From an uncultured Dehalococcoidia bacterium (GTDB lineage: Bacteria > Chloroflexota > Dehalococcoidia > Lucifugimonadales > UBA3495), in the NCBI GenBank assembly GCA_951813535.1, contig OX638345.1, forward strand, positions 1,191,029-1,255,028: a stretch of DNA of 64,000 nt, given 5' to 3'. The notes beneath the pieces are model-generated. The model made no database searches. It had not been told where the DNA came from and was given only the letters and a program-made list of their open reading frames with translations. Position numbers and translations under genes: made by a program. Each line of letters begins with the position of its first letter. Position 1 is the stretch's first letter. This document shows, one piece after another, positions 1 to 64,000 of this stretch.

Positions 1-3000
1 ATTGAGGCTGGTTATACTGATCGTCGCCTCGCCGTCGGCGTCGTTCCGGTCCGGGATTACCAGTTTGTCGGATACTCCCTGGCTGGCGTGCAGATACGCT
101 ACGAAGGTCTCGGCGTCAGGCTCGTAGAGCCCGTCGTCTATGATCGTGATGTCCTGTTGGCTCGTGTAGGTGTATCCACCGGCGTTCGTTGCGCTCCAGT
201 CTGCGGGCGTGACGGGGATGTTTGTCGAAATAGGTGTGTAGTCCTCGTTGACTGTGGCCGTTCCGGCATCGTCAGTGCGTAACGCGGCGGAGAAGCTTTC
301 CCTGGGCTGGGCCACGCCTTCGCCGGCGGTGAAGACCACGCCGATGCTGAGGGGTTGGCCCTCGGTCGACGAGTAGGTGAGTTGCTGGTGCGACACTTGG
401 ACGGATGGTCCGGTGGGCGGCAGTTTCGCCGCCACGGTGGCCGAGTTGTTGGGCGCGAGAGCCGGCAGGTGGTCGTCGCCGCCCACTACGGTGACGGTCG
501 CCGTGCCGTCCGTGTTGATCGAGTTGATGGCGCTGACGAAGCTCAGGGTTTGAGCATCGACGGTTGTGTTCTGCGCGTCGATTGTTGGCGCGCTGATCTC
601 GAAGTGCTCTGTCGCCTGGTCCAGTTTGAGGTTCAACTCAAGGTCCGCGCTGGGCGCGTTGGAGGCGGTGAATCTGAAACTTGGTGGCGCGATCACGGGT
701 GTTGCGTCGTTGTGAAGCGCCTGGACGCTGATCCGCGGTATGGCGCTGTTGTTGGTCACCGACTGGTCCGTGAAGGATGCCAGGTCGTTACCGGCCCGGT
801 CCTGGAGTTTCCCGCCGGTGGAGGGAGCCGCGTAGCTGACCTTGACGTTCGTGTCGTTGTGAGCGATGGGCGTGTTCAGGTGCAGCATCACGGTGCTCCC
901 CGACACCGTCACTGGGGTCGTGGCATCAAGGGCCACGGTACTCTCTGATCCGCCGGCCGGAGTCGCTTCTATCGTGAATGCCGTTGCGGCCGGGAGGGAT
1001 GAGGTCTTCATCGACTCGTTCATCGTCAGGGTGAGGGTCTTGCCGTCCGCGGCCAGTACGGCCGGGTTGGACTGCGCCAGCGTGGGGGCAGTGGAGTCGG
1101 CGGCCAGGTTGGTGACTGGCAGGTCGGTGAAGTTGGCTGCTCTGTTGCCTGTCAGGTCGGTCAATTGCTGGCCGCGTGGGGCTGATGTCGACGGATTGGT
1201 GAAGTCGAGTAGTATGTTTGTGTCGGACGCGGTGATGGCTGATGCCAGTGTGAGTGTGAGCTCGTTGCCCGACGAGTATGGTCTCGGTGAGTTGGAGACT
1301 GAGACTCTGGTGTTGCTGGATCCTTTTGTGACTGTGAAGTTGCCGGTTCCGTGTGTGGTTGATGCGAACAGTTTTTCGCTGAAGGTGATCACTACGGATG
1401 TTCCGTTAACGGTTGCGTCCACGACGGTTGGGACGACGAGGTCCTCGGTGATGTAGAACGTGCGCTCCGCGTGGGCGGACCAGTCCTGCGATGATGTGAT
1501 GTAGTACGGATTTCCGGCGCCGGTGCCTGCTCTGAAGTCGTTGAGTGGGTAGAGGTCTCCGCAGACATGCAGCGCAAGTGCCTGTTTGTCGGCTGCGGCG
1601 ATGGTGGAGTCTAGGTTGAACCACATCCTTCCCAGTTGGCTTTCATATTCGATGGCTTGAATGGTGTATCCCGCCGGGGTTTCGGTGGTGCTGAACGTAT
1701 CGTCGTCCAGCGTCCCTTCTGTGGTGAAGGTATTGTAGCCGTGGTATGTCCTACTGCCGAATTGGTAGCTTGCGATGCCGATGCGTCGTGGCCCTTCGAT
1801 GAGGGTGGCGCCGCCTTGAAGCTCGGGCTCCGGACACTGCTCGATGGCGGTGATTGCTGCTGTGGCGTCGCTGGTGAATGGACCTTCAGGGAAGCCGCTG
1901 TCGTCCTCAAAGGATACCGACACCTTGATGGTCTTGCCCGCGTCGGCGTCGGTCAGGGTGTAGGTCGCGTCGGCTCCGATGTTGTCCTGCTCCAAGGTGG
2001 TGCCGTCGGCGGCGAACCGTTGCCAGCGGTAGTTGGTGATAGCTCTGGCGACGTCGGCGGTGCCGTCGCTGGTGTCCGTGATGCCGCTGAAGTCCACGGA
2101 CAACACTGCCGGCACTCTGAAGGTGATGGGCGTGGTGATGACTGGCTTACCGGAGGCTTGAGAATTGACGGGCGGCCCGTTGACGCTGATCTTGAGGGCG
2201 CCGGTGCTGGAGCTCTGGGTGAACGCTCGCGTGTTGCCGTCGGTTCTGAATTCGTGCTTATCACCGATGGCCCAGCCGGCGGTGGCACCGGAGTCCTCGT
2301 TGGTGTTTGTCCTGGCCCACTGACCAGGGTCCGCGGAGGCGACGATCCAGTAGGCCGTGGATGGATCCAGTGTGACGGGCGTGTCGAGAACGTAATCGTG
2401 AGACCAGCCGCTGGGTGGTGTGGGCAGGTCGGTCACCTTTGGGCCGTCGGCCGAACTGCGGTGGATGGCGAGGTCGGGGAGGGGATGGAGGTATCTGCCG
2501 CTGTGCTGGCGTATTGTGTTGTCTCGCATCGAGACGGATACGCTGTGCAGCGGGTAGCCGGCGATGATGCTGCCCGTGTTGAATGTCTGGGCTCGGTCAT
2601 CGCTCTGCAGCGATTGTTGATCCACCGTGGTCTGCCCGGTGTTTGAGACGTATGGAACGGTGGGTTGGATGACGTTGCCACGAATGCTGAACTGGTACGA
2701 GTTCCCGCCGCTGAGAGCGGTCGTCACGCCGGTGGAATCGTGTGACCGGCTGTACCCGGCGAATGCGGTCGTCCATCGGTGTCCGCTCCCGGTGTCGACC
2801 CTATTGGACCCGGTTTGGGCCAAGCTCATGGTGCCGCCCTCGATCATCAGGAAATATGTTGCGGCTGAACCAATCCGGGCCGTTGAATCCGGCGTGAATC
2901 CGTAGGTGTTGTTGCCCAGGTTCGTGGGCGAGCCCGTCAGGGTTATTTCGGTGCCGACGTGGTTTCGTAGCGCGACGAACGGCAGGTCGGCGGCGGAGTT

Positions 3001-3483
3001 GGCCGGCCCGGTGAATTTGAGGTCCACGCGGGTGATGATGTAACCGGGCTCGTACGTTGGGGAGGTGAAAAGGATCTCCGCGTCACGGCTCGACAGAGCG
3101 GTACTGCTGCTGTGGGTTGGCTCTCCCAGGTTGCTGAGCAGCACTCGTTCGGCGGCTCCGGTTCTGGCAACGCCGTCCTGGGCGTGTGCGGGCTTTCCGG
3201 CGCTGAGGAGGGTGAGGGCCAGCGCGGCGGCGACCAGCAGCATTGCGATTGCTGGTGCTTTCAGGCCAGAGGCCGGGGATGCCGGTAGGAGTGTGGCGAG
3301 GCGTTTGCTTTCCCTCCCGCACAGCGTTGCCCGTGCCGTTGCGCGTTGGCGTTGGTTGCCTATGGAGTGTGTGCCTGTGAAGGACCGGCGCAGGGCAGAT
3401 TTGTCGCGCGCCAGCCGTACCCCGGACCAGATCGCGTTCGGAAAATATGCCAGTGATTGAGACAAGCTGCGTTTCAGATTCAT
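1..3483 (-). CDS. Large secreted repeat-domain surface protein (C-terminus beyond left edge)
   Basis: The frame is open from an ATG at 3483 to the first base of the window, 1161 codons with no stop in any codon checked, so the C-terminus lies outside. A charged N-terminal extension of about 80 residues leads to a hydrophobic segment and an AHA|Q cleavage site after residue 101, so the protein is probably exported. Then come beta-rich regions. One around residues 550-680 (QCPEPELQGG onward) matches the repeated unit of the divergent neighbour at 4833. Two SwmB-like, Ig-fold repeats lie around residues 680-790 and 790-910 (motifs TLTLTMNE, DAAGN/DRAGN-type turns). A Calx-beta-like region follows near the left edge. 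No catalytic motif is visible. The role is probably adhesion or surface structure, inferred from domain type only. The ribosome site is weak. A 70-bp tandem array lies directly upstream. Confidence 0.82.
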   Translation of the reverse strand, partial: MNLKRSLSQSLAYFPNAIWSGVRLARDKSALRRSFTGTHSIGNQRQRATARATLCGRESKRLATLLPASPASGLKAPAIAMLLVAAALALTLLSAGKPAHAQDGVARTGAAERVLLSNLGEPTHSSSTALSSRDAEILFTSPTYEPGYIITRVDLKFTGPANSAADLPFVALRNHVGTEITLTGSPTNLGNNTYGFTPDSTARIGSAATYFLMIEGGTMSLAQTGSNRVDTGSGHRWTTAFAGYSRSHDSTGVTTALSGGNSYQFSIRGNVIQPTVPYVSNTGQTTVDQQSLQSDDRAQTFNTGSIIAGYPLHSVSVSMRDNTIRQHSGRYLHPLPDLAIHRSSADGPKVTDLPTPPSGWSHDYVLDTPVTLDPSTAYWIVASADPGQWARTNTNEDSGATAGWAIGDKHEFRTDGNTRAFTQSSSTGALKISVNGPPVNSQASGKPVITTPITFRVPAVLSVDFSGITDTSDGTADVARAITNYRWQRFAADGTTLEQDNIGADATYTLTDADAGKTIKVSVSFEDDSGFPEGPFTSDATAAITAIEQCPEPELQGGATLIEGPRRIGIASYQFGSRTYHGYNTFTTEGTLDDDTFSTTETPAGYTIQAIEYESQLGRMWFNLDSTIAAADKQALALHVCGDLYPLNDFRAGTGAGNPYYITSSQDWSAHAERTFYITEDLVVPTVVDATVNGTSVVITFSEKLFASTTHGTGNFTVTKGSSNTRVSVSNSPRPYSSGNELTLTLASAITASDTNILLDFTNPSTSAPRGQQLTDLTGNRAANFTDLPVTNLAADSTAPTLAQSNPAVLAADGKTLTLTMNESMKTSSLPAATAFTIEATPAGGSESTVALDATTPVTVSGSTVMLHLNTPIAHNDTNVKVSYAAPSTGGKLQDRAGNDLASFTDQSVTNNSAIPRISVQALHNDATPVIAPPSFRFTASNAPSADLELNLKLDQATEHFEISAPTIDAQNTTVDAQTLSFVSAINSINTDGTATVTVVGGDDHLPALAPNNSATVAAKLPPTGPSVQVSHQQLTYSSTEGQPLSIGVVFTAGEGVAQPRESFSAALRTDDAGTATVNEDYTPISTNIPVTPADWSATNAGGYTYTSQQDITIIDDGLYEPDAETFVAYLHASQGVSDKLVIPDRNDADGEATISITSLN

Positions 3484-3526
3484 GGTAATACCCACTCGCT
3501 TCCGCGTTATCGAGATTCGGTCCGGT

Positions 3527-3870
3527 ACAAACCCGGCATATGGGCCGTGCACAGGCGGGGGTATGAGTCACATACGAGCCGGGAAATGGATCAGGCGCGA
3601 GGCCGGCATATGGGCCATGCACAGGCGAGGGTATGAGTCACATACGAGCCGGGAGATGGGTCAGGGGCGAGGCCGGCATATGGGCCGTGCACAGGCGGGG
3701 GTATGAGTCACATACGAGCCGGGAGATGGGTCAGGGGCGAGGCCGGCATATGGGCCGTGCACAGGCGGGGGTATGAGTCACATACGAGCCGGCAAACGGG
3801 TCAGACGCGAGGCCGGCTTACGGTCACATACAAACCGACATATGAGTCATGTACGAGCCGGCGCATGGGG
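3527..3870. repeat. 70-bp tandem repeat array in divergent intergenic region
   Basis: Units begin with GTATGAGTCACATACGAGCC at 3561, 3631, 3701 and 3771, a period of exactly 70 bp. The units at 3631 and 3701 are identical, the unit at 3561 differs by a few bases, the one at 3771 is diverged, and partial copies flank the array at about 3530-3560 and 3840-3870. Each unit holds the inverted repeat GTATG-AGTCA-CATAC and a CATATG core. Seventy is not a multiple of three, so it is not a protein repeat. It sits 5' of the gene that starts at 3483. Confidence 0.93.
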
Positions 3871-4832
3871 CTTATCGCCGCATGCCGGGGCCGGTGGCTT
3901 ATCCGCCTGAGTCTGCCGACGAGGGTAGCCGTCGCTCCGCCGCTGCGTAAGGTTCGAAAGTACCAATGCGGCTGGTATTTTTCGACCAATTTTTGTGGAG
4001 CGCATCGCTAACTTGCGCCGGCAATCTGTGGTCTGAAGCCGTCCGGGGATGGGCGCGCGTCGCACGCGGGCGGGGGCAGGATGGCTCCCGTGGAGTTTGT
4101 CGGGCGATGGTCGTGACCATTCGTTCAGCCCGGGTGCGGACTTCCTGCTTGCCCGGCTCCGCGTCGATATTCCCGGACCCGAGCCCGGTTGCGGTGCGCC
4201 AGCGGTAGCCGCCCATGCCAGCCGGGGCCGGAGCCCATGATCCAGGATGCAGCCGGCGGCGGCCCCCTCACCGGGAAGCGCGACAATCTCGCCGCCGGTG
4301 GCGCAAACGCTCACTCCACGAGATTGCCACTTCGCTTCGCTCCTCGCGATGACAGCCTGAGAATCCTGGAGCGCCGTCGCGGCGGCATCCGTTGCGAGCA
4401 GGACATTTCCCAAGGTTTCACCTCCGCCACCGGAACGAAGGTCACGCGCTCCGGCGGGCGCTGCCCAGAGGACGACGCAGGATCGAGTGGACTTGCGCCA
4501 TGGTCCAGGCGACATCGGAGCGCAAAGTACCCGGGCGATTGGACGGAATGCTGACCGCAAACTAACGAAAAAGACCAGGCAAAAGAGGTGTATGCGAACC
4601 TTTTTCGACGGCGAACGGCCAGTTACCGTTAGAAACAGTGCGTGGCTGATAAGCCACCAACGCAGGTTTTCCGCGCTATGCCGCACACGAGGGCGTGTAA
4701 CGGCGAAAAGCGCAATACAAAAGCAGACGCGTCTCGGCCGGTGAGCCGCCAGCGTCGGTACGCGGCGATACGTCGCACACCGGCGCTGCGCAACGGCCAA
4801 AGGCGCAATAAAAGGGAACGGAAGGATACAAA
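3871..4832. other. Intergenic region with no convincing gene
   Basis: This is the remaining 960 bp between the divergent surface-protein genes. The open frames here lack ribosome sites and family resemblance and look like chance frames in GC-rich DNA. The region holds one interspersed-repeat copy (4320-4356) and presumably the promoter of the gene at 4833, but no clear -35/-10 pair stands out. Confidence 0.6.
4320..4356. repeat. Interspersed repeat remnant of the CATTGCGAGGAGCGAAGC type
   Basis: The segment reads GAGATTGCCACTTCGCTTCG followed by CTCCTCGCGATGACAGC. On the reverse strand this matches the widespread bacterial intergenic element with core GTCATCGCGAGGAGCGAAGC and a trailing GGCAATCTC. 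Only one copy is seen in this window. The identification rests on memory of the element, not on a search. Confidence 0.6.
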
Positions 4833-7800
4833 ATGAGTACGTATAAGAAGCTGTTTTGCTTGCTGGGGTCCCGCCTGTCGTCCATTCGCCCCCAATTGTC
4901 GGATGCCGGCGGCAGGTTGTCCGAGTGGCTGCGTCACCGCCGCGACCGCCGCAATAGCGCAAAGGCGGGGGATGTTTGCGGCAGGAGGGAAGCGAGTTCC
5001 CGCACTCGCCGCGCGTCGGCATTGCCGGCCCGGGCCGTGCCAGCAGCGGCGCTGCTCCTGCTCGCCGCTGCCCTGGCGCTGGCGATGCCCGGCAACGGAC
5101 AGCCTGCCCACGCCCAGAGCGCCGGCGTCGGATCCACCGAACGGCTGCCGGCGAGAAGCCTGGGACAGGAAACCGGCCCCGGCGGCGGCGCTCCGGCGGA
5201 TTTTGATGCACAAGTACGACTGGCGTACGGAGGGAATGGGTCCGGCGACGTGATCAACCGCCCGGCCGCGTCCCAATGCCCTGAACCTGCCCTGAATAGC
5301 GACGCCACCCCGATCCAAGGCGCCAGACTGGTCGGCGTAGGACCGTTCATGACGGGTTCGCGGGCCTACTATGGCTACAGCAGCAGCGGAGGCGCGGGAA
5401 CCCTGGACTACGCGAGGTTCGCGACCACCACCACCACTACGGAATACACCATCACCACCATCGGGACCGGCCTGACGGGAGCGTTCAAACAGGGCCTGGT
5501 TGTCGTATTTGACAAAGCCCTGGTGGCTGCCGACAAAGAGGCGCTGGCCCTGTATGTTTGTGGAAAACACTACCCCCTGTCGAAATTTGTCCTGTGGACA
5601 GGGACCAGCACGACCTACTACTTGGATACGACAGCGGAGGACTGGACGAACTTCAGCGAGCGCACTATCTACATCAGCGAGGACATCGTGACCCCGTCCC
5701 GGTGCCCGGCGCCCACCCCGACAGCCGGCGCCATCCTGATCGAAGACGCCAGGCGGGTAACGGTAGGACCTTTCACGGTGGGTACGCGGAACTACTATGG
5801 CCACAGCAGCAGCAGAAGTGCGGGAACCCTGGACGACCCGACGTTCGCGACCACCACGACCTCCGCGGGGTACACCATCACATCCATCGGAACGGGCCTG
5901 ACGGGAGCGTTCAAACAGGGCCTGGTTGTCGTGTTTGACAAGGCCCTGGCCGCTGCCGACAAAGACGTGCTGGGTCTGTATGTTTGCGGAAAACATTACC
6001 CCCTGTCGAAATTTGCCCTGTGGTCAGGGACCAGTACGACCTACTACTTTGATACAACAGCGGAAGACTGGGCGAATTTCAGAGAGCGCATGGTCTACAT
6101 CAGCGAGGACACCGGCGGACCGGTCTTCGTGGAGGCTTGGGTCAACGGAACGTCGCTGGTGATCGCCTTCGATGAAAAGCTGGGCGCCGCGGCGTCGTTG
6201 CCAAATTCTCGATTCTCGGTGACCAAAGGCTCCAGCGACGACACCGTGACGCTGAGCAGCACCGCCCCGTCGATTTCAGGCAACATGGTGACGCTTACCC
6301 TGGCGGCGGCGGCGGCCATCACGACGTCGGACACCAATATCAAGGTTTCCTACAGCAAGCCGAGCGACGGCACGGCCAACAAGGTGGTGGACGTGGCCGG
6401 CAACCAGGCGGCGAGCTTCAGCGGGAAGCGAGTGGTCAACGAACTGGCTGACACCGTTGCTCCCACTCTGGTGGTGACAGACCCGGCGGTGCTGGCGGCA
6501 AATGGCAGGACCCTCACGCTGACCATGAATGAGGCGATGCGGATTTCGTCAGCGCCGGCCGGCTCGGCGTTCTCGGTGGAGGCGACGCCCTCCGGCGGGT
6601 CCGAGGCGGAGGTGGCTCTGGACGCGACTGACCCGGTGAAGGTGAACGGCAGCACGGTGACGCTGACGCTGGGTACGCCCATCGCGCATAACGACGCCGA
6701 CGTCAAGGTGAGCTACGCCGTGCCCGGCAGCGGCTCGAAGCTGGAGGACGCAGCCGGAAACGACCTGGCGGCTTTCACGGATCGGTCGGTGCGCAGCTAC
6801 AGCAGGATCCCCCGGATCGGTATCGAAGCGCTGCAACCCGATATGACGCCCGGCATTGCCCGCGCGAGGTATCGGTTGACGCGCTCCATCGCAAACTCCG
6901 ATATTCTCTTGGTGCCGGTCCGGATAACCCAAAGCGACACCTACTCCCCACAAACCGTCCTCGAATTTTTCTTCTCCGGAGGTCAGGCCTCGGCGGACCA
7001 CTTTTTGAACAGCAACTATCGTGGCAACACCAGCGGAGACCTGACGGTCACCGTGCTGGGAGACTACACCCACGTTCCGATGCTGGCGCCCCGCAACTCG
7101 GCCACGGTGCAGGTGAAGGTGCCGGCCACGGGCCCCACCGCAACAGTATCCCATCAGCAGTCCACGGGCTTGACCGTTGCGGAGGGATCTGTTCTGGATG
7201 CCGGCATGGTCGCCAGAACTGGCGCCGGAGTGGCGAGGCCCCGGGACCCGGTCCGCGCTTCGGCCCTGACCGCGGCCGGAACAGCCACGGCCGGCGTTGA
7301 CTACACCCACATCAACCGGGAGGTCTCGTTTCCCGCCCAGGGTTGGACTGACCTGGGCAATGACACCTACACGCAAACCTCGAGGTACCGGGTCCAGATC
7401 ATCGACGACGAGGAGTATGAGGGCGCCGAAACCTTCGACGTATATTTCGGCCATTCGCCAGGAACCAGTTACGCCGTCGCGATGCCGCCGCAAGACGCGA
7501 GCCGGGCAACGGTGACCATCCGGGACAACGACACGCTGAGGGTGTCGCAGATTGAGGCGACCCCGACGCCGGCTAACGGATACTACAAAGCCGGCGACAG
7601 CGTTCTATTCATGGTGGAGTTCAACGGAGCGGTGTCGGTGACCGGCGCCCCTCAGTTTGAATTTGAGCTGGGCGGTCAGACCCGCCTGGCGGCTTATTCC
7701 CGGGGGTCGAATTCGAAACGGCTGGTCTTCACGTACGCGGTGCAGTCCGGGGACGGCGACGACTACGACGGCATATCGTGGAGCGCAAACTCGCTGCGCC

Positions 7801-9803
7801 TGAACGGCGGCGCCATCAGGTTCGCGCACGCGGACCCGGGCCAGCAGGTAGCCGCCCTACTGAGCCACGGCGTCCAGACACCACTTTCGGACCACAAGGT
7901 CGACACGCTGAAGCCCATGCTGGAGGTGGCCGAGGTGGCCGGCCAGATCCTGACGTTGACCTATAGCGAGCCTCTGAATGCCACAGCGCCGGCCAACAGC
8001 GCTTTCACCGTGAACCTGGACGGCGGAAACGGCGCCAACCCTGCTGGGGTTTCGATCAGCGGCACCGAGGTGGAGCTGACCCTTGGCGCAGCGGTTGAGT
8101 TGGGCCAGGATGTCACATTGTCCTACCAGGCGCCGATCACGAACCCGATCCAGGACCTGAGCGGCGCGAAGGCGGCCTCCTTCACCAGCCGGACAGTGGA
8201 TCACGCTTCGGATCTGCGCAACTTCCGGGCCACGCCGGGGAACCGTCAGGTGACCCTTGAATGGGACCGGATCACCAGCCGCACGGTGACCAGGTACCAG
8301 TACCGGTACCGGAACACGGCGGACACCGGGTGGAACCCGAACTGGCGGAACATACCGGGCAGCAATGCGAACACCATGTCGTACCGGCTCCGGAGCCTGA
8401 CCAACGGCATCGAGTACACCCTGCAGGTCCGGCCGGTGTACACCAGGAACGCCCGGGACGAATCCGGTAACGAGGACGAAGTGAAGACCGTGCCGCGGGG
8501 ACCGCTGAGGGCGCCTCGGGGACTTGACGCAACGTGGGCCGGCGACGGCCAGATCGCACTGAGCTGGGATGATCCCAACGACATCACCATCACCGGATAC
8601 CAGTACCGCTACCGGAACCCATCCGACGGCGACTGGAACCCGGACTGGACGAACCTCACGGGAAGCGGGTCAACCACCACGTCACACATCCTGTCCGGGT
8701 TGACCAACAATGCGCTCTACACCGTGGAGTTGCGCGCCATGCGGGGCACGGACGGGGGCCCGGGGCGTAGGGTTATGCAGAAGCCCCGGGGTCGCCTGGT
8801 CGCGCCGGCGAACTTCGCCGCGACTTCCTCCCAGGACCGACGGGCGATGCTGAACTGGGACGCTTCGGTGGACGACTCCATCACCCAGTACCGGTATCGA
8901 TACCGGGTTAACCTGCCGGAGGCCGAGTGGAACCCGGACTGGACGAGGATACCGAACAGCCGGTGGACCACGACGTCATACACGGTGCGATACCTGGTGA
9001 ACGACACGACGTACCTCTTTGAGGTGCGCGCGGTGCGGGAAACATTGGATGGTCCGGCGTCCCGCGACACCGCCACGCCGGAAGGGTCGGCGTCGATGCC
9101 TCTTCCGCCCGCGGAACTGACGGTGCATCCGGGCGACGGCATCCTCGGATTGGAGTGGGACCCGCCGCTGCAGGAGGACCCAAGGGCCCCGGTGACCGGA
9201 TACCGGGTGCGGTACCGACCGGAGGGGGGATCATCTTGGACCAACGTGTCCCGGTCGGATCAGTCCCTGCGGGTGCAGACGATCAGCGGGTTGCGCAACG
9301 GGAGTACCTACGAGGTGGCGGTGGCGTCGGTGAACCACGTGGGGACGGGGGTTGCCTGGACCACCAGCAGGGGCACGCCTATGGGTTCCACCGATTCGCA
9401 ATCCACCCCCGGGCCCGAGGGCTCCGAATCGTTGGACGTGGGGACGCTGTCGTCTTACTGGTTGGACCACACCGGCGCCCGGAACCATCCCGAGGCAAGG
9501 CATAACCACCTAACGCTGGATTCCTGCCGCACCACGCTGCCTATCCTGGTCATTTGGGGCGGTCCCAACGATAAGTCCCACGGGGACATTGACGAGTGGC
9601 AGGCCCACATCACTCCACAGGAAGGAATAGAACGGGTTACCCATCGGTTCGTGCCTGACGGCGGATACGTCGACCTGAAAGGGAGCGTGACGATGAACCC
9701 AGTGGACGGCCGAGCGGGGCTAACCATCCGTATCCGCGCCCGGGAGGGCAACATCTGGGGCACCTGGTCGAGACTATCGGGCCTTTACTGCCGTGAGAAT
9801 TAG
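4833..9803 (+). CDS. Large secreted protein with duplicated N-terminal unit, SwmB-like, Calx-beta-like and fibronectin III domains
   Basis: A protein of 1656 residues, starting at ATG 4833 after GGAAGGA. An N-terminal extension (residues 1-65) precedes a hydrophobic helix (about 66-86) and a PAHA|Q cleavage site after residue 94, the same layout as the divergent gene ending at 3483. Residues about 163-427 are a tandem pair of 142-residue units, each with an LYVCGKHYPLSKF core and ending in ISED. SwmB-like Ig-fold repeats follow (about 430-660), with a Calx-beta-like part near 750-890 (ATVTIRDND) and another SwmB-like repeat near 1025-1125. Four fibronectin III modules with recurring YQYRYR strands lie at about 1126-1520. 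No enzyme motif, LPXTG or PEP-CTERM anchor is seen at the end (LSGLYCREN). It probably acts outside the cell in adhesion or structure. It is convergent with the response regulator gene. Confidence 0.85.
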   Translation: MSTYKKLFCLLGSRLSSIRPQLSDAGGRLSEWLRHRRDRRNSAKAGDVCGRREASSRTRRASALPARAVPAAALLLLAAALALAMPGNGQPAHAQSAGVGSTERLPARSLGQETGPGGGAPADFDAQVRLAYGGNGSGDVINRPAASQCPEPALNSDATPIQGARLVGVGPFMTGSRAYYGYSSSGGAGTLDYARFATTTTTTEYTITTIGTGLTGAFKQGLVVVFDKALVAADKEALALYVCGKHYPLSKFVLWTGTSTTYYLDTTAEDWTNFSERTIYISEDIVTPSRCPAPTPTAGAILIEDARRVTVGPFTVGTRNYYGHSSSRSAGTLDDPTFATTTTSAGYTITSIGTGLTGAFKQGLVVVFDKALAAADKDVLGLYVCGKHYPLSKFALWSGTSTTYYFDTTAEDWANFRERMVYISEDTGGPVFVEAWVNGTSLVIAFDEKLGAAASLPNSRFSVTKGSSDDTVTLSSTAPSISGNMVTLTLAAAAAITTSDTNIKVSYSKPSDGTANKVVDVAGNQAASFSGKRVVNELADTVAPTLVVTDPAVLAANGRTLTLTMNEAMRISSAPAGSAFSVEATPSGGSEAEVALDATDPVKVNGSTVTLTLGTPIAHNDADVKVSYAVPGSGSKLEDAAGNDLAAFTDRSVRSYSRIPRIGIEALQPDMTPGIARARYRLTRSIANSDILLVPVRITQSDTYSPQTVLEFFFSGGQASADHFLNSNYRGNTSGDLTVTVLGDYTHVPMLAPRNSATVQVKVPATGPTATVSHQQSTGLTVAEGSVLDAGMVARTGAGVARPRDPVRASALTAAGTATAGVDYTHINREVSFPAQGWTDLGNDTYTQTSRYRVQIIDDEEYEGAETFDVYFGHSPGTSYAVAMPPQDASRATVTIRDNDTLRVSQIEATPTPANGYYKAGDSVLFMVEFNGAVSVTGAPQFEFELGGQTRLAAYSRGSNSKRLVFTYAVQSGDGDDYDGISWSANSLRLNGGAIRFAHADPGQQVAALLSHGVQTPLSDHKVDTLKPMLEVAEVAGQILTLTYSEPLNATAPANSAFTVNLDGGNGANPAGVSISGTEVELTLGAAVELGQDVTLSYQAPITNPIQDLSGAKAASFTSRTVDHASDLRNFRATPGNRQVTLEWDRITSRTVTRYQYRYRNTADTGWNPNWRNIPGSNANTMSYRLRSLTNGIEYTLQVRPVYTRNARDESGNEDEVKTVPRGPLRAPRGLDATWAGDGQIALSWDDPNDITITGYQYRYRNPSDGDWNPDWTNLTGSGSTTTSHILSGLTNNALYTVELRAMRGTDGGPGRRVMQKPRGRLVAPANFAATSSQDRRAMLNWDASVDDSITQYRYRYRVNLPEAEWNPDWTRIPNSRWTTTSYTVRYLVNDTTYLFEVRAVRETLDGPASRDTATPEGSASMPLPPAELTVHPGDGILGLEWDPPLQEDPRAPVTGYRVRYRPEGGSSWTNVSRSDQSLRVQTISGLRNGSTYEVAVASVNHVGTGVAWTTSRGTPMGSTDSQSTPGPEGSESLDVGTLSSYWLDHTGARNHPEARHNHLTLDSCRTTLPILVIWGGPNDKSHGDIDEWQAHITPQEGIERVTHRFVPDGGYVDLKGSVTMNPVDGRAGLTIRIRAREGNIWGTWSRLSGLYCREN
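5320..6115 (+). repeat. 426-bp in-frame tandem duplication inside the surface protein gene
   Basis: The segment GCGTTCAAAC followed by AGGGCCTGGTTGTCGT occurs at 5481 and again at 5907, an offset of 426 bp (142 codons). Similarity extends from about 5320-5745 to 5746-6115 with long stretches of nucleotide identity, so the duplication is much younger than the divergence from the equivalent single unit in the neighbouring gene (1440-1840). Confidence 0.9.
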
Positions 9804-9932
9804 TTGAGGCCGGTGATGGGCCCGGAAGCGCCCGGGTCGATGAACGGCAGACAGCATGGTCATTTCCGCTCGCGACGCAGATGGGAGACAGGGGTTCGAT
9901 TGGACGCGGCGCTGGCGCAGGACTGCCCGGGA

Positions 9933-9977
9933 GACATCGGGCTCATCGTGGGCGACGGCACGGATGAGCCCGATGTC
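9933..9977. terminator. 15-bp perfect inverted repeat between convergent genes
   Basis: Arms GACATCGGGCTCATC (9933-9947) and GATGAGCCCGATGTC (9963-9977) pair perfectly around a 15-nt loop. The right arm overlaps the stop codon of the response regulator gene (9976-9978). There is no T-run on either side, so a bidirectional intrinsic terminator is likely but not certain. Confidence 0.6.
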
Positions 9978-10680
9978 ACTCGGCCTCCGCCGCGGGGTCG
10001 TCCAGCAGCCCGCTCCGCACTGCCCAGATGACGAGTTCCGGTTTGGTCACTACGCCCAGCTTGTTCTGGATGCGGTAAATGGTATTCCGGATAGTCACTG
10101 GACTGTTGCTCCTGGCCTCGGCGATCTGGGCGTAGCTCCGCCCGGTGGCAAACAGCCTCAGGACCTCCTGCTCCAGCTGCGTGAGGCTGTCGAGAGCCCG
10201 GCGGGGCTGGGAGATCTGACCTTGGCGGAGCATGCTGAAGACCTTTCTGACTGCCTGGTCAGGAACCTGCAATCGACCTTCGGCCACCGCCTGGACAGCT
10301 TCGAACAAGTCCTCGGGAGGCGAGTATTTCTGAACGAATCCTGCGGCGCCGGCCGCGATCGCCTGGATGACCGCATCCTCCTCGGTCGACGCCGTCAGCA
10401 CCAGGACCCGAGTGTCGGGAAGGGCCTCCATGATGTCCCGGCAGGCATCAATCCCGTCTTTCTCCGGCATGAGCACGTCCATTATGATCACCTCCGGTTT
10501 CACGGCCAGGGCGATGCGGACGGCCTCCGCGCCGTCGAGAGCCTGAGCCACCACGTCAAAGCGGCCCGATGCTTCCAGGACGTTGCGCAAGCCGCTCAAC
10601 ACGATGGGATGGTCGTCCACCAGCATCAACCTGATCAAATCCGTCTGCGACACCTCAGGCTCCTCCTTGATTGGCTTCAT
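9976..10680 (-). CDS. NarL/FixJ-type response regulator
   Basis: A protein of 234 residues. The receiver domain (about 14-135) has the acidic pair D22-D23, phospho-acceptor D68 in IIMDVLMP, T96 and K118. The C-terminus (about 165-225) is a LuxR-type helix-turn-helix (LTQLEQEVLRLFATGRSYAQIAE). The chosen start, ATG 10680, gives a protein beginning shortly before the LIRLMLVDDH strand and overlaps the last 26 bp of the kinase gene; a longer frame upstream is antisense-like and was not used. It presumably binds DNA after phosphorylation by the adjacent kinase. The targets are unknown. The surface protein gene at 4833 is the nearest non-operon neighbour, but nothing shown here makes it a target. 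Confidence 0.9.
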   Translation of the reverse strand: MKPIKEEPEVSQTDLIRLMLVDDHPIVLSGLRNVLEASGRFDVVAQALDGAEAVRIALAVKPEVIIMDVLMPEKDGIDACRDIMEALPDTRVLVLTASTEEDAVIQAIAAGAAGFVQKYSPPEDLFEAVQAVAEGRLQVPDQAVRKVFSMLRQGQISQPRRALDSLTQLEQEVLRLFATGRSYAQIAEARSNSPVTIRNTIYRIQNKLGVVTKPELVIWAVRSGLLDDPAAEAE

Positions 10681-12022
10681 GCGGCACCACACAAGTAATG
10701 ATGGTCCCGCCTCCCCCTTCGGAACTCTCCACGGTGAGAATGCCTCCCATCCGCTGTGCGTCTGTCTCCATGCCGCTGAAGCCGCGACCCCTTTCCGCAT
10801 AGTCCACGGGAAGACCCACCCCGTCGTCCGAAATGGACAGCGTGATCCGGTCCGCCTCAAAGGCCAGCCGCACCTGGACTTTGCCGGGGCGTGCGTGCAG
10901 GAAGGCGTTGGTCAAGGCGTTATGGGCGATGGAGAACAGGCCGTCCCGGGTCTCTGCGGAAAGCGGGGGCTCGGTCCCTGACTGCGACATCTCGGCCGGC
11001 ACCGAGGTGATTCTCTGAAACGTGGCGCAGTGCGACCACAGGACTCGCCGCAGCTCTCTGCCTTCAACGATCTGGCCGGCGTCGATGGGACCTCTCATCT
11101 CCCACATGGCCGACCTCGCCAGCTCCGCGGTGGCGTCAAGGGCGGCAACCAGTTCGTCGTTGGAGTCGCTGGCCAGCTGTCTGGCGTGGTGAATCCCCAG
11201 ACCGATCATGTATGCCGTCTGAGCGATGGTGTCGTGAATCCTCTGGGACACCTCGATGCGGTCCTGGCGCATCTGGCGTTCCCTCGCCACCGAACGTTGC
11301 CACCTGAAGCGCTCGAACCGGGTTATCAATCCGATTCCCACCACCAGGATGTACATCACCGCGACCCTCGACACCAGCGCGAATTCATTGCCGGCAGTGA
11401 AGTCCACTGAGCCTGTCGCGAGGCAAACGGAGACGTAGATTGCCGCCGTGGCCGTCGTCCAGGCCAGACTGAGGCGGAGAGATGAGAAGACCACAGGAAC
11501 CACGGCGACCGCCGGATAGTAGGCGACGAAGATGAAGCTGGAAAAACCGCCGTTGATGGCAACGCCGTAGGTGGTCAGGGATACGTCCATGAAGCTAGGG
11601 AACAGCAGCCACCGCCACGTGATGGGTCTGTTGGTCCGGGTCCGGTGGTGGGCGGCGCCGTTGACCACGAGCAGGACGATCGCAATGACCAGGTATTCCG
11701 GGCGCTCGGGATACCAGAAGCTCGGACGGTAAGAGGTGAGAAACACGGCGACTAGCCAGATGAACCATCGGCCCCAGACCGAGATCCGGATGGCAAACAG
11801 CACCACGTCCGGGTCGGTCGGGATCCCCACCGCGACCCAATTCCGTACGGATGCCATGCTTGCTTTCAGCAACTCAGGGTCCCCGTCTTGATTCACTTGC
11901 TTGCTTGCGTCTGTCTGGTCTTGAGGATCGGACCATCCCGCCGGCGACCACGCAATTCGGCCGGGGTCGCCGCTGAAAACATACTTCAGATGTCGTGCGG
12001 ACACGAGGGCAGATGTTACCAA
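10655..12022 (-). CDS. NarX/DegS-type membrane sensor histidine kinase
   Basis: Up to 455 residues. About six hydrophobic segments span residues 74-235 with no large periplasmic loop, so the sensing part is probably membrane-embedded. HisKA_3 follows (EVSQRIHDTIAQTAYMIGLG, His263) and then a HATPase domain with HNALTNAFLHA, DDGVGLP and GRGFSGMETDAQRMGG. The stop codon overlaps the start of the response regulator gene, so the pair is translationally coupled. The start is uncertain: ATG 11857 (protein from MASVRNW, 400 residues) is as plausible as ATG 12022 and would remove a poorly conserved-looking 55-residue lead. The signal sensed cannot be deduced. Confidence 0.87.
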   Translation of the reverse strand: MVTSALVSARHLKYVFSGDPGRIAWSPAGWSDPQDQTDASKQVNQDGDPELLKASMASVRNWVAVGIPTDPDVVLFAIRISVWGRWFIWLVAVFLTSYRPSFWYPERPEYLVIAIVLLVVNGAAHHRTRTNRPITWRWLLFPSFMDVSLTTYGVAINGGFSSFIFVAYYPAVAVVPVVFSSLRLSLAWTTATAAIYVSVCLATGSVDFTAGNEFALVSRVAVMYILVVGIGLITRFERFRWQRSVARERQMRQDRIEVSQRIHDTIAQTAYMIGLGIHHARQLASDSNDELVAALDATAELARSAMWEMRGPIDAGQIVEGRELRRVLWSHCATFQRITSVPAEMSQSGTEPPLSAETRDGLFSIAHNALTNAFLHARPGKVQVRLAFEADRITLSISDDGVGLPVDYAERGRGFSGMETDAQRMGGILTVESSEGGGGTIITCVVPHEANQGGA

Positions 12023-12646
12023 TCGTGACTAGTCAAAATGCTGGCGATCAGGAGGACACGGCGAATTGGTACACATCAACCTAATTCATTGGCAGAGGTG
12101 ATTTTAATCCCATTGGGCGGCTTGCCAAGGCGGAGTGATATCCCAAATTCCTGGGGATGACAAACTGTACCATCCGAACGGTTCCACTCTGGCGCCCTGG
12201 CCAGAACGATCACGGGGAGGATGGGGCGATAGTTGGCGGCTCCAGGATCAGGCGGAACTGCATGATGCTGAAACCGCAGCGTCGAACGATAGCGGAACGC
12301 CCGGGGAGAGGGCCTCGGAGGTCATGGTGAGGGGGCGCGTCAGAGGCGTCGACAGCGTGTTGGCGGCCTGGCGTCGAGGTCGCCGCCATCCCGGAGGAGG
12401 AGGCGTCCGCTGGAGATGAGGTCACCATGGATTGTTCTGCGCCCACGCGCCCAATCGCATCGGGGTTGCAGAACCGTTCCGACGGAATTCCGGCTGCATG
12501 ACCATTCTGCCCCATGCCGTTGCGGCCGCGGGAGGACGGGCGTCCAAATCCCGGCGGATGGCCCGGACCGCCAACGCGGGACGGGAGACCCACATCACGC
12601 CCGGCGGAAGCTGCGCCTCGGCCGTGTGCTTCCTCTCTGGCGCATT
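12023..12646. other. Intergenic stretch with no supported gene
   Basis: About 620 bp upstream of the kinase gene and beyond the decayed primase gene. The open frames are short, arginine- and proline-rich and lack ribosome sites, as expected for chance frames at this base composition. The kinase promoter should lie at the left end but is not recognisable. Confidence 0.55.
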
Positions 12647-13877
12647 TTATCGCCCATTTTGTCCAGGATCCTGAGGGTACCTGGGCAGGTTGGCCAGGAG
12701 ATGCTCCTTGACGTCCGGGTGGCGGAAGCCGGTGCGTTGATCCGGCCGCACTACGCCGGTGTTGGGGCGCACCGGAAGAGTGCGGTTGGCCAGTTGGACG
12801 TCATGACCACGTTGTTGGCCGTGCCGACGATGACGAAGTTGCGGGGGTTGAAGGTCATGTTGCGGCTCGTGCCCTGGTCCCGGGCGGTGAAGCTGTCGTC
12901 CGCGGTGAGCAATTCGGCGAACATCGCGCTGGACATGACGCCGGACAGGTTGTCCAGCAACACGACGCCGTTGGCGGCGCGACAGGTGGCGGCCACCCGC
13001 TTCTCGAACTCCAGCATCTCTCCGTTGCAGTAGGTGACGCGCTCCGACTTTCTGCCGGTGGTCAGCGCCGCCACCAGGTTGGTTAGGAGCGCCGCACCAT
13101 TGCCCGACTTGGGCTTGTCGAACATGAACATGGGAGCGATGTCATAGGAACGGCGGCAGATGCGGGTGACGATGGCGGCGTACAGGTTGGTGCGGTCGGC
13201 GGTTGGGTTGGCGAAGGAGGAAATCGTGGAACAGGTCGTCCAGGTCGCCCACCGCCCGGTCTATCGGAGCCGGTGAGAACAGGATCCGGTTTTGCAGGTA
13301 CACCCGCTCTTCGGGGTGATAGCCCTCCTCGGTCACCAACCGGTCTCCGTTGCCGGTGAGGAAAGGGTGGGTGATCACCGCATCCAGCTGGGGCAGGTCC
13401 TCGGGCAGGTCGATGAGCAGCGCGCTGGTCACGGTCCGCTGGGGGTGATGGCGTTTCGGAGTGTGCAGCGCATAGGTGACCTGGGGTCGGGCGTTGCTAC
13501 GTTCCCTGACCTCGCGGGTAACCAGGCGTGCTCGTCGCCTTCGATGCCGTCAACAGGGCGGCCGCTTCCTGCCAGACCTCCAGGTCCGCGCTGGTTTCCG
13601 GCTCCGTTGCAATGACTCTCGCCTGGCAGCCCAGGTACCAGAACACGGCGGACGCCGCCAGTATGGCGTTGCTTTCGCCGGTGTGTCCGGTGATTTCAAG
13701 GTCTCGCTGGTCGGCCGAGGTCAGGTACACCAACTTGCCGTCCCTGACGTAGAGGCTCGGTTGCCTGCGGTCTTCAAACTGGGTACGCGTGTGGTCGATG
13801 ACGCCTTGCAGATCCTCGTTGGGTGTACTCTTGGCCGATTCTACCATCGGGGGTTGTTTGACTTGATAATGGGGCAA
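12647..13877 (-). pseudogene. Frameshifted remnant of a mobile-element primase/helicase-like P-loop ATPase
   Basis: Four pieces in changing frames follow the order of one protein. They are (i) 13877-13500, with SLYVRDGKLVYL; (ii) about 13432-13215, with LPQLDAVITHPFLTGNGDRL and a GYHP turn; (iii) about 13220-12800, FANPTADRTNLYAAIVTR, then a degenerate Walker A FDKPKSGNGAALL, VVLLDNLSGVMSS and a GTANN motif; (iv) 12800-12647, LANRTLPVRPNTGVVRPDQR then TGFRHPDVKEHLL. Frame changes fall near 13500, 13215 and 12800, and the C-terminus is short. The order LDN, TGNN-like motif and RTGF.HP is that of ATPases from phage and plasmid primase-helicase genes, recalled from the family. The Walker lysine is not in its usual place. 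The gene is non-functional. It lies downstream of the 3' end of tRNA-Ser, as an integrated element would. Confidence 0.68.
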
Positions 13878-13895
13878 GGTCAGAGGATACGTAGC

Positions 13896-14207
13896 ATGGT
13901 TGGGAGATTAGGGCTTCATCGTGTGGCGCGAGGCATCGTCGTATTGATTACCGGGCTGGTTGTCGCGTTTTCAGCAGTTGTCGTATGGCAGGTCGTGATT
14001 TTCGACCGTAAGGGATTTCTGGAGTTTCAACGCACGGACATTTTGATTCCCTTTTTGTTCTTCATCGTTGGCCTGTCGGCACTTGCCTGGCTCACGATCT
14101 GCGCGGCAGCGCTGTTGCCGGATTTGAGACTGATCAGCTGGTGGCGGGCGACAAGGGTTTATCGAAAGTCAGAAAATGTTGAGGATTTGGCAACTCACCT
14201 TGCCTAG
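13896..14207 (+). CDS. Small two-helix membrane protein, unrecognised
   Basis: A protein of 103 residues. ATG 13896 was chosen because AGAGGA lies about 10 bp upstream; an in-frame ATG at 13869 has no ribosome site and a longer upstream frame runs antisense to the primase remnant. Two hydrophobic segments, GIVVLITGLVVAFSAVVVW and ILIPFLFFIVGLSALAWLTI, are separated by a short charged loop (IFDRKGFLEFQR). The tail is basic and soluble. No family is recognised. It lies between the decayed primase gene and tRNA-Ser and may be cargo of the lost element or a chance survivor. Confidence 0.5.
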   Translation: MVGRLGLHRVARGIVVLITGLVVAFSAVVVWQVVIFDRKGFLEFQRTDILIPFLFFIVGLSALAWLTICAAALLPDLRLISWWRATRVYRKSENVEDLATHLA

Positions 14208-14540
14208 CCCTTTGGATGTGACCCCGAGTGCATCGCAGTTCATTTGCACTAAGCCGGAGTTCGAAACTGTGCAAGCAGCCAGGACGGGGAGGGCCACCAA
14301 AAGAAACGGACGAAAAGGGTCTTCCCCACTTGGGTGACCGCGTCGTGCCGAACTTTGTCCATAGGTTTTGAACGGATTTCGGGCGGTTAGGCACTGCCAG
14401 CAATCCGGCCAGCCGAGTTGGGGTTCGATTTCGTCCTGTTCCGCCGAATTAGAGGAAAATTTGCTCGCCCGGCCAGGTTTTCGGCTGTCCTACGTCGACA
14501 GTCGGGCGTTTCCCACTCAAATCTACTATGTTCAATTCAA
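14208..14540. other. Intergenic stretch on the 3' side of tRNA-Ser, no gene seen
   Basis: About 330 bp with no frame showing a ribosome site or family resemblance. It was checked for a second copy of the tRNA 3' end (a possible attachment site) and none was found here. Confidence 0.5.
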
Positions 14541-14631
14541 TGGCGGAGAGGGCGGGATTCGAACCCGCGATACCCCAGAGGGGTATACCGGTTTTCGAGA
14601 CCGGCGCCTTCAACCACTCGGCCACCTCTCC
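14541..14631 (-). tRNA. tRNA-Ser (anticodon CGA)
   Basis: Read on the minus strand, the acceptor stem GGAGAGG pairs with CCTCTCC. A D-arm (GCCGAGTGGTTGAAGGC), an anticodon stem around CTCGAAA giving anticodon CGA, a long variable arm (TACCCCTCTGGGGTA) and the T-arm GGTTCGAATCCC follow. CCA is encoded at the 3' end. The long variable arm and discriminator G fit serine. This tRNA decodes UCG. Confidence 0.95.
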
Positions 14632-14800
14632 GTATCGCGCGGGCCCGGCTGAAACACCCGTGGTCGAACACCATCGGGGAGGCCCGAAAAGCAGCGTTGG
14701 TTGACGCTAATTAATTGTATCAGACATCACTCCCGCGCCGGCTTTTGCCCAACGCGGTCTCGTCGTCACCGGTTCGGATGACTTTCTTCCGGGCGCCCCA

Positions 14801-14806
14801 TATAAT
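14801..14806 (+). promoter_or_regulatory. Possible -10 element for the VOC gene
   Basis: TATAAT lies 50 bp upstream of the ATG at 14856. The matching -35 is poor (a TGACTT around 14779), so this is tentative. Confidence 0.4.
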
Positions 14807-14855
14807 GCAGCCACATCGTCAGTGAAACCGCCACCACCCCTTCAGGAGGCTCGTC

Positions 14856-15293
14856 ATGGCAACCGCTACCAGGTTCGAACGGATCACCCAGCCCCTGGTC
14901 AAGATCACCGAAATGGACCACATCGTCCTGCGCACCAGGGACGTGGAAGTATCCCTCCGTTTCTACACCGAGGTCCTGGGTCTCGAGGCCGAACGCGTCG
15001 AGCAGTGGCGCGCCGGCGAGGTACGCTTCCCGTCGGCACGGATCAACGCCGACACCATCATCGACTTCTTTGCGTCCGATGAAATTCCCAACGGACGCGA
15101 CGATATTCGCAACCAGGACCACTTCTGCATGGTCATAGATGAGACTGACATGGAGGCCCTCAAGGCCCGTTTCGAGGACGCTGGCATCGACATCCAGGCC
15201 GGCCCGGGTAAGCGCTGGGGCTCCCACGGCGACGGCATCTCCCTGTACATCTACGATCCAGACGACAATGTCGTCGAACTGCGCCACTACTGA
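14856..15293 (+). CDS. VOC-superfamily (glyoxalase/dioxygenase fold) protein
   Basis: A protein of 145 residues after a good ribosome site (CAGGAGG). It is a single VOC module with paired beta-alpha-beta-beta-beta motifs: MDHIVLRTRDVEVSLRFYTE at the start and DPDDNVVELRHY at the end. Likely metal ligands are H22, H89 and E141, the pattern of metal-dependent VOC enzymes such as glyoxalase I, fosfomycin-resistance proteins and ring-cleavage dioxygenases. The substrate cannot be told from sequence. The helicase gene starts 6 bp after its stop, so the two are probably co-transcribed, with no obvious functional link. Confidence 0.85.
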   Translation: MATATRFERITQPLVKITEMDHIVLRTRDVEVSLRFYTEVLGLEAERVEQWRAGEVRFPSARINADTIIDFFASDEIPNGRDDIRNQDHFCMVIDETDMEALKARFEDAGIDIQAGPGKRWGSHGDGISLYIYDPDDNVVELRHY

Positions 15294-15299
15294 TCGTCC

Positions 15300-17855
15300 A
15301 TGTCACTCCAGCCCAGCTTCTCGGAAACTCCTATCCAGGAAACCGCGCCGGCCCGTAACGACGGGCCGGCGTCGTCGCCCTACTGGGAGGAACCGGCGTC
15401 GTCGCCTTACTGGGATGCCCCTGAGTTGGCCGGTCTGGACGTCGGAGTAACCCAACCCGAAACGGCGGCCGGCGGCGCTCCGGCAATCCTCCAGGGCCTC
15501 AACGAGCCCCAGCAGCAGGCCGTCATTGCCACCGACGGTCCGCTGTTGATCGTTGCCGGTCCAGGCTCCGGCAAGACCAGGGTTATCACCCACCGCATCG
15601 CGTACCTGGTCGGCGAGTGCGGCGTCCACCCGTGGCAGATCCTCGCCGTTACCTTCACCAACAAGGCCGCCCGCGAGATGCGCGAACGCCTCGACCGGCT
15701 GCTCCTGAGCCGCAGCGAGGACGTCACCATGGGCACGTTCCACGCCGTCTGCGCCCGCATCCTGCGGCGTCATGGCGAGCGTGTGGGCCTGGATCGCAAC
15801 TTCACCATCTACGACCAGGACGACCAGATCGACGCCGTAAAGTCGGCCATGCAACTGGCCGACGTGGACACCAAGCGCTATAACCCGCGCGCTGTGCTTT
15901 CCCGAATCTCGGCCGCCAAGAGCGTCCTCCAGGACTCTCACGCCATGGCGCGTGCCGCCTACGACAGCGACGACGAATACGGCGCGCACTGGGTCGATGC
16001 CTGCGCCCGCGTTTATCGCTACTACGAGGAGGCGTTGACCCGGCAGAACGCCCTGGACTTTGATGATCTGCTGGTTCGGACCACCCATCTGCTCGAGCAG
16101 GATCCCGAGGTTAGGGACCAGTACCACCAACGATACCGCTATCTCCTTATTGACGAGTTTCAGGACACCAACGTCGCCCAGTATCGTCTGGCTCAGTTGC
16201 TCACCGGACCCCACCAGAACCTCTGCGTGGTTGGCGACCCCGACCAGAGCATCTATGCCTGGCGCAACGCTGACATCGGCAACATCCTCAGCTTCCAGAG
16301 CGACTTTCCCAGCGCGACGGTTATCAGCCTGGGCGAAAACTATCGCTCGACCAAGAACATTCTGCGGGCTGCGGACGGCGTCATCGCCAACAACGCCGAG
16401 CGCATCGAGCGCGAACTGTTCACCAGCAACCCCACCGGCGATCCGGTCACCCTTCACGAGGCGTTCAGCGAGGAGGACGAGGCCCTGTGGGCGGTTGACG
16501 AGGTATCCCGTCTCACCCGCACCGGCCGGTTCCGCAACGGCGACTGCGCCATCATGTACCGCATCAATGCCCAGAGCCGGGCCTTCGAGGACCAGTGCAT
16601 GCGGCAGGGCGTTCCCTACCGGCTCGTCGGGGGCGTGCGCTTCTACCACCGCAAGGAAATCAAGGATGCGGTGTGCTATCTGCGGGTCATCTTCAACCCT
16701 GACGACGAGGTCAGCCTGCAGCGCGTCATCAACCAGCCGCCCCGCGGCCTGGGCGCAAAGTCCGTCCAGCAACTCACCGCCTTCGCCGCCCGTCAAGGAC
16801 TGACCAGCCGCCAGGCCATGCGCGAAGTCGCCGCGGCCAAAGCCGAAAAGCTGCCGTGTCCCATCGACGTTACGGCCCGCGCCGCCCGCGCCATGGCTGA
16901 CCTTTCGGTCACCCTGGACCGGCTCACCGAAGCCTCCCGCGAACTGGGCGTCGCCGACCTCCTCGACCGCACTCTGGATATGACCAGCCTGGCCAAGCAT
17001 ATCAATGCCCAGGACGACGGCGACGAGCGCTGGGAAAACATCCTCGAGCTCCGCGGCCTTGCCGAGGATTATGGGCCTTCCGGAACCGACACCCCCGACG
17101 GGCTGGGCGCGTTCCTCGAACGGGTGTCGCTGGTCTCCGACGTCGACTCCTATGAGCAATCTGAGGACTCCCTGACGCTGATAACCCTCCATCAGGCCAA
17201 GGGCCTCGAATTTTCGGTGGTCGTGATGGCCGGTATGGAGGAGGGCCTGTTTCCCCACAGCCGCTCCATGGACACCCTGGCTGAGATCGAAGAGGAGCGC
17301 CGACTTTGCTACGTCGGCATGACCCGCGCCAAGGAGCGCCTCTACCTCCTCCGCGCCTTTCGCCGCCGCTACCCGTCTTCGGGCGGCGTATCCCTGCCCT
17401 CCCGCTTTTTAGAAGAACTCCCCGAGGAGGTGCTGGCTTCGCCCGCGCTGGACCGGCCACCGGGCTCTCGCGCCGATTCCTACGGTCTAAACCCGTCCCG
17501 GCCCTCCCGCAACGCTGATGCCGTCATCGGAGGCTCCTATGGGCAGGATCGCCGGTCCTCCCGCACGCGACTCGGAGACGGTTCCGGAAACGGTGGTGAG
17601 GCCACTCGCGGAAGGCTTCGCGGCAACATCGACGAACGCCTCACCGAATGGACTTCCAGCCGCCGCGCTGCACCCGAACCGCAGCCGGAGCGCGTTCCCC
17701 TGGCGGTGGGCGAAATCGTGCGTCATCCCACTTTCGGGGAGGGCGTCGTGCAAGAGGTTGAGGGCAGCGGCGATACCGAGCAGGTCACCGTGAACTTCCC
17801 CGGCGCCGGTTTGAAGCGGCTGCTGGTGAGCCTGGCCCGTCTGGAACGGGGCTAG
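15300..17855 (+). CDS. pcrA: ATP-dependent 3'-5' DNA helicase, PcrA/UvrD family
   Basis: A protein of 851 residues. After an acidic lead of about 60 residues with two repeats of SSPYWEEP/DAP come the superfamily 1A motifs in order: LNEPQQQAVIATDGPLLIVA with Walker A GPGSGKT, FTNKAAREM, LLIDEFQDTN, VVGDPDQSIYAWRNAD, LGENYRST, LITLHQAKGLEFSVVVMAG and YVGMTRAKERLYL. The C-terminal 55 residues (VRHPTFGEGVVQEVEG...) form the Tudor-like domain typical of PcrA/UvrD, which contacts RNA polymerase. It unwinds DNA in nucleotide excision and mismatch repair and clears replication-transcription conflicts. Gene position 6 bp after the VOC gene implies co-transcription. The length is slightly above the usual 720-780 because of the lead and a linker before the Tudor domain. 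Confidence 0.95.
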   Translation: MSLQPSFSETPIQETAPARNDGPASSPYWEEPASSPYWDAPELAGLDVGVTQPETAAGGAPAILQGLNEPQQQAVIATDGPLLIVAGPGSGKTRVITHRIAYLVGECGVHPWQILAVTFTNKAAREMRERLDRLLLSRSEDVTMGTFHAVCARILRRHGERVGLDRNFTIYDQDDQIDAVKSAMQLADVDTKRYNPRAVLSRISAAKSVLQDSHAMARAAYDSDDEYGAHWVDACARVYRYYEEALTRQNALDFDDLLVRTTHLLEQDPEVRDQYHQRYRYLLIDEFQDTNVAQYRLAQLLTGPHQNLCVVGDPDQSIYAWRNADIGNILSFQSDFPSATVISLGENYRSTKNILRAADGVIANNAERIERELFTSNPTGDPVTLHEAFSEEDEALWAVDEVSRLTRTGRFRNGDCAIMYRINAQSRAFEDQCMRQGVPYRLVGGVRFYHRKEIKDAVCYLRVIFNPDDEVSLQRVINQPPRGLGAKSVQQLTAFAARQGLTSRQAMREVAAAKAEKLPCPIDVTARAARAMADLSVTLDRLTEASRELGVADLLDRTLDMTSLAKHINAQDDGDERWENILELRGLAEDYGPSGTDTPDGLGAFLERVSLVSDVDSYEQSEDSLTLITLHQAKGLEFSVVVMAGMEEGLFPHSRSMDTLAEIEEERRLCYVGMTRAKERLYLLRAFRRRYPSSGGVSLPSRFLEELPEEVLASPALDRPPGSRADSYGLNPSRPSRNADAVIGGSYGQDRRSSRTRLGDGSGNGGEATRGRLRGNIDERLTEWTSSRRAAPEPQPERVPLAVGEIVRHPTFGEGVVQEVEGSGDTEQVTVNFPGAGLKRLLVSLARLERG

Positions 17856-17893
17856 GTTTTCGATGCAGTAGTGCATTTGTGAAATCTTTCGCA

Positions 17894-17899
17894 TATAAT
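17894..17899 (+). promoter_or_regulatory. Possible -10 element for the first peptide ABC cassette
   Basis: A perfect TATAAT lies about 107 bp upstream of the GTG start of the binding-protein gene, in an AT-richer patch after the helicase stop. No good -35 at 16-18 bp spacing was found. Confidence 0.4.
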
Positions 17900-18005
17900 G
17901 CGGCGGCGTAGTTCGCTGGAACATATTGGCGGATACCGCAATTATTGTCGGATACCGCAATTCATGATGCGCTCGATGGCGCGGCGTTCGTCAGGAGGGA
18001 TCCAA

Positions 18006-19832
18006 GTGCTGAAACCAACGATTTTGCTGACCGTGGCTGCCTCGCTTCTCCTGGTCGTGGGACTGGCCTGCGGCGGCGCTGAAGAAGCTGCTCCCGTCGC
18101 TCCGGCCGCCGCGCAGCCGACGGCGGCGCCGGCGGCCCAGCAAGCCCCCGCTGCTACTGAAGCTCCCGGGTCTCCGGCGCAGCCGGCCGGCCAGGCGACC
18201 GCCGTTCCCACCATCGTGGCCACCGCGACGCCGCGGCCGACCAACACTCCGTCTGCCGCCCAGCAATCGGAAACCGTGGGTGGACGGCTCAGGATCGCAG
18301 TTACCCCGCCGGTGCAGGAACTGGTGCGGGGTTGGCTGGGCACCACCACCTCCGCCAATGCGCAGGTGCGTCCCTTCACCGAGCCGCTGGTCCATACCGA
18401 CCGCTTCGACGGATCCCTGCAGCCGGGCCTGGCCACCGAGTGGGAAATCTCCAAAGCCGACGGCACCCAGTGGGTGTTCCGTCTGCGCGAGGGCATTCCC
18501 TTCCACGGCGACTGGGGTGAGTTCACTGCCCACGACGTTCCCCACTCGGCCGCGCTGATCATCGGCGAGGAGGCCATTGCCACCGACACCGGACTGTTCC
18601 GCGGTCTGTTCGGTCAGACGGCGGACGAGCTTTTTGAGAACATCCGCGTGGTCGACGACTACACCGTCGAGTACAACCTGCTTCGGCCCGAGGCTGCCAT
18701 GGACTTCGTGGTCTCGGGACAGCAGGGCAACTACTTCATTTACAGCAAGGACCAGTGGGATGCCGAGGGTGAGCCGGGTTACATCGACGGACCGGCCGGC
18801 AACGGACCCTGGCAGTTCGAGAGCCGTCAGCTTGGCGTGGGCGGCAACATTCTCTACTCCCGGGTCGAAGACCACTGGCGCCAGACGCCGTTCTGGAGCG
18901 AACTGGAACAGATCAATACTCCTGAGCCGGCCACTCGCCTGGCCAACCTGCTCACCGCCCAGGTCCAGATAGCCGAGGTCAACCGCGACCTGCATCCCGA
19001 GGCCAAGGAAGGCGGCATGATCATCGTGGAGAGCGAACTGCCCTCCATCCAGGTCGCGTTCGTCATGGGAGGCATCTTCTCTCCCCTCAGCCCGTTCCAC
19101 GACCCGACCGATCCTCACCTGGACATCCGCGTGCGTGAGGCCATCAACCGCTCCATCAACCGCCAGGAGATTAACGAAACGCTGTTCAGTGGTTTTGGTT
19201 CTCCCCATCCGGTTTGGGGCTTCCACCCCAGCCTGCCCGGTTGGAACGACCGCTGGTCCCGCGAGTTTGATGAAAAGTACGGCTTCGACCCCGACCGCGC
19301 CCGCGAACTCATCAAGGAATCGGGCCACGAAGGCTACCCCCTCAAGCTCATCATCACCCAGCTTTCCGGCGTGCCCGAAATGATCCCCATGGCTGAGGCC
19401 GCCTTCACCTACCTGTCTGATATCGGCATCGACGTCGAAGCCGAGGAAATGGAGTGGGCCCGCTTCCGCGCCGACTTCTACCGCCCCGGCAAGACCCATG
19501 GGACCATCGCGCCCATTCGCGGCACCATGCGCCCCGCCGAGGTCACCCTGCGCTTCTACAACCGCAGCGGTCCCGAAGGCTTCCAGCGCATCGTTCCCGA
19601 TCCGGCGCTTGACGAGCTTTACGTGGAAGCGATCACCGCCGTCAATCCGGAGGTGAAAGCCAACGCCCTGCGCTCCGCCGGGGATATCAAGTTCGACCAG
19701 TACGCCGAGGTGCCGATCATCTGGCTGCCCAGCCAGATCGCCATCAATCCCGAGGAGGTCGGCGAGTTCATCTGGCCCGGCAACATCAACACCGCCATCA
19801 CCCACATGGAGTACATCACCACCGCTCAGTAG
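18006..19832 (+). CDS. Peptide-type ABC transporter substrate-binding lipoprotein (SBP family 5), copy 1
   Basis: A protein of 608 residues. GTG 18006 was chosen because AGGAGG ends 7 bp before it and it gives a clean lipoprotein signal with Cys22 in VGLAC; upstream in-frame ATGs lack this. A flexible Ala/Pro/Thr linker (residues about 23-85, ending ATPRPTNTPSAAQ) tethers the family 5 binding domain. That domain is recognisable from QPGLATEWEISKADGTQWVF, LREGIPFHGDWGEFTAHDVP and the late DPDRARELIKESGHEGYPLK. It captures oligopeptides or similar small solutes outside the membrane and delivers them to the permeases that follow. A close paralogue lies at 22162. No ATPase gene is in either cassette. 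Confidence 0.92.
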   Translation: MLKPTILLTVAASLLLVVGLACGGAEEAAPVAPAAAQPTAAPAAQQAPAATEAPGSPAQPAGQATAVPTIVATATPRPTNTPSAAQQSETVGGRLRIAVTPPVQELVRGWLGTTTSANAQVRPFTEPLVHTDRFDGSLQPGLATEWEISKADGTQWVFRLREGIPFHGDWGEFTAHDVPHSAALIIGEEAIATDTGLFRGLFGQTADELFENIRVVDDYTVEYNLLRPEAAMDFVVSGQQGNYFIYSKDQWDAEGEPGYIDGPAGNGPWQFESRQLGVGGNILYSRVEDHWRQTPFWSELEQINTPEPATRLANLLTAQVQIAEVNRDLHPEAKEGGMIIVESELPSIQVAFVMGGIFSPLSPFHDPTDPHLDIRVREAINRSINRQEINETLFSGFGSPHPVWGFHPSLPGWNDRWSREFDEKYGFDPDRARELIKESGHEGYPLKLIITQLSGVPEMIPMAEAAFTYLSDIGIDVEAEEMEWARFRADFYRPGKTHGTIAPIRGTMRPAEVTLRFYNRSGPEGFQRIVPDPALDELYVEAITAVNPEVKANALRSAGDIKFDQYAEVPIIWLPSQIAINPEEVGEFIWPGNINTAITHMEYITTAQ

Positions 19833-19860
19833 CATCTCGCCGTTTTCCTACTGCATCCGC

Positions 19861-19884
19861 AGGGGCGAATATCCATTCGCCCCT
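19861..19884. repeat. Palindrome of the AGGGGCGAAT family, copy 1
   Basis: AGGGGCGAAT and ATTCGCCCCT flank an ATCC loop, giving perfect 10-bp arms. It lies between the binding-protein stop and the first permease start, where it could attenuate read-through and lower permease expression relative to binding protein. The same hairpin recurs at 27138 and 48212. Confidence 0.85.
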
Positions 19885-19907
19885 GACCACTAATAAGGCG
19901 ACTGATC

Positions 19908-20828
19908 TTGCAACGCTACATCCTGGTACGGATCGTCCAGTCCATTCTCGCCCTGCTGGTGCTGACCGTGATCGTGTTCAGCCTCGCTCGCTTCGCCGGC
20001 GATCCGCTGGACGTCCTGCTTCCCCTGGAAGCCACGGTGGAGGACGCGGAGCGCGTCCGCGCGGCCTGGGGGTTGGACAAGCCCGTCTATGTGCAGTACT
20101 TCAAGTTCCTGGGCAACGCCCTGACCGGCGACTTTGGCGAATCCATCAAGCACCGCGACCAGCAGGCCATTGATCTAGTGTTCGACCGTTTGCCAAACAC
20201 GGCCCTGTTGGCCGGACTGGCGTTGGTCGTAGCCACCGTCATCGCAGTACCCGTGGGCGTACTGTCGGCAGTCAAAAAGGATACGGTCTTCGACTATTTG
20301 GGCAAAATTCTGGCGTTGACCGGCCAATCTCTGCCCGCCTTCTGGCTGGGTCTGGTGCTGATGTGGATCTTTGCCGTGAACTTGGGACTTGTCCCCACGT
20401 CCGGTAAGTCTGGCGTCACTTCTTACATACTGCCCGCCATTTCCATCGGCTGGTTCCAGGTGGCCGCGCTCATGCGCCTGGTTCGCTCGTCCATGCTGGA
20501 CGTTCTGGATACGGAATACGTCAAGCTGGCCCGCATCAAGGGCGTTTCGGAGCGCAAGGTCGTGTGGAAGCACTGCTTGCGCAACGCCGCCATTGCGCCA
20601 TTCACCTACTTCGCGCTGATCCTGGGCTCCCTGATGGTTGGGAGCGTCAGCATCGAGTTCGTGTTCGCGTGGCCCGGCGTGGGGTTGCTGGCAGTGGACA
20701 GCACCATCGCCCGCGACTTCCCCGTTATCCAGGCGGTGGTCATCGTCTTCTGCGTGGTGTACATCACCGCCAACCTCCTGGTCGACATCGCCTACGCCTA
20801 CGTCGACCCGCGCATCCGTTTCAGCTAG
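19908..20828 (+). CDS. Peptide ABC transporter permease, DppB/OppB type, copy 1
   Basis: A protein of 306 residues, starting at TTG 19908; the start is supported because the paralogue at 24183 begins at the same residue (MQRYIL) with ATG. There are six hydrophobic segments. The N-terminal GDPLDVLLP stretch is characteristic of DppB-type subunits, and the cytoplasmic EAA loop is seen at [20 protein letters not shown], which docks on the ATPase. With the DppC-type partner that follows it forms the membrane channel for the solute delivered by the lipoprotein. Confidence 0.93.
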   Translation: MQRYILVRIVQSILALLVLTVIVFSLARFAGDPLDVLLPLEATVEDAERVRAAWGLDKPVYVQYFKFLGNALTGDFGESIKHRDQQAIDLVFDRLPNTALLAGLALVVATVIAVPVGVLSAVKKDTVFDYLGKILALTGQSLPAFWLGLVLMWIFAVNLGLVPTSGKSGVTSYILPAISIGWFQVAALMRLVRSSMLDVLDTEYVKLARIKGVSERKVVWKHCLRNAAIAPFTYFALILGSLMVGSVSIEFVFAWPGVGLLAVDSTIARDFPVIQAVVIVFCVVYITANLLVDIAYAYVDPRIRFS

Positions 20829-20930
20829 TGCCACGGCGCCGGTTGCACTTCGTTTTACCCTTTATGATGGAAAGCCCATCTGATGGAAGGCCCACAGGCC
20901 CCCGTACGCTGACCAGGAGAGAACCCTGAT

Positions 20931-21863
20931 ATGGCAGCAGAAGACCGCACCAGCCCGGTTCCCGCCGCCGCGCAGGACACCGAAGCTCTTCAGCCGGAGA
21001 GGTCTCGCCTCAGTTTGGGCCTTTCGGAGATGCGCCGGTTGCCATGGTTCCCGGTGGTGGTCCTCCTCGTGGTGTTGGTCATCCCCGCCGTTTTTGCCAA
21101 CCAGATTGCTCCCCACGATCCAACCCGGGGCAGCCTCAGCAGTCGATTGCAGCCCCCGGTTTGGCAGGAAGGCGGCAACTCGGAGCACCTCCTGGGCACC
21201 GACAAGGTGGGCCGAGACATCCTGACCCGCATTATCTACGGGAGCCGTATCTCCGTAATCATCGCGCTGATCGCCATCGTCGTCAGCGGCATCATCGGAA
21301 CCGCGCTGGGCATCACGGCTGGGTACTGGGGTGGCTGGGTCGACGCGCTGATCATGCGCCTCGTCGATATCTCCTTATCCATCCCAATCATCCTGCTTGG
21401 TCTGGTGCTGGTTGCGGCCCTGGGCCCTCGAACCAGCACTGTTATCGGCGTCATCGTCGTGCTCCTTTGGTCCCGCTACGCACGCCTTGCCCGCGGTGAG
21501 ACGTTGGCCGTGCGGGTGCAGGACTTCGTCTCCCGTGCCCAGGTCGCCGGGTCCGGGCACATTCGCATCATGTTCAAGCACATCCTGCCCAACGTCTTCA
21601 ACAGCCTGGTGGTGCTGGCAACTTTGCAGGTTGGTTTTGTCATCATCCTAGAGAGCACCCTCAGCTTCCTTGGCGCCGGGGTGCCCCGCCCCAACCCGGC
21701 GTGGGGCCTCATGGTGGCTGACGGCCGCGAACTGGTTGCGTCCGAAAAGGGCTGGTGGGTTTCACTCCTCCCCGGCATGGCCATCATGCTGGTCGTCCTT
21801 AGCATGAACCTGCTGGGCGACTGGCTGCGTGACCGGCTCGACCCGAAGCAGAGGCAGGTGTAA
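20931..21863 (+). CDS. Peptide ABC transporter permease, DppC/OppC type, copy 1
   Basis: A protein of 310 residues after CAGGAGAG. The N-terminal 40 residues are cytoplasmic, followed by a first helix ([15 protein letters not shown]), a periplasmic loop with [19 protein letters not shown], the DppC hallmark, and a further group of helices. The EAA loop reads [20 protein letters not shown], and the end is [15 protein letters not shown]. It pairs with the upstream permease. A terminator-like hairpin follows the stop. Confidence 0.93.
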
Positions 21864-21901
21864 GCGGCGTAACGCCAACCTGGACCGGCGAATTTCGCAG
21901 G

Positions 21902-21929
21902 CGGCCCGCGAACAGCGGGCCGTCTTTCG
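21902..21929 (+). terminator. Intrinsic terminator after the first ABC cassette
   Basis: CGGCCCGC (21902-21909) pairs with GCGGGCCG (21915-21922) around a GAACA loop and is followed by TCTTTCG. Confidence 0.75.
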
Positions 21930-22069
21930 ATTTGATCTCGTCAATTCGCCGGCAGCAGATCCGCGCCAGTCAACCAACCTTGCATATACGGGATACGATG
22001 CGCATATTATTATTACATCAATGAATAAAGATATCGTGAATATTATGCATAATTAAGGATATATTCGTC

Positions 22070-22075
22070 TATAAT
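22070..22075 (+). promoter_or_regulatory. Possible -10 element for the second ABC cassette
   Basis: TATAAT lies about 90 bp upstream of the second binding-protein gene, within an unusually AT-rich patch (about 21975-22080). The -35 region is not distinct. Confidence 0.45.
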
Positions 22076-22161
22076 TGCCCGGACAGGCATCTGAAACTGG
22101 TTAGGGCCAGCTGGCATATTTGGACCGTGCGCCGTTGGCTCTATGAATGGGAGGAATGAAA

Positions 22162-23982
22162 ATGTCAAAAATCGCCGTTTTGATCGCCGTTGCCTTGACC
22201 GCGGCAACCGTGACTATCGTGGGATGTGGCGGCGCAGTTGAGCAACCGGCCGCAGGAGTGGCCACCCAACCACAAGCGAGCGACGCCGCTACAGCCGCGC
22301 CGGTCAGGCCCTCTCCCTTGCCGGCCACGCCTGCGGTAACCATAGTGGCCACCGCCACGCCGAGACCGACCAACACTCCCAGTGCGGCCCAGGCGGTTAC
22401 CGATTTGGGCGGTCGGCTCCGCATCGCATCGGTTCCGCCGGTGCAGCAACTGGTTGGCAGCTGGCTGGGAACGACCACCGCCGCCAATATGCAGGTGCGG
22501 CCGTTCAGCGATCCGCTGATCCATACCGATCGTTTCGATGGTTCTTTGGTCCCAGGGTTGGCCACCTCCTGGGAAGCCAACGAGGACGGCACGCAGTGGA
22601 CGTTCCATCTCCGCGACGACATCGAATTCCAACACGGGTGGGGAAAGTTCACCGCCCATGATGTCCCACACAGCACCGGCCTCATAGTTAAGGAGGACGC
22701 CATCGCCAGCGATACCGGCATTTTCCGGGAGTTGTTCGGCAATACCTATGACGACGTCATCAACAACGTGGTGGTCGTGGACGACAACACCGTTCGATAC
22801 GACGTGCAGGTCCCCAATTCGATTGTGGACTTCTTCATCTCTGCCCAGCAGGGGAACCTGTTTATGTACTCGAAAGCTCAGTTCGAAGCTGAAGGGCTTG
22901 ACGGCTACGAAGCCCGTCCAGCCGGAGTTGGGCCCTGGCAGTTCGAGGAGCGAACCCTGGACGTGAACCTGCTGTATTCACGGGTCCCCGATCACTACCG
23001 GCGCTCGCCGTTCTTTGAAGAGCTGGAGTGGGTCCTGATTCCTGAGGAAAATACCCGCCTCGCCCAACTGAAAACCGGCCAGGTCCAGATCGGCGAGATC
23101 AGTCGTGAGCTGCACATTGACGCCGTAGGATCCGGTCTGGAGGTCGTCCAGAGTCAGCTGCCGTCCCTCCAGGTCACCTTCATCATCGGCGGTGTCTATA
23201 ACCCCGAGGCCGGCAGCGAGTGTGCGGACGGAGGGGAACGCTGCTTCTACCAGCCCGACGAACCGCACCTGGACGTCCGGGTCCGCGAGGCCATCAACCG
23301 GGCCATCAACCGCCAGGAAATCAACGAGCAGCTGTTCGATGGCATCGGTCAGCCGCACGTGGTGTGGGGTTATCACCCGGCCCTTCCCGGCTGGAACTCC
23401 CGGTGGCTCGAAGAGCATGAGGAAAAGTACGGGTTCGACCCGGAGCGGGCGCGCCAGTTGCTGAAAGAATCGGGCCACGAGGGTTACAAGGTGAAGCTCC
23501 TGCTGACCGAGTTGCCCGGCGTTCCCGAAATGATCCCCATGGGCGAGGCGACTTACACGTACCTCACCAACGTGGGTATCGACGTGACGTCGGAAGCCGT
23601 CGAATGGTCGACATACCGTGCTGATTACTACCGACCCGGGAGGACCCACGGCACCATAGCGGCGTCCCGTGGAACCTATCGTCCGGCGGAAATCACCGTC
23701 CGCAGCTACAATCGCAGCGGCCCGACCGGCTTCTGGCGCACGTCCGTTGACCCCAGGACCGACACGCTCTATGACCTCGCTACCCGATCCATGGATCCAG
23801 TAGTGAAAGCGGACGCTCTGCGCGAGTTGGGAGACCTCAAGTTTGACCTCTATTCCGAGGCGCCGATCGTTTGGTTGCCGGCGCAGTTGGTGATCGATCC
23901 CAGGGAGGTTGGCGAGTACGTGTGGCCCGGCAACATCAACGCCAGCTTCACCCACACCGAGTACATCACTCCGGCCCAATAA
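22162..23982 (+). CDS. Peptide-type ABC transporter substrate-binding lipoprotein (SBP family 5), copy 2
   Basis: A protein of 606 residues. ATG 22162 was chosen over ATGs at 22147 and 22156 because GGAGG (22150-22154) is 7 bp away and the lipobox TIVGC puts the acylated cysteine at residue 22. It is colinear with the binding protein at 18006, including the linker ATPRPTNTPSAAQ, the FTAHDVPHS stretch, REAINRAINRQEINEQLF and the closing VWPGNINASFTHTEYIT. It differs by a short insert around GSECADGGERCFYQPDE (two extra cysteines), which may change ligand range or form a disulphide. It is followed by its own two permeases. Confidence 0.92.
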   Translation: MSKIAVLIAVALTAATVTIVGCGGAVEQPAAGVATQPQASDAATAAPVRPSPLPATPAVTIVATATPRPTNTPSAAQAVTDLGGRLRIASVPPVQQLVGSWLGTTTAANMQVRPFSDPLIHTDRFDGSLVPGLATSWEANEDGTQWTFHLRDDIEFQHGWGKFTAHDVPHSTGLIVKEDAIASDTGIFRELFGNTYDDVINNVVVVDDNTVRYDVQVPNSIVDFFISAQQGNLFMYSKAQFEAEGLDGYEARPAGVGPWQFEERTLDVNLLYSRVPDHYRRSPFFEELEWVLIPEENTRLAQLKTGQVQIGEISRELHIDAVGSGLEVVQSQLPSLQVTFIIGGVYNPEAGSECADGGERCFYQPDEPHLDVRVREAINRAINRQEINEQLFDGIGQPHVVWGYHPALPGWNSRWLEEHEEKYGFDPERARQLLKESGHEGYKVKLLLTELPGVPEMIPMGEATYTYLTNVGIDVTSEAVEWSTYRADYYRPGRTHGTIAASRGTYRPAEITVRSYNRSGPTGFWRTSVDPRTDTLYDLATRSMDPVVKADALRELGDLKFDLYSEAPIVWLPAQLVIDPREVGEYVWPGNINASFTHTEYITPAQ

Positions 23983-24182
23983 GGTCCGGCCTGACAGATG
24001 TGGCGTGCAATCTCACGGGCGTGTCAGACAACGCCCCGGAATTGCGCGCCGCATCAATGTTCACGAATTGCGTTGGATATTGTTGACCCATTTGATGATT
24101 GCCCGTAACATCGCGCAAATCATGAGACGCGGGCTTTGGCCAATATTGTTCGACCGACGATTCGCCACAATGGGCAATTGAC

Positions 24183-25106
24183 ATGCAGCGTTACATCTTG
24201 TTCAGAGTCGGCCAATCCATCCTGGCGCTATTGGTGCTGACTGTTGTCGTATTCACCTTGGCCAGGGTATCCGGTGACCCCTTAGACGTTCTCCTGCCCC
24301 TTGAAGCCACTCCGGCGGACGCTGCCCGTGTCCGCGCGGCCTGGGGCCTGGACCGGCCGATCCACGTCCAATATTTCACCTTTTTGGGCAATGCCCTCAA
24401 GGGTGATTTTGGCGAGTCCCTGCGAATCCGCGGTCGGACCGCCATCAGCCTGGTTTTGGAGCGCCTGCCCAACACCGCCGCGCTTGCGGGGGTGGCGGTC
24501 ATAGTGGCGGTTGTGGTGGCAATTCCGATTGGAGTCTTATCTGCGGTCAAGAAGGACACCCCGCTTGACTACATCGGCAAGACCATTGCCTTGTTCGGCC
24601 AGTCGCTGCCGGCCTTCTGGCTGGGCCTGATGATGATGTGGATTTTCGCCGTCCAACTTGGCTGGTTCCCCGTGTCCGGCAAGGAACACGGGGCGCTGTC
24701 ATTCATACTGCCGGCCATTGCCATCGGATGGTTCCAGGTGGCGGCGTTGATGCGCCTGGTGCGGTCGTCCATGCTTGACGTGCTCGATACCGAGTACGTG
24801 AAACTGGCCCGTATCAAGGGAGTTCCGGAATGGAAGGTCGTGTGGAAACACTGCCTGCGCAACGCGGCCATTGCTCCATTCACCTATTTCGCCCTCATCA
24901 TCGGCTCCCTGTTGGTGGGGTCGGTGTCCATCGAGTTCGTCTTCGCCTGGCCGGGGGTGGGCAGGCTGGCCGTGGACGCGACGGCGGCGCGGGATTTCCC
25001 CGTGGTGCAGGCCGTCGTGATCACCTTCTGTCTCGTCTACATCGTCGCCAACCTCCTGGTTGACATCGCCTACGCGTACGTCGACCCGCGCATTCGCTAC
25101 TCATAG
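24183..25106 (+). CDS. Peptide ABC transporter permease, DppB/OppB type, copy 2
   Basis: A protein of 307 residues from ATG 24183. It matches the 19908 permease over its full length, including [13 protein letters not shown], the EAA loop [20 protein letters not shown] and the end [11 protein letters not shown]. There are six hydrophobic segments. It presumably pairs with the permease at 25142 and receives solute from the 22162 lipoprotein. Confidence 0.93.
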
Positions 25107-25141
25107 CGCGGCACGATCAGACCTACCCAAGGAGCGATTTC

Positions 25142-26077
25142 ATGGCTGCAGACGACCGCATCCGCGCCCCCGCTATTGCGGAAGAAACGCCGGCCCCACC
25201 CGACGCCGCCAGAGGGATCGGCGTCGGCCGTATCATGTCCGAGGCGCGGCGCTACCCGGTGTTTCCCATTTTGTTGCTGCTCATCGTCCTGGTCATACCG
25301 GCTGCGTTTGCCGACTTCATAGCCCCCCACGATCCCAAGCTGGGCAGCCTGGGCTCAAAACTGCTGCCCCCGGTGTGGATGGAAGGCGGCACCACCGAGC
25401 ACCTGCTCGGCACGGACCGAGTGGGACGCGACATCCTTACCCGGATCATGTACGGGGCGCGCGTTTCCGTGGTGACCGCCGTCATCGCCATTTTCATCGC
25501 GGGTATCCTGGGAACCACGATGGGAATCGTCGCGGGTTACACCGGTGGAATGGTTGACGCCGTGGTGATGCGTCTGGTCGATATCTCCTTATCGATTCCC
25601 ATCATCTTGCTGGCACTGGTCCTGGTTGCTGCCGTCGGCGCCAGCATGGGCACGGTGATCACGGTGCTGGTCCTCTTGATGTGGTCCCGGTACGCGCGCC
25701 TGGTGCGCGGTGAGACGCTGGCCGTGCGGGTGCAGGACTTCATCGCACGGGCGCAGGTGTCGGGCTCGTCCCACCGCCGGATCATGCTTCGGCACGTTTT
25801 CCCCAACGTGTTCAACAGCATCATCGTGCTGGCCACCCTGAACGTGGGCTTCGTCATCATCCTGGAGAGTACGCTCAGCTTCCTGGGAGCCGGCATTCCG
25901 CCGCCGCAGCCGGCCTGGGGATTGATGGTCGCTGACGGCCGCGTGCTGATAACCTCGCCCAACGGCTGGTGGGTGGCCATGTTCCCCGGCCTCGCCATCA
26001 TGCTGGTCGTGCTGAGCATGAACCTGCTGGGCGACTGGCTGCGTGACCGGCTCGACCCCAAGCAGAGGCAGGTTTAG
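25142..26077 (+). CDS. Peptide ABC transporter permease, DppC/OppC type, copy 2
   Basis: A protein of 311 residues after AAGGAG. It is colinear with the 20931 permease, with [19 protein letters not shown], the EAA loop [20 protein letters not shown] and an identical C-terminus [15 protein letters not shown]. It closes the second cassette; a hairpin follows, then an unrelated oxidoreductase gene. No nucleotide-binding subunit is present. Confidence 0.93.
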
Positions 26078-26108
26078 CGCAGGTCGGGCGCATATCCGAC
26101 CCCAACCA

Positions 26109-26152
26109 CGGGGCTGGGTCCGCCAGACGGACCTGGCCCCGCTTTGGCTTTC
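26109..26152 (+). terminator. Imperfect hairpin after the second ABC cassette
   Basis: CGGGGC and GTCCG in the left half (26109-26122) pair with CGGAC and GCCCCG in the right half (ending 26141), followed by CTTTGGCTTTC. The stem has a small internal loop. Confidence 0.6.
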
Positions 26153-26188
26153 ATTCCCGTGCCGATGGCATCAATCCCGCCTGCCGGA

Positions 26189-26194
26189 TACAAT
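26189..26194 (+). promoter_or_regulatory. Possible -10 element for the LLM oxidoreductase gene
   Basis: TACAAT lies 47 bp upstream of ATG 26242. No convincing -35 is seen. Confidence 0.35.
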
Positions 26195-26241
26195 GATTCC
26201 GCAATTTCGCTTCCGTCAGCCTCACCAAGGAGCTAACAGCC

Positions 26242-27108
26242 ATGCAACTCGGAGCCATCTTCCCCCAGACTGAAATCGGCGCCGACCCCATCGCCGTCAA
26301 GGACTTTGCCCAGGCCGCCGAGGCCCTGGGATACGAGCACCTGCTGGTGTTCGACCATGTCCTCGGAGCCGACCACACCCAGCGCGCGGAGTGGAACCGG
26401 CCCTACAACAAAGACGACATGTTCCACGAACCCTTCGTGATGTTCGGGTACCTGGCCGCGCTCACCGAGAAGATCGAGTTCTGCACCGGCATCATCATCC
26501 TGCCCCAGCGCCAGACGGCCCTGGTCGCCAAGCAGACCGCCGAGGTGGATGTGCTCACCAACGGTCGCCTTCGCCTGGGCATCGGCGTCGGCTGGAACGA
26601 GGTCGAGTTTGAGGCCCTGGGTGAAAACTGGGAGAACCGCGGCCGCCGCTCGGCCGAACAGGTCGAAGTCATGCGAATGCTCTGGACCCAGGAGGTGGTG
26701 AATTACGAGGGGCGCTACCACAAGATCACCCACGCCGGCATCAACCCCCTGCCGGTGCAGCGGCCCATTCCCGTATGGTTCGGCGGCGGCGCTCCCCAGG
26801 TGGTGCGGCGCATCGCCCGCACGGGCGACGGCTGGTTCCCGCAGTTCCAGCCCGACGGCGCGGGACGGGAGCGCCTCGAGGAGATGCGCGAACTGGCCCG
26901 CGGTTACGGACGCGATCCGGCTGCCATCGGCGTCGAGGGCCGCGCCTCCCTGGCCGACAGCAACGACCCCGACGACTGGAACAAGCTCGCTGCTGACTGG
27001 AGCGACGTCGGCGCGACCCACTTCTCCGTGAACACCATGCGCGCCGGTCTGAAGGGCCCCGACCAGCACATCGAGGCCATCCGCCGTTTCAAGGAAGCCG
27101 TAAGTTAG
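26242..27108 (+). CDS. LLM-class (luciferase-like) F420/flavin-dependent oxidoreductase
   Basis: A protein of 288 residues after AAGGAG. It is a TIM-barrel of the luciferase-like monooxygenase family: N-terminal MQLGAIFPQTEIG, YEHLLVFDHVLG, then TGIIILPQRQTALVAKQTAEV followed by DVLTNGRLRLGIGVGWNEVE, the motif seen in F420-dependent members, and IPVWFGGGAPQVVRR for cofactor phosphate binding. It probably oxidises or reduces a small organic compound with reduced F420 or FMN. The substrate is unknown. It appears to stand alone, with a terminator hairpin 30 bp after the stop. Confidence 0.9.
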   Translation: MQLGAIFPQTEIGADPIAVKDFAQAAEALGYEHLLVFDHVLGADHTQRAEWNRPYNKDDMFHEPFVMFGYLAALTEKIEFCTGIIILPQRQTALVAKQTAEVDVLTNGRLRLGIGVGWNEVEFEALGENWENRGRRSAEQVEVMRMLWTQEVVNYEGRYHKITHAGINPLPVQRPIPVWFGGGAPQVVRRIARTGDGWFPQFQPDGAGRERLEEMRELARGYGRDPAAIGVEGRASLADSNDPDDWNKLAADWSDVGATHFSVNTMRAGLKGPDQHIEAIRRFKEAVS

Positions 27109-27137
27109 GGTCAGGCCTACCGTTTTCCGATATCCTG

Positions 27138-27166
27138 GGGGCGAATGATCATTCGCCCCTGCTTTT
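27138..27166 (+). terminator. AGGGGCGAAT-family palindrome acting as terminator, copy 2
   Basis: GGGGCGAAT (27138-27146) and ATTCGCCCC (27151-27159) flank a GATC loop and are followed by TGCTTTTG. It lies directly after the LLM oxidoreductase gene. Confidence 0.8.
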
Positions 27167-27251
27167 GCTGCATCCGGCCCAACCTCGATCAGTGCTATCG
27201 AGCAGGCTGTTGGCGCTTCAACGCGACCGACCGAACAAATGGAGATATTTG

Positions 27252-27755
27252 ATGATGGCGCATCGTCCCATCGATAACTGCTACTGGGTGGTCCCCGGCA
27301 AGCTACTGGCCGGGGAATACCCCAGGAATTTTGACGACGCTACGTCGCCGCAGAAAGTCGCCCATCTCACGGACGCCAGTGTGTCCGCGTTCATCGATCT
27401 GACCGAAGCCGGCGAACTGTCGCCATACGAGCAGTGGCTGGAAGGAGCGTCCCACCAACGGTTTGCCGTGGCGGATGGGTCAGTACCAGAATCTCCCGCG
27501 TTGACTACCGAAATCCTTGATGCGATCGATCACCATATCGATGCCGGCCGCACGGTTTACGTTCATTGCTGGGGCGGCGTTGGCCGCACCGGGACCATCG
27601 TCGGCTGCTGCCTGGCTCGCCACGGCTACGCCGGCCAGGCTGCCCTGGAACGGCTCCAGGAGCTCTGGCAGCAATGCCCCAAGTCCAGGTACAGGAAATC
27701 CCCCGAAACCCCCAAGCAGCGGGACTACATCCTCGGCTGGCAAGAAAACCAATGA
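27252..27755 (+). CDS. Cysteine-based protein tyrosine/dual-specificity phosphatase-like protein
   Basis: A protein of 167 residues. ATG 27252 was chosen because GGAG lies 7 bp upstream; a longer frame from 27165 has no ribosome site. The signature VHCWGGVGRTGT gives the catalytic Cys106 and Arg112 of the HCX5R P-loop. Upstream, FIDLTEAGELSPYEQWLE is the usual position of the general-acid loop region in this fold. It should hydrolyse phosphomonoesters, on protein or a small molecule. No partner kinase is adjacent. The following EVE-like gene is 160 bp away. Confidence 0.85.
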   Translation: MMAHRPIDNCYWVVPGKLLAGEYPRNFDDATSPQKVAHLTDASVSAFIDLTEAGELSPYEQWLEGASHQRFAVADGSVPESPALTTEILDAIDHHIDAGRTVYVHCWGGVGRTGTIVGCCLARHGYAGQAALERLQELWQQCPKSRYRKSPETPKQRDYILGWQENQ

Positions 27756-27915
27756 CCCATACTGGTTCGTATTCGGGGCGTTGGCCGCTTGGAGTGTATC
27801 TGGAAACGCACACCACAGGCTCGATATGCGACGCTAAACGTAAACGTCGACGCATGAGCAATCAGTTTAGAGTATGGACCGATCCGGTCCCGACACCACG
27901 ATAGGGGTACGATTT

Positions 27916-28392
27916 ATGCCCGACCTTGAATCAAGCATCACGCTCATATGGGCGGCGGATCCGATGCGCCACTGGGGATTCCTGCGCCAGGGCATCGCCG
28001 GGATCGATTTTGGCGTCACCACAGACTTGACCGGCATGTCCGAAGACGAGGTCGTGTCCGTGGTCAAGCAATTCGATCAAAGTGCACAGGTGGCCGGGCA
28101 GTTCAGGCGGCTGTTGTTCGGCACGCCGATAGGCTCGCTGGTTGTGACCGGCGCTGCTGCCGGGGTGACCCGGAAGGACCGGAAATGGTCCATCGGACGA
28201 GTGGTAGGTGGCTACGAATTCCGCGACCGGAATCCGAATGACCGCCATACCATCAAGGTCGAGTGGTCCGACCAAGCGCACTCACCAGAGGAGATAACGC
28301 GGTTGATAGGGACCAACCCGTCGGGCCGACGTTCCACGGTGACCCCGCTGGGCACGGTTTACCTCGCAGAGCCCGCCGCTGAGACCGGTTGA
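27916..28392 (+). CDS. Stand-alone EVE/PUA-like domain protein
   Basis: A protein of 158 residues. ATG 27916 was preferred over ATG 27874 because GGGG is 8 bp upstream. The pattern HWGFLRQGIAGIDFG, DLTGMSEDEVVSVVKQF, then a low-complexity GSLVVTG strand, WSIGRVVGGYEFRD and HTIKVEWSD follows the N-terminal modules of modification-dependent restriction proteins of the EVE/McrB-N kind (ALGWGDLGDL, GDLVV, GIGEVTGDYEY, HRRKVEW). Such modules bind modified bases in DNA or RNA. Here no nuclease or NTPase domain is attached. The assignment is by motif resemblance only. Confidence 0.55.
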   Translation: MPDLESSITLIWAADPMRHWGFLRQGIAGIDFGVTTDLTGMSEDEVVSVVKQFDQSAQVAGQFRRLLFGTPIGSLVVTGAAAGVTRKDRKWSIGRVVGGYEFRDRNPNDRHTIKVEWSDQAHSPEEITRLIGTNPSGRRSTVTPLGTVYLAEPAAETG

Positions 28393-28405
28393 GGACCAGG
28401 GCAGG

Positions 28406-29338
28406 TCACACCCTCCCCACCAGTTCCTTCAGCGCGGCGTAGGTGCGCGCCCCCGCCTCGCTGTCGCCCTCGCCGGCGAATATGTTGGCCATGAAGTCGG
28501 TCGCTCCGCCGGCGGCGAACTCCTCCAGTTGTCGTCGCAGGCCGTCCTCGTTGCCGATTACCGCCACCTCCGACGGGCCTTCGACGCCTTCGATGTCCAG
28601 CACCCGGCGGTAGTTCACCAGCTGTCCGTATCGCTCGTAGGCCTCCGCCGCCTGCCGCCGTCCTGCGGCTTCGTCGTCGCACACCGTCGTGGGCAGCCCG
28701 ACGCACACCCGGGGAGTCTCGCGTCCGCTGGCCTCGGCCGACTGCCCGATGCGCGGCGTGATGTGCTCCCGAATCGTCCGCGGCCCAGCCATCCAGGTGA
28801 TGGTGCCGTCGGCCTTTTCGCCGGCCAGTCGCAGCATCCGAGGCGCCAGCGCCGAGATGAGCACGGGACACCTGGGTCGGTCCAGCACGTCCAGCTCCGC
28901 GTTCACGTTGTAGAACTCGCCGGAAAACTGCACCCGACCGTCTTCCATCAGCGGGCGCAGCACCGACAGGTACTCCCGCACGTGGAGCGCCGGCCGGTCG
29001 TAGGACAGGCCGAAACTCCCCTCAATGCCCGGACGGTGCGAAGGGCCCAGCCCGAGCAGAAATCGCTCGTTGGTTGCCGCCGCCGTGGTCAGGGCCTGCT
29101 GCGCCATCGCTACCGGATGCCTCGGGTAGGTCGGCACCACGCCGACCCCCAGCTCGATGCGGCTGGTTTGCGTCCCGGCCAGCGCCAGCACGGTCAGGGC
29201 GTCGTATCCCCGCGCCGAGATGTGGGGCACCCAGAAGCTGTCGAACCCGTCTTCTTCCGCCTGCTTGATCCGCCCGATCAGCTCGTCCAGGCTCATCAGG
29301 TCGGCCGTCGACGCTCCAACAAACACTCCGATACGCAT
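28406..29338 (-). CDS. LLM-class flavin/F420-dependent oxidoreductase
   Basis: A protein of 310 residues beginning MRIGVFVGAST. It is a luciferase-like TIM-barrel with DSFWVPHISARGYDALTVLA, RIELGVGVVPTYPRHPVAMA and AALTTAAATNERFLLGLGPS-type strands, and CPVLISALAPRMLRLAGEKA for cofactor phosphate binding. It is distinct in sequence from the LLM protein at 26242, resembling the F420-dependent subgroup with TYPRHP. It is convergent with the EVE-like gene (13 bp between stops) and upstream of the SulP gene on the same strand with a 50-bp gap. The substrate is unknown. Confidence 0.9.
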   Translation of the reverse strand: MRIGVFVGASTADLMSLDELIGRIKQAEEDGFDSFWVPHISARGYDALTVLALAGTQTSRIELGVGVVPTYPRHPVAMAQQALTTAAATNERFLLGLGPSHRPGIEGSFGLSYDRPALHVREYLSVLRPLMEDGRVQFSGEFYNVNAELDVLDRPRCPVLISALAPRMLRLAGEKADGTITWMAGPRTIREHITPRIGQSAEASGRETPRVCVGLPTTVCDDEAAGRRQAAEAYERYGQLVNYRRVLDIEGVEGPSEVAVIGNEDGLRRQLEEFAAGGATDFMANIFAGEGDSEAGARTYAALKELVGRV

Positions 29339-29389
29339 TGTCGTCCTCCATGTACCGGTCGGCGAGACCAGCCAACCCTGTTTGCAGTG

Positions 29390-31012
29390 TTACGCGGCCA
29401 GCAACTTCTCCGCGACTTCCCGCGCCTCGTCACGGTTACCCACGAACCGGTCCGCCGGAACCCGGTGCAGGGTGTTCAGCGCCCTCAGGTTCCGCTCCAC
29501 GGGGCCGGAAAGCCCCATCACGATGGGTTCCGTGTCCTCGTCCAGCGCCACGTCGATCATCTGCTCCACCACCATGGCCGCGCTGTCGTCCATGTACGCG
29601 GTGTCGGTGAAGTCGAAAATCACCACCTCGTGCTCCTGGATGTCCTGCCCGATGGTGCTCACCAGGTTGCTCGACGACGCCACGGAGAACCGCCCGCGCA
29701 GCGCCACCAGGCCCACCCGGGCCGAGAATTCGTCTGCGTCGTCGTCGTCCGCGTCCAGCGATAGGAAGCTCTGGTCCAGCAGAGGCACGGACACCACGCT
29801 GTCCAGCTCCTGCCGCTCCAGCAGCCTGGCGCTGGCCATCCCCGCCGCGATCAATCCGATGGCGATGGCGGTCACCAGGTCGAGGAACACCGTCAAGGCG
29901 AACGTTATCACCATCACCAGCAGGTGCTCCCGCGGCATCTGGTGGACCCGCGTCACGAACCGCCAGTCCATGATGTCCCAGCCCACCTTCATCAGGATCC
30001 CGGCCAGAACCGCGTGGGGTATGGCCTCTACATACCGGCCCAGGCCCAGAACCAGCGCCAAAAGCACTGCCGCCCGGATCGCCCCCGACAGCTGCGTGTT
30101 TCCACCGGACCGGATGTTGACCACCGTCCCCAGCGTCGCTCCGGCTCCCGGCAACCCTCCGATCAGCCCGGCGATCATGTTGCCGATGCCCTGCCCGATC
30201 AGTTCCCGGTTGGGGTTGTGTCGGGTTCGCGTCAGCGAGTCCGCGATCAGCGACGTCAACAGGCTGTCGATGGAACCGAGCAGGGCCAGAACCAGCGCCG
30301 GCTCCAGCGAATTCAGGATGAACCCAACAGAGAACACCGGGATCTGCAGGTCCGGCAACCCCGTCGGCACGTCGCCGATGACTGGCAGGTCGTTCAGCCA
30401 CAGGATGCCCAGGGCGCAGCCCACGATCATGGCCGCCAGCGGGGCCGGCAGTACCCTTCGGAACGGCCTCGGCCACAGGATACCGACCACCAGCGTCACG
30501 GCGGCGACCGCCAGCGCCTGGAAGTTCACGCTGGTGGCCACGTCTTGCAGCGCGTTGACCGCGCCAATAACGCCTCCCACCGCCACCGGCGATCCCAGGA
30601 AAGGCGCGATCTGCACGATCATGATGATCACGCCGATCCCGGTCATGAACCCCGAAATCACCGAGTAGGGAGTGTACGCCACAAACCGGCCGATGCGGGC
30701 CAGTCCCAGCGCCGCCTGGATGAACCCGGCCAGCACGACTATAGTGAACGCTTCCGCCAGGGTGTTGGCGTGGCTGGTTACGATCACCGCCATGGCGATG
30801 GACATGGGACCCGTTGGACCCGATATCTGTGACCGCGTGCCGCCGAACACCGCAGCGAAGAATCCCACCGCGATGGCGCCGTACATGCCGGCCGTTGGGC
30901 CGAGACCGGACGCTACGCCGAATGCCAGAGCGACCGGCAGGCCCACCACCGAGCAGGTGAGTCCCCCGAAGATGTCGCCGCGGAGTCTGTCGAGACTGTA
31001 GTCGAAGTTCAC
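29390..31012 (-). CDS. SulP-family anion transporter with STAS domain
   Basis: A protein of 540 residues. The membrane domain (about 1-395) carries 10-12 hydrophobic segments and the SulP stretches GLTCSVVGLPVALAFGVASG and GLIGGLPGAGATLGTVVNIRSGG near helix 8. The C-terminal STAS domain (about 430-540) has VIFDFTDTAYMDDSAAMVVEQM, with the serine position in DDSAA used in regulation of such domains. It moves sulfate, bicarbonate or another anion. Its start overlaps the coaBC stop by 4 bp (ATGA), so it is translationally coupled to coenzyme A genes. That fits sulfur supply for cysteine only loosely. Confidence 0.93.
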   Translation of the reverse strand: MNFDYSLDRLRGDIFGGLTCSVVGLPVALAFGVASGLGPTAGMYGAIAVGFFAAVFGGTRSQISGPTGPMSIAMAVIVTSHANTLAEAFTIVVLAGFIQAALGLARIGRFVAYTPYSVISGFMTGIGVIIMIVQIAPFLGSPVAVGGVIGAVNALQDVATSVNFQALAVAAVTLVVGILWPRPFRRVLPAPLAAMIVGCALGILWLNDLPVIGDVPTGLPDLQIPVFSVGFILNSLEPALVLALLGSIDSLLTSLIADSLTRTRHNPNRELIGQGIGNMIAGLIGGLPGAGATLGTVVNIRSGGNTQLSGAIRAAVLLALVLGLGRYVEAIPHAVLAGILMKVGWDIMDWRFVTRVHQMPREHLLVMVITFALTVFLDLVTAIAIGLIAAGMASARLLERQELDSVVSVPLLDQSFLSLDADDDDADEFSARVGLVALRGRFSVASSSNLVSTIGQDIQEHEVVIFDFTDTAYMDDSAAMVVEQMIDVALDEDTEPIVMGLSGPVERNLRALNTLHRVPADRFVGNRDEAREVAEKLLAA

Positions 31013-32208
31013 GGTTTTAGCAGCGTAACAACGCGATCCAGTATCCTGTGGCCCACCTCGTACTTGGTGAGCAATGGCAGCCTTTCGACCTCCATCTCGC
31101 GGTCAATCAGCACCACCCGGTTCGTGTCCACGCCAAACCCGCTGCCTTCTTCCGTAATATCGTTGGCTACTATCAGGTCCAACTCTTTGCGCCGCACCTT
31201 ATCGGCGGCGTTCGCCTCCAGGTTCTCGCTCTCGGCGGAGAACCCAACCCGCACGAAATTCCCTCTGGCTGTCGCCAGAATGTCGGTGGTCTTCTCCAGA
31301 TCGATGGACATCTCGTCCGCGGCCGTCTTCTTGATCTTCTGCTCGGCCATCACCGCCGGCCGGTAGTCCGCCACCGCCGCCGCCATGATCAGCGCATCCG
31401 CCGTCCCGGTCTCGGCCAGCACCGCGTCGCACATATCCTGGGCCGACTTCACCTGCACCGTCTGCACCAGCGCCGGATCCGCCAACGCCGTGGGCGCCGT
31501 CACCAGCACCACCTCCGCTCCCCGGTCTCGTGCCGCCTCAGCCACCGCGTATCCCATCCGACCCGAGGAGTGGTTCGTGATCACCCGCACCGGATCGAGG
31601 GCTTCCTGCGTGCCTCCCGCGCTGACCACCACTTTACGTCCGGCGAAGTCGCCGTCTTTACCCAGCGCCGCCGCGATGTGGCCCAGCAGTTCCGCCGGCT
31701 CCACCAGCCTGCCCATCCCCATCAGTCCCGACGCCAACCGACCCGGCGCCGGGCCGGCCAGGAACACTCCCCGGCTGCGCAGCCGCGTGATGTTCTCCTG
31801 CGTTGCCGGATGATCGAACATGTTGGCGTCCATGGCCGGCGCAACCAGCAGGGGCGCCTCCGTGGCAATCACCGTCGTGGTCAGCGGATCGTCGGCCAGA
31901 CCCCCGGCCAGCTTGGCGACGCAGTGCACGGTCGCCGGCGCGATCACCACGATGTCCGCCCACCGTGCCAGCGCGACGTGCTCCACGCTGTGCTCGGAGT
32001 CCGCGTCGAACGTGTCGGTGACCACGGCCCGGTGGGTCAGGCTCCGGAAGGCCAGCGGCGTGACGAACTGCGTCGCGCCGTAGCTGAGGATCGTCTCGAC
32101 GTTTGCGCCGGCCTGCACCAGCTTGCTGGCCAGATCCAGCGCCTTGTAGCAGGCGATGCTCCCGGTCACCCCGAGTACGATGTTCTTGCCGACCAGCGCA
32201 GATTCCAT
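31009..32208 (-). CDS. coaBC: Phosphopantothenoylcysteine decarboxylase / phosphopantothenate-cysteine ligase
   Basis: A protein of 399 residues that carries out two successive steps of coenzyme A synthesis. The CoaC half (about 1-185) is a flavodoxin-like flavoprotein: GVTGSIACYKALDLASKL, EHVALARWADIVVIAPATVH, then APAMDANMF and LASGLMGMGRL. The last two correspond to the PXMNXXMW motif and the substrate clamp; here the Asn is Asp and the usual clamp Cys is Ser, a variant seen in other phyla as far as I recall. The CoaB half (about 190-399) has VVVSAGGTQEALDPVRVITNHSSG and FSAESENLEANA for CTP-dependent ligation. The coaX gene is immediately upstream with a 1-bp gap. Confidence 0.94.
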   Translation of the reverse strand: MESALVGKNIVLGVTGSIACYKALDLASKLVQAGANVETILSYGATQFVTPLAFRSLTHRAVVTDTFDADSEHSVEHVALARWADIVVIAPATVHCVAKLAGGLADDPLTTTVIATEAPLLVAPAMDANMFDHPATQENITRLRSRGVFLAGPAPGRLASGLMGMGRLVEPAELLGHIAAALGKDGDFAGRKVVVSAGGTQEALDPVRVITNHSSGRMGYAVAEAARDRGAEVVLVTAPTALADPALVQTVQVKSAQDMCDAVLAETGTADALIMAAAVADYRPAVMAEQKIKKTAADEMSIDLEKTTDILATARGNFVRVGFSAESENLEANAADKVRRKELDLIVANDITEEGSGFGVDTNRVVLIDREMEVERLPLLTKYEVGHRILDRVVTLLKP

Positions 32209-32209
32209 C

Positions 32210-33079
32210 TCAACTCACCCTGCTCAGCCCGTCCGGCGCGCCGGATGCGGGCAGGCCTGCCGCGTTCTTCCGGAAGATGATGTCCAGCCCGACCAGCGTC
32301 AGTTCCTGGTTGATGTCGTCGAACACCGGCACGTGGTCCGAGATCACCGTCACCAGCCCGCCCGTGCCGACCACCCTGGCGTCCTCGCCGATCTCCGCCT
32401 TGAACCGCCCGACCATCGCCGTCACCAGCCCGGCGTACCCCAGCACGATCCCCGATTGCAGCGACGTCGTCGTGTTCCGTCCCACCGCCTCCGTTGGCGC
32501 GACCAGTTCCACCCGCCTCAGTTGCGACGTGTTGTAGTACAGCGCGTCCGCCGACAGGTTGATCCCCGGCGCGATCGCTCCGCCCAGGTACTCCCGGTCC
32601 CGGGACACAGCATCGAACACCGTGGCCGTGCCCAGGTCCACCACGATCATCGGGGCGCCGTAGAGTTCCACCGCCGCCACCGCGTCCACGATCCGGTCGG
32701 CCCCCACGTCGCGCGGGTTGTCGTAACGGACCGGCATCCCCAGGTCGATCTGCGACGTCACCTGCAGCGGCGTCACGCCGAAGAACCGGCGGCACAGGTC
32801 CTCGAACATGCCGGTGAGCGGCGGGACCACCGAGCAGATGCATGCCGCCGTAATGTCGGTGGTCGTGATCCCCCGGAACTCCAGCAGGTTCTTCAGCAGG
32901 ATCCCGTATTCGTCCGCGAGACGGCGCGAGTCCGTCGCCACCCGCAGCGTGGTCACCAGCCGGTCCACCGGATTGGCTCCGTTTCCGCTGCCCCCGGCGT
33001 CGCTCCAATCAGTGACGCCCCCATCCCGGAACACCCCAATGGTCACAGCCGTGTTGCCGATGTCGATGGTCAGGAGCAT
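32210..33079 (-). CDS. coaX: Type III pantothenate kinase
   Basis: A protein of 289 residues. ATG 33079 was preferred to an in-frame TTG at 33100 because CoaX proteins begin directly with the first strand, here MLLTIDIGNTAVTIGVF with the phosphate-binding DIGNT. Further motifs are NPRDVGADRIVDAVAAVELY, IVVDLGTATVFDAVS and YLGGAIAPGINLSADAL, all typical of the ASKHA-fold type III enzyme. It phosphorylates pantothenate with ATP, the first step of coenzyme A synthesis. It is the first gene of a coaX-coaBC-SulP operon on the minus strand. Confidence 0.94.
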   Translation of the reverse strand: MLLTIDIGNTAVTIGVFRDGGVTDWSDAGGSGNGANPVDRLVTTLRVATDSRRLADEYGILLKNLLEFRGITTTDITAACICSVVPPLTGMFEDLCRRFFGVTPLQVTSQIDLGMPVRYDNPRDVGADRIVDAVAAVELYGAPMIVVDLGTATVFDAVSRDREYLGGAIAPGINLSADALYYNTSQLRRVELVAPTEAVGRNTTTSLQSGIVLGYAGLVTAMVGRFKAEIGEDARVVGTGGLVTVISDHVPVFDDINQELTLVGLDIIFRKNAAGLPASGAPDGLSRVS

Positions 33080-33322
33080 GGTAATCCAGTTATGTGACAA
33101 GAGTTAATGAGTCGTCACATCGGCGGCATTATAAATGTCAACACCGTTCCCCGCAAACTATTTGCAGTTCGAATGCCTACCCAGGTGTAAATTGTCAGTC
33201 ACAAATTCTCACTATCACCGGAATGTCCCCAGCTATCCGACAATCATCCCGGCACCTCCGCCGCAATTCCCACCGCCTACTGTCGTTCCTGTGCACCGCC
33301 GTCATGCCTGCGCCCCACCGTC

Positions 33323-33342
33323 ATTCCTGCGCAAGCAGGAAT
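33323..33342. repeat. Interspersed inverted repeat (ATTCCTGC-GCAA-GCAGGAAT)
   Basis: Eight-bp arms ATTCCTGC and GCAGGAAT surround GCAA, within CGTCATTCCTGCGCAAGC. This matches the common bacterial intergenic element beginning GTCATTCC and ending GGAATCCAC. Degenerate half-copies (TCGTTCCTGTG, GTCATGCCTGCG) lie just upstream at about 33283-33312. It sits in the 324-bp gap between coaX and the methyltransferase gene, where no other feature is seen. Confidence 0.75.
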
Positions 33343-33403
33343 CCACCTTCGCGGCAAGCCTGCGCTCGCTGTTCACCCGCTGAACGGCGCGAAACCTAGC
33401 CGG

Positions 33404-34795
33404 CTACGCCGCAATGCCCATCTCCCGCAGCCGCGCCACCAGGTACTCCTGCGGCCGGTCGCCCTTGGTCCGGTTGCAGTGCCCGCACAGCAGTTGCAGG
33501 TTGTCGATGTGATCCGTCCCGCCGCCCGACTGCGGGATCACGTGGTCGACCTCCAGGTGCCGGAACTCGAAGGCCGACCGGCACCCGTTGCATCGCCCCT
33601 CCTGCTGCCCGAACAGCACGTGCTTGTTCTGCCGGTACGGCACCGGCGCGTCGATGTCGGTGCGGCGTGGTATGTCCGTGCGCGCCGTCACCAGCCGGTT
33701 GTGGAACAGCTCTCCCATGGTCTGCTGCAGCCGCAGGTTCACCAGCTCGACGGCCTTGGACGATATGTCGATCCCGACCCACCTCCGCCCCAGGTTCTCC
33801 GCCGCCACGCACGCGGTGGCGCACCCGCAGAACGGGTCCAGCACCATGTCGCCCTCGTTGGACGACGCCCGGATGATGCGCTCCAGCAGCGCGAGGGGTT
33901 TCTGCGTCGGATAGCCGATCCTCTCTTTGGATTGCGCTTGCAAGGGGTTGATGTCCGTCCACAGATCTTGCAACGGCACTCCGGGCATTTCGTCGAGGTA
34001 TCGCTTGTATGCGGGCACCGCACCTGGTCTCCGCTGGATGACCCTGCCGGCGTCGACGAGTTCTTGCATCCGTTCCTCGCTATACCGCCAGTAGCGTGTG
34101 ACCCCCATGACTTCATACTGTGGGTTTCCCTTGGAGGCCCCGCCGGGTCCAGTCAAGTTATCCAATCTGTAGCGCCGATTCGTGCCCGGTTCAAAGTATT
34201 TGTAGAACTTCGCTACATATTCGGGGTCGTAGTCCGTATATATCGGGTTCCACGCCCACTCGTCGGACTTGGTATAAAAGTAGACTACGTCGTGAACGCG
34301 ACCGTGTTGCTTGCGACCTTGACGGGTGTCGCTGTGAGCACTGGTGCGCCGCCAGACGATTTCGCTGCGAAAGCAAGTCTGGCCATAGATGCTATCCATC
34401 AGCAGCTTAAGAAAATGGCTGGCGGTCGGATCGCAGTGCAGGTAGATCGATCCGGTGTCCTTGAGAACCCGCCGCATCTCCAGCAAGCGGACGGCCATCA
34501 TGCACAGGTACGACTGCATCCCCTTGCCGTGGGTCAGCCCGGCCGCCTGCAGCACCTGGTACATCGCCGGCTGCTCGTCAGCGATCAGGCCCATCCACGC
34601 CACGTCCAAGTCCGACAGCGTCCACATGTCCTTGAACGCCGCCCCGGCCGCCGCGCTTCCCACCGGCGCCGCGTAGTTCCGGTTCGAGTTGAACGGTGGG
34701 TCCAGGTAGATCAGGTCCACCGACTCCGAGTTCAACCCCCGCAGTATGTCGAGGTTGTCCCCCGTCCAGATCGTTTTGTCAGCAAAGTTGGTCAT
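33404..34795 (-). CDS. Beta-class DNA methyltransferase fused to an HNH nuclease domain
   Basis: A protein of 463 residues from ATG 34795; a 24-residue upstream extension is possible but looks unconserved. The methyltransferase (about 1-380) has motif IV DPPFNS at residue about 32 before motif I DPFCGCATACVAAENLGRRW, the beta-class order used by N6-adenine and N4-cytosine enzymes. The specificity region lies between. The last 70 residues are an HNH module: RCNGCRSAF, HLEVDHVIPQSGGGTDHIDN and LLCGHCNRTKGDR, with two CxxC zinc pairs and the DH catalytic histidine. One polypeptide could thus both modify and cut. No separate restriction gene is adjacent. Upstream on the same strand is the interrupted NYN gene. 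Confidence 0.9.
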   Translation of the reverse strand: MTNFADKTIWTGDNLDILRGLNSESVDLIYLDPPFNSNRNYAAPVGSAAAGAAFKDMWTLSDLDVAWMGLIADEQPAMYQVLQAAGLTHGKGMQSYLCMMAVRLLEMRRVLKDTGSIYLHCDPTASHFLKLLMDSIYGQTCFRSEIVWRRTSAHSDTRQGRKQHGRVHDVVYFYTKSDEWAWNPIYTDYDPEYVAKFYKYFEPGTNRRYRLDNLTGPGGASKGNPQYEVMGVTRYWRYSEERMQELVDAGRVIQRRPGAVPAYKRYLDEMPGVPLQDLWTDINPLQAQSKERIGYPTQKPLALLERIIRASSNEGDMVLDPFCGCATACVAAENLGRRWVGIDISSKAVELVNLRLQQTMGELFHNRLVTARTDIPRRTDIDAPVPYRQNKHVLFGQQEGRCNGCRSAFEFRHLEVDHVIPQSGGGTDHIDNLQLLCGHCNRTKGDRPQEYLVARLREMGIAA

Positions 34796-34812
34796 GGCTG
34801 GCCGTACCGAAT

Positions 34813-35448
34813 TCAATTGAGCCGGAACTGTTCGCGTATGGTTGGAATGGCGATGCTGCCCCAGCATTTGCCGGTTAGCGCACGTGCCTGTGGCGGAAAC
34901 GCGCCATGCACAACTTTGATGCCACGCGTTTGCAGAAACTCTACCACCGGAATGAAATCCCGGTCCGATGACACCAGGACGGCTACGTCGTAGTTCCCTA
35001 CCCAGACAAGGCTAATCATATCGGTAACTATTCTGGTATCGACACCCTTTTCCTCGGTGCCGCGCATATCGCCATGGCAAACGGGACACACTGCAATTTC
35101 GGCCTGACAGGATGGCGAAGGACAGGTTGGCCCAGCTTGCTTGCGCTGGCGCTCTACAATCGTGCCGTAAACGCCGGGGAAGCCGCTGAGCGTGTTCTCA
35201 AACCAGTTTCAGTGATTGGCGCCGGCTTGGGTATCAGGGTCGTAGGAAGTGTACACGTTCATCCCCTGGTATAACGCGGACGCGTTCGGGTCAACCACGC
35301 GCAAAGCCTCATGTGCCAGGGAAACACCCAAAGGTCTCATATCGATCCTGAACCCAGGGTCGGTTCGACGCAGAGAAAGTGCGAAATTCTGGTAGTCGAC
35401 GAACACGCGCACGCGCTGCTCGCTGGTGGAGGCTCTAGCGGTAATCAT
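34813..35448 (-). pseudogene. NYN-domain (PIN-like) nuclease gene with an in-frame TGA
   Basis: From ATG 35448 the frame gives RVRVFVDYQNFALSLRR, the first NYN strand with D18 and N21, then runs to a TGA at 35209-35211 (codon 80). The same frame continues past it: NWFENTLSGFPGVYG, a CPSPSCQ...CPVC zinc-like loop, EEKGVDTRIVTDMI and VSSDRDFIPVVEFLQTRG, ending at 34813. Together they form one NYN/LabA-like protein of 211 codons with all expected acidic residues. So a single nonsense change (for example CGA or TGG to TGA) or a read error breaks it. Other genes here use TGA as stop, so genome-wide recoding is excluded. Such proteins are usually RNases. Confidence 0.75.
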
Positions 35449-35477
35449 CGTCGCTCACTGTCATCGTTAAATGTCTG

Positions 35478-35500
35478 CGGGGGCGCATTGCACGCCCCCG
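35478..35500 (-). terminator. Short GC-rich hairpin upstream of the NYN gene
   Basis: CGGGGGCG (35478-35485) pairs with CGCCCCCG (35493-35500) around CATTGCA. It lies 30 bp upstream of the NYN start and 180 bp after the lipoprotein gene on the same strand. It may end the lipoprotein transcript; there is no clear T-run. Confidence 0.4.
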
Positions 35501-35680
35501 GGGTATTTGTAATCGGGCACCGTACTCCCCTAATGTTGGGCAGTTACCCGATGGGTAATTGTGCTTTTGATGCTAGCAAGCACGCTGGCCTCTGTCAACT
35601 TTGGCATCGGAACGCAACCGTGCGGATTCGGTTAGGGCGCTCGGTCGCGAAGCTATCGATCAGCGTCGGCACGGGACGGC

Positions 35681-36160
35681 CTACTGCTCGGCGCCGGCGA
35701 TCCCCACCTGCACGATTCTGGGCTGGTCGACGCCGGCCACTCCCACGTACTGGAACGCCTTCCCGTCCGCTTCGCGCGGCTGCATGCCCTGGGTCACCAC
35801 CTGCTTGTTGCCCAGCAGAAGGTCGGCGAAGGGCGCGGCCTGGGTGCCCGCGCCCGGGTCCGTGGGGAATGCGAAATCCAGGCCCGGCGCGCTGGTGAAC
35901 TCGATCCGTCCCGTCTCGTCGCTCACCCAGAACTCGGTGATGATGCTGGTGTTGGCGATCTCCGCCAGCGTCGCGTTGATTTCCTCCGGCGGCTTCCCCG
36001 CCTCCAGCGCCGCCGCGATGTAATGGGCAGTCAGTTTGGCCTCGGCGATCAGGTGCGCCGTTTCGTCCACATCGTTGAGCGCGGCCTGGTCACCGGACGC
36101 GCATCCCGCCGCCAGGGCCATTGCCAGCGCCGCCATGGCCAGTGCGTAAAATACTCGCAT
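35681..36160 (-). CDS. Small lipoprotein with a Cache-like sensor domain
   Basis: A protein of 159 residues. The signal MRVFYALAMAALAMALAAGC ends in a lipobox with Cys20, so it is anchored to the outer face of the membrane. The mature part has a helix (AHLIAEAKLTAHYIAAALEA) followed by FWVSDETGRIEFTSAPGLDF and a run of strands to GMQPREADGKAFQYVGV and PRIVQVG. This is the layout of single Cache domains that normally sit on histidine kinases or chemoreceptors. Here there is no transmembrane relay or output domain, so it may be a free ligand-binding lipoprotein. It is divergent from the pentapeptide-TIR gene, about 100 bp away. The assignment is by pattern only. Confidence 0.65.
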   Translation of the reverse strand: MRVFYALAMAALAMALAAGCASGDQAALNDVDETAHLIAEAKLTAHYIAAALEAGKPPEEINATLAEIANTSIITEFWVSDETGRIEFTSAPGLDFAFPTDPGAGTQAAPFADLLLGNKQVVTQGMQPREADGKAFQYVGVAGVDQPRIVQVGIAGAEQ

Positions 36161-36220
36161 TTTCAGGCTTCTCCCTCGACCTTGACACCCCGGTCCGGGG
36201 CCTTATCCGGTGCGATTCTA

Positions 36221-36229
36221 TGCTAAAAT
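36221..36229 (+). promoter_or_regulatory. Possible extended -10 for the pentapeptide-TIR gene
   Basis: TGCTAAAAT is an extended -10 sequence 32 bp upstream of ATG 36261. A TTGACA at 36182 is too far away to be its -35; TTATCC at 36203 is the nearest candidate. Confidence 0.4.
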
Positions 36230-36260
36230 CGCCGCAGAATCCCTTTGGAGACGTGTAAAT

Positions 36261-37544
36261 ATGGCCGACATCGCACTGGTCCAGATCGTCAAGCAGGGGC
36301 GCGACGCCGTCGCCGCCTGGCGCGAAGAGCACTCCAACCAGCCCATGGACCTCAACGCCTGCTACATGAGCCATGCCCGCATCCCCATGGTGAACCTGCG
36401 GGGCGCCGACATGCGGGACGGCGATTTCATGGGCGCGATGGTCCGCCGCGCCGACCTGTCCAACAGTTACCTCAACGACGCGCACTTCTACCGCGCCGAC
36501 CTCCGCGAGGCCAACCTGAGCCGCGCCATCGCCCCCGGGGCCAACCTGCGCGGCGCCGACCTGCGCAACGCCAACCTCACCGGCGCCAACTTCGACCGCG
36601 CCACCCTTTCCGAGGCCAACCTCTCCGGCGCGGATCTCACCAACATCAACCTGGACCGCGCCAACCTGGACCGCGCCAACCTCACCGGCGCCAACCTCAC
36701 CGGCGCCAGCTTCAACGGGACCAACCTGTCTCGCACCAACCTGTCTTCCTGCACCCTCAACGGGGCCGACTTCTACGAAGCCATTCTCAACGACGTAGTC
36801 ACCGGCGAGGCCGATTTCCGCAACTGCATCATCGGCTACACCGTGTTCCAGAACTGCGCCCTCGACGCGGCCGTCGGGCTGGACGAGGTTCGCCACGACG
36901 CCCCCAGCACCATCGGCCTCGATACCCTGCTCCGCTCACGCGGCGCGCTTCCGCAGTCCTTCATCCTGGGTTCCGGGGTGCCGGTCGCGGTGGTCGGTCT
37001 CCAGGACAGCGTAGCCGACGCTCCGGTCACCACCCTCGAAGTCCACATCTCCTGCGCCGAGGCCGACATCCCCTTCGCCCGCCAGCTGGAAGCCAACCTG
37101 CGCGCCCAGGGAGTACGCAGTTGGGTCTTTGCCGAGGGTTTCCGGGGCAACCCCCTGGTCGACCGCCGCGCCACCTCCGGCGAGGAGGAGATCGAGCGGT
37201 GGGTTCGACACTACGACCGCCTGGTCGTGGTGTGCAGCGCGGCGGGTTTCGATAGCGAAACGGTCCGCAACGATATCACCGGCGCCCACGAAGCGCAGCG
37301 GGTCGCAGATAGCTGGACCATGTTCCTGGTCGACGCCGATGGCATCATGGGCGCCGGCCGCCACCGCGCCGCCCGCCTCATGGCCGAGGATTATCGCTTC
37401 TTCGACCTTACCGGCCAGTCCGAAGACTCCGCCGAGTACCAGGCCGTTTTGGAAGACCTGATCAACAACCTCCGCGAGGACCAACCCGTCAGCGCTGCCG
37501 CTCCCCCGCGCCGGGAAGTCGATCCCCGCACTCTCCAGCTCTAA
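36261..37544 (+). CDS. Pentapeptide-repeat protein with C-terminal TIR domain
   Basis: A protein of 427 residues. ATG 36261 has GGAG 10 bp upstream. Residues about 40-200 are A(D/N)LXX pentapeptide repeats (ADLREANLSRA, ANLTGANFDRA and so on) forming a right-handed beta-helix. A linker (TIGLDTLLRSRGALPQSF, 217-234) of a type known from pentapeptide-TIR fusions leads to a TIR domain at about 258-400: LEVHISCAEADIPFARQLEA, GVRSWVF, DRLVVVCSAAGF. In NAD-cleaving TIRs a Glu follows the S..(8-9 residues) motif; here the aligned residue seems to be D338 (SETVRNDI), so activity is open. Bacterial TIR proteins often act in phage defence. It ends at a convergent terminator. Confidence 0.85.
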   Translation: MADIALVQIVKQGRDAVAAWREEHSNQPMDLNACYMSHARIPMVNLRGADMRDGDFMGAMVRRADLSNSYLNDAHFYRADLREANLSRAIAPGANLRGADLRNANLTGANFDRATLSEANLSGADLTNINLDRANLDRANLTGANLTGASFNGTNLSRTNLSSCTLNGADFYEAILNDVVTGEADFRNCIIGYTVFQNCALDAAVGLDEVRHDAPSTIGLDTLLRSRGALPQSFILGSGVPVAVVGLQDSVADAPVTTLEVHISCAEADIPFARQLEANLRAQGVRSWVFAEGFRGNPLVDRRATSGEEEIERWVRHYDRLVVVCSAAGFDSETVRNDITGAHEAQRVADSWTMFLVDADGIMGAGRHRAARLMAEDYRFFDLTGQSEDSAEYQAVLEDLINNLREDQPVSAAAPPRREVDPRTLQL

Positions 37545-37570
37545 CCGCTGGCATCCATCGACGAACGCAG

Positions 37571-37594
37571 AGGGGCGACCAACCGGTCGCCCCT
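37571..37594. terminator. Terminator between convergent genes (AGGGGCGACC palindrome)
   Basis: AGGGGCGACC and GGTCGCCCCT pair perfectly over 10 bp around AACC, followed on the plus strand by CGAATTTTCC. It lies 27 bp after the pentapeptide-TIR stop and shares the AGGGGCGA arm with the dispersed palindrome family. Confidence 0.8.
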
Positions 37595-37695
37595 CGAATT
37601 TTCCGTGTAGCCCACGCCTCCGGTATCCTTTGGCACGACGGCTGCGCGGCCGGGTTGTTGCCGGATCCGGCGGTGGTCTCAGCCTCGCCGGTCGC

Positions 37696-38856
37696 CTATC
37701 GGAACGGCGGCGCGTAAATCTGGCCACCCTTCGGGCAGTTCTGGCACGGAGCATCAGCCCACAGCGCGTTGCGGCTGCCGGCCGGGCGCGGCACGCCCAG
37801 CCCGCCGGATCCGAAATGCCGCTCGTAGACCTCGCCGTAGTTGCCCAACTCCCGCACCACGTCCTGGGCCACCGTCTGACTCACTCCCAGGTCCTCCTGG
37901 CCCCAGGACCCTTCGAGTCCGAATATCCTGTCGACCGCGGCGTTTCCAGTAGTCGCGCTGGGCACGTTCCCGGAAGCTATGTCGTACGCCTCGGCATATA
38001 TGAGGATGCCAATCACGGATTTGACGAGGTCAAACCATTGGTCGTCCCCGTGGGGTACGGCCAGTGAGATTGGTTCCTCCGATATGGTCTCGGGCAGGAT
38101 AATGTGCTCGTCCTCCGCGCCGCCGGCGGCAATGATCTCGCCCTTCAGGAAGGTGCGGTCGGTAGTGTACGCGTCGCACTGCCCGGCGACGTAGGCCGCG
38201 ATGGAGGCTTCGAAAGTTTCGAAAGTGACCACATCCATGCCGAGCTGGTATTGGCGGTTGAAGTCCTCCAAGTTGAGCTCGGTGGTGGTGCCCTGAGCGA
38301 CACACACGGAGGCTCCCTGCAGGTCATAGGCGCTCGCAATGCCCAGCGCCGTCGGTACCGCGAATCCCTGGCCGTCGTAGAGCGTAGTATGCACGAAGTT
38401 GCCGCCCCAGGTTGCGTCGCGGCTGGTGCTCCAGGTATTCACCCAGGCCAGGATGTCGATCTCTCCCGATGCCAGGGAGGGACCGCGCTCGGCGGCCGAC
38501 CCGATGATCCGGAACTCAACCGCTCTGGGATCGTTGAACACCGCCACGGCCACTGCCCGGCACAGATCGATCTCGAACCCATCGTTCTCTCCGTCATTGT
38601 TCAGACTGCCATAGCCCGCCACGTCATTGGTAGTGCCGCAAACGACGTGGCCACGACCCCTGATTTGCTCCAGCCGACCATCGGTCTGGGCTGGGTTCGC
38701 CGTGTTCTCGGAGTGGGTTCCCCGGATTGCAACACTCTCATTGCTCGGGGTCCCCGCCGCGTCCGGTTCTGTGGGCATGGCGCATGCCGACGCGACCACC
38801 AGCATTGCGGTCGCGGCGATCACCAACGTCAATTTAATCAATCCGTATCGCAACAT
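37696..38856 (-). CDS. Amino-acid ABC transporter substrate-binding lipoprotein (AapJ/BztA type)
   Basis: A protein of 386 residues. The signal ends in VASAC with Cys25 as lipid anchor, followed by a loose linker to residue about 60. The family 3 binding domain opens with LEQIRGRGHVVCGTTNDVAG, then GFEIDLCRAVAVAVFNDP, GPSLASGEIDILAWVNTWS, LQGASVCVAQGTTTELNLEDF and DAYTTDRTFLKGEI. The C-terminal GNYGEVYERHFG...NALWADAPCQN resembles general L-amino-acid binding proteins, which are longer than most of the family. It should bind an amino acid outside the membrane. No permease or ATPase gene is adjacent, so its transporter lies elsewhere. Confidence 0.9.
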   Translation of the reverse strand: MLRYGLIKLTLVIAATAMLVVASACAMPTEPDAAGTPSNESVAIRGTHSENTANPAQTDGRLEQIRGRGHVVCGTTNDVAGYGSLNNDGENDGFEIDLCRAVAVAVFNDPRAVEFRIIGSAAERGPSLASGEIDILAWVNTWSTSRDATWGGNFVHTTLYDGQGFAVPTALGIASAYDLQGASVCVAQGTTTELNLEDFNRQYQLGMDVVTFETFEASIAAYVAGQCDAYTTDRTFLKGEIIAAGGAEDEHIILPETISEEPISLAVPHGDDQWFDLVKSVIGILIYAEAYDIASGNVPSATTGNAAVDRIFGLEGSWGQEDLGVSQTVAQDVVRELGNYGEVYERHFGSGGLGVPRPAGSRNALWADAPCQNCPKGGQIYAPPFR

Positions 38857-38916
38857 TCTGCCCTCTGCTTCTCGTATTGTCCCCGAGTTCTGTTTCGGCA
38901 GATGACCATTAACTGC

Positions 38917-38948
38917 AACCGGGGGAGGGCAATTGCCCTCCCCCGGTT
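38917..38948. terminator. 32-bp perfect palindrome
   Basis: AACCGGGGGAGGGCAA is followed immediately by its exact reverse complement, giving 16-bp arms with no spacer. It lies 45 bp beyond the stop of the reductive-dehalogenase-like gene and 60 bp before the amino-acid binding protein start, both on the minus strand, so it probably ends the first transcript. There is no T-run. Confidence 0.7.
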
Positions 38949-38992
38949 TGGACCGTTCCGAAGAACCGACCGATTTGGATGGCTACATCGAA

Positions 38993-40267
38993 TTAGATGT
39001 AGTCTTCCTCCTCGTACATCATGTCGACGTTGTCGGTGCTCTGGCTCAGACCGCGAACGACCTGGGCCCTGAACTCGGCCAGCATATCGTCAGTGATGTC
39101 GCCGCCGTTGGCCTTGGCAGCGTCCTTCAACTGGTCGAATGCCCATTCGCCGGTGTCACCGTGCGGCATGTCGAAGAAGCCGGGCTCGAAGATGGGGAGT
39201 TCGCCGGGTCCGAAGTAGCCCTTGCCCTCGATGTTGTAGCCTTCGAGGTCGTGGGTGCCCTTGCCGAGGACCTGACCGGTGGCAGCGTAGTGCTCCATGG
39301 TGGCCTTCATGCCGTACTTCTGGATCGGGCAGACCTTCATGCACACGCCACAGCCGAGGTAGCGAGCCATGACGGGGCGGCAGCGCTTGAAGTAGAGCTT
39401 GTTCTTCTCGATTCCGCGCCACCAGATCTTGTCGCGCATCAGGGCGCGGCCCGGGCAGCGGTTCACGCAGACCTGGCACACCTGGCAGAAGGCGTGGATG
39501 CCGTAGTCGACGGGCTCGTCATAGGAGACGTTGGCGTCGGTGGTGATCATCATGATGCGGCAGCGGGAGCCGACGTGAGGGGTCAGCAGGTAGCCGCAGG
39601 CGCCCAACTGGCCGAGACCAGCGGCGACGAACATCGGGATATAGGGGCCGGTGTTGTCGTTGGGGCTGTGGACCTGGGCGCGATAGCCAAGGCCGCGGAT
39701 GAAGTTGCCCAGTTCGAGACCGGCAGCGCCTTCGGTCCGGTACGTGCTGGAGTGCACGATCTCGGCGTCGATGCTGGGGATGGTCTGGGTGGGCTCGAAG
39801 TCCTGCTCGTAAGCCAGGCAGACGACGTGGGGGAAGCGGACCCAGTCCTTCTTGCTCTGGTACACGTAGCGGATGTCAAAGGCGGTGACGCCGACTTCGA
39901 CAAAGCCGAGCTCGCGGGCCTTCTGCTTGATGACTTCGGTTACGTCCTCGCCAGTGGCGTCGGTCGTGGGGTCGAGCTCACCGGTCAGGCGGGCGGCCAT
40001 GACCAGGTTGCGATTGAGCTTGTCGTGCTCCTTGCGGATCTCACGCATTTCAGCGTGCTGGTCGCGCATGGTGTTGGCCCAGTCGCGGGATGCGCGCTCG
40101 GTGATGTTCATGGTCTCGACGGGATATTCCCGGGAGTACCAGTCAACCTCGCGCTGGTTCATGGGGATGCCAGGAGTGGTTTCGAGTTCTTCCGGCACCG
40201 GGATGGTGACAGGCGCGTCGCCCAGGTACTTACCAGGTCGCCGAACCTCGTGTCCGATCGTTAGCAT
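38993..40267 (-). CDS. Reductive-dehalogenase-like cobalamin/iron-sulfur protein
   Basis: A protein of 424 residues with a very strong ribosome site (AAGGAGGAGG). Two 4Fe-4S motifs are complete: C261xxC264xxC267xxxC271P and C296-x9-C306xxC309xxxC313P, the second in the truncated form typical of RdhA. Before them, AAGLELGNFIRGLGYRAQVHS and VAAGLGQLGACGYLLTPHVGSR match the corrinoid-binding nitroreductase-like core shared by RdhA and epoxyqueuosine reductase; length and cysteine layout favour RdhA. The N-terminus has no twin-arginine signal and no RdhB-type membrane anchor gene is adjacent, so it is probably cytoplasmic and non-respiratory. A hydrophilic N-terminal 110 residues is unusual. The substrate is unknown and need not be a halide. 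Confidence 0.85.
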   Translation of the reverse strand: MLTIGHEVRRPGKYLGDAPVTIPVPEELETTPGIPMNQREVDWYSREYPVETMNITERASRDWANTMRDQHAEMREIRKEHDKLNRNLVMAARLTGELDPTTDATGEDVTEVIKQKARELGFVEVGVTAFDIRYVYQSKKDWVRFPHVVCLAYEQDFEPTQTIPSIDAEIVHSSTYRTEGAAGLELGNFIRGLGYRAQVHSPNDNTGPYIPMFVAAGLGQLGACGYLLTPHVGSRCRIMMITTDANVSYDEPVDYGIHAFCQVCQVCVNRCPGRALMRDKIWWRGIEKNKLYFKRCRPVMARYLGCGVCMKVCPIQKYGMKATMEHYAATGQVLGKGTHDLEGYNIEGKGYFGPGELPIFEPGFFDMPHGDTGEWAFDQLKDAAKANGGDITDDMLAEFRAQVVRGLSQSTDNVDMMYEEEDYI

Positions 40268-40517
40268 ATCCTCCTCCTTGGTTGGATTGCGTAGATAGAC
40301 CTAATTTGCGGAAAGGTTACTTCCCCGGTTCAACAATGTCAATACTCCGTCCCTTGAAACATCATATTCCATTGCTTGATGATGTTTATTTCTGCGGATT
40401 GCTACGATCTTAAGCGCGCGCGACAACCCCATCGCAATGGCGCTGCTCACCGCAAGACTCCGGTGATGCGTCTCAATCAGCAGGCGCGTGGGGCCATCTC
40501 GCCGGAGCGGTGAAAGA
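40268..40517. other. Intergenic stretch, no gene seen
   Basis: Region upstream of the reductive-dehalogenase-like gene and beyond the uvrA terminator. It is AT-richer than its surroundings and probably contains the promoter for the gene ending at 38993, but no clear -35/-10 pair was found. Confidence 0.5.
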
Positions 40518-40546
40518 AGGCGCCGTTCGAAGAGCGAACGGCGCCT
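40510..40546 (-). terminator. Intrinsic terminator of uvrA
   Basis: AGGCGCCGTTCG (40518-40529) and CGAACGGCGCCT (40535-40546) pair perfectly over 12 bp around AAGAG. On the minus strand the stem is followed by TCTTTC, 54 bp after the uvrA stop. Confidence 0.85.
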
Positions 40547-40599
40547 ATGGGATCACGGCCTGGGAGCATCCGGGGCAGTGCAGGACTGCGGATAACCCG

Positions 40600-43500
40600 C
40601 TAATCCGCCACCCCGACCTGCTCCTCAACCCCCAGCGCGGCCCTCAGGTAACGGCCGGTGTGACTCTCCTCGACCTGTGCCAGCATTTCCGGTGTGCCGC
40701 AGGCCAGCAGGTTGCCGCCCTGGTGACCGGCGCCGGGGCCCAGGTCAATGATCCAGTCGGCGTTCTTGATGAGGTCCAGGTTGTGCTCGATGAGCAATAC
40801 CGAATTGCCCTGGTCAACCAGGCGGTGCAGCACTCGCAGCAGGGCGGCGCAGTCCTCAAAAGAGAGGCCGGTGGTGGGTTCGTCCAGGAGGTACAGCGTG
40901 CGCCCCGTGGCGCGACGGGATAGCTCCGTCGCCAGCTTGACCCGCTGCGCTTCCCCTCCGGACAGCGTCGTGGCCGGCTGCCCCAGGCGGATGTACCCCA
41001 ACCCCACGTCCCGCAGCGTTTGCAGCTTGCTGCGGATACGCGAGTAATTCCAGAAAAAGTCCAGCGCGGTCTCCACGGTCATCGCCAGCACGTCGGCGAT
41101 TGACTGGTCGCGCAGCGTGACCTCCAGCGCCTCCCGGTTGTAGCGGCGACCCTGGCAGACCTCGCAGGGCACGGTGACGTCGGGCAGGAACTGCATTTCT
41201 ATTTGAATGTAGCCTTCGCCCTGGCACGATTCGCACCGGCCGCCCTTGACGTTGAACGAAAAACGACCCGGCTTGTAACCGCGGATGCGAGCCTCGGGCA
41301 GCGTGGCAAACAGCTCGCGAATTGGAGTGAACGCGCCGGTGTAGGTGGCCGGGTTGCTGCGCGGGGTCCGCCCGATGGGGGACTGGTCGATGTTCACCAC
41401 CTTGTCGATGTGCTCGATGCCGGTGACCTCGTCGTGATCCCCGGGGCGGTCGCGACCCTGGGCGACGGCCTGCGCCAGCCGCTTGTAGAGGATGTCGTAC
41501 ACCAGGGTGCTCTTGCCGCTGCCGGACACCCCGGTGACGCATCCCAACAAGCCCAGCGGGAACTCCACGTCGATGCCGGTGAGGTTGTTCTCTCTCGCGC
41601 CCACGACGGCGATGGATTTCCCGTTGCCCTCGCGCCGTTCCTCCGGCACGGGAATGCGCTTCCGACCACTGAGATACGCGCCGGTCAGCGACGCTTCGTT
41701 GGCCATCACCTCGGCAACGTTCCCCGTGGCCACGATCTCGCCGCCGTGCTCGCCCGCTCCGGGTCCCAGGTCAACGATGTGGTCGGCCGCCCGCATCATC
41801 GCGTCGTCGTGCTCCACCACGATCACCGTGTTGCCCATATCACGCAACCGGGTCAACGTCCCGATGAGCCGATGGTCGTCGTGAGGATGCAAACCGACCG
41901 TGGGTTCGTCGCATACGTACAGCACCCCGGTGAGGCCGCTGCCGATCTGGGTGGCCAGCCTGACCCGTTGGGCCTCTCCGCCGGACAGCGTGCGAGCGGT
42001 ACGGCTCATCGTCACGTAGTCCAGTCCGATGCTGTCGAGGAAATGGAGGCGGCCCTCGATCTCCTTGAGGATCTGATCGGCGATGACCATTTCGCGTGGG
42101 GTCAGGTGGCTCGGCAGATCTGAGGCCGGGGAACGACGTCCGTTGCGGCGGGTGCGCCGGCCTTTTCCGTTGGCGCCGTTGACCGGAGGCTGGGTCTCGC
42201 TCTCGTCCATCGGTTCAGGCGCATGATGCCCGTTGCTGCTGCCGTTGACGGGCGACTGATCCGGCGAATCCGCTACCGGCTTGATGCCGCGCACCCACTG
42301 TAGGCCCTCCCCGATGGTGTTGCCGGTGACTTCCATTATGTTTTGACCGCAGACCAGCACGCCCAGCGCCTCCGGGCGCAGACGCGCCCCGCTGCAGGAA
42401 CGACACGCCCGCTGGGCCATGTACCGTTCGATTTCGCCGCGCGTGTGGTCCGATTCGGTGTCCCGGTAGCGACGTTGCAGGTTGGGAATCACGCCCTCGT
42501 AGGTGGTGTTCCAAGCGTAGGTGCGGCCCCGGCCCGTGCGGTGACGCACTTTCACCTGCTGTTTGCCGGCGCCGTAGAGCACGATGTCGACCTGCTCGTC
42601 GGTCAGTTCCCGCACCGGAATATGGGGTGAGAAGTCGAACTCGCGCGCCACCGCTTCCATCATGCTGGCGTACCAGGCGTTGGCCGCTCCTGAACGCGCC
42701 CACGGCACGATGGCCCCTTCAAGCAACGAGAGCGAGCGGTTCTGGATCACCAGCGACGGATCGACCTCAAGCTGATAGCCCAGACCGGTGCACGTTGAGC
42801 ACGCGCCGTGGGGGCTGTTGAAGCTGAAGGTGCGAGGTTCGATTTCGGGCAGGCTGATACCACAGGCGACACAGGCGAACTGCTCGCTGAAAACCAGGTC
42901 GTCCTCATCCTCCCGGCCCACTGTGAGGACACCCTCTCCCTCGCGCAGCGCGGTTTCCACCGATTCGGTGACGCGGTTGGGTTCGGTGTCGCCGCGAATG
43001 ATGAGGCGGTCAACAACGATGTCGATGTAGTGCCACTTCTGCTTGTCCAGCGCCAGGGTATCAGTGTCCTCAACCAGCATCACCTCGCCGTTGACGCGGA
43101 CGCGGACAAAGCCGCCCCGGCGAGCGGCTTCGAAAACCTCCCGGTGCTCGCCCTTCTTGCGGCGCACCTTCGGAGCCAGCAACGTTATTCGGGACGCCTC
43201 GGGCAGCCCCAGGATGGCATCGACGATTTGCTGGACCGTCTGGCGGGCCACCGGGTTGCCGCACTTGGGGCAGTGCGGCTTGCCGACCCGGGCGAACAGG
43301 AGGCGCAGATAGTCGTAGATCTCCGTGACGGTGCCCACTGTCGAGCGAGGGTTGTGGGAGACGCCCTTCTGGTCGATGGAAATGGCCGGGGACAGTCCCT
43401 CGATGTAATCGACGTCGGGCTTGTCCATGCGCCCCAGGAACTGGCGGGCGTACGCGGACAGCGACTCCACGTAGCGACGTTGGCCTTCAGCGTAGATGGT

Positions 43501-43635
43501 GTCGAAAGCCAGGCTGCTCTTCCCGGATCCGGACACACCGGTGATCACCACCAGCCGGTCCCGGGGGATCGTCACGTCTACGTTCTTGAGGTTGTGCTCG
43601 CGGGCACCCTTGATGAAGATGACTTCCTGCGGCAT
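40600..43635 (-). CDS. uvrA: Excinuclease ABC subunit A
   Basis: A protein of 1011 residues. Two ABC ATPase modules: Walker A GVSGSGKSSLAFDTIYAEGQ and GVSGSGKSTLVYDIL, signatures LSGGEAQRVRLATQIGSG and LSGGEAQRVKLATELSRR, Walker B VCDEPTVGLHPHD and LLDEPTTGL. Zinc modules include CVACG...CSTCTGLG and CESCQGEGY...CEVCQGRRYNRE. It is the damage sensor of nucleotide excision repair and loads UvrB. It is about 70 residues longer than usual because of a low-complexity Asn/Gly/Pro/Arg insertion around residues 452-507 (VNGSSNGHHAPEP, GANGKGRRTRRNGRR) ahead of the first signature. A PIN-domain gene ends 9 bp upstream, so uvrA may be read through from it. Confidence 0.97.
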   Translation of the reverse strand: MPQEVIFIKGAREHNLKNVDVTIPRDRLVVITGVSGSGKSSLAFDTIYAEGQRRYVESLSAYARQFLGRMDKPDVDYIEGLSPAISIDQKGVSHNPRSTVGTVTEIYDYLRLLFARVGKPHCPKCGNPVARQTVQQIVDAILGLPEASRITLLAPKVRRKKGEHREVFEAARRGGFVRVRVNGEVMLVEDTDTLALDKQKWHYIDIVVDRLIIRGDTEPNRVTESVETALREGEGVLTVGREDEDDLVFSEQFACVACGISLPEIEPRTFSFNSPHGACSTCTGLGYQLEVDPSLVIQNRSLSLLEGAIVPWARSGAANAWYASMMEAVAREFDFSPHIPVRELTDEQVDIVLYGAGKQQVKVRHRTGRGRTYAWNTTYEGVIPNLQRRYRDTESDHTRGEIERYMAQRACRSCSGARLRPEALGVLVCGQNIMEVTGNTIGEGLQWVRGIKPVADSPDQSPVNGSSNGHHAPEPMDESETQPPVNGANGKGRRTRRNGRRSPASDLPSHLTPREMVIADQILKEIEGRLHFLDSIGLDYVTMSRTARTLSGGEAQRVRLATQIGSGLTGVLYVCDEPTVGLHPHDDHRLIGTLTRLRDMGNTVIVVEHDDAMMRAADHIVDLGPGAGEHGGEIVATGNVAEVMANEASLTGAYLSGRKRIPVPEERREGNGKSIAVVGARENNLTGIDVEFPLGLLGCVTGVSGSGKSTLVYDILYKRLAQAVAQGRDRPGDHDEVTGIEHIDKVVNIDQSPIGRTPRSNPATYTGAFTPIRELFATLPEARIRGYKPGRFSFNVKGGRCESCQGEGYIQIEMQFLPDVTVPCEVCQGRRYNREALEVTLRDQSIADVLAMTVETALDFFWNYSRIRSKLQTLRDVGLGYIRLGQPATTLSGGEAQRVKLATELSRRATGRTLYLLDEPTTGLSFEDCAALLRVLHRLVDQGNSVLLIEHNLDLIKNADWIIDLGPGAGHQGGNLLACGTPEMLAQVEESHTGRYLRAALGVEEQVGVAD

Positions 43636-43644
43636 AAAGCGGCC

Positions 43645-44055
43645 TTACTGCATGAGGATGTTGAAACCGGCTTGGGTGAAATCACGGTCGGCGGTGAGAG
43701 CATGGGTGATGCCGATTTCCCGCATCACCAGGAAACTGGCGCAGTCTGTTAGACCCCAACGCTGGTCAGAATGGGATCTATAGAAATCAAAGGCATTCCT
43801 AAATTGGTCTTCGCTTTGGGAAATGATGTTCACGTCGGGATCAGTGCGCAGACGGAGCACTTCCGCAGTTGCCAGGTTGCGGTAGTATTCGCCCAGACGG
43901 CTCACTCCATTCAACAGCTCGGCCAGGACCATTTCAGTTGTGACGACGCGCGCGTCAATGAGTTCAAGGGAGAGAAGGGCTGCAATTTCGTGCCAGGGAT
44001 CTGTCCGAACCAGCAGGGCAAACCAGTACGAGGTGTCGGCAAATACTACTTTCAC
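43645..44055 (-). CDS. PIN-domain ribonuclease, VapC-like
   Basis: A protein of 136 residues. The PIN acidic residues are in place: D7 in FADTSYWFAL, E46 in MVLAELLNG, D105 in LTDCASFLVM, D124 and D126 in LTADRDF. These bind Mg2+ for RNA cleavage. The start overlaps the stop of the gene at 44052 by 4 bp (ATGA), the coupling expected of a toxin-antitoxin pair, but the upstream gene is larger than usual antitoxins. uvrA follows after 9 bp. It could be a toxin or a housekeeping RNase. Confidence 0.85.
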   Translation of the reverse strand: MKVVFADTSYWFALLVRTDPWHEIAALLSLELIDARVVTTEMVLAELLNGVSRLGEYYRNLATAEVLRLRTDPDVNIISQSEDQFRNAFDFYRSHSDQRWGLTDCASFLVMREIGITHALTADRDFTQAGFNILMQ

Positions 44056-44474
44056 TCTTCCTCCCGCTTTGGCGCTCCGTAGAGGTAGTGGTCCAAGTTG
44101 CGGGAGAAGTCTGGCGGTATTTTGGCCAATTCTTCGTCAGGGATTCGGTTGCTCGCCTCAATCCAGTATTCCCAAAAAAGGCGCTCATTCGGGTTCCTGG
44201 GCGGTAGTACCCGTTCCGATTTCTTGAGGTCAATGCTGACGATCCGTCGCAATTGCCCCCCGGCATAATCGCCCTCTCCAACTATCTTCACGCTGTAGTT
44301 CCCATGATTGTGCATACTCTCAATGTATGACCATTGGGACGCCGTAAAATCGGCTTGAACAGTAGAGCCGTCTTCCAACTGCAACTGATAGGCACCGTTG
44401 TGGTCGAGGTCCAACTCCATGGACTTTACCTCGGCAACGATCGCAACGGGATGGCGTCCGGTCTTTTCGGTCAT
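44052..44474 (-). CDS. Unrecognised protein coupled to the PIN-domain gene
   Basis: A protein of 140 residues. It begins with beta-rich sequence (AEVKSMELDLDHNGAYQLQL, EDGSTVQADFTASQWSYIES) and ends with a helical, charged part (RLFWEYWIEASNRIPDEELAKI, NLDHYLYGAPKREEE). No DNA-binding motif such as AbrB, RHH or HTH was recognised. The 4-bp overlap with the PIN gene suggests that it is made together with it and may neutralise it. The C-terminal helical tail is the sort of segment that occupies a PIN active site; this is inference. Confidence 0.65.
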   Translation of the reverse strand: MTEKTGRHPVAIVAEVKSMELDLDHNGAYQLQLEDGSTVQADFTASQWSYIESMHNHGNYSVKIVGEGDYAGGQLRRIVSIDLKKSERVLPPRNPNERLFWEYWIEASNRIPDEELAKIPPDFSRNLDHYLYGAPKREEE

Positions 44475-44502
44475 GGCGAACCGTCCTTAGAGGGGCGCTG
44501 GG

Positions 44503-44937
44503 TCACTCCAATTCTACCAAAGGGTCGTTGGCGTTGACGGAATCCAGGGGTTGAACGAACACGGTCTTCACGACGCCGTCGCGGTGGGCCAGGATGCTCT
44601 GCTCCATCTTCATCGCTTCCACCACGCATACCTCGTCGCCGGCGCTGACCGCATCGCCGGGACGCACCATGACCGACATGACCCGGCCCGGCATTGGCGA
44701 ACGCAGGATGTCGTCGTCGACGGGAGCGCCGGACCCCGCGGGTGTCGCGCTGGGGGCATCCGGTACGGCAAGGCCACCGGCGGGCCTCCCCCGACGCGGA
44801 GGCGACGGAGCGGCAGCAGCGTCGATGTCGACGTCGAAGGTTTCTCCGTCAACGGTGACTTGAAGCGGAGACCGGGTCAGGTCACCAACCTCGACGGTAT
44901 ACCAATGGTCACCGACGCGTACTCTGATCGTGGTCAA
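44503..44937 (-). CDS. Biotin carboxyl carrier domain protein of an acyl-CoA carboxylase
   Basis: A protein of 144 residues from TTG 44937, which gives a start of (M)TTIRVRVGDHWYTVEVGD 5 bp after the carboxylase stop. An ATG at 45003 overlapping the carboxylase would add 22 residues read antisense-like; the TTG start is my preference. The N-terminal strand region is followed by a Pro/Ala-rich linker (residues about 45-75) and a biotinyl domain with SPMPGRVMSVMVRPGDAVSA and EAMKMEQ, the lysine being biotinylated. It carries CO2 between the biotin carboxylase encoded just upstream and a carboxyltransferase that is not in this window. Confidence 0.85.
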   Translation of the reverse strand: MTTIRVRVGDHWYTVEVGDLTRSPLQVTVDGETFDVDIDAAAAPSPPRRGRPAGGLAVPDAPSATPAGSGAPVDDDILRSPMPGRVMSVMVRPGDAVSAGDEVCVVEAMKMEQSILAHRDGVVKTVFVQPLDSVNANDPLVELE

Positions 44938-44942
44938 GCTAC

Positions 44943-46523
44943 CTACCAGGTTCCACTGCCGAGCCGTGAACGGAAGAGTTCCCGGCGGCCCTGAGTACGC
45001 CATCGCGAGCCGTTATCGCCGGCTGCCGCTCCCTGACCCTGAGCCGCGTAAACTGCTGCCGCTCCGATGGCAGCAGCCAGAGCGCGGGGATCAATACCCG
45101 GCGCGGAGCCGCCAGAGTTCGCACTGTGGGTGCCGTTGGTCATGCTTTGGTGCCCATTGGCTTTTGCGCCTTGATCTCTCAGCCGCCGGTCGAGAATGGT
45201 GGGAAGAGTACCGGTGTGATATCCGGCCGAAACAAACTCCGGGCTGGCCAGTACGTCTCGCAACAGAGGGATGTTGGTGCCGACTCCTTCCAATCGGAAT
45301 TCCGCCAGGGCGGAGTCCAGCGTGGCGATCGCCGCGCTCCGATCCTCCCCCCAGGCCATCACCTTGGCAAGCAGCGGTTCGTAGTGTAGCGAAACCTCGT
45401 AACCGACGCAAAGGGCGGTATCCACCCGGACATTGTCGCCCTGCGGAAGTTGGACGTCGGTTACCACGCCAACGTGGGGAAGGCAGGTGTTCGGGTCCTC
45501 GGGATATACGCGCGCTTCTATGGCGTGGCCGTGGGCGCGGATTTCGCTTTGCCGGAGAGTGAACGGCACGCCGGCCGCGGATTGCAGTTGCAGTTCGACG
45601 ATGTCCCTGCCGGTCAGCAGTTCGGTTACTCCGTGTTCCACCTGCAACCGTGGGTTCATTTCCAGGAAGTAGAAGTGTCCGTCCGGCGTGACCAGGAACT
45701 CTACGGTGCCGGCGTTGGTGTAGCCGACCTCCCGGCCCAGCTGTCGGGACAATCGGCCGATCTGCTCCCGGACCTCGCCCGGCAATTTGGCCGACGCCGG
45801 CGTTTCCTCGATCAGTTTCTGGTTGCGGCGCTGGATTGAGCAGTCGCGCTCGTGCAGGTGGAGCACGTTGCCGTACTGGTCGGCAATCAGTTGGACCTCG
45901 ATGTGAGATGCCCCCTCCAGGTACCGTTCGTAAAACAGGCTGGAATCGGCGAAGGCGGCCTGGGCGGTCTTGCGGGTTCGTTCAATGATCGGCTCCAACT
46001 CAGCCATGGAATGGACCACATGGATACCGATGCCGCCGCCGCCGGCGGTGGCTTTCACCATCATTGGAAAGCCCAGTTCCCACGCCTTGGCGATGGCCTC
46101 GTCGTCGCTGACCGGTTCCTCCGTGCCGGGCATAACCGGCAGGCCCGACTTGCGGGCCACGCGGCGCGCGGAGAGCTTGTCGCCCATTTGATTGAGAACT
46201 TCTTCACCCGGACCGATGAATATCACCCCTTCGGTTTTGCAGCGGCGTGACAGCTCGCTGTTCTCGGAAAGGAAACCGTAGCCCGGGTGGATGGCCCCGG
46301 CTCCGGTGGCGCGACAGGCGTCCAACACAGCGTCGACGCTGAGGTAGGAATCCTTGGCCTCGGCTCCCCCGATGCACACCGACTGGTCGGCCATCGTCGT
46401 GTGCATGGCCCCGGAGTCGGCTTCGGAATATACGGCCACGGTTGCGATGCCCATCCGCTGGCACGTACGGATGATGCGAGTGGCGATCTCGCCGCGATTC
46501 GCCACCAATACCTTCTCGAACAT
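44943..46523 (-). CDS. Biotin carboxylase subunit of acetyl/propionyl-CoA carboxylase
   Basis: A protein of 526 residues. Motifs: VLVANRGEIATRIIRTCQRM, GPGEEVLNQMGDKLSAR, ATP-grasp KATAGGGGIGIHVVHS, EVQLIADQYGNVLHLHERDC, FYFLEMNPRLQVEHGVTELL and AIEARVYPEDP. It carboxylates biotin on the neighbouring carrier protein at the expense of ATP and bicarbonate. The catalytic core ends at about residue 440. The tail (GAKANGHQSMTNGTHSANSG...AAAIGAAAVYAAQGQG) is a low-complexity extension of some 80 residues not needed for activity. It forms an operon with the carrier gene; the carboxyltransferase is elsewhere. Fatty acid synthesis or propionyl-CoA use are both possible. Confidence 0.93.
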   Translation of the reverse strand: MFEKVLVANRGEIATRIIRTCQRMGIATVAVYSEADSGAMHTTMADQSVCIGGAEAKDSYLSVDAVLDACRATGAGAIHPGYGFLSENSELSRRCKTEGVIFIGPGEEVLNQMGDKLSARRVARKSGLPVMPGTEEPVSDDEAIAKAWELGFPMMVKATAGGGGIGIHVVHSMAELEPIIERTRKTAQAAFADSSLFYERYLEGASHIEVQLIADQYGNVLHLHERDCSIQRRNQKLIEETPASAKLPGEVREQIGRLSRQLGREVGYTNAGTVEFLVTPDGHFYFLEMNPRLQVEHGVTELLTGRDIVELQLQSAAGVPFTLRQSEIRAHGHAIEARVYPEDPNTCLPHVGVVTDVQLPQGDNVRVDTALCVGYEVSLHYEPLLAKVMAWGEDRSAAIATLDSALAEFRLEGVGTNIPLLRDVLASPEFVSAGYHTGTLPTILDRRLRDQGAKANGHQSMTNGTHSANSGGSAPGIDPRALAAAIGAAAVYAAQGQGAAAGDNGSRWRTQGRRELFRSRLGSGTW

Positions 46524-46775
46524 AAATACACCCCCAAAACACTCCCAACGCGCCGGAACGGCGCAGTATGCCCGTTATGTCGGACAATGAAAATTATTTG
46601 CGGCAAGGTTCAATCGCGGGCTGAAGACTCAGGAAACGTCTCCCAAATGCACCGCACGATTTGCCGCTCCTGTCGATTTATGTGCCCGATTAATGTTGGG
46701 CACTTTACACAGCCTGTATGCCACGGTTTTTTACGCTATCGGTCGTCAGCAGGTCAATAGCCGTCCGAACCACGT

Positions 46776-47537
46776 TCACGCGAATTTAGCGATTTCCAAA
46801 AATTCCTGAGACTTCACTCGGCGGTCCAGCCAGTATTGCAACGTTGCGGTCAGCGTCTCACGCATCTCCCGCTCCAGCGCCGGCGGAACCGTCAACTCCG
46901 GCAGGGCTCCGACCGAATCTGTACGATGCAACAGGCGCAGCAGTTTCAACGCCGACAGGGATAGCGGCCGCACCACCACGTCAGTCGGGCCGCATTCCGG
47001 ACACAGGGCGCCGCCGGCTCCGATGGCGAAACGGTGACGGTCGGGTTCCAGTTCCTCGCCGCATTCCACGCAAATGTAGAGCTCCGGCATGAAACCGGAT
47101 AGCCGGAGCAGTTGCAGGTCGAAGTATCGCAGCGCGAGGTCGGGATCTTTCACCGCACCCAGGACTTCCAGGGTCTGCACGGCGAGGTCGAACAGTTCCG
47201 CGTTGGCGGCGGACAGGGCGCTGAATCCGTCGATGAGCTCGGCGACATATAACCCACGCGCGGCGTGCTCGTAACCACTCTTGACGGCGCGAAAGGCGTC
47301 GACAACTTCGGCTTCCGTGACGTGATCCATGGAACGGCCGCGCGCGACGGAGACCCGCACCAGGGTCAGGGGTTCGAGATGGCCCATCAGCTTGCTGGTG
47401 AGGCGTTGGGCTCCCCGTGCCAGCAGTTCCAGCTTTCCGTACTCGCGGGTGTACATCACCGACAGCAGATCGGCTTCGCGCATCGGCGATCGGCGCAGGG
47501 TCAGGCCCAGGGCGCGATAGGTCCGGGGTGAGGTCAT
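46776..47537 (-). CDS. recO: DNA repair protein RecO
   Basis: A protein of 253 residues. The N-terminal OB-fold begins RTYRALGLTLRRSPMREADL with YGKLELLARGAQRLTSKLMG. A helical domain follows, with a Cys4 zinc site CVECGEELEPDRH...CPECG. RecO anneals single strands and, with RecR, loads RecA on SSB-coated gaps. It lies 16 bp after recR on the same strand, which supports the name. Confidence 0.92.
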   Translation of the reverse strand: MTSPRTYRALGLTLRRSPMREADLLSVMYTREYGKLELLARGAQRLTSKLMGHLEPLTLVRVSVARGRSMDHVTEAEVVDAFRAVKSGYEHAARGLYVAELIDGFSALSAANAELFDLAVQTLEVLGAVKDPDLALRYFDLQLLRLSGFMPELYICVECGEELEPDRHRFAIGAGGALCPECGPTDVVVRPLSLSALKLLRLLHRTDSVGALPELTVPPALEREMRETLTATLQYWLDRRVKSQEFLEIAKFA

Positions 47538-47553
47538 CGTTCCGGTCGCGACT

Positions 47554-48177
47554 CTATTCCAGCGCGCTGCGGCCCGCCAGCGCCCGACTCAGCGTGGTTT
47601 CGTCGGCGAACTCCAACGAGCCTCCGACGGGAAGTCCCCGGGCGAGTCGCGTGATGTGGATGCCGGAACCGGCCAGCCTGCGGTTGATGAAGTCGGCGGT
47701 GGCGTCCCCTTCCAGCGTCGGGTTGGTCGCCACAATCAGCTCCTGGAAAGGGCTGTCAGTTTCGCGCAGTCGGTCAAACAGCTGCGGGAGGTGGATATCT
47801 TCCGGCCCGACACCGTTGAGCGGCGAGAGGACACCGTGGAGCACGTGATACAGCCCCCGGTAGGCGTGGGTTCGTTCCAGGGCTACGAGGTCGCGCCGCT
47901 CTTCCACCACGCAGATCTGTTCCTGGTTGCGCTGGGGATTGGAGCAGATTTCGCACGGCGAGGCATCGGTGAGGTTGCGGCACTGCTCGCAGAACAGGAG
48001 GCTTTCCCTGGCCTCCATGATTGCGTCGGCCAGCGATCTGGCCTCATCACCGGGCAGTCGGATGACGTGGTCGGCGATGCGTTGGGCGCTCTTGGGGCCG
48101 ACGCCCGGCAACCGATTGAGCTCGTCGATGAGCCGGCTCAGGGATCGCGCCGTGCCCGGGTTGTACTCGCTGACCAT
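47554..48177 (-). CDS. recR: Recombination protein RecR
   Basis: A protein of 207 residues. The helix-hairpin-helix LIDELNRLPGVGPKSAQRIA is followed by a Cys4 zinc finger (CEQCRNLTDASPCEICSNPQ), a Toprim domain with ICVVEERRDLVALERT and HVLHGVLSPLNGVGPEDIHL, and a C-terminal Walker-B-like segment. It works with RecO (next gene) at stalled forks and gaps. The cluster dnaX-ybaB-recR is a classic conserved order. Confidence 0.96.
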   Translation of the reverse strand: MVSEYNPGTARSLSRLIDELNRLPGVGPKSAQRIADHVIRLPGDEARSLADAIMEARESLLFCEQCRNLTDASPCEICSNPQRNQEQICVVEERRDLVALERTHAYRGLYHVLHGVLSPLNGVGPEDIHLPQLFDRLRETDSPFQELIVATNPTLEGDATADFINRRLAGSGIHITRLARGLPVGGSLEFADETTLSRALAGRSALE

Positions 48178-48211
48178 GATGGTTCGGACGAAAGAACGCT
48201 GTTTGCGTCGC

Positions 48212-48235
48212 AGGGGCGAATAATCATTCGCCCCT
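48212..48235. repeat. Palindrome of the AGGGGCGAAT family, copy 3
   Basis: AGGGGCGAAT and ATTCGCCCCT surround AATC, giving perfect 10-bp arms. It sits in the 88-bp gap between ybaB and recR, where it may reduce read-through. Confidence 0.85.
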
Positions 48236-48265
48236 ACCGGTCGTCAGCAGAAGTTGACCGGTGGG

Positions 48266-48568
48266 TCAGAACAGGCCGGGGATATTCATGCCGCCCGTCA
48301 CCGCCCCCATCTTCTGTGCGGCCAGTTCCTGGGTCCGGTTGGACGCGTCGTTGACCGCGGCGGCGACGAGGTCCTGAAGGAGATCGATGTCTTCCGCTGC
48401 TTCGGGTTCGATGATCACCGAGGTGACTTCCTGCTTGCCGGTCATGGTCACGCGCACGACGCCACCGCCGGCGGAACCCTCGACGGTCATCTCTTCCAAT
48501 TCCTGCTGGGCCTTGGCCAACCGGTTCTGCAGTTGCTGGGCCTGGCGCATCATCTTGCGGTTTACCAT
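48266..48568 (-). CDS. ybaB: YbaB/EbfC nucleoid-associated protein
   Basis: A protein of 100 residues. ATG 48568 follows GGAGG; a longer frame upstream is antisense-like. The first helix, MVNRKMMRQAQQLQNRLAKAQQELEEM, leads to the beta-sheet VEGSAGGGVVRVTMTGKQEVTSVIIEPE and a helix containing LQDLVAAAVNDA. This is the EbfC dimer fold that binds DNA. It is located between dnaX and recR, as in most bacteria. Confidence 0.93.
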   Translation of the reverse strand: MVNRKMMRQAQQLQNRLAKAQQELEEMTVEGSAGGGVVRVTMTGKQEVTSVIIEPEAAEDIDLLQDLVAAAVNDASNRTQELAAQKMGAVTGGMNIPGLF

Positions 48569-48588
48569 GATATGTACGGAGCCTCCTG

Positions 48589-50244
48589 CTAGTTTTCCTC
48601 GATTGGACGCGCTCCCAGGCCGATGGCGGTGCGGTATAGAGGGCTGTCCTGCATGGAATTGCGCGCCGGGCGGTCGCCGTCGCCGTTGGTTCCGGCCAGC
48701 GTGACCGCAAACGGGTGGCGGTCGCCGAAGCACTGTTCGATAGCCTGCTCAATGGTATCACGAACCCGTGGGTCGTTGAGTTCTTCCTGCATCCGGTCGA
48801 GATTGGCGGTGTTGGTGAACGGCAACACCAGGGTCGAGTCATCATCCGAAAGGTGGACGCTGTTGGGCCGGCAATCGCGCAGCAGGGCGCCCAGATTGTA
48901 TTTGCTGCCCTTCACACGGCCCAACTGCCGAACCGCCTGCTCCCACCGGCCCTGGAAGCTATCGGAGGATGCGGCCGGCGCATTCGAACGGGCCGGAGCC
49001 TCGGGAGCGACCGGAGGCGACGGTCGCGCCGCCGGGGCGGGAGGAGGTCGGGAGTCACGGGCCGGCGGCGGGTTGGTGGGCGGAGCCTCGCGCCGTGGCG
49101 GGCGAGGCGCTGCCGGCGGGGACGACGGTGCGGATGCAGCCACCGGAGGGGCTTCCGCGACAACGTCCTTCCGGCAAATCTCTGCCGCCGCGATTTCCAG
49201 GGGCAGCGTTGATGGAGCGTCGTAGCGTAAGTTAGCCTCGCCCCAGACCCGGACGGCGCGCAATATCGTCGGCGCGTCGTGCTTCTGGGCCTCTGCCTTG
49301 AGGCTGGACAGGATGTCCGGCGGCAGGTCGAGGGTGTCGCCGGCGTCCCACGACAGCAACAGTATGGAGCGCAGGATTTCCAGCGTCTGCCGGTGCAACT
49401 GGCGCGGTTCGCCGCCCTCCCACACCACGTCGTTGATGGTCTCCAGCGAACCGGAGGTGTCGCCGGCCAGCATTTTCTGGGCGAGGATCAGGTAGGCATC
49501 GCTGCGCACCAGCCCCAGGGCCTCTTCGACCTCGCTGAGGGTGATTTCCCGATCGGCAGAGACCGCCAACTGCTCCAGAATGTTCAGGGCGTCACGCATG
49601 GAACCGCCGGCGTTGCGCGCCACCATGCGCAGGGCGTCGGGCTGTATCGCCACGCCTTCCTGGTCGGTGATGTAGGCCAGGCGGTCGTAGATGGTCTGGC
49701 CGGGCAGGCGGCGGAAATCGTACCGCTGGCACCTCGAGAGGATGGTGGGCAGGATGCGGTCGGCCTCGGTGGTGCAGAGGATGAAGATGACGTGGGCCGG
49801 CGGTTCTTCCAGGGTCTTGAGGAAGGCGTTGGAAGCCTCACGGGTCAGCATGTGGGCTTCGTCGATGATGTAGACCTTGCGCCGGTTCTGGGCCGGCTGG
49901 AAGTGGACCTTGTCGCGGATTTCCCGGATCTCCTCCACGCCGCGATTGCTGGCCGCGTCCAACTCGATGATGTCCAGGTTGCGGCCCTCGTTGATGGACA
50001 CGCAGATGGCGCACCGGTCGCAGGGGTCGCCTTCCTGGGGGTCCAGGCAGTTGATGGCCTTGGAAAGAACCCGGGCGGTGGTGGTCTTGCCGCTGCCGCG
50101 GGTGCCGCAGAACAGGTAGCTGTGGCTGACCCGGCCCTGCATGACGGCCTGCCGGAGGGTGTTGCCGACGTGTTCCTGGCCCGCCAGGTCGGAGAAAGTG
50201 CCCGGCCGCCACTTGCGGTAATAAACCTGGGACGAAGTGGTCAT
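48589..50244 (-). CDS. dnaX: DNA polymerase III subunit gamma/tau
   Basis: A protein of 551 residues. The AAA+ clamp-loader module opens YYRKWRPGTFSDLAGQEHVGNTL, with Walker A GTRGSGKTTTARVLSKAIN, a Cys4 zinc module (CDRCAICVSINEG), KVYIIDEAHMLTREASNAFL and the arginine-finger box TILSRCQRYDFRRL. Residues about 375-440 are a Pro/Ala/Arg-rich linker, followed by a C-terminal tau-type domain. It loads the sliding clamp and organises the replisome. The first gene of the dnaX-ybaB-recR-recO run on the minus strand. Confidence 0.96.
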   Translation of the reverse strand: MTTSSQVYYRKWRPGTFSDLAGQEHVGNTLRQAVMQGRVSHSYLFCGTRGSGKTTTARVLSKAINCLDPQEGDPCDRCAICVSINEGRNLDIIELDAASNRGVEEIREIRDKVHFQPAQNRRKVYIIDEAHMLTREASNAFLKTLEEPPAHVIFILCTTEADRILPTILSRCQRYDFRRLPGQTIYDRLAYITDQEGVAIQPDALRMVARNAGGSMRDALNILEQLAVSADREITLSEVEEALGLVRSDAYLILAQKMLAGDTSGSLETINDVVWEGGEPRQLHRQTLEILRSILLLSWDAGDTLDLPPDILSSLKAEAQKHDAPTILRAVRVWGEANLRYDAPSTLPLEIAAAEICRKDVVAEAPPVAASAPSSPPAAPRPPRREAPPTNPPPARDSRPPPAPAARPSPPVAPEAPARSNAPAASSDSFQGRWEQAVRQLGRVKGSKYNLGALLRDCRPNSVHLSDDDSTLVLPFTNTANLDRMQEELNDPRVRDTIEQAIEQCFGDRHPFAVTLAGTNGDGDRPARNSMQDSPLYRTAIGLGARPIEEN

Positions 50245-50293
50245 GAGTGTGCCATAAATGCGCGCTGACGGATGCCGGCCAACTATAACGTCA

Positions 50294-50323
50294 ACGACCC
50301 CGCCGATGCCATAGCGGGGCCGT
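50294..50323 (-). terminator. Hairpin after the toxin-antitoxin pair
   Basis: ACGACCCCGC (50294-50303) pairs with GCGGGGCCGT (50314-50323) with one G-U. It lies between the antitoxin stop at 50365 and the dnaX start at 50244 on the same strand. No strong T-run. Confidence 0.5.
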
Positions 50324-50364
50324 CAGGAATTACGCCGGCTATGGCGGCGGGCCCATCGGTTGAC

Positions 50365-50556
50365 CTAATCGGCGGCAGTCTCCGACTCAGCGGCTTGAGC
50401 CAACTCCTCCGGCGACGTCAGTTTCAGGTTGGGGAATTGAACGCGGCGGGCTTTGCTCCAGTCCACGTAGTCAGTAGAGTCATGGGTCCCCCACCAAGCG
50501 CGCTCTTCGTCTTCGGTTTCGAAATGAGGGATGGGTTTAAGCTCCTTCTTGGACAT
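50365..50556 (-). CDS. CopG-type antitoxin partner of BrnT
   Basis: A protein of 63 residues. ATG 50556 was chosen to begin MSKKELKPIPHFETEDEERA, a known start pattern for this family; a 10-residue longer form overlaps the toxin more. The sequence WWGTHDSTDYVDWSKARRVQ followed by FPNLK is the hallmark of the CopG/BrnA-like antitoxin family. It overlaps the end of the toxin gene by 20 bp. It should bind and neutralise the toxin and repress the operon. Confidence 0.8.
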   Translation of the reverse strand: MSKKELKPIPHFETEDEERAWWGTHDSTDYVDWSKARRVQFPNLKLTSPEELAQAAESETAAD

Positions 50557-50842
50557 ATCTGATCTCCTCGTTTGGTTCCATGTCACGAGCCGATATAACG
50601 CGGATCATGGCAATGGCATTTCGCATGGTGAAAGTCACGTGCAAGAAACGCCCACGCAAGGTAACACCAAGGGCGTTGAACCTCGCTTCGTTTTGGCTGT
50701 GGTCTATGTCATCTGGAATTACCAACTGCCGGTCCAAGAAAACTTGCTCTGCCTCGGAATCCTCCACGCCGTGTAACAGGAGATTTTTCCCGATGTTGCC
50801 CTGGTCCCACTGAAATCCGGTTACTCGGCTAAGGTCGATCAT
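50537..50842 (-). CDS. brnT: BrnT-family toxin
   Basis: A protein of 101 residues from ATG 50842 (an upstream ATG at 50866 is possible). Family features: TGFQWDQGNIGKNLLLHGVE, then EQVFLDRQLVIPDDIDHSQN, GRFLHVTFTMRN and IRVISARDMEPNEEIRYV. BrnT toxins are RelE-fold RNases that stop translation under stress. The toxin is first and the antitoxin second, the usual brnTA order. Confidence 0.85.
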   Translation of the reverse strand: MIDLSRVTGFQWDQGNIGKNLLLHGVEDSEAEQVFLDRQLVIPDDIDHSQNEARFNALGVTLRGRFLHVTFTMRNAIAMIRVISARDMEPNEEIRYVQEGA

Positions 50843-51001
50843 AAGCGGCGTCAGCGAACCGTCCAAAAGGGTCTGACGATAGCCCCATTATAAATGCAAA
50901 CCCCGCGGGAATGGCGGCGGCAATCAACCCGCATTGACACCCGCCGGCCCCCTGCATACACTCACCGCGACGCGCCAGCACCATGTGAGGAGGAACCGGC
51001 G

Positions 51002-52360
51002 ATGCCCGACCTAACAGACCTTTTCCGCCAGGTTGACGAAGCCGAAAATGACATTGTCGCCCTCGAGCAGGCGCTGGTGCGCATACCGTCGGTGAACACC
51101 GGTTTCATGCCCACCGGGGATGAGACGCCCGTGTGCGAGCTGGCCCGCGACTTCCTGGCTGAAGACGGTATCCAGTCGGAAATCCTGGAGTCGGCGCCCA
51201 ACCGCGGGAACCTGATCGCGCGGATCGAGGGACGATCCGGGAACGCCGGCCTGATGTTCATGTCTCACACCGACGTGGTTCCGGTGGAGGACGAGTCGAA
51301 GTGGCGGTTCCCGCCATTCAGCGCGACCATCGCGGACGGGCGTGTGTTCGGACGGGGCGCGACGGACTGCAAGGGATTGCTCACGGCGCAACTGATGGCC
51401 GTCCGCATCCTGAAGCGGAACGGGATCGAGCTGGAGGACGGGCTGATCCTGGCGGCCGGGGCGGATGAGGAACACGGAGGCCGGTACGGGTTCGGCTGGC
51501 TGGCGGACAATTATCCGGAGAAACTGGCGGCTCCTTTTGCGGTCAACGAGGGTGGCGGCACGCCCATCGAAGCGGCGGGCGCGCTGACCTACGTGCTGGG
51601 CGTGGGAGAGAAGGGCCGCCTGCAGGTTGAGATCGACGTCAAGGGGACCAGTTCCCACGCGTCGGTGCCCTGGCAGGGGACCAACGCCTTGTACCGGCTG
51701 AGCCGCGCGCTGTCCTCCATTGAGGGGTTTGAAGCCGACCGGGACACTTCCGGCGCCATATTCGATCACCTCTCAACTTTCGCCATCGAGCACGCCCCGT
51801 CGGCGGAGAACGTGGACGACATCATCTCCGAGATCGAGCCGGACAACCCGCGCTTTGCGTCCATGCTGCGGGCCCTGTCGCGCATGACACTGACCCCCAC
51901 CATGGTTCGGGGCGGCATCAAGTCCAACAGCGTGCCGGAATCGATCCGCCTGACCTGCGACGTGCGCACGCTGCCCCACCAGGATGACGATTACGTGAGG
52001 CAGCAGTTGGACGAGGTGCTGGCCGATGTCCCGGGCGTGTCGTACGAAATCGACTATATGGCGCGGCCGAACTCTTCGCCCTTTGACTCGCCGCTCTCCG
52101 ACAGCATCCGGCGCGTCACCGGTCAGGCCCTGGGGCGCGACAACATCCAATGGGTGCCGGCGATCAGCAACGGATTTACCGACTCGCGCTTCACCCGTCC
52201 GCTGGGGACGGTGACCTACGGTTTTTCCGGCTCCCACCCGGACGACGACCCGATGCTCAACTACTCCCACGGCACCAACGAATCGGTGGGCATCCGGAGC
52301 CTGGTGAGCGGCACCAAGATCATGCTGGGCCTGGCGTGCGACATGCTGGCGGTGAAATAG
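51002..52360 (+). CDS. M20-family metallopeptidase / amidohydrolase
   Basis: A protein of 452 residues. ATG 51002 has GGAGG close upstream; an upstream extension of 36 residues lacks one. Metal and catalytic motifs of the M20 family are visible: MFMSHTDVVPVEDESKW, GRGATDCKG and AAGADEEHGGRYG, then VNEGGG and the lid-domain HASVPWQGTNA. It has two zinc ions, and should hydrolyse peptides, N-acyl amino acids or similar amides in the cytoplasm. It is closely followed (1 bp) by an enoyl-CoA hydratase gene, suggesting that acyl products pass to CoA-linked breakdown. Confidence 0.93.
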   Translation: MPDLTDLFRQVDEAENDIVALEQALVRIPSVNTGFMPTGDETPVCELARDFLAEDGIQSEILESAPNRGNLIARIEGRSGNAGLMFMSHTDVVPVEDESKWRFPPFSATIADGRVFGRGATDCKGLLTAQLMAVRILKRNGIELEDGLILAAGADEEHGGRYGFGWLADNYPEKLAAPFAVNEGGGTPIEAAGALTYVLGVGEKGRLQVEIDVKGTSSHASVPWQGTNALYRLSRALSSIEGFEADRDTSGAIFDHLSTFAIEHAPSAENVDDIISEIEPDNPRFASMLRALSRMTLTPTMVRGGIKSNSVPESIRLTCDVRTLPHQDDDYVRQQLDEVLADVPGVSYEIDYMARPNSSPFDSPLSDSIRRVTGQALGRDNIQWVPAISNGFTDSRFTRPLGTVTYGFSGSHPDDDPMLNYSHGTNESVGIRSLVSGTKIMLGLACDMLAVK

Positions 52361-52361
52361 C

Positions 52362-53159
52362 ATGGCGTACGAGAACCTGCGTGTCGACCGTGACGGCCAG
52401 ATCGCACTGGTCACCCTGAACCGACCCGAGAAGCTCAACGCCATCGACCGGCACCTGCACCAGGAGATGATGGCGGCGTGCGCCGAGTTGCGGGACGACG
52501 ATGGAGTGCGGGTTGTCGTCTTCACCGGCGACGGCCGCGGGTTCTGCTCGGGCGCCGATTTGACCGGGGCGCGTCCCAACGACGAGGACGCCAGCCGTGG
52601 CGAGCGGTTGGACGAATACAACTGGGTCGGCCGGCAGGCGCTGATGGTGTACCGGGACCTGAACAAGCCGACCATCGCCGCGGTGAACGGCGTGGCCGCC
52701 GGCGCCGGCATGGGACTGGCGCTGGCCTGCGACATGCGGGTTGGCTGCGAAAATACCCGGTTCAAGACGGTGTTCATCGAGCGCAGTCTGAGCCCTGATT
52801 CAGGGTTGTCCTACTTCCTGCCTCGCATCGTCGGGGCCAGCCGGGCGTTCGACCTGGTGTTCACCAGCCGAACCGTCGATGCCGAGGAGGCGTTCCGGCT
52901 CGGGCTGCTGGACCGGCTGACGACGTCAGAGAACCTGTTGGGTGAGGCGATGGACCTGGCGAAGCAGATCGCCATGTGGCCGCCGGTGGCAATGCAGATG
53001 TCGAAACGGGCGTTGCAGCGCAGCCTGGACACTACATTGGATGACCAACTCCAGTACGAGACGCACAGCATAGTGTTTGCGCGCCGCGCGCCGCATGACG
53101 TGGCGGAGGCGGCGACGTCTTTCCGCGAACGACGGCCGCCGGTATTCACCGGGGAATAA
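52362..53159 (+). CDS. Enoyl-CoA hydratase/isomerase family protein
   Basis: A protein of 265 residues. Crotonase motifs: VTLNRPEKLNAIDRHLHQEM, FTGDGRGFCSGADLTG and the oxyanion loop GVAAGAGMGLALACDMRV. The catalytic loop reads ERSLSPDSGLSYFLPRIVGA, with Asp where hydratases have Glu, as in PaaG-type isomerases. It should act on a CoA thioester and may be an isomerase rather than a hydratase. It is coupled to the M20 peptidase gene with a 1-bp gap. Confidence 0.93.
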   Translation: MAYENLRVDRDGQIALVTLNRPEKLNAIDRHLHQEMMAACAELRDDDGVRVVVFTGDGRGFCSGADLTGARPNDEDASRGERLDEYNWVGRQALMVYRDLNKPTIAAVNGVAAGAGMGLALACDMRVGCENTRFKTVFIERSLSPDSGLSYFLPRIVGASRAFDLVFTSRTVDAEEAFRLGLLDRLTTSENLLGEAMDLAKQIAMWPPVAMQMSKRALQRSLDTTLDDQLQYETHSIVFARRAPHDVAEAATSFRERRPPVFTGE

Positions 53160-53212
53160 CGTTGATAGCATGTTGATGGGGCCGCCGCTTAAGCCGGGGC
53201 CCGGTGCAGCGT

Positions 53213-54094
53213 ATGACCACCCGCATTGCCGACATAGCGCAAGCCACACCCGTCAACGCCGGGCCCGACGCCAGGGCAATGCGCGTCGCCCAAGCCCTGC
53301 GCCATGCCATTGACGCCGAGTGCGTCATCCTGTTCGGCTCCCGGGCGCGCGCTGACTGGACGGAACGCTCGGATATCGACCTGATGATTATCGAACCGGA
53401 GATTCCGGAGCCAGAGCAGAGGGAAAGAATCGAACGCACAGCCAAAGATCTGGCTAATCGTGCTTACCAGGACCGCGATTTCGTGCCCGTGGATTTTGTC
53501 TATCTGACTCGCGCTGAATACGAACGCAAGAGTGTCCACACCCTGAACCACGTTTCCAGGTTCGCGCGCAGGGAAGGCGTCATAGTGCCCCGAGACTCGG
53601 ACAATTTTCCCGGCAGTGACGCATCCGACGACCCCGACTACAGCGACGAACGCATGGAACGCCGACTCCGCATTGCCGACGCCAACACCCACTACCGCGC
53701 CATGAACGCCATGATGGACGCCGGCCTGACTGACAAAATAGCAGTCTACAACGCGCACCAGGTGTTGGAGCACGCCATGAAGGCGCTCATCTCGGCGCAG
53801 GGGCACGAATACCGTCACACCCATGCGCTTGAATTGCTGCTGGGCGATATCCGCGCTAACGATCCGCATTTGGACTTACGGCCCCGAAGCAACCTGCTCC
53901 AGCTCAACAACTTTGCCGGAGGCAACCGCTACGGCCCGCTGCTCACCCCCATCTCCGACTATACTGACATGGCCAACCGAGTCACCGACGATCTGAATCG
54001 CATCTACGACGAAGTCGCCCGGCTGACTGGCGAAAACCCCTGGGCCGTGCCCCCGGAAGGCAGCGACGACCCAATCGAGCCACGCCACAGATAG
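53213..54094 (+). CDS. Minimal nucleotidyltransferase fused to a HEPN domain
   Basis: A protein of 293 residues, start ATG 53213. The N-terminal nucleotidyltransferase (about 20-100) has CVILFGSRARADWTERSDID with G42, S43 and metal-binding D54 and D56, and a third acidic D94 in PVDFVYL. After an acidic linker, residues about 150-265 match the NTase-associated HEPN domain (NAHQVLEHAMKALISAQG, THALELLL). These normally occur as two genes, the MNT antitoxin and HEPN toxin. Here both are in one chain. The HEPN RX4-6H RNase motif is not clear (EYRHTH), so it may be a non-toxic or regulated form. It is not obviously part of the catabolic operon around it. Confidence 0.8.
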   Translation: MTTRIADIAQATPVNAGPDARAMRVAQALRHAIDAECVILFGSRARADWTERSDIDLMIIEPEIPEPEQRERIERTAKDLANRAYQDRDFVPVDFVYLTRAEYERKSVHTLNHVSRFARREGVIVPRDSDNFPGSDASDDPDYSDERMERRLRIADANTHYRAMNAMMDAGLTDKIAVYNAHQVLEHAMKALISAQGHEYRHTHALELLLGDIRANDPHLDLRPRSNLLQLNNFAGGNRYGPLLTPISDYTDMANRVTDDLNRIYDEVARLTGENPWAVPPEGSDDPIEPRHR

Positions 54095-54121
54095 GATAAT
54101 AACGCCGAAAGGAGCCTGACC

Positions 54122-55270
54122 ATGACCACCGCCGATTGGGGAAACATCTACAAGGAACTGGGCGCGGTGCCGGTGATCAACGCCACCGGGAGCGTCACCA
54201 TGCTGGGCGGGTCCACTCCGCTCGCGGAAGTTCGGGAGGCGATGGCACAGGCCGACGGCGCGTACATCCCGCTGATGGAGCTGCAGGAGGCGGCGGGGGC
54301 GGCCATCGCCCGCATGACCAACGTGCCGGCGGCGTACATAACGTCGGGCGCGGGTTCGGCCCTGATGCTGGCCACCGCGGCTGCAATGGCCGGCGATGAC
54401 GATGATCGTATCCAGCAGTTGCCCAACACCGACGGCATGAAGAACGAGATCCTCATCCAGACGCGTCAGAGGTACTGGTATGACCGCTGCCTGGAACTGG
54501 CCGGGGCCAGGCTGGTCATGTTCGGCTCGGAAGAGCGGACCACCGCCGAGGACCTGGAGAACGCCATCGGGCCCAACACGGCGGCCGTGCACTACTACGC
54601 CGTGGAGCAGGAACACGACCCCGACGCGCTTTCGCTCGAGGACACCATCGCCATCGCCCACGCCCACGACGTTCTGGTCACGGTGGACGCAGCGGGTCAG
54701 ATCTACCCACTGGAGAACTTCGGCAAGTACGTCAGGATGGGTGCGGACTTCCAGTGCATCGCGGCCAAGTACATGGGCGCGCCACAGTCAACCGGGCTGG
54801 CGTTGGGCTCCCAGGAGATGATCCGGAAGATCGGGCTCCAGGCGTTCGCCAGCTACGAAGGCCGGCGGGTGCGCGGCGTGGGCAGGCCCCAGAAGGTCGA
54901 CCGGCAGGAGATGATGGGCGCGGTGGCCGCGGTTCAGGTGTGGATGACGATGAACCACGAGGACCGTCTGGCCGACGCGGAGCGGCGAACCCGCGTCATT
55001 TTCGGAGCCGTCGACGGCGTCCCGGGGTTGAATGCCGAGCTAATCGACAACGTCATCGGCCACCAACCCTATGGGCTCAACATCCGGGTGGACGCAAGTG
55101 TGGCCGGTTTCGACATCTACGAACTGCGGGACCGGCTCAAGGACGGAGACCCGCCGATCTGGACGCGGGTGCGCGACGGCGAGGACTGCATAACCATTCA
55201 CATGTTCGGGTTGAATCCGGGAGAGGATCAAATCGTTGGGGAGCGGATCGCGGCTCTGTTTCGCAAGTAG
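54122..55270 (+). CDS. PLP-dependent SelA-like enzyme
   Basis: A protein of 382 residues after AAAGGAG. It is a fold-type I PLP enzyme of the SelA/DgaE group: NATGSVTMLGGSTPLAEVRE, YITSGAGSALMLATAAAMAG, VTVDAAGQIYPLENF with the cofactor Asp, and the lysine in CIAAKYMGAPQSTG. It is not a real selenocysteine synthase: no SelB or SelD is nearby and it lacks the N-terminal domain. Relatives catalyse beta-elimination or aldol-type reactions on amino sugar or amino acid substrates. hyuA follows 18 bp later and hyuB 1 bp after that, so it is part of that pathway. Confidence 0.87.
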   Translation: MTTADWGNIYKELGAVPVINATGSVTMLGGSTPLAEVREAMAQADGAYIPLMELQEAAGAAIARMTNVPAAYITSGAGSALMLATAAAMAGDDDDRIQQLPNTDGMKNEILIQTRQRYWYDRCLELAGARLVMFGSEERTTAEDLENAIGPNTAAVHYYAVEQEHDPDALSLEDTIAIAHAHDVLVTVDAAGQIYPLENFGKYVRMGADFQCIAAKYMGAPQSTGLALGSQEMIRKIGLQAFASYEGRRVRGVGRPQKVDRQEMMGAVAAVQVWMTMNHEDRLADAERRTRVIFGAVDGVPGLNAELIDNVIGHQPYGLNIRVDASVAGFDIYELRDRLKDGDPPIWTRVRDGEDCITIHMFGLNPGEDQIVGERIAALFRK

Positions 55271-55288
55271 GCGGGCGGCGAGCGGATC

Positions 55289-57349
55289 ATGCCCTCCTAC
55301 TCGGTAGCCGTTGATGTCGGTGGCACGTTCACCGACATCGTGCTGTGTGACACGGCGTCCAACGCCCAGTGGGTCCACAAGACGCCGTCGACCCCGAGCG
55401 ATCCATCGGTGGGGTTCATGACCGGGGTGGCCGAAATCCTGGCTACCAACGGGGTCAACCCGGAGGATGTGGCGCGAATATTCCACGGCACGACCATTGC
55501 CACCAACTCGGTGCTGGAGAACCGGGGAGCCCCGGTGGGCTTGCTGGTCACCGAAGGGTTCCGCTACGTCCTGGAAATCGCGCGGCACGGGACACCCCGC
55601 CTGGCGAACCCGAATTCCTGGGTGAAACCCCAGCGCCCGGTGCGCCCTCGGGATTGCCTTGAAGCGCCGGAGCGGACCGCTTTTGATGGCGAGATTCTCG
55701 TGCCGTTGGACGAGTCGGCAGTGCGGCAGGCCGCCAGACATTTCGCACGCGAGCGCGTGGCTGCCATAGCCGTCGCGTTTCTCCATTCCTACGCCAACCC
55801 GGCCCATGAGCGGCGGGCCCGGGAGATCCTCCGCGAGGAGCTTCCGGAAGTGGCGGTTTCGCTGTCCTCGGAAGTCCTGCCGGTGTACCGGGAGTACGAG
55901 CGGGCCATCACCACCGTGCTGAACGCCTACGTGACCCCGCGGGTCAGCACCTACATCGAAAACCTGCAGGGTTCGCTGCGGGATTTCGGAAGCTCGGCGT
56001 CGCTGTCGATCATGAAATCCAACGGCGGCATCATCGGCGCAGACACCGCGGTGCAGCAGCCGGTCTACACGGCGTTGTCCGGGCCGGCGGCCGGCGTGAT
56101 GGCTACGCTACAGATCGCCGAAGCCACCGGAGTCGAAAACTGCATTTCTTTCGACATGGGCGGCACCAGCACCGACGTATCGCTGGTGCAGGACCGGCAG
56201 CCGGGCCTGACGCTGAACGGGAGGTTGGGCGACTGGCCGGTGCAGCTGCCCATGCTGGACATCGCCACCATCGGTTGCGGTGGTGGCAGCATCGCCGAGG
56301 TTTCCCCGTACGGCAGTCTCACGGTTGGGCCGGCCAGCGCCGGCGCGGACCCGGGTCCGGCCTGCTACGGCCGGGGATCAAATGTCCCCACCGTCACCGA
56401 CGCGAACCTGACGCTGGGCCGGGTCAGTCCGAGCATTGCCGGCGGTCAGTTGACGCTGGATGCGGAGGCCGCGGCCAGTGCGATTCGCGAGGCGGTGGCG
56501 TCGCCGCTGGGCATGGATGTTGCCGCGGCGGCCAGCGGCATCCTGCAAATCGCCAACAACGCGATGGTGGGAGCCATCCGCAACATCAGCGTGGAGCGGG
56601 GCTATGACCCGCGAGAATTCGCGCTGGTGGCCTACGGCGGGGCCGGGCCGATGCACGCGATCGAGGTGGCAAACCTCCTGGGTGTGACGACGGTGGTGGT
56701 GCCTCCACACCCGGGGATCGCCTCGGCCTACGGGTTGCTGGTGGCGGAATTCAAGAACGACTACGCCAGGACGTCGTTGCAACAGCCGCCGGATTACGAT
56801 CTGCAGGGCATGGCGGAAATATTCGGCGGGCTGGAGCGGGAAGGGCAGCAGTGGCTGGAGACCGAAGGGGTTGCCGACTCCGGCCGGACGCTGTCCTGGT
56901 CGGCAGACCTGCGCTACGAGCACCAGGGTTCGGAACTGACCATCCCCTACGAAGGTACACGGATTGACCGGCCCGGGCTGGACGCGATGATCGAGGAATT
57001 TCACCGCCGGCATTCGCAACTCTACGGGTTCTCGCTGGAACAGTCGGTGGAGATCGTGACCCTGCGGGTGACCGCTTCCGGGCAACTGGGCGACGTCGCG
57101 ATGCCGACGCTGCCTGCTGGGGGCGGCGAGCCGGCAGACGCCATTGTCGACGAGCGGCGGGTGTACTTCGAAGAGGCACATGATTTTCTTCCATGCCCGA
57201 TCTACTGGCGGGAACGATTGTCCCCCGGGGCCAGCATCGTTGGGCCGGCCATCCTGGAAGGGATGGACTCGACGGTGGTGATCAACCCGGGCTGGGAAAC
57301 CCGCATCGACCAATACGGAAACTGCATCATGCGCGCCTCCGGAGAGTGA
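55289..57349 (+). CDS. hyuA: Hydantoinase/5-oxoprolinase subunit A
   Basis: A protein of 686 residues. It is an ASKHA-type ATPase subunit: AVDVGGTFTDIVLCD phosphate-1 motif, HGTTIATNSVLENRGAPVGL, FDMGGTSTDVSLVQD, and IATIGCGGGSIAEVSPYGSL with the GPASAGADPGPACYG loop. The last 150 residues form the C-terminal domain of HyuA. With HyuB it hydrolyses cyclic imides such as N-methylhydantoin or 5-oxoproline with ATP. In related clusters it can be acetone carboxylase beta; the absence of a gamma subunit makes hydantoinase more likely. Confidence 0.92.
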   Translation: MPSYSVAVDVGGTFTDIVLCDTASNAQWVHKTPSTPSDPSVGFMTGVAEILATNGVNPEDVARIFHGTTIATNSVLENRGAPVGLLVTEGFRYVLEIARHGTPRLANPNSWVKPQRPVRPRDCLEAPERTAFDGEILVPLDESAVRQAARHFARERVAAIAVAFLHSYANPAHERRAREILREELPEVAVSLSSEVLPVYREYERAITTVLNAYVTPRVSTYIENLQGSLRDFGSSASLSIMKSNGGIIGADTAVQQPVYTALSGPAAGVMATLQIAEATGVENCISFDMGGTSTDVSLVQDRQPGLTLNGRLGDWPVQLPMLDIATIGCGGGSIAEVSPYGSLTVGPASAGADPGPACYGRGSNVPTVTDANLTLGRVSPSIAGGQLTLDAEAAASAIREAVASPLGMDVAAAASGILQIANNAMVGAIRNISVERGYDPREFALVAYGGAGPMHAIEVANLLGVTTVVVPPHPGIASAYGLLVAEFKNDYARTSLQQPPDYDLQGMAEIFGGLEREGQQWLETEGVADSGRTLSWSADLRYEHQGSELTIPYEGTRIDRPGLDAMIEEFHRRHSQLYGFSLEQSVEIVTLRVTASGQLGDVAMPTLPAGGGEPADAIVDERRVYFEEAHDFLPCPIYWRERLSPGASIVGPAILEGMDSTVVINPGWETRIDQYGNCIMRASGE

Positions 57350-57350
57350 C

Positions 57351-59213
57351 ATGACGATCAGCAAACCCCGCGCCGAAACCCGTTCGCACCAGGATGAGAC
57401 CGCCTCGCCGGTCAATCCGGTGACGCGGCAGCTGATCCGCGGTTCGCTGCGGGCCGCCCGCCTGGAGTGTGAGCTGATCATCGAGCGCACGGCCATGTCG
57501 GCCTTCATCCGTGAGAAGAAGGACTACACCGTGAGTTTCCTGGACGCCGGGGGCCGGGAAATCTACGGGGACACCATGGGCAGCGACATCCTGGGCTGCG
57601 TGTGGGACTACTATCCGGTCGATGCGATGCGGCCCGGAGATCTCTATTGGTACAACGACCCGTACCTTTCCCACGGCAGCATCACCCACACGCCGGACAT
57701 GGTGTTCATCGCGCCGGTATTCTTCCACGGCGAGGTGGTGGCCTACTGCCATTCCTTCGCCCATTTCTGGGATCTGGGCGGGTCGCGGCCGGGCAGCATC
57801 GGGCCGGCGAACACCGAGATCTTCCACGACGGGACGCTGGTGCCGCCGATCAAGATCATCGACGCCGGCAACCTGAACGAAGAGGCCTACCGCATCATCC
57901 TGCGGAACTCCAGGTATCCCGACCTGCTGGAAGGCGATTCCAGGGCGCTGATGTCGGCGGCCAGTCGCGCGCAGGAGCGGCTGCTGGAGATGTTCGAGCG
58001 GTTCGGGCGGGACACGATGCTCGCTGCGATCGCCGAGGACCAGGCGGACACCGGGCGGCTGGTGCGGGACAAGACGCTGGAGATGATCCCGGAGGGCGAG
58101 TATTCGGTGCGCGACTACATGGACCACGCCGGCGTCAGCGACCGTTGGCACTCGTTCCATATCAAGCTGATCCGCAAGGGCGATGAAATCCTGCTGGATG
58201 CCACGGACAGTGACGACCAGGCGGATGGCTCGATCAATTTCATCGCCAGCGACGGCGCGCTCAAGGCCTACTTCGGCCAGTACTTCCACCAGTTCGACAC
58301 CTCTCTGCTGGCCAACCACGGGCTGCTGGCCGGGATCGACGACGTGCAGTTGAGGGAGGGCAGCATACTGCGGCCGGAATGGCCGGCGGCGTTGGGGTGC
58401 CGCGCCCACACCTTCACCAAGCTGAAGAGCGCGGTGCGGGCGGTGGTTGCCCAGGCCTCGGAGGGCAAGGTCATGGCATCGCCGGCGGTCTACGTGATCG
58501 CCTACTGGCGGATGAAGGAGAGCGGAACGGGGAACTGGCTGCTGTGCACGGACGGCATCGCGGTGGGTCACGGGGCGCGGCCGTTCGGCGACGGGCTGGA
58601 CGCCATCTACCAGCGGCACAACGAGAACTATCCGGGCGAGTTCATGGAGATGGAGTATCCGCTGCGACTGGAGCGGTATGCCATCGCCACCGATTCGGGC
58701 GGTCCGGGCAAGTACCGGGGCGGCTGCGGCGTGATTCGGGATGTTCGGCTATTGGCGGACGAGGGCACCTTTGGGCTGCGGGTGGAAAACAACCGGTTCC
58801 CGGCCTGGGGCGTGGCCGGCGGCAAGGGCGGCGGATTGTCGCGGGTGGTGCTTAATCCCGGAACGCCCGAAGAACGGGAGATCCGGGCGTTCTCCGACGA
58901 CAACCACTGGAAACGGGGCGACCTGGTGCGCATCTGCACGGCCGGCGGCGGTGGCTGGGGCGACCCCCTGGAGCGGGAGGCCGGGCTGGTGCTGGATGAC
59001 GTGAAGGACGGTTTTGTGTCCTTGCAGGCCGCGCTGGACGATTACGGCGTGGTGATCGACGAAGACGAAATGACCGTCGATATAGTGGCCACCGTCGCCA
59101 AACGGGAAGAAATGCGGGGTGCCCGGGGCAAGACCGGCCTCTTCCACCGATTCGGCTACTTTGATTCGGCGGCGGAAGAACTGGAGTGGGTCAACCGGAA
59201 TATTCCGCGCTGA
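57351..59213 (+). CDS. hyuB: Hydantoinase/5-oxoprolinase subunit B
   Basis: A protein of 620 residues, longer than the usual 520-580. Motifs include NPVTRQLIRGSLRAARLECE, GDLYWYNDPYLSHGSITHTP with the metal/substrate NDPY, AYCHSFAHFWDLGG, the GPGKYRGGCGVIRDVRL stretch and AGGGGWGDPLEREA near the C-terminus. It forms the catalytic partner of HyuA, encoded 1 bp upstream. The extra C-terminal 60 residues after VLDDVKDGFVSLQAAL are not an obvious added domain. Confidence 0.92.
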   Translation: MTISKPRAETRSHQDETASPVNPVTRQLIRGSLRAARLECELIIERTAMSAFIREKKDYTVSFLDAGGREIYGDTMGSDILGCVWDYYPVDAMRPGDLYWYNDPYLSHGSITHTPDMVFIAPVFFHGEVVAYCHSFAHFWDLGGSRPGSIGPANTEIFHDGTLVPPIKIIDAGNLNEEAYRIILRNSRYPDLLEGDSRALMSAASRAQERLLEMFERFGRDTMLAAIAEDQADTGRLVRDKTLEMIPEGEYSVRDYMDHAGVSDRWHSFHIKLIRKGDEILLDATDSDDQADGSINFIASDGALKAYFGQYFHQFDTSLLANHGLLAGIDDVQLREGSILRPEWPAALGCRAHTFTKLKSAVRAVVAQASEGKVMASPAVYVIAYWRMKESGTGNWLLCTDGIAVGHGARPFGDGLDAIYQRHNENYPGEFMEMEYPLRLERYAIATDSGGPGKYRGGCGVIRDVRLLADEGTFGLRVENNRFPAWGVAGGKGGGLSRVVLNPGTPEEREIRAFSDDNHWKRGDLVRICTAGGGGWGDPLEREAGLVLDDVKDGFVSLQAALDDYGVVIDEDEMTVDIVATVAKREEMRGARGKTGLFHRFGYFDSAAEELEWVNRNIPR

Positions 59214-59243
59214 CCCGGTCGCAGGAGCCGTGGCCTTCACGCT

Positions 59244-59690
59244 TCATCGCCGTGCGGCGCGAGGCGTATCCTCCGAGTAGTCCCACGAGCGGATGCGGAC
59301 CGGGGTCACCCTGATGTACGCCGCGCCCGGGCGGGGCTCGGTGGGCAGGTCGGACTCGGCCACCCCGCGACGTTTCGCCGCTTCCCGGGAGTAGTGAAGT
59401 ATCTCGTCCGGTTCGGTGTGCACGGTTGCGGTGCCCTGGACCATCACGCCCTTGATGTCCTGCATGGTGCTTCCGGTTTCCAGCAGCAGGCTGACGTTGG
59501 GATTGTGGCCGATGTTGCGCAGCTTGAGCGTGTGGGCCCGCACGCCCATCAGGATTTCATCGCCGAGGCGGAAATAGCCCAGGGGCACGGTGTGCGGGAA
59601 CCCGTCCGGTCCGATGGTGGTCAGCACGATCCAACCGGGCTTGCTGTCCAGAAACTCATGGGTTTCCTGGGTGGTCAATGGGCGAGGCAT
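59244..59690 (-). CDS. PPOX-fold flavin/F420-binding protein
   Basis: A protein of 148 residues. ATG 59690 was chosen for spacing of AGGAG (8 bp); ATG 59696 is also possible. It is a split beta-barrel of the pyridoxamine oxidase class: FLDSKPGWIVLTTIGPDGFP then HTVPLGYF, ILMGVRAHTLKLRNIGHNPN, VSLLLETGSTMQDIKGVMVQ, GTATVHTE. Such small members bind FMN, F420 or haem and reduce or sense small molecules. It is convergent with hyuB (30 bp apart) and does not share its promoter. Confidence 0.85.
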   Translation of the reverse strand: MPRPLTTQETHEFLDSKPGWIVLTTIGPDGFPHTVPLGYFRLGDEILMGVRAHTLKLRNIGHNPNVSLLLETGSTMQDIKGVMVQGTATVHTEPDEILHYSREAAKRRGVAESDLPTEPRPGAAYIRVTPVRIRSWDYSEDTPRAARR

Positions 59691-59862
59691 GGTCATCACT
59701 CCTGGCGCGGGCTATGCACTGTGGCCAAGCGTGAGCCGCTGGGCCGATTGTGTCTGGGATGCGCTCATTGTGGCATCCCGGACCCAGAGCCGCAATTTTG
59801 GCCCGACATCGGCCGGGCAACGTCGGCAATGCGTTCACGCGCGTCTGGCACTCGCGGGTGTC

Positions 59863-59871
59863 TGGTATATT
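59863..59871 (+). promoter_or_regulatory. Possible extended -10 for the propeller gene
   Basis: TGGTATATT lies 45 bp upstream of ATG 59916. The -35 is not clear. Confidence 0.35.
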
Positions 59872-59915
59872 CGTGCTCACGGAACGAAACGATTTCCCGC
59901 GCAAGGAGGATGAAG

Positions 59916-60911
59916 ATGGCCGGAACGAAGAGAATCTACGTGGGAATGCACGATGGGGTATGCGCCGTCACCAGCCATGACGGCGGCAAGACCTGGAAGC
60001 AGGGACCAGTCACGCAGTTGGCCCATGCGGCGGCGCGCCTCAGCGCCAGCCCGGCGGCGCCGTCGCGGGCGTACCTGGCCGCCTATGAAGCCGGAGTGTA
60101 CCGGACGGACGACGGCGGCGAGACCTGGCAACACCTGGGCTCATACCCCACCGATTACGCGCACAGCGTGCTGGCCCATCCGGACGACGCGGATGGCGTG
60201 TACGTCGGCAGCGAGCCGGCGGAGATCTGGCGGTCCGCGGACTGCGGGACGACCTGGAACGAGTTCGCCGCGTTCCGCGCGGTTCCGGAGTCGACGCAGT
60301 GGGGCTTTCACGCGCCCACTCGGGACTCGCATGTGCGCGACCTCAGGGCGGCCCCCGGCTCGGCGAGCCAACTGTACGTCGGCATCGAGGTCGGAGGCAT
60401 GGTGCGTTCCAGCGACGGCGGATCGAGCTGGAAGCAGTTGTCCGGGCTGAACGACGACATTCACTGCGTCAACCTGAGCGCGAACCGGGCTGACCGGATC
60501 TACGTGGCGACGGCGGTTGCGCCCTATCGTTCCGACGATGGGGGAGAGACCTGGGAGATGATCAACGACGGTCTGGATCGCCGCTACACGCTGCATATCT
60601 CCGCCGCGCCCGACGACGCGGACCTGGTGCTCGTGACGGTTTCCGAAAACGCGCGACGCGGGAGCCCCAAGTTCTATCGATCGACCGATGCCGGACGTAG
60701 CTGGAAATTGGTCCAGGGTGTCGGCGAGGGCGATGACCCGACTGACATGATGGTGGCTTTTGAGTGGGATCCGCAGGATCCGAACACGGTTTACGGCGGG
60801 ACCGACGGCGGCAAGTTGTACCGCAGCGGCGACCGCGGCGTCACCTGGGAGCCTTTGTCGGTCGACGTGGGCACCGTGGCGGTCGGCGCATTAGCGGTGT
60901 CGAACGAATAA
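59916..60911 (+). CDS. BNR/sortilin-type beta-propeller protein
   Basis: A protein of 331 residues. ATG 59916 gives 6-bp spacing from AGGAGG; ATG 59910 sits on it. Asp-box motifs recur across the sequence: SHDGGKTWKQG, TDDGGETWQHL, SADCGTTWNEF, SSDGGSSWKQL, SDDGGETWEMI, STDAGRSWKLV, SGDRGVTWEPL. That is seven blades, a full propeller. No signal peptide or membrane helix is visible, so it appears cytoplasmic, unlike many sialidase-fold proteins. No catalytic residues were identified. It may be a scaffold or binding protein. It precedes an amidohydrolase gene by 73 bp. Confidence 0.88.
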   Translation: MAGTKRIYVGMHDGVCAVTSHDGGKTWKQGPVTQLAHAAARLSASPAAPSRAYLAAYEAGVYRTDDGGETWQHLGSYPTDYAHSVLAHPDDADGVYVGSEPAEIWRSADCGTTWNEFAAFRAVPESTQWGFHAPTRDSHVRDLRAAPGSASQLYVGIEVGGMVRSSDGGSSWKQLSGLNDDIHCVNLSANRADRIYVATAVAPYRSDDGGETWEMINDGLDRRYTLHISAAPDDADLVLVTVSENARRGSPKFYRSTDAGRSWKLVQGVGEGDDPTDMMVAFEWDPQDPNTVYGGTDGGKLYRSGDRGVTWEPLSVDVGTVAVGALAVSNE

Positions 60912-60984
60912 TCCCGGAGAGTGCCCGGGGCCGTGTTATCATCGGCCCAATAACCCCCCGGAACCCAAACGCGGAGGTGCGATC

Positions 60985-62001
60985 ATGCCGCCGAGTGGCA
61001 ACGAATGGCTGGCCCTGACGACGGAACCGATACTGGAACCCGAGCTTCCAATCTGCGACCCGCACCACCATTTCTGGGTTCAACGCCCGGAGCCGGTGGA
61101 CTACCAGCAATACCTGCTGCCGGACCTGGCAGCCGACATCAACAGCGGACATAACGTGCGGTCTACGGTTTTCGTGGAGGCGCGTTCAGAGTACCGGACC
61201 GATGGGCCTGAAGAGATGCGTCCCGTGGGCGAGGTCGAGTTCGTCCAGGGCATCGCGGATGAGAGCGCCACGGGAAGGCACGGAGAAGGCAGGGCGGCGG
61301 CGGCCATCATCGGTCGGGCCGACCTGAAGATGGGCGACGGCGTGCGGCCGGTGCTGGAAGCGTTGCAGGCGGCGAGTCCCAATCGCTTTCGAGGGATCAG
61401 GCACTCCGTGGGTTGGGATCCGCATCCGGACGTGGAGAACCGCGAGGTTGAGGGCCTGCTGAAGCGAGACGACTATCTGGCCGGCGCGCGCGTCCTCCAG
61501 GACATGGGACTGATCCTGGAGACCTCGGTCTATTTCCCGCAGTTGCCGGAGTTGGCCGAGTTTGCGCGCAAGGTGCCCGACCTCACCATCGTGCTCAACC
61601 ACATCGGCGGCATGATGCGCACTGGGCCCTTCGCCGGTCGAGACGACGAGGTAATTCCGCAGTGGCGCAGCGGGATCGAAGCGGTGGGAGCCGAGCCGAA
61701 CATCATCATGAAGCTGGGCGGGATCGGGATGCCGCGCATCGGGTTCGACTGGCACACGCGGGAGACGCCGGTCGGGTCCGAGGAAATCGCGGATTCCGTG
61801 GGGGACTGGATGCGGCACTGCCTGGACCAGTTCGGGCCGGACCAGTGCATGTTTGAGAGCAACTTCCCGGTGGACAAGGTCTCGTTCTCGTACCACGTGA
61901 TGTACAACGCCTTCAAGCGGCTGTCGCAGGGGTACTCTGCCTCGGAGCGCGCGGCGGCGTTTCATGACACCGCAGTGCGGGTCTACCGGATCCAGACGTA
62001 G
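60985..62001 (+). CDS. Amidohydrolase-2 family metal-dependent hydrolase
   Basis: A protein of 338 residues after GGAGG. The metal site starts at PICDPHHHFW (H27-H29). Further strands: STVFVEARSEYR, RGIRHSVGWDPHPD, TIVLNHIGGMMRTGPFAGRD and the final CMFESNFPVDKVSFSYHV, matching the NFP-ended motif of the amidohydrolase-2 family. Members hydrolyse lactones, decarboxylate or cleave C-C bonds of small aromatic and cyclic acids. Together with the neighbouring epoxide hydrolase it fits catabolism of ring compounds; this is inference. Confidence 0.9.
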   Translation: MPPSGNEWLALTTEPILEPELPICDPHHHFWVQRPEPVDYQQYLLPDLAADINSGHNVRSTVFVEARSEYRTDGPEEMRPVGEVEFVQGIADESATGRHGEGRAAAAIIGRADLKMGDGVRPVLEALQAASPNRFRGIRHSVGWDPHPDVENREVEGLLKRDDYLAGARVLQDMGLILETSVYFPQLPELAEFARKVPDLTIVLNHIGGMMRTGPFAGRDDEVIPQWRSGIEAVGAEPNIIMKLGGIGMPRIGFDWHTRETPVGSEEIADSVGDWMRHCLDQFGPDQCMFESNFPVDKVSFSYHVMYNAFKRLSQGYSASERAAAFHDTAVRVYRIQT

Positions 62002-62082
62002 GCGCGACTTCCGCGATCGACCATTGTCGAACCGGGGCGTCCACCATGGGCGCCCCAACTCAAAACCGAAAGGAGGCTTGCC

Positions 62083-63231
62083 ATGGAGCCCTTTGAGATT
62101 GCGATCAGCGACGAGGTGCTGGAGGATCTGCGCCGGCGCCTGCAACACACCCGGTGGCCCGACGAGATGCCAGGCACAGGGTGGGAGTACGGCTCCAACC
62201 TTGATTACATCAAGGAGTTGGTGGAGTACTGGCGGACGGATTTCGACTGGCGGGCGCAGGAAAAGAAGCTCAACGCCTTCCACCACTACAAGTCGGAAGT
62301 CGACGGGTTGAGCATCCATTTCATCAAGGAGAACGGCACGGGGCCGAACCCGATGCCGCTGGTGATCACCCACGGCTGGCCCAGCACCTTCTTCGAGATG
62401 ACCAAGATCATCCCGCTGCTGGCGGACCCAGGCGGACACGGCGGAGATCCGGTGGACTCCTTCGACGTGGTTGCGCCGTCGCTGCCGGGGTTCGGGTTCT
62501 CGCAGGCGTCACAGGAGCCGGGAATGCAGGTGCAGAAGGTGGCGGACCTGTGGGCCAAGCTGATGACGGAGAACCTGGGGTATCCGAAGTTTGCCGCCCA
62601 GGGCGGGGACATCGGCGCGGGCGTCACGTCGCGGTTGGGGTATGCCCACTCCGACAAGATGATCGGGGTGCATCTGACGTCCATCACGCGGCCGACACCC
62701 TACCTCGGGCCGGGATCGCAGCCGCTGACCGAGGCCGAGCAGGCGCACTCGGACCAGCGCGAGCGATGGCAGCAGAGCGAAGGCGGTTACAGCCACATCC
62801 AGGGCACCAAGCCGCAGACCCTGTCCTACGGGCTCAACGACTCCCCGGTCGGCCTGGCCGCGTGGATCGTGGAGAAGTACCGGACGTGGAGCGACTGCAA
62901 CGGAGACGTGGAGAGCACCTACACCAAGGACGAACTGCTGACCACGGTGACCATCTACTGGGTGACCAACACCATCGGGTCGTCGGTGCGGATGTACAAG
63001 GAGAACCAGAGTGCGGTGTGGGAGATGGCGGAAGGGGAGAAGGTGCCCACGCCGGCCGGGCTGGCGATGTTCCCCCAGGAGATCGCCAAGCCGCCGCGGG
63101 AGTGGGCGGAGCGGTCATGGGACGTGCGCCGCTGGGTGCAGATGCCCCGGGGCGGCCACTTCGCCGCGCTGGAGGAGCCGGAACTGCTGGCCCACGAGGT
63201 GCGGGAGTTCTTCCGGCCGTTCCGAGGTTAG
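62083..63231 (+). CDS. Epoxide hydrolase (EHN-type alpha/beta hydrolase)
   Basis: A protein of 382 residues after AAAGGAGG. The N-terminal EHN domain (about 1-95) reads EPFEIAISDEVLEDLRRRLQ then HTRWPDEMPGTGWEYG. The alpha/beta core has the oxyanion motif HGWP, a nucleophile Asp in AAQGGDIGAG and, near the end, the catalytic His in PRGGHFAALEEPELL. The nucleophile replaces the usual GGDWG with GGDIG. It should open epoxides or, in related proteins, hydrolyse juvenoid-like esters. It is probably in the same transcript as the amidohydrolase. A terminator follows. Confidence 0.9.
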   Translation: MEPFEIAISDEVLEDLRRRLQHTRWPDEMPGTGWEYGSNLDYIKELVEYWRTDFDWRAQEKKLNAFHHYKSEVDGLSIHFIKENGTGPNPMPLVITHGWPSTFFEMTKIIPLLADPGGHGGDPVDSFDVVAPSLPGFGFSQASQEPGMQVQKVADLWAKLMTENLGYPKFAAQGGDIGAGVTSRLGYAHSDKMIGVHLTSITRPTPYLGPGSQPLTEAEQAHSDQRERWQQSEGGYSHIQGTKPQTLSYGLNDSPVGLAAWIVEKYRTWSDCNGDVESTYTKDELLTTVTIYWVTNTIGSSVRMYKENQSAVWEMAEGEKVPTPAGLAMFPQEIAKPPREWAERSWDVRRWVQMPRGGHFAALEEPELLAHEVREFFRPFRG

Positions 63232-63261
63232 CCCGGGAGCGACATCTCAGGTGAAAAAGCG

Positions 63262-63283
63262 GGGGCGGATGAATGTCCGCCCC
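63262..63283. terminator. Bidirectional terminator between convergent genes
   Basis: GGGGCGGA (63262-63269) pairs with TCCGCCCC (63276-63283) around TGAATG, with A-rich sequence before (GTGAAAAAG) and T-rich after (TGTGTTTTTC). It ends both the epoxide hydrolase and the alpha/beta hydrolase transcripts and resembles the dispersed palindrome family. Confidence 0.85.
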
Positions 63284-63299
63284 TGTGTTTTTCTGCCGT

Positions 63300-64000
63300 T
63301 CAGCGGGTCAGGAACTTGATGATTTTCGGGTTGACCTCTTCGGGCCGTTCCTGGTGCATGAAGTGGCCGGTGCCGGGGATGATGACTTTTTCCAGGCCGC
63401 CGGAGAAGTAAGAGTACATGCCCGAACTGAGGAAGGACTCCAGGCGCTTGGGGCGGTCGCGGGTGCCGTGGAGCGCCAGCGTCGGCACGCGAATGGGGCC
63501 GGCCGCGATGACAGCCTGGTCGGCGCGCACCTGGTCGTCCACCTGGGAGGCGTCGTAGCGGGCGCGATAGTAGCCGAGGGCGGCCTGGACGACGCCGGGC
63601 TTGCGGAAGGTCGACCGTATGCTCTCCAGGGACTCGGCGGGAATGTCCCACTCCGGCGAGGCCCAGCGCCACCACTCCTCCACGAAGGCGTAGTCGTTAT
63701 GGGCAACGACTTCCTCGGCGTGGGGCATCTGGAAGAAGAACCCATGCCAGGTGCCCTGCAGGTATTGGAATTCCATGGATAGCTCGCGGTCGACGCGACC
63801 GGAGGCGATGGTCACCAGCTTGATGACCCTTTCCGGCGCGAGGGCGGTGGCTCCGACCACGGCGCCGGCGCCCCAGTCGTTGCCGATCAGGTAGGCGCGG
63901 TCGGCTCCCAGCGCGCCGATGAGTTCCACCGCGTCGCGGGCCATGAGAGCGGAATGGTAACGCCCGTCGCCCGGAGCTTCGGTGGGCGCGTAGCCGCGCA
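63300..64000 (-). CDS. Alpha/beta hydrolase, epoxide-hydrolase or haloalkane-dehalogenase type (N-terminus beyond right edge)
   Basis: The frame is open through 64000 on the minus strand (233 codons). Before the internal ATG at 63944 it reads RGYAPTEAPGDGRYHSALMA, which belongs to the core of this fold, so the true start lies outside. Visible: nucleophile Asp in AYLIGNDWGAG, a cap domain, an acid in ALHGTRDRPK and catalytic His in GTGHFMHQERPEEV. The DWG-type nucleophile points to epoxide hydrolysis or dehalogenation. It faces the epoxide hydrolase gene across a terminator. The substrate is undecided. Confidence 0.88.
   Translation of the reverse strand, partial: RGYAPTEAPGDGRYHSALMARDAVELIGALGADRAYLIGNDWGAGAVVGATALAPERVIKLVTIASGRVDRELSMEFQYLQGTWHGFFFQMPHAEEVVAHNDYAFVEEWWRWASPEWDIPAESLESIRSTFRKPGVVQAALGYYRARYDASQVDDQVRADQAVIAAGPIRVPTLALHGTRDRPKRLESFLSSGMYSYFSGGLEKVIIPGTGHFMHQERPEEVNPKIIKFLTR

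Follow-up and report, generated by a model that had tools for sequence, protein, structure and literature searches.

The closest described relatives of the gene considered here are the NYN (PF01936)/LabA-like, DUF88-type proteins. One of these, VPA0982 of Vibrio parahaemolyticus (2qip), an LK-nuclease/DUF88 structure, is placed in the PIN/NYN nuclease superfamily in a published account (PMC2848206). The gene resembles proteins of this type in having a Pfam NYN match above the cut-off and the residues D18, N21, D137, D162 and D164, but it differs from them in four conserved cysteines (109-124, zinc-ribbon-like) and in a stop at codon 80; no treatment of such a zinc-ribbon NYN subfamily was recognised in the literature searched by titles and abstract beginnings. 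The stop is a TGA, and the second body of described systems to be compared is the bacterial selenoproteins, whose SECIS element lies immediately downstream of the UGA according to a second account (PMC1794560).

The gene lies on the minus strand at 34813..35448 of the window, the whole 64,000-nucleotide stretch analysed. Its frame opens with an ATG at 35448 and runs through 79 residues (35212..35448), the TGA at 35209-35211 and 131 further residues before it ends in a TGA at 34813 (34813..35208 for the downstream part), the codon-80 TGA being the sole break. The upstream part holds D18 and N21; the downstream part holds a zinc ribbon (C109/C114/C121/C124) together with D137, D162 and D164. An earlier note had placed this TGA within one continuous frame, and both the coordinates and the codon number are right: with the read-through protein as a tblastn query, alignments cross codon 80 in most relatives with the frame unchanged (residues 6-211 align to L010, for example, at 58%), and the agreement of the two sides with a single family in a single frame is far beyond chance. 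Because codon 80 is TGA under translation table 11, the reading frame for the NYN domain is not intact, and the gene is classed as a broken member of its family.

The same note had described a single NYN domain with its acidic residues, and this too is borne out. Pfam NYN matches the read-through protein at E 1.1e-13 (52.4 bits, cut-off 24.2) and the 131-residue downstream part alone at E 1.6e-12; the 79-residue upstream part alone matches no Pfam family, its kinship being clear from the alignment with relatives. In an alignment of 28 rows, the window copy included, D18, N21, C109, C114, C121, C124, D137, D162 and D164 are invariant. All four of D18, D137, D162 and D164, which we take to be the catalytic residues of a PIN-like active site, are present, and the majority of the conserved acidic positions lie after the stop. 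The AlphaFold2 model of the read-through protein, built on the 28-row alignment, is a single fold (mean pLDDT 93.3). Its only PDB fold match at E < 0.001 is 2qip (E 1.7e-7), with which it shares the fold at 18% identity and a TM of 0.52 by query length; a PDB sequence search with the read-through protein matched no chain. The same query gave only weak matches in PADLOC (HEC-09, 34.5 bits; NYN, 28.3 bits), none in NCBIfam, and two families of unknown function in PHROGs. The product is predicted to be an RNA-cutting enzyme. The window's genome (G000) has 11 NYN matches, the window's own included.

Both parts of the gene are conserved, as they would be if it were split, with two polypeptides jointly forming the NYN domain. 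The earliest possible in-frame start past the TGA, at 35091, is about 40 codons on and inside the zinc ribbon: a restart there would not yield an NYN domain, because it falls among the cysteines. The stop itself falls inside a predicted helix (74-85), and in the model a 79-residue product would contain just strands one and two with their surrounding helices. A split gene therefore seems highly improbable.

A scan of genome contigs for relatives found 50 loci across several phyla, to which were added L060 from the same genus, L095 and L096 from the same order, and L105 from a viral contig, making 54 rows. Twelve that were broken, cut-off or oddly ending were dropped (L009, L043, L044, L048, L050, L051 and L053-L058), as was L025, which has the same NYN gene sequence as L060; 41 intact rows remain. 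The orthologue residue at codon 80, which the earlier note had proposed comparing, is H, K or R in 12 rows each, Y in two, L in two and a gap in one. Neither a stop nor a cysteine occurs at this position in any of the 41, nor in the eight of the 12 dropped rows that span the column. The stop is absent from the relatives' column and so, within the set of sequences compared, belongs to the window copy alone. In a tree the window row stands outside every well-supported small group, which points to no particular donor.

Is the UGA decoded? The window's genome looks like that of a selenocysteine user: it has SelA (542 bits), SelB (354.8 bits) and a tRNA-Sec (66.4 bits, anticodon TCA), and its selD (L139, 1105770-1106690) contains one in-frame TGA, at codon 20, presumably close to the N-terminal position that is selenocysteine or cysteine in SelD proteins. 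This single internal stop looks like a selenocysteine codon. The machinery and the selD TGA together made recoding of the NYN TGA worth testing, with selD as the control. The 60 bases from the selD TGA fold at z -2.86, with 5 of 500 shuffles as good, a signal clear at 60 nt only, shorter lengths giving z of only -0.25 to -1.39. No hairpin follows the NYN TGA: over five lengths z is +0.75 to +1.84, against -0.25 to -2.86 for selD, and 495 of 500 shuffles fold as well at 60 bases. A second fold test gave z of +1.37 and +1.40 for 54 and 62 bases, and of -1.12 and -0.63 for two 101-base stretches. Rfam returned nothing relevant, either at the gathering threshold on 33000-37000 or at E up to 10 on 35000-35460. 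The NYN gene is like the selenoprotein gene selD, then, in having an in-frame TGA in a genome with the selenocysteine machinery, but its site has neither cysteine in relatives nor a hairpin downstream. NYN, moreover, is not known to be a redox enzyme. Selenocysteine at codon 80 was ruled out by the absent hairpin and the lack of cysteine in the 41 relatives, and we would give it almost no weight.

Another possibility is that a near-cognate tRNA reads the UGA, so that a little full-length nuclease is made, whether or not this serves regulation. Among bacterial stops UGA is generally regarded as the leakiest, and the part of the gene after it is conserved; leaky readthrough could keep the enzyme at a low and harmless level, the internal UGA being tolerated in a bacterium that decodes UGA elsewhere. 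Against this, none of the relatives that span the column carries a stop in it, most shuffles fold at least as well as the 40-60 bases starting at the TGA, and there is no conserved partner gene. The suggestion in the earlier note that readthrough controls a toxic nuclease finds no support in these results, and readthrough of either kind, including the tolerated low dose, is very unlikely.

How well is the gene kept? At the 49 columns whose conservation across the other rows reaches 95%, the window copy departs six times: at four of the 12 before the stop and two of the 37 after it (Fisher p 0.026, post hoc), 35 of the 37 after the stop being kept. Among the 41 other rows, L096 departs 13 times, L060 six times, L052 four times and the other 38 at most three times each, so that 39 of the 41 intact rows depart at four conserved columns or fewer. 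Six departures make the window copy unusual, yet they make the intact L060, from the same genus, equally so, and are no proof of decay. Only about 3% of single changes in the gene make a stop, and by computation some 96 changes could accumulate before a second stop became 95% likely; the lack of a second stop therefore says little. The well-kept state of the gene after the stop means that any loss is recent, although one gene alone cannot date it.

The same observations bear on a consensus-base or local assembly error, in which the gene would be intact in the organism, or a stop carried by a minority variant would have become the consensus. That there is only one lesion, and that the sequence beyond it is well conserved, agrees just as readily with such an error or with a decoded stop, which counts against inactivation. 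Codons 79-80 also fit the family better in frame +2 than in the called frame, making a small local length error conceivable, but the preference for a different frame is confined to these two codons; a stop arising by substitution and one arising by small length changes may both be compatible with this local fit. Family searches across this genome found no internal stop at its 10 further NYN places or at 8 SelB, 4 SelA and 4 Fdh-alpha places, although this is a small control, and the one stop among the 4 SelD places is the apparent selenocysteine codon. The read error raised in the earlier note is a possible cause on the strength of the single lesion and the frame +2 fit, but it comes second to inactivation, and we consider it unlikely, at something short of one chance in five. 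Two other observations touch on interrupted frames: the coaX matches in two sister genomes, G008 (L121) and G007 (L124), are interrupted by one TAG and one TGA, which may reflect faulty assembly or the ends of the alignments, and when the window was scanned by codon usage for interrupted genes, 14 places were flagged, the NYN gene not among them, a result that was left unused. At least some of these flags are shadow frames in G+C-rich DNA (15291 +, overlapping 15303 -).

Broken copies are not confined to the window. At least seven of the 50 scan loci carry other lesions that contig ends or N runs do not explain: L009, L043, L053, L054, L055, L056 and L057 have frameshifts, stops or lost 5' parts (in L056 the 3' part additionally runs off the contig end). 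None of the seven has the codon-80 stop, and some of their lesions may be assembly errors. Among the sequences compared, the zinc-ribbon NYN subfamily is mobile and often broken.

The NYN gene stands in an insert of about 2.5 kb (33179..35680), bounded by the type III pantothenate kinase gene coaX (32210..33100, minus strand; syntenic in sister genomes) and a gene at 35681. The insert's other gene, an N6/N4 DNA methylase fused to an HNH nuclease (33404..34795, minus strand), is 17 bases beyond the NYN gene end. coaX was found in 11 of the 13 other genomes of the genus; seven of these 11 places were fetched, and in all seven the insert is absent, with neither an NYN nor a methylase-HNH gene present. 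A strong NYN match occurs in one of the 13 other genus genomes and in four of 250 genomes of the order, the window's own included. The G+C content of the NYN gene is 0.566, against 0.636 for the window. Plasmid relatives come from five records, all of 6.3-12.4 kb and including plasmids of Paracoccus and Novacetimonas, and no recurring neighbour stood out as an obvious partner in the three inspected. Clustering of neighbours across the fetched loci likewise gave no conserved partner: once NYN genes and the frames antisense to them are set aside, the largest cluster spans three loci. The gene thus does not fit a toxin-antitoxin pair, there being no conserved small partner gene adjoining it. Among phage records one of 50,697 matches, aligning to half of the query at 37%, and among viral contigs one locus (L105). 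Repeats within 33050-35750 are just short or imperfect, and none was recognised as the ends of an element. On this evidence the NYN gene is accessory, mobile and stand-alone.

Some features of the neighbourhood deserve mention in their own right. The methylase-HNH gene (33404-34795, minus strand) has matches in 13 of the 14 genus genomes at E up to 1e-30, fragments included, with 18 in G012; it seems mobile, because G005 and G010 carry copies of 88-89% identity at other places. In the same-genus relative L025, a piece matching the HNH end of the methylase (3074-3330) comes just before the NYN gene (3523-4146) on the same strand, whereas in the window the methylase-HNH gene comes after it; the adjacency of NYN and HNH in both could be either chance or a real association. 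A gene that joins pentapeptide repeats to a TIR domain (36210-37544, plus strand) adjoins the insert and occurs in all seven of the sister loci examined.

Of the three causes that the earlier note had offered, recent inactivation is the best supported, by the privacy of the stop, the insert, the patchiness and the other broken copies: the gene is probably a recently acquired, dispensable accessory nuclease gene that was recently inactivated by a premature TGA. A stand-alone NYN nuclease gene would have been acquired horizontally, and the TGA at codon 80 would then have inactivated it, recently. Translation would stop after 79 residues, leaving a fragment that lacks the zinc ribbon and the majority of the conserved acidic positions. 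Loss of the accessory gene would be tolerated, because the family is patchy across taxa, occurs on small plasmids and is often broken in relatives at other positions. This account takes the stop to be real in the living population and not read through, as we infer it to be.

The NYN gene is a broken representative of a familiar kind of gene and matters little in itself. Were readthrough true after all, it would amount to dosage control for a mobile nuclease. The genome that carries it looks like that of a selenocysteine user, and its UGA-interrupted genes need testing case by case.
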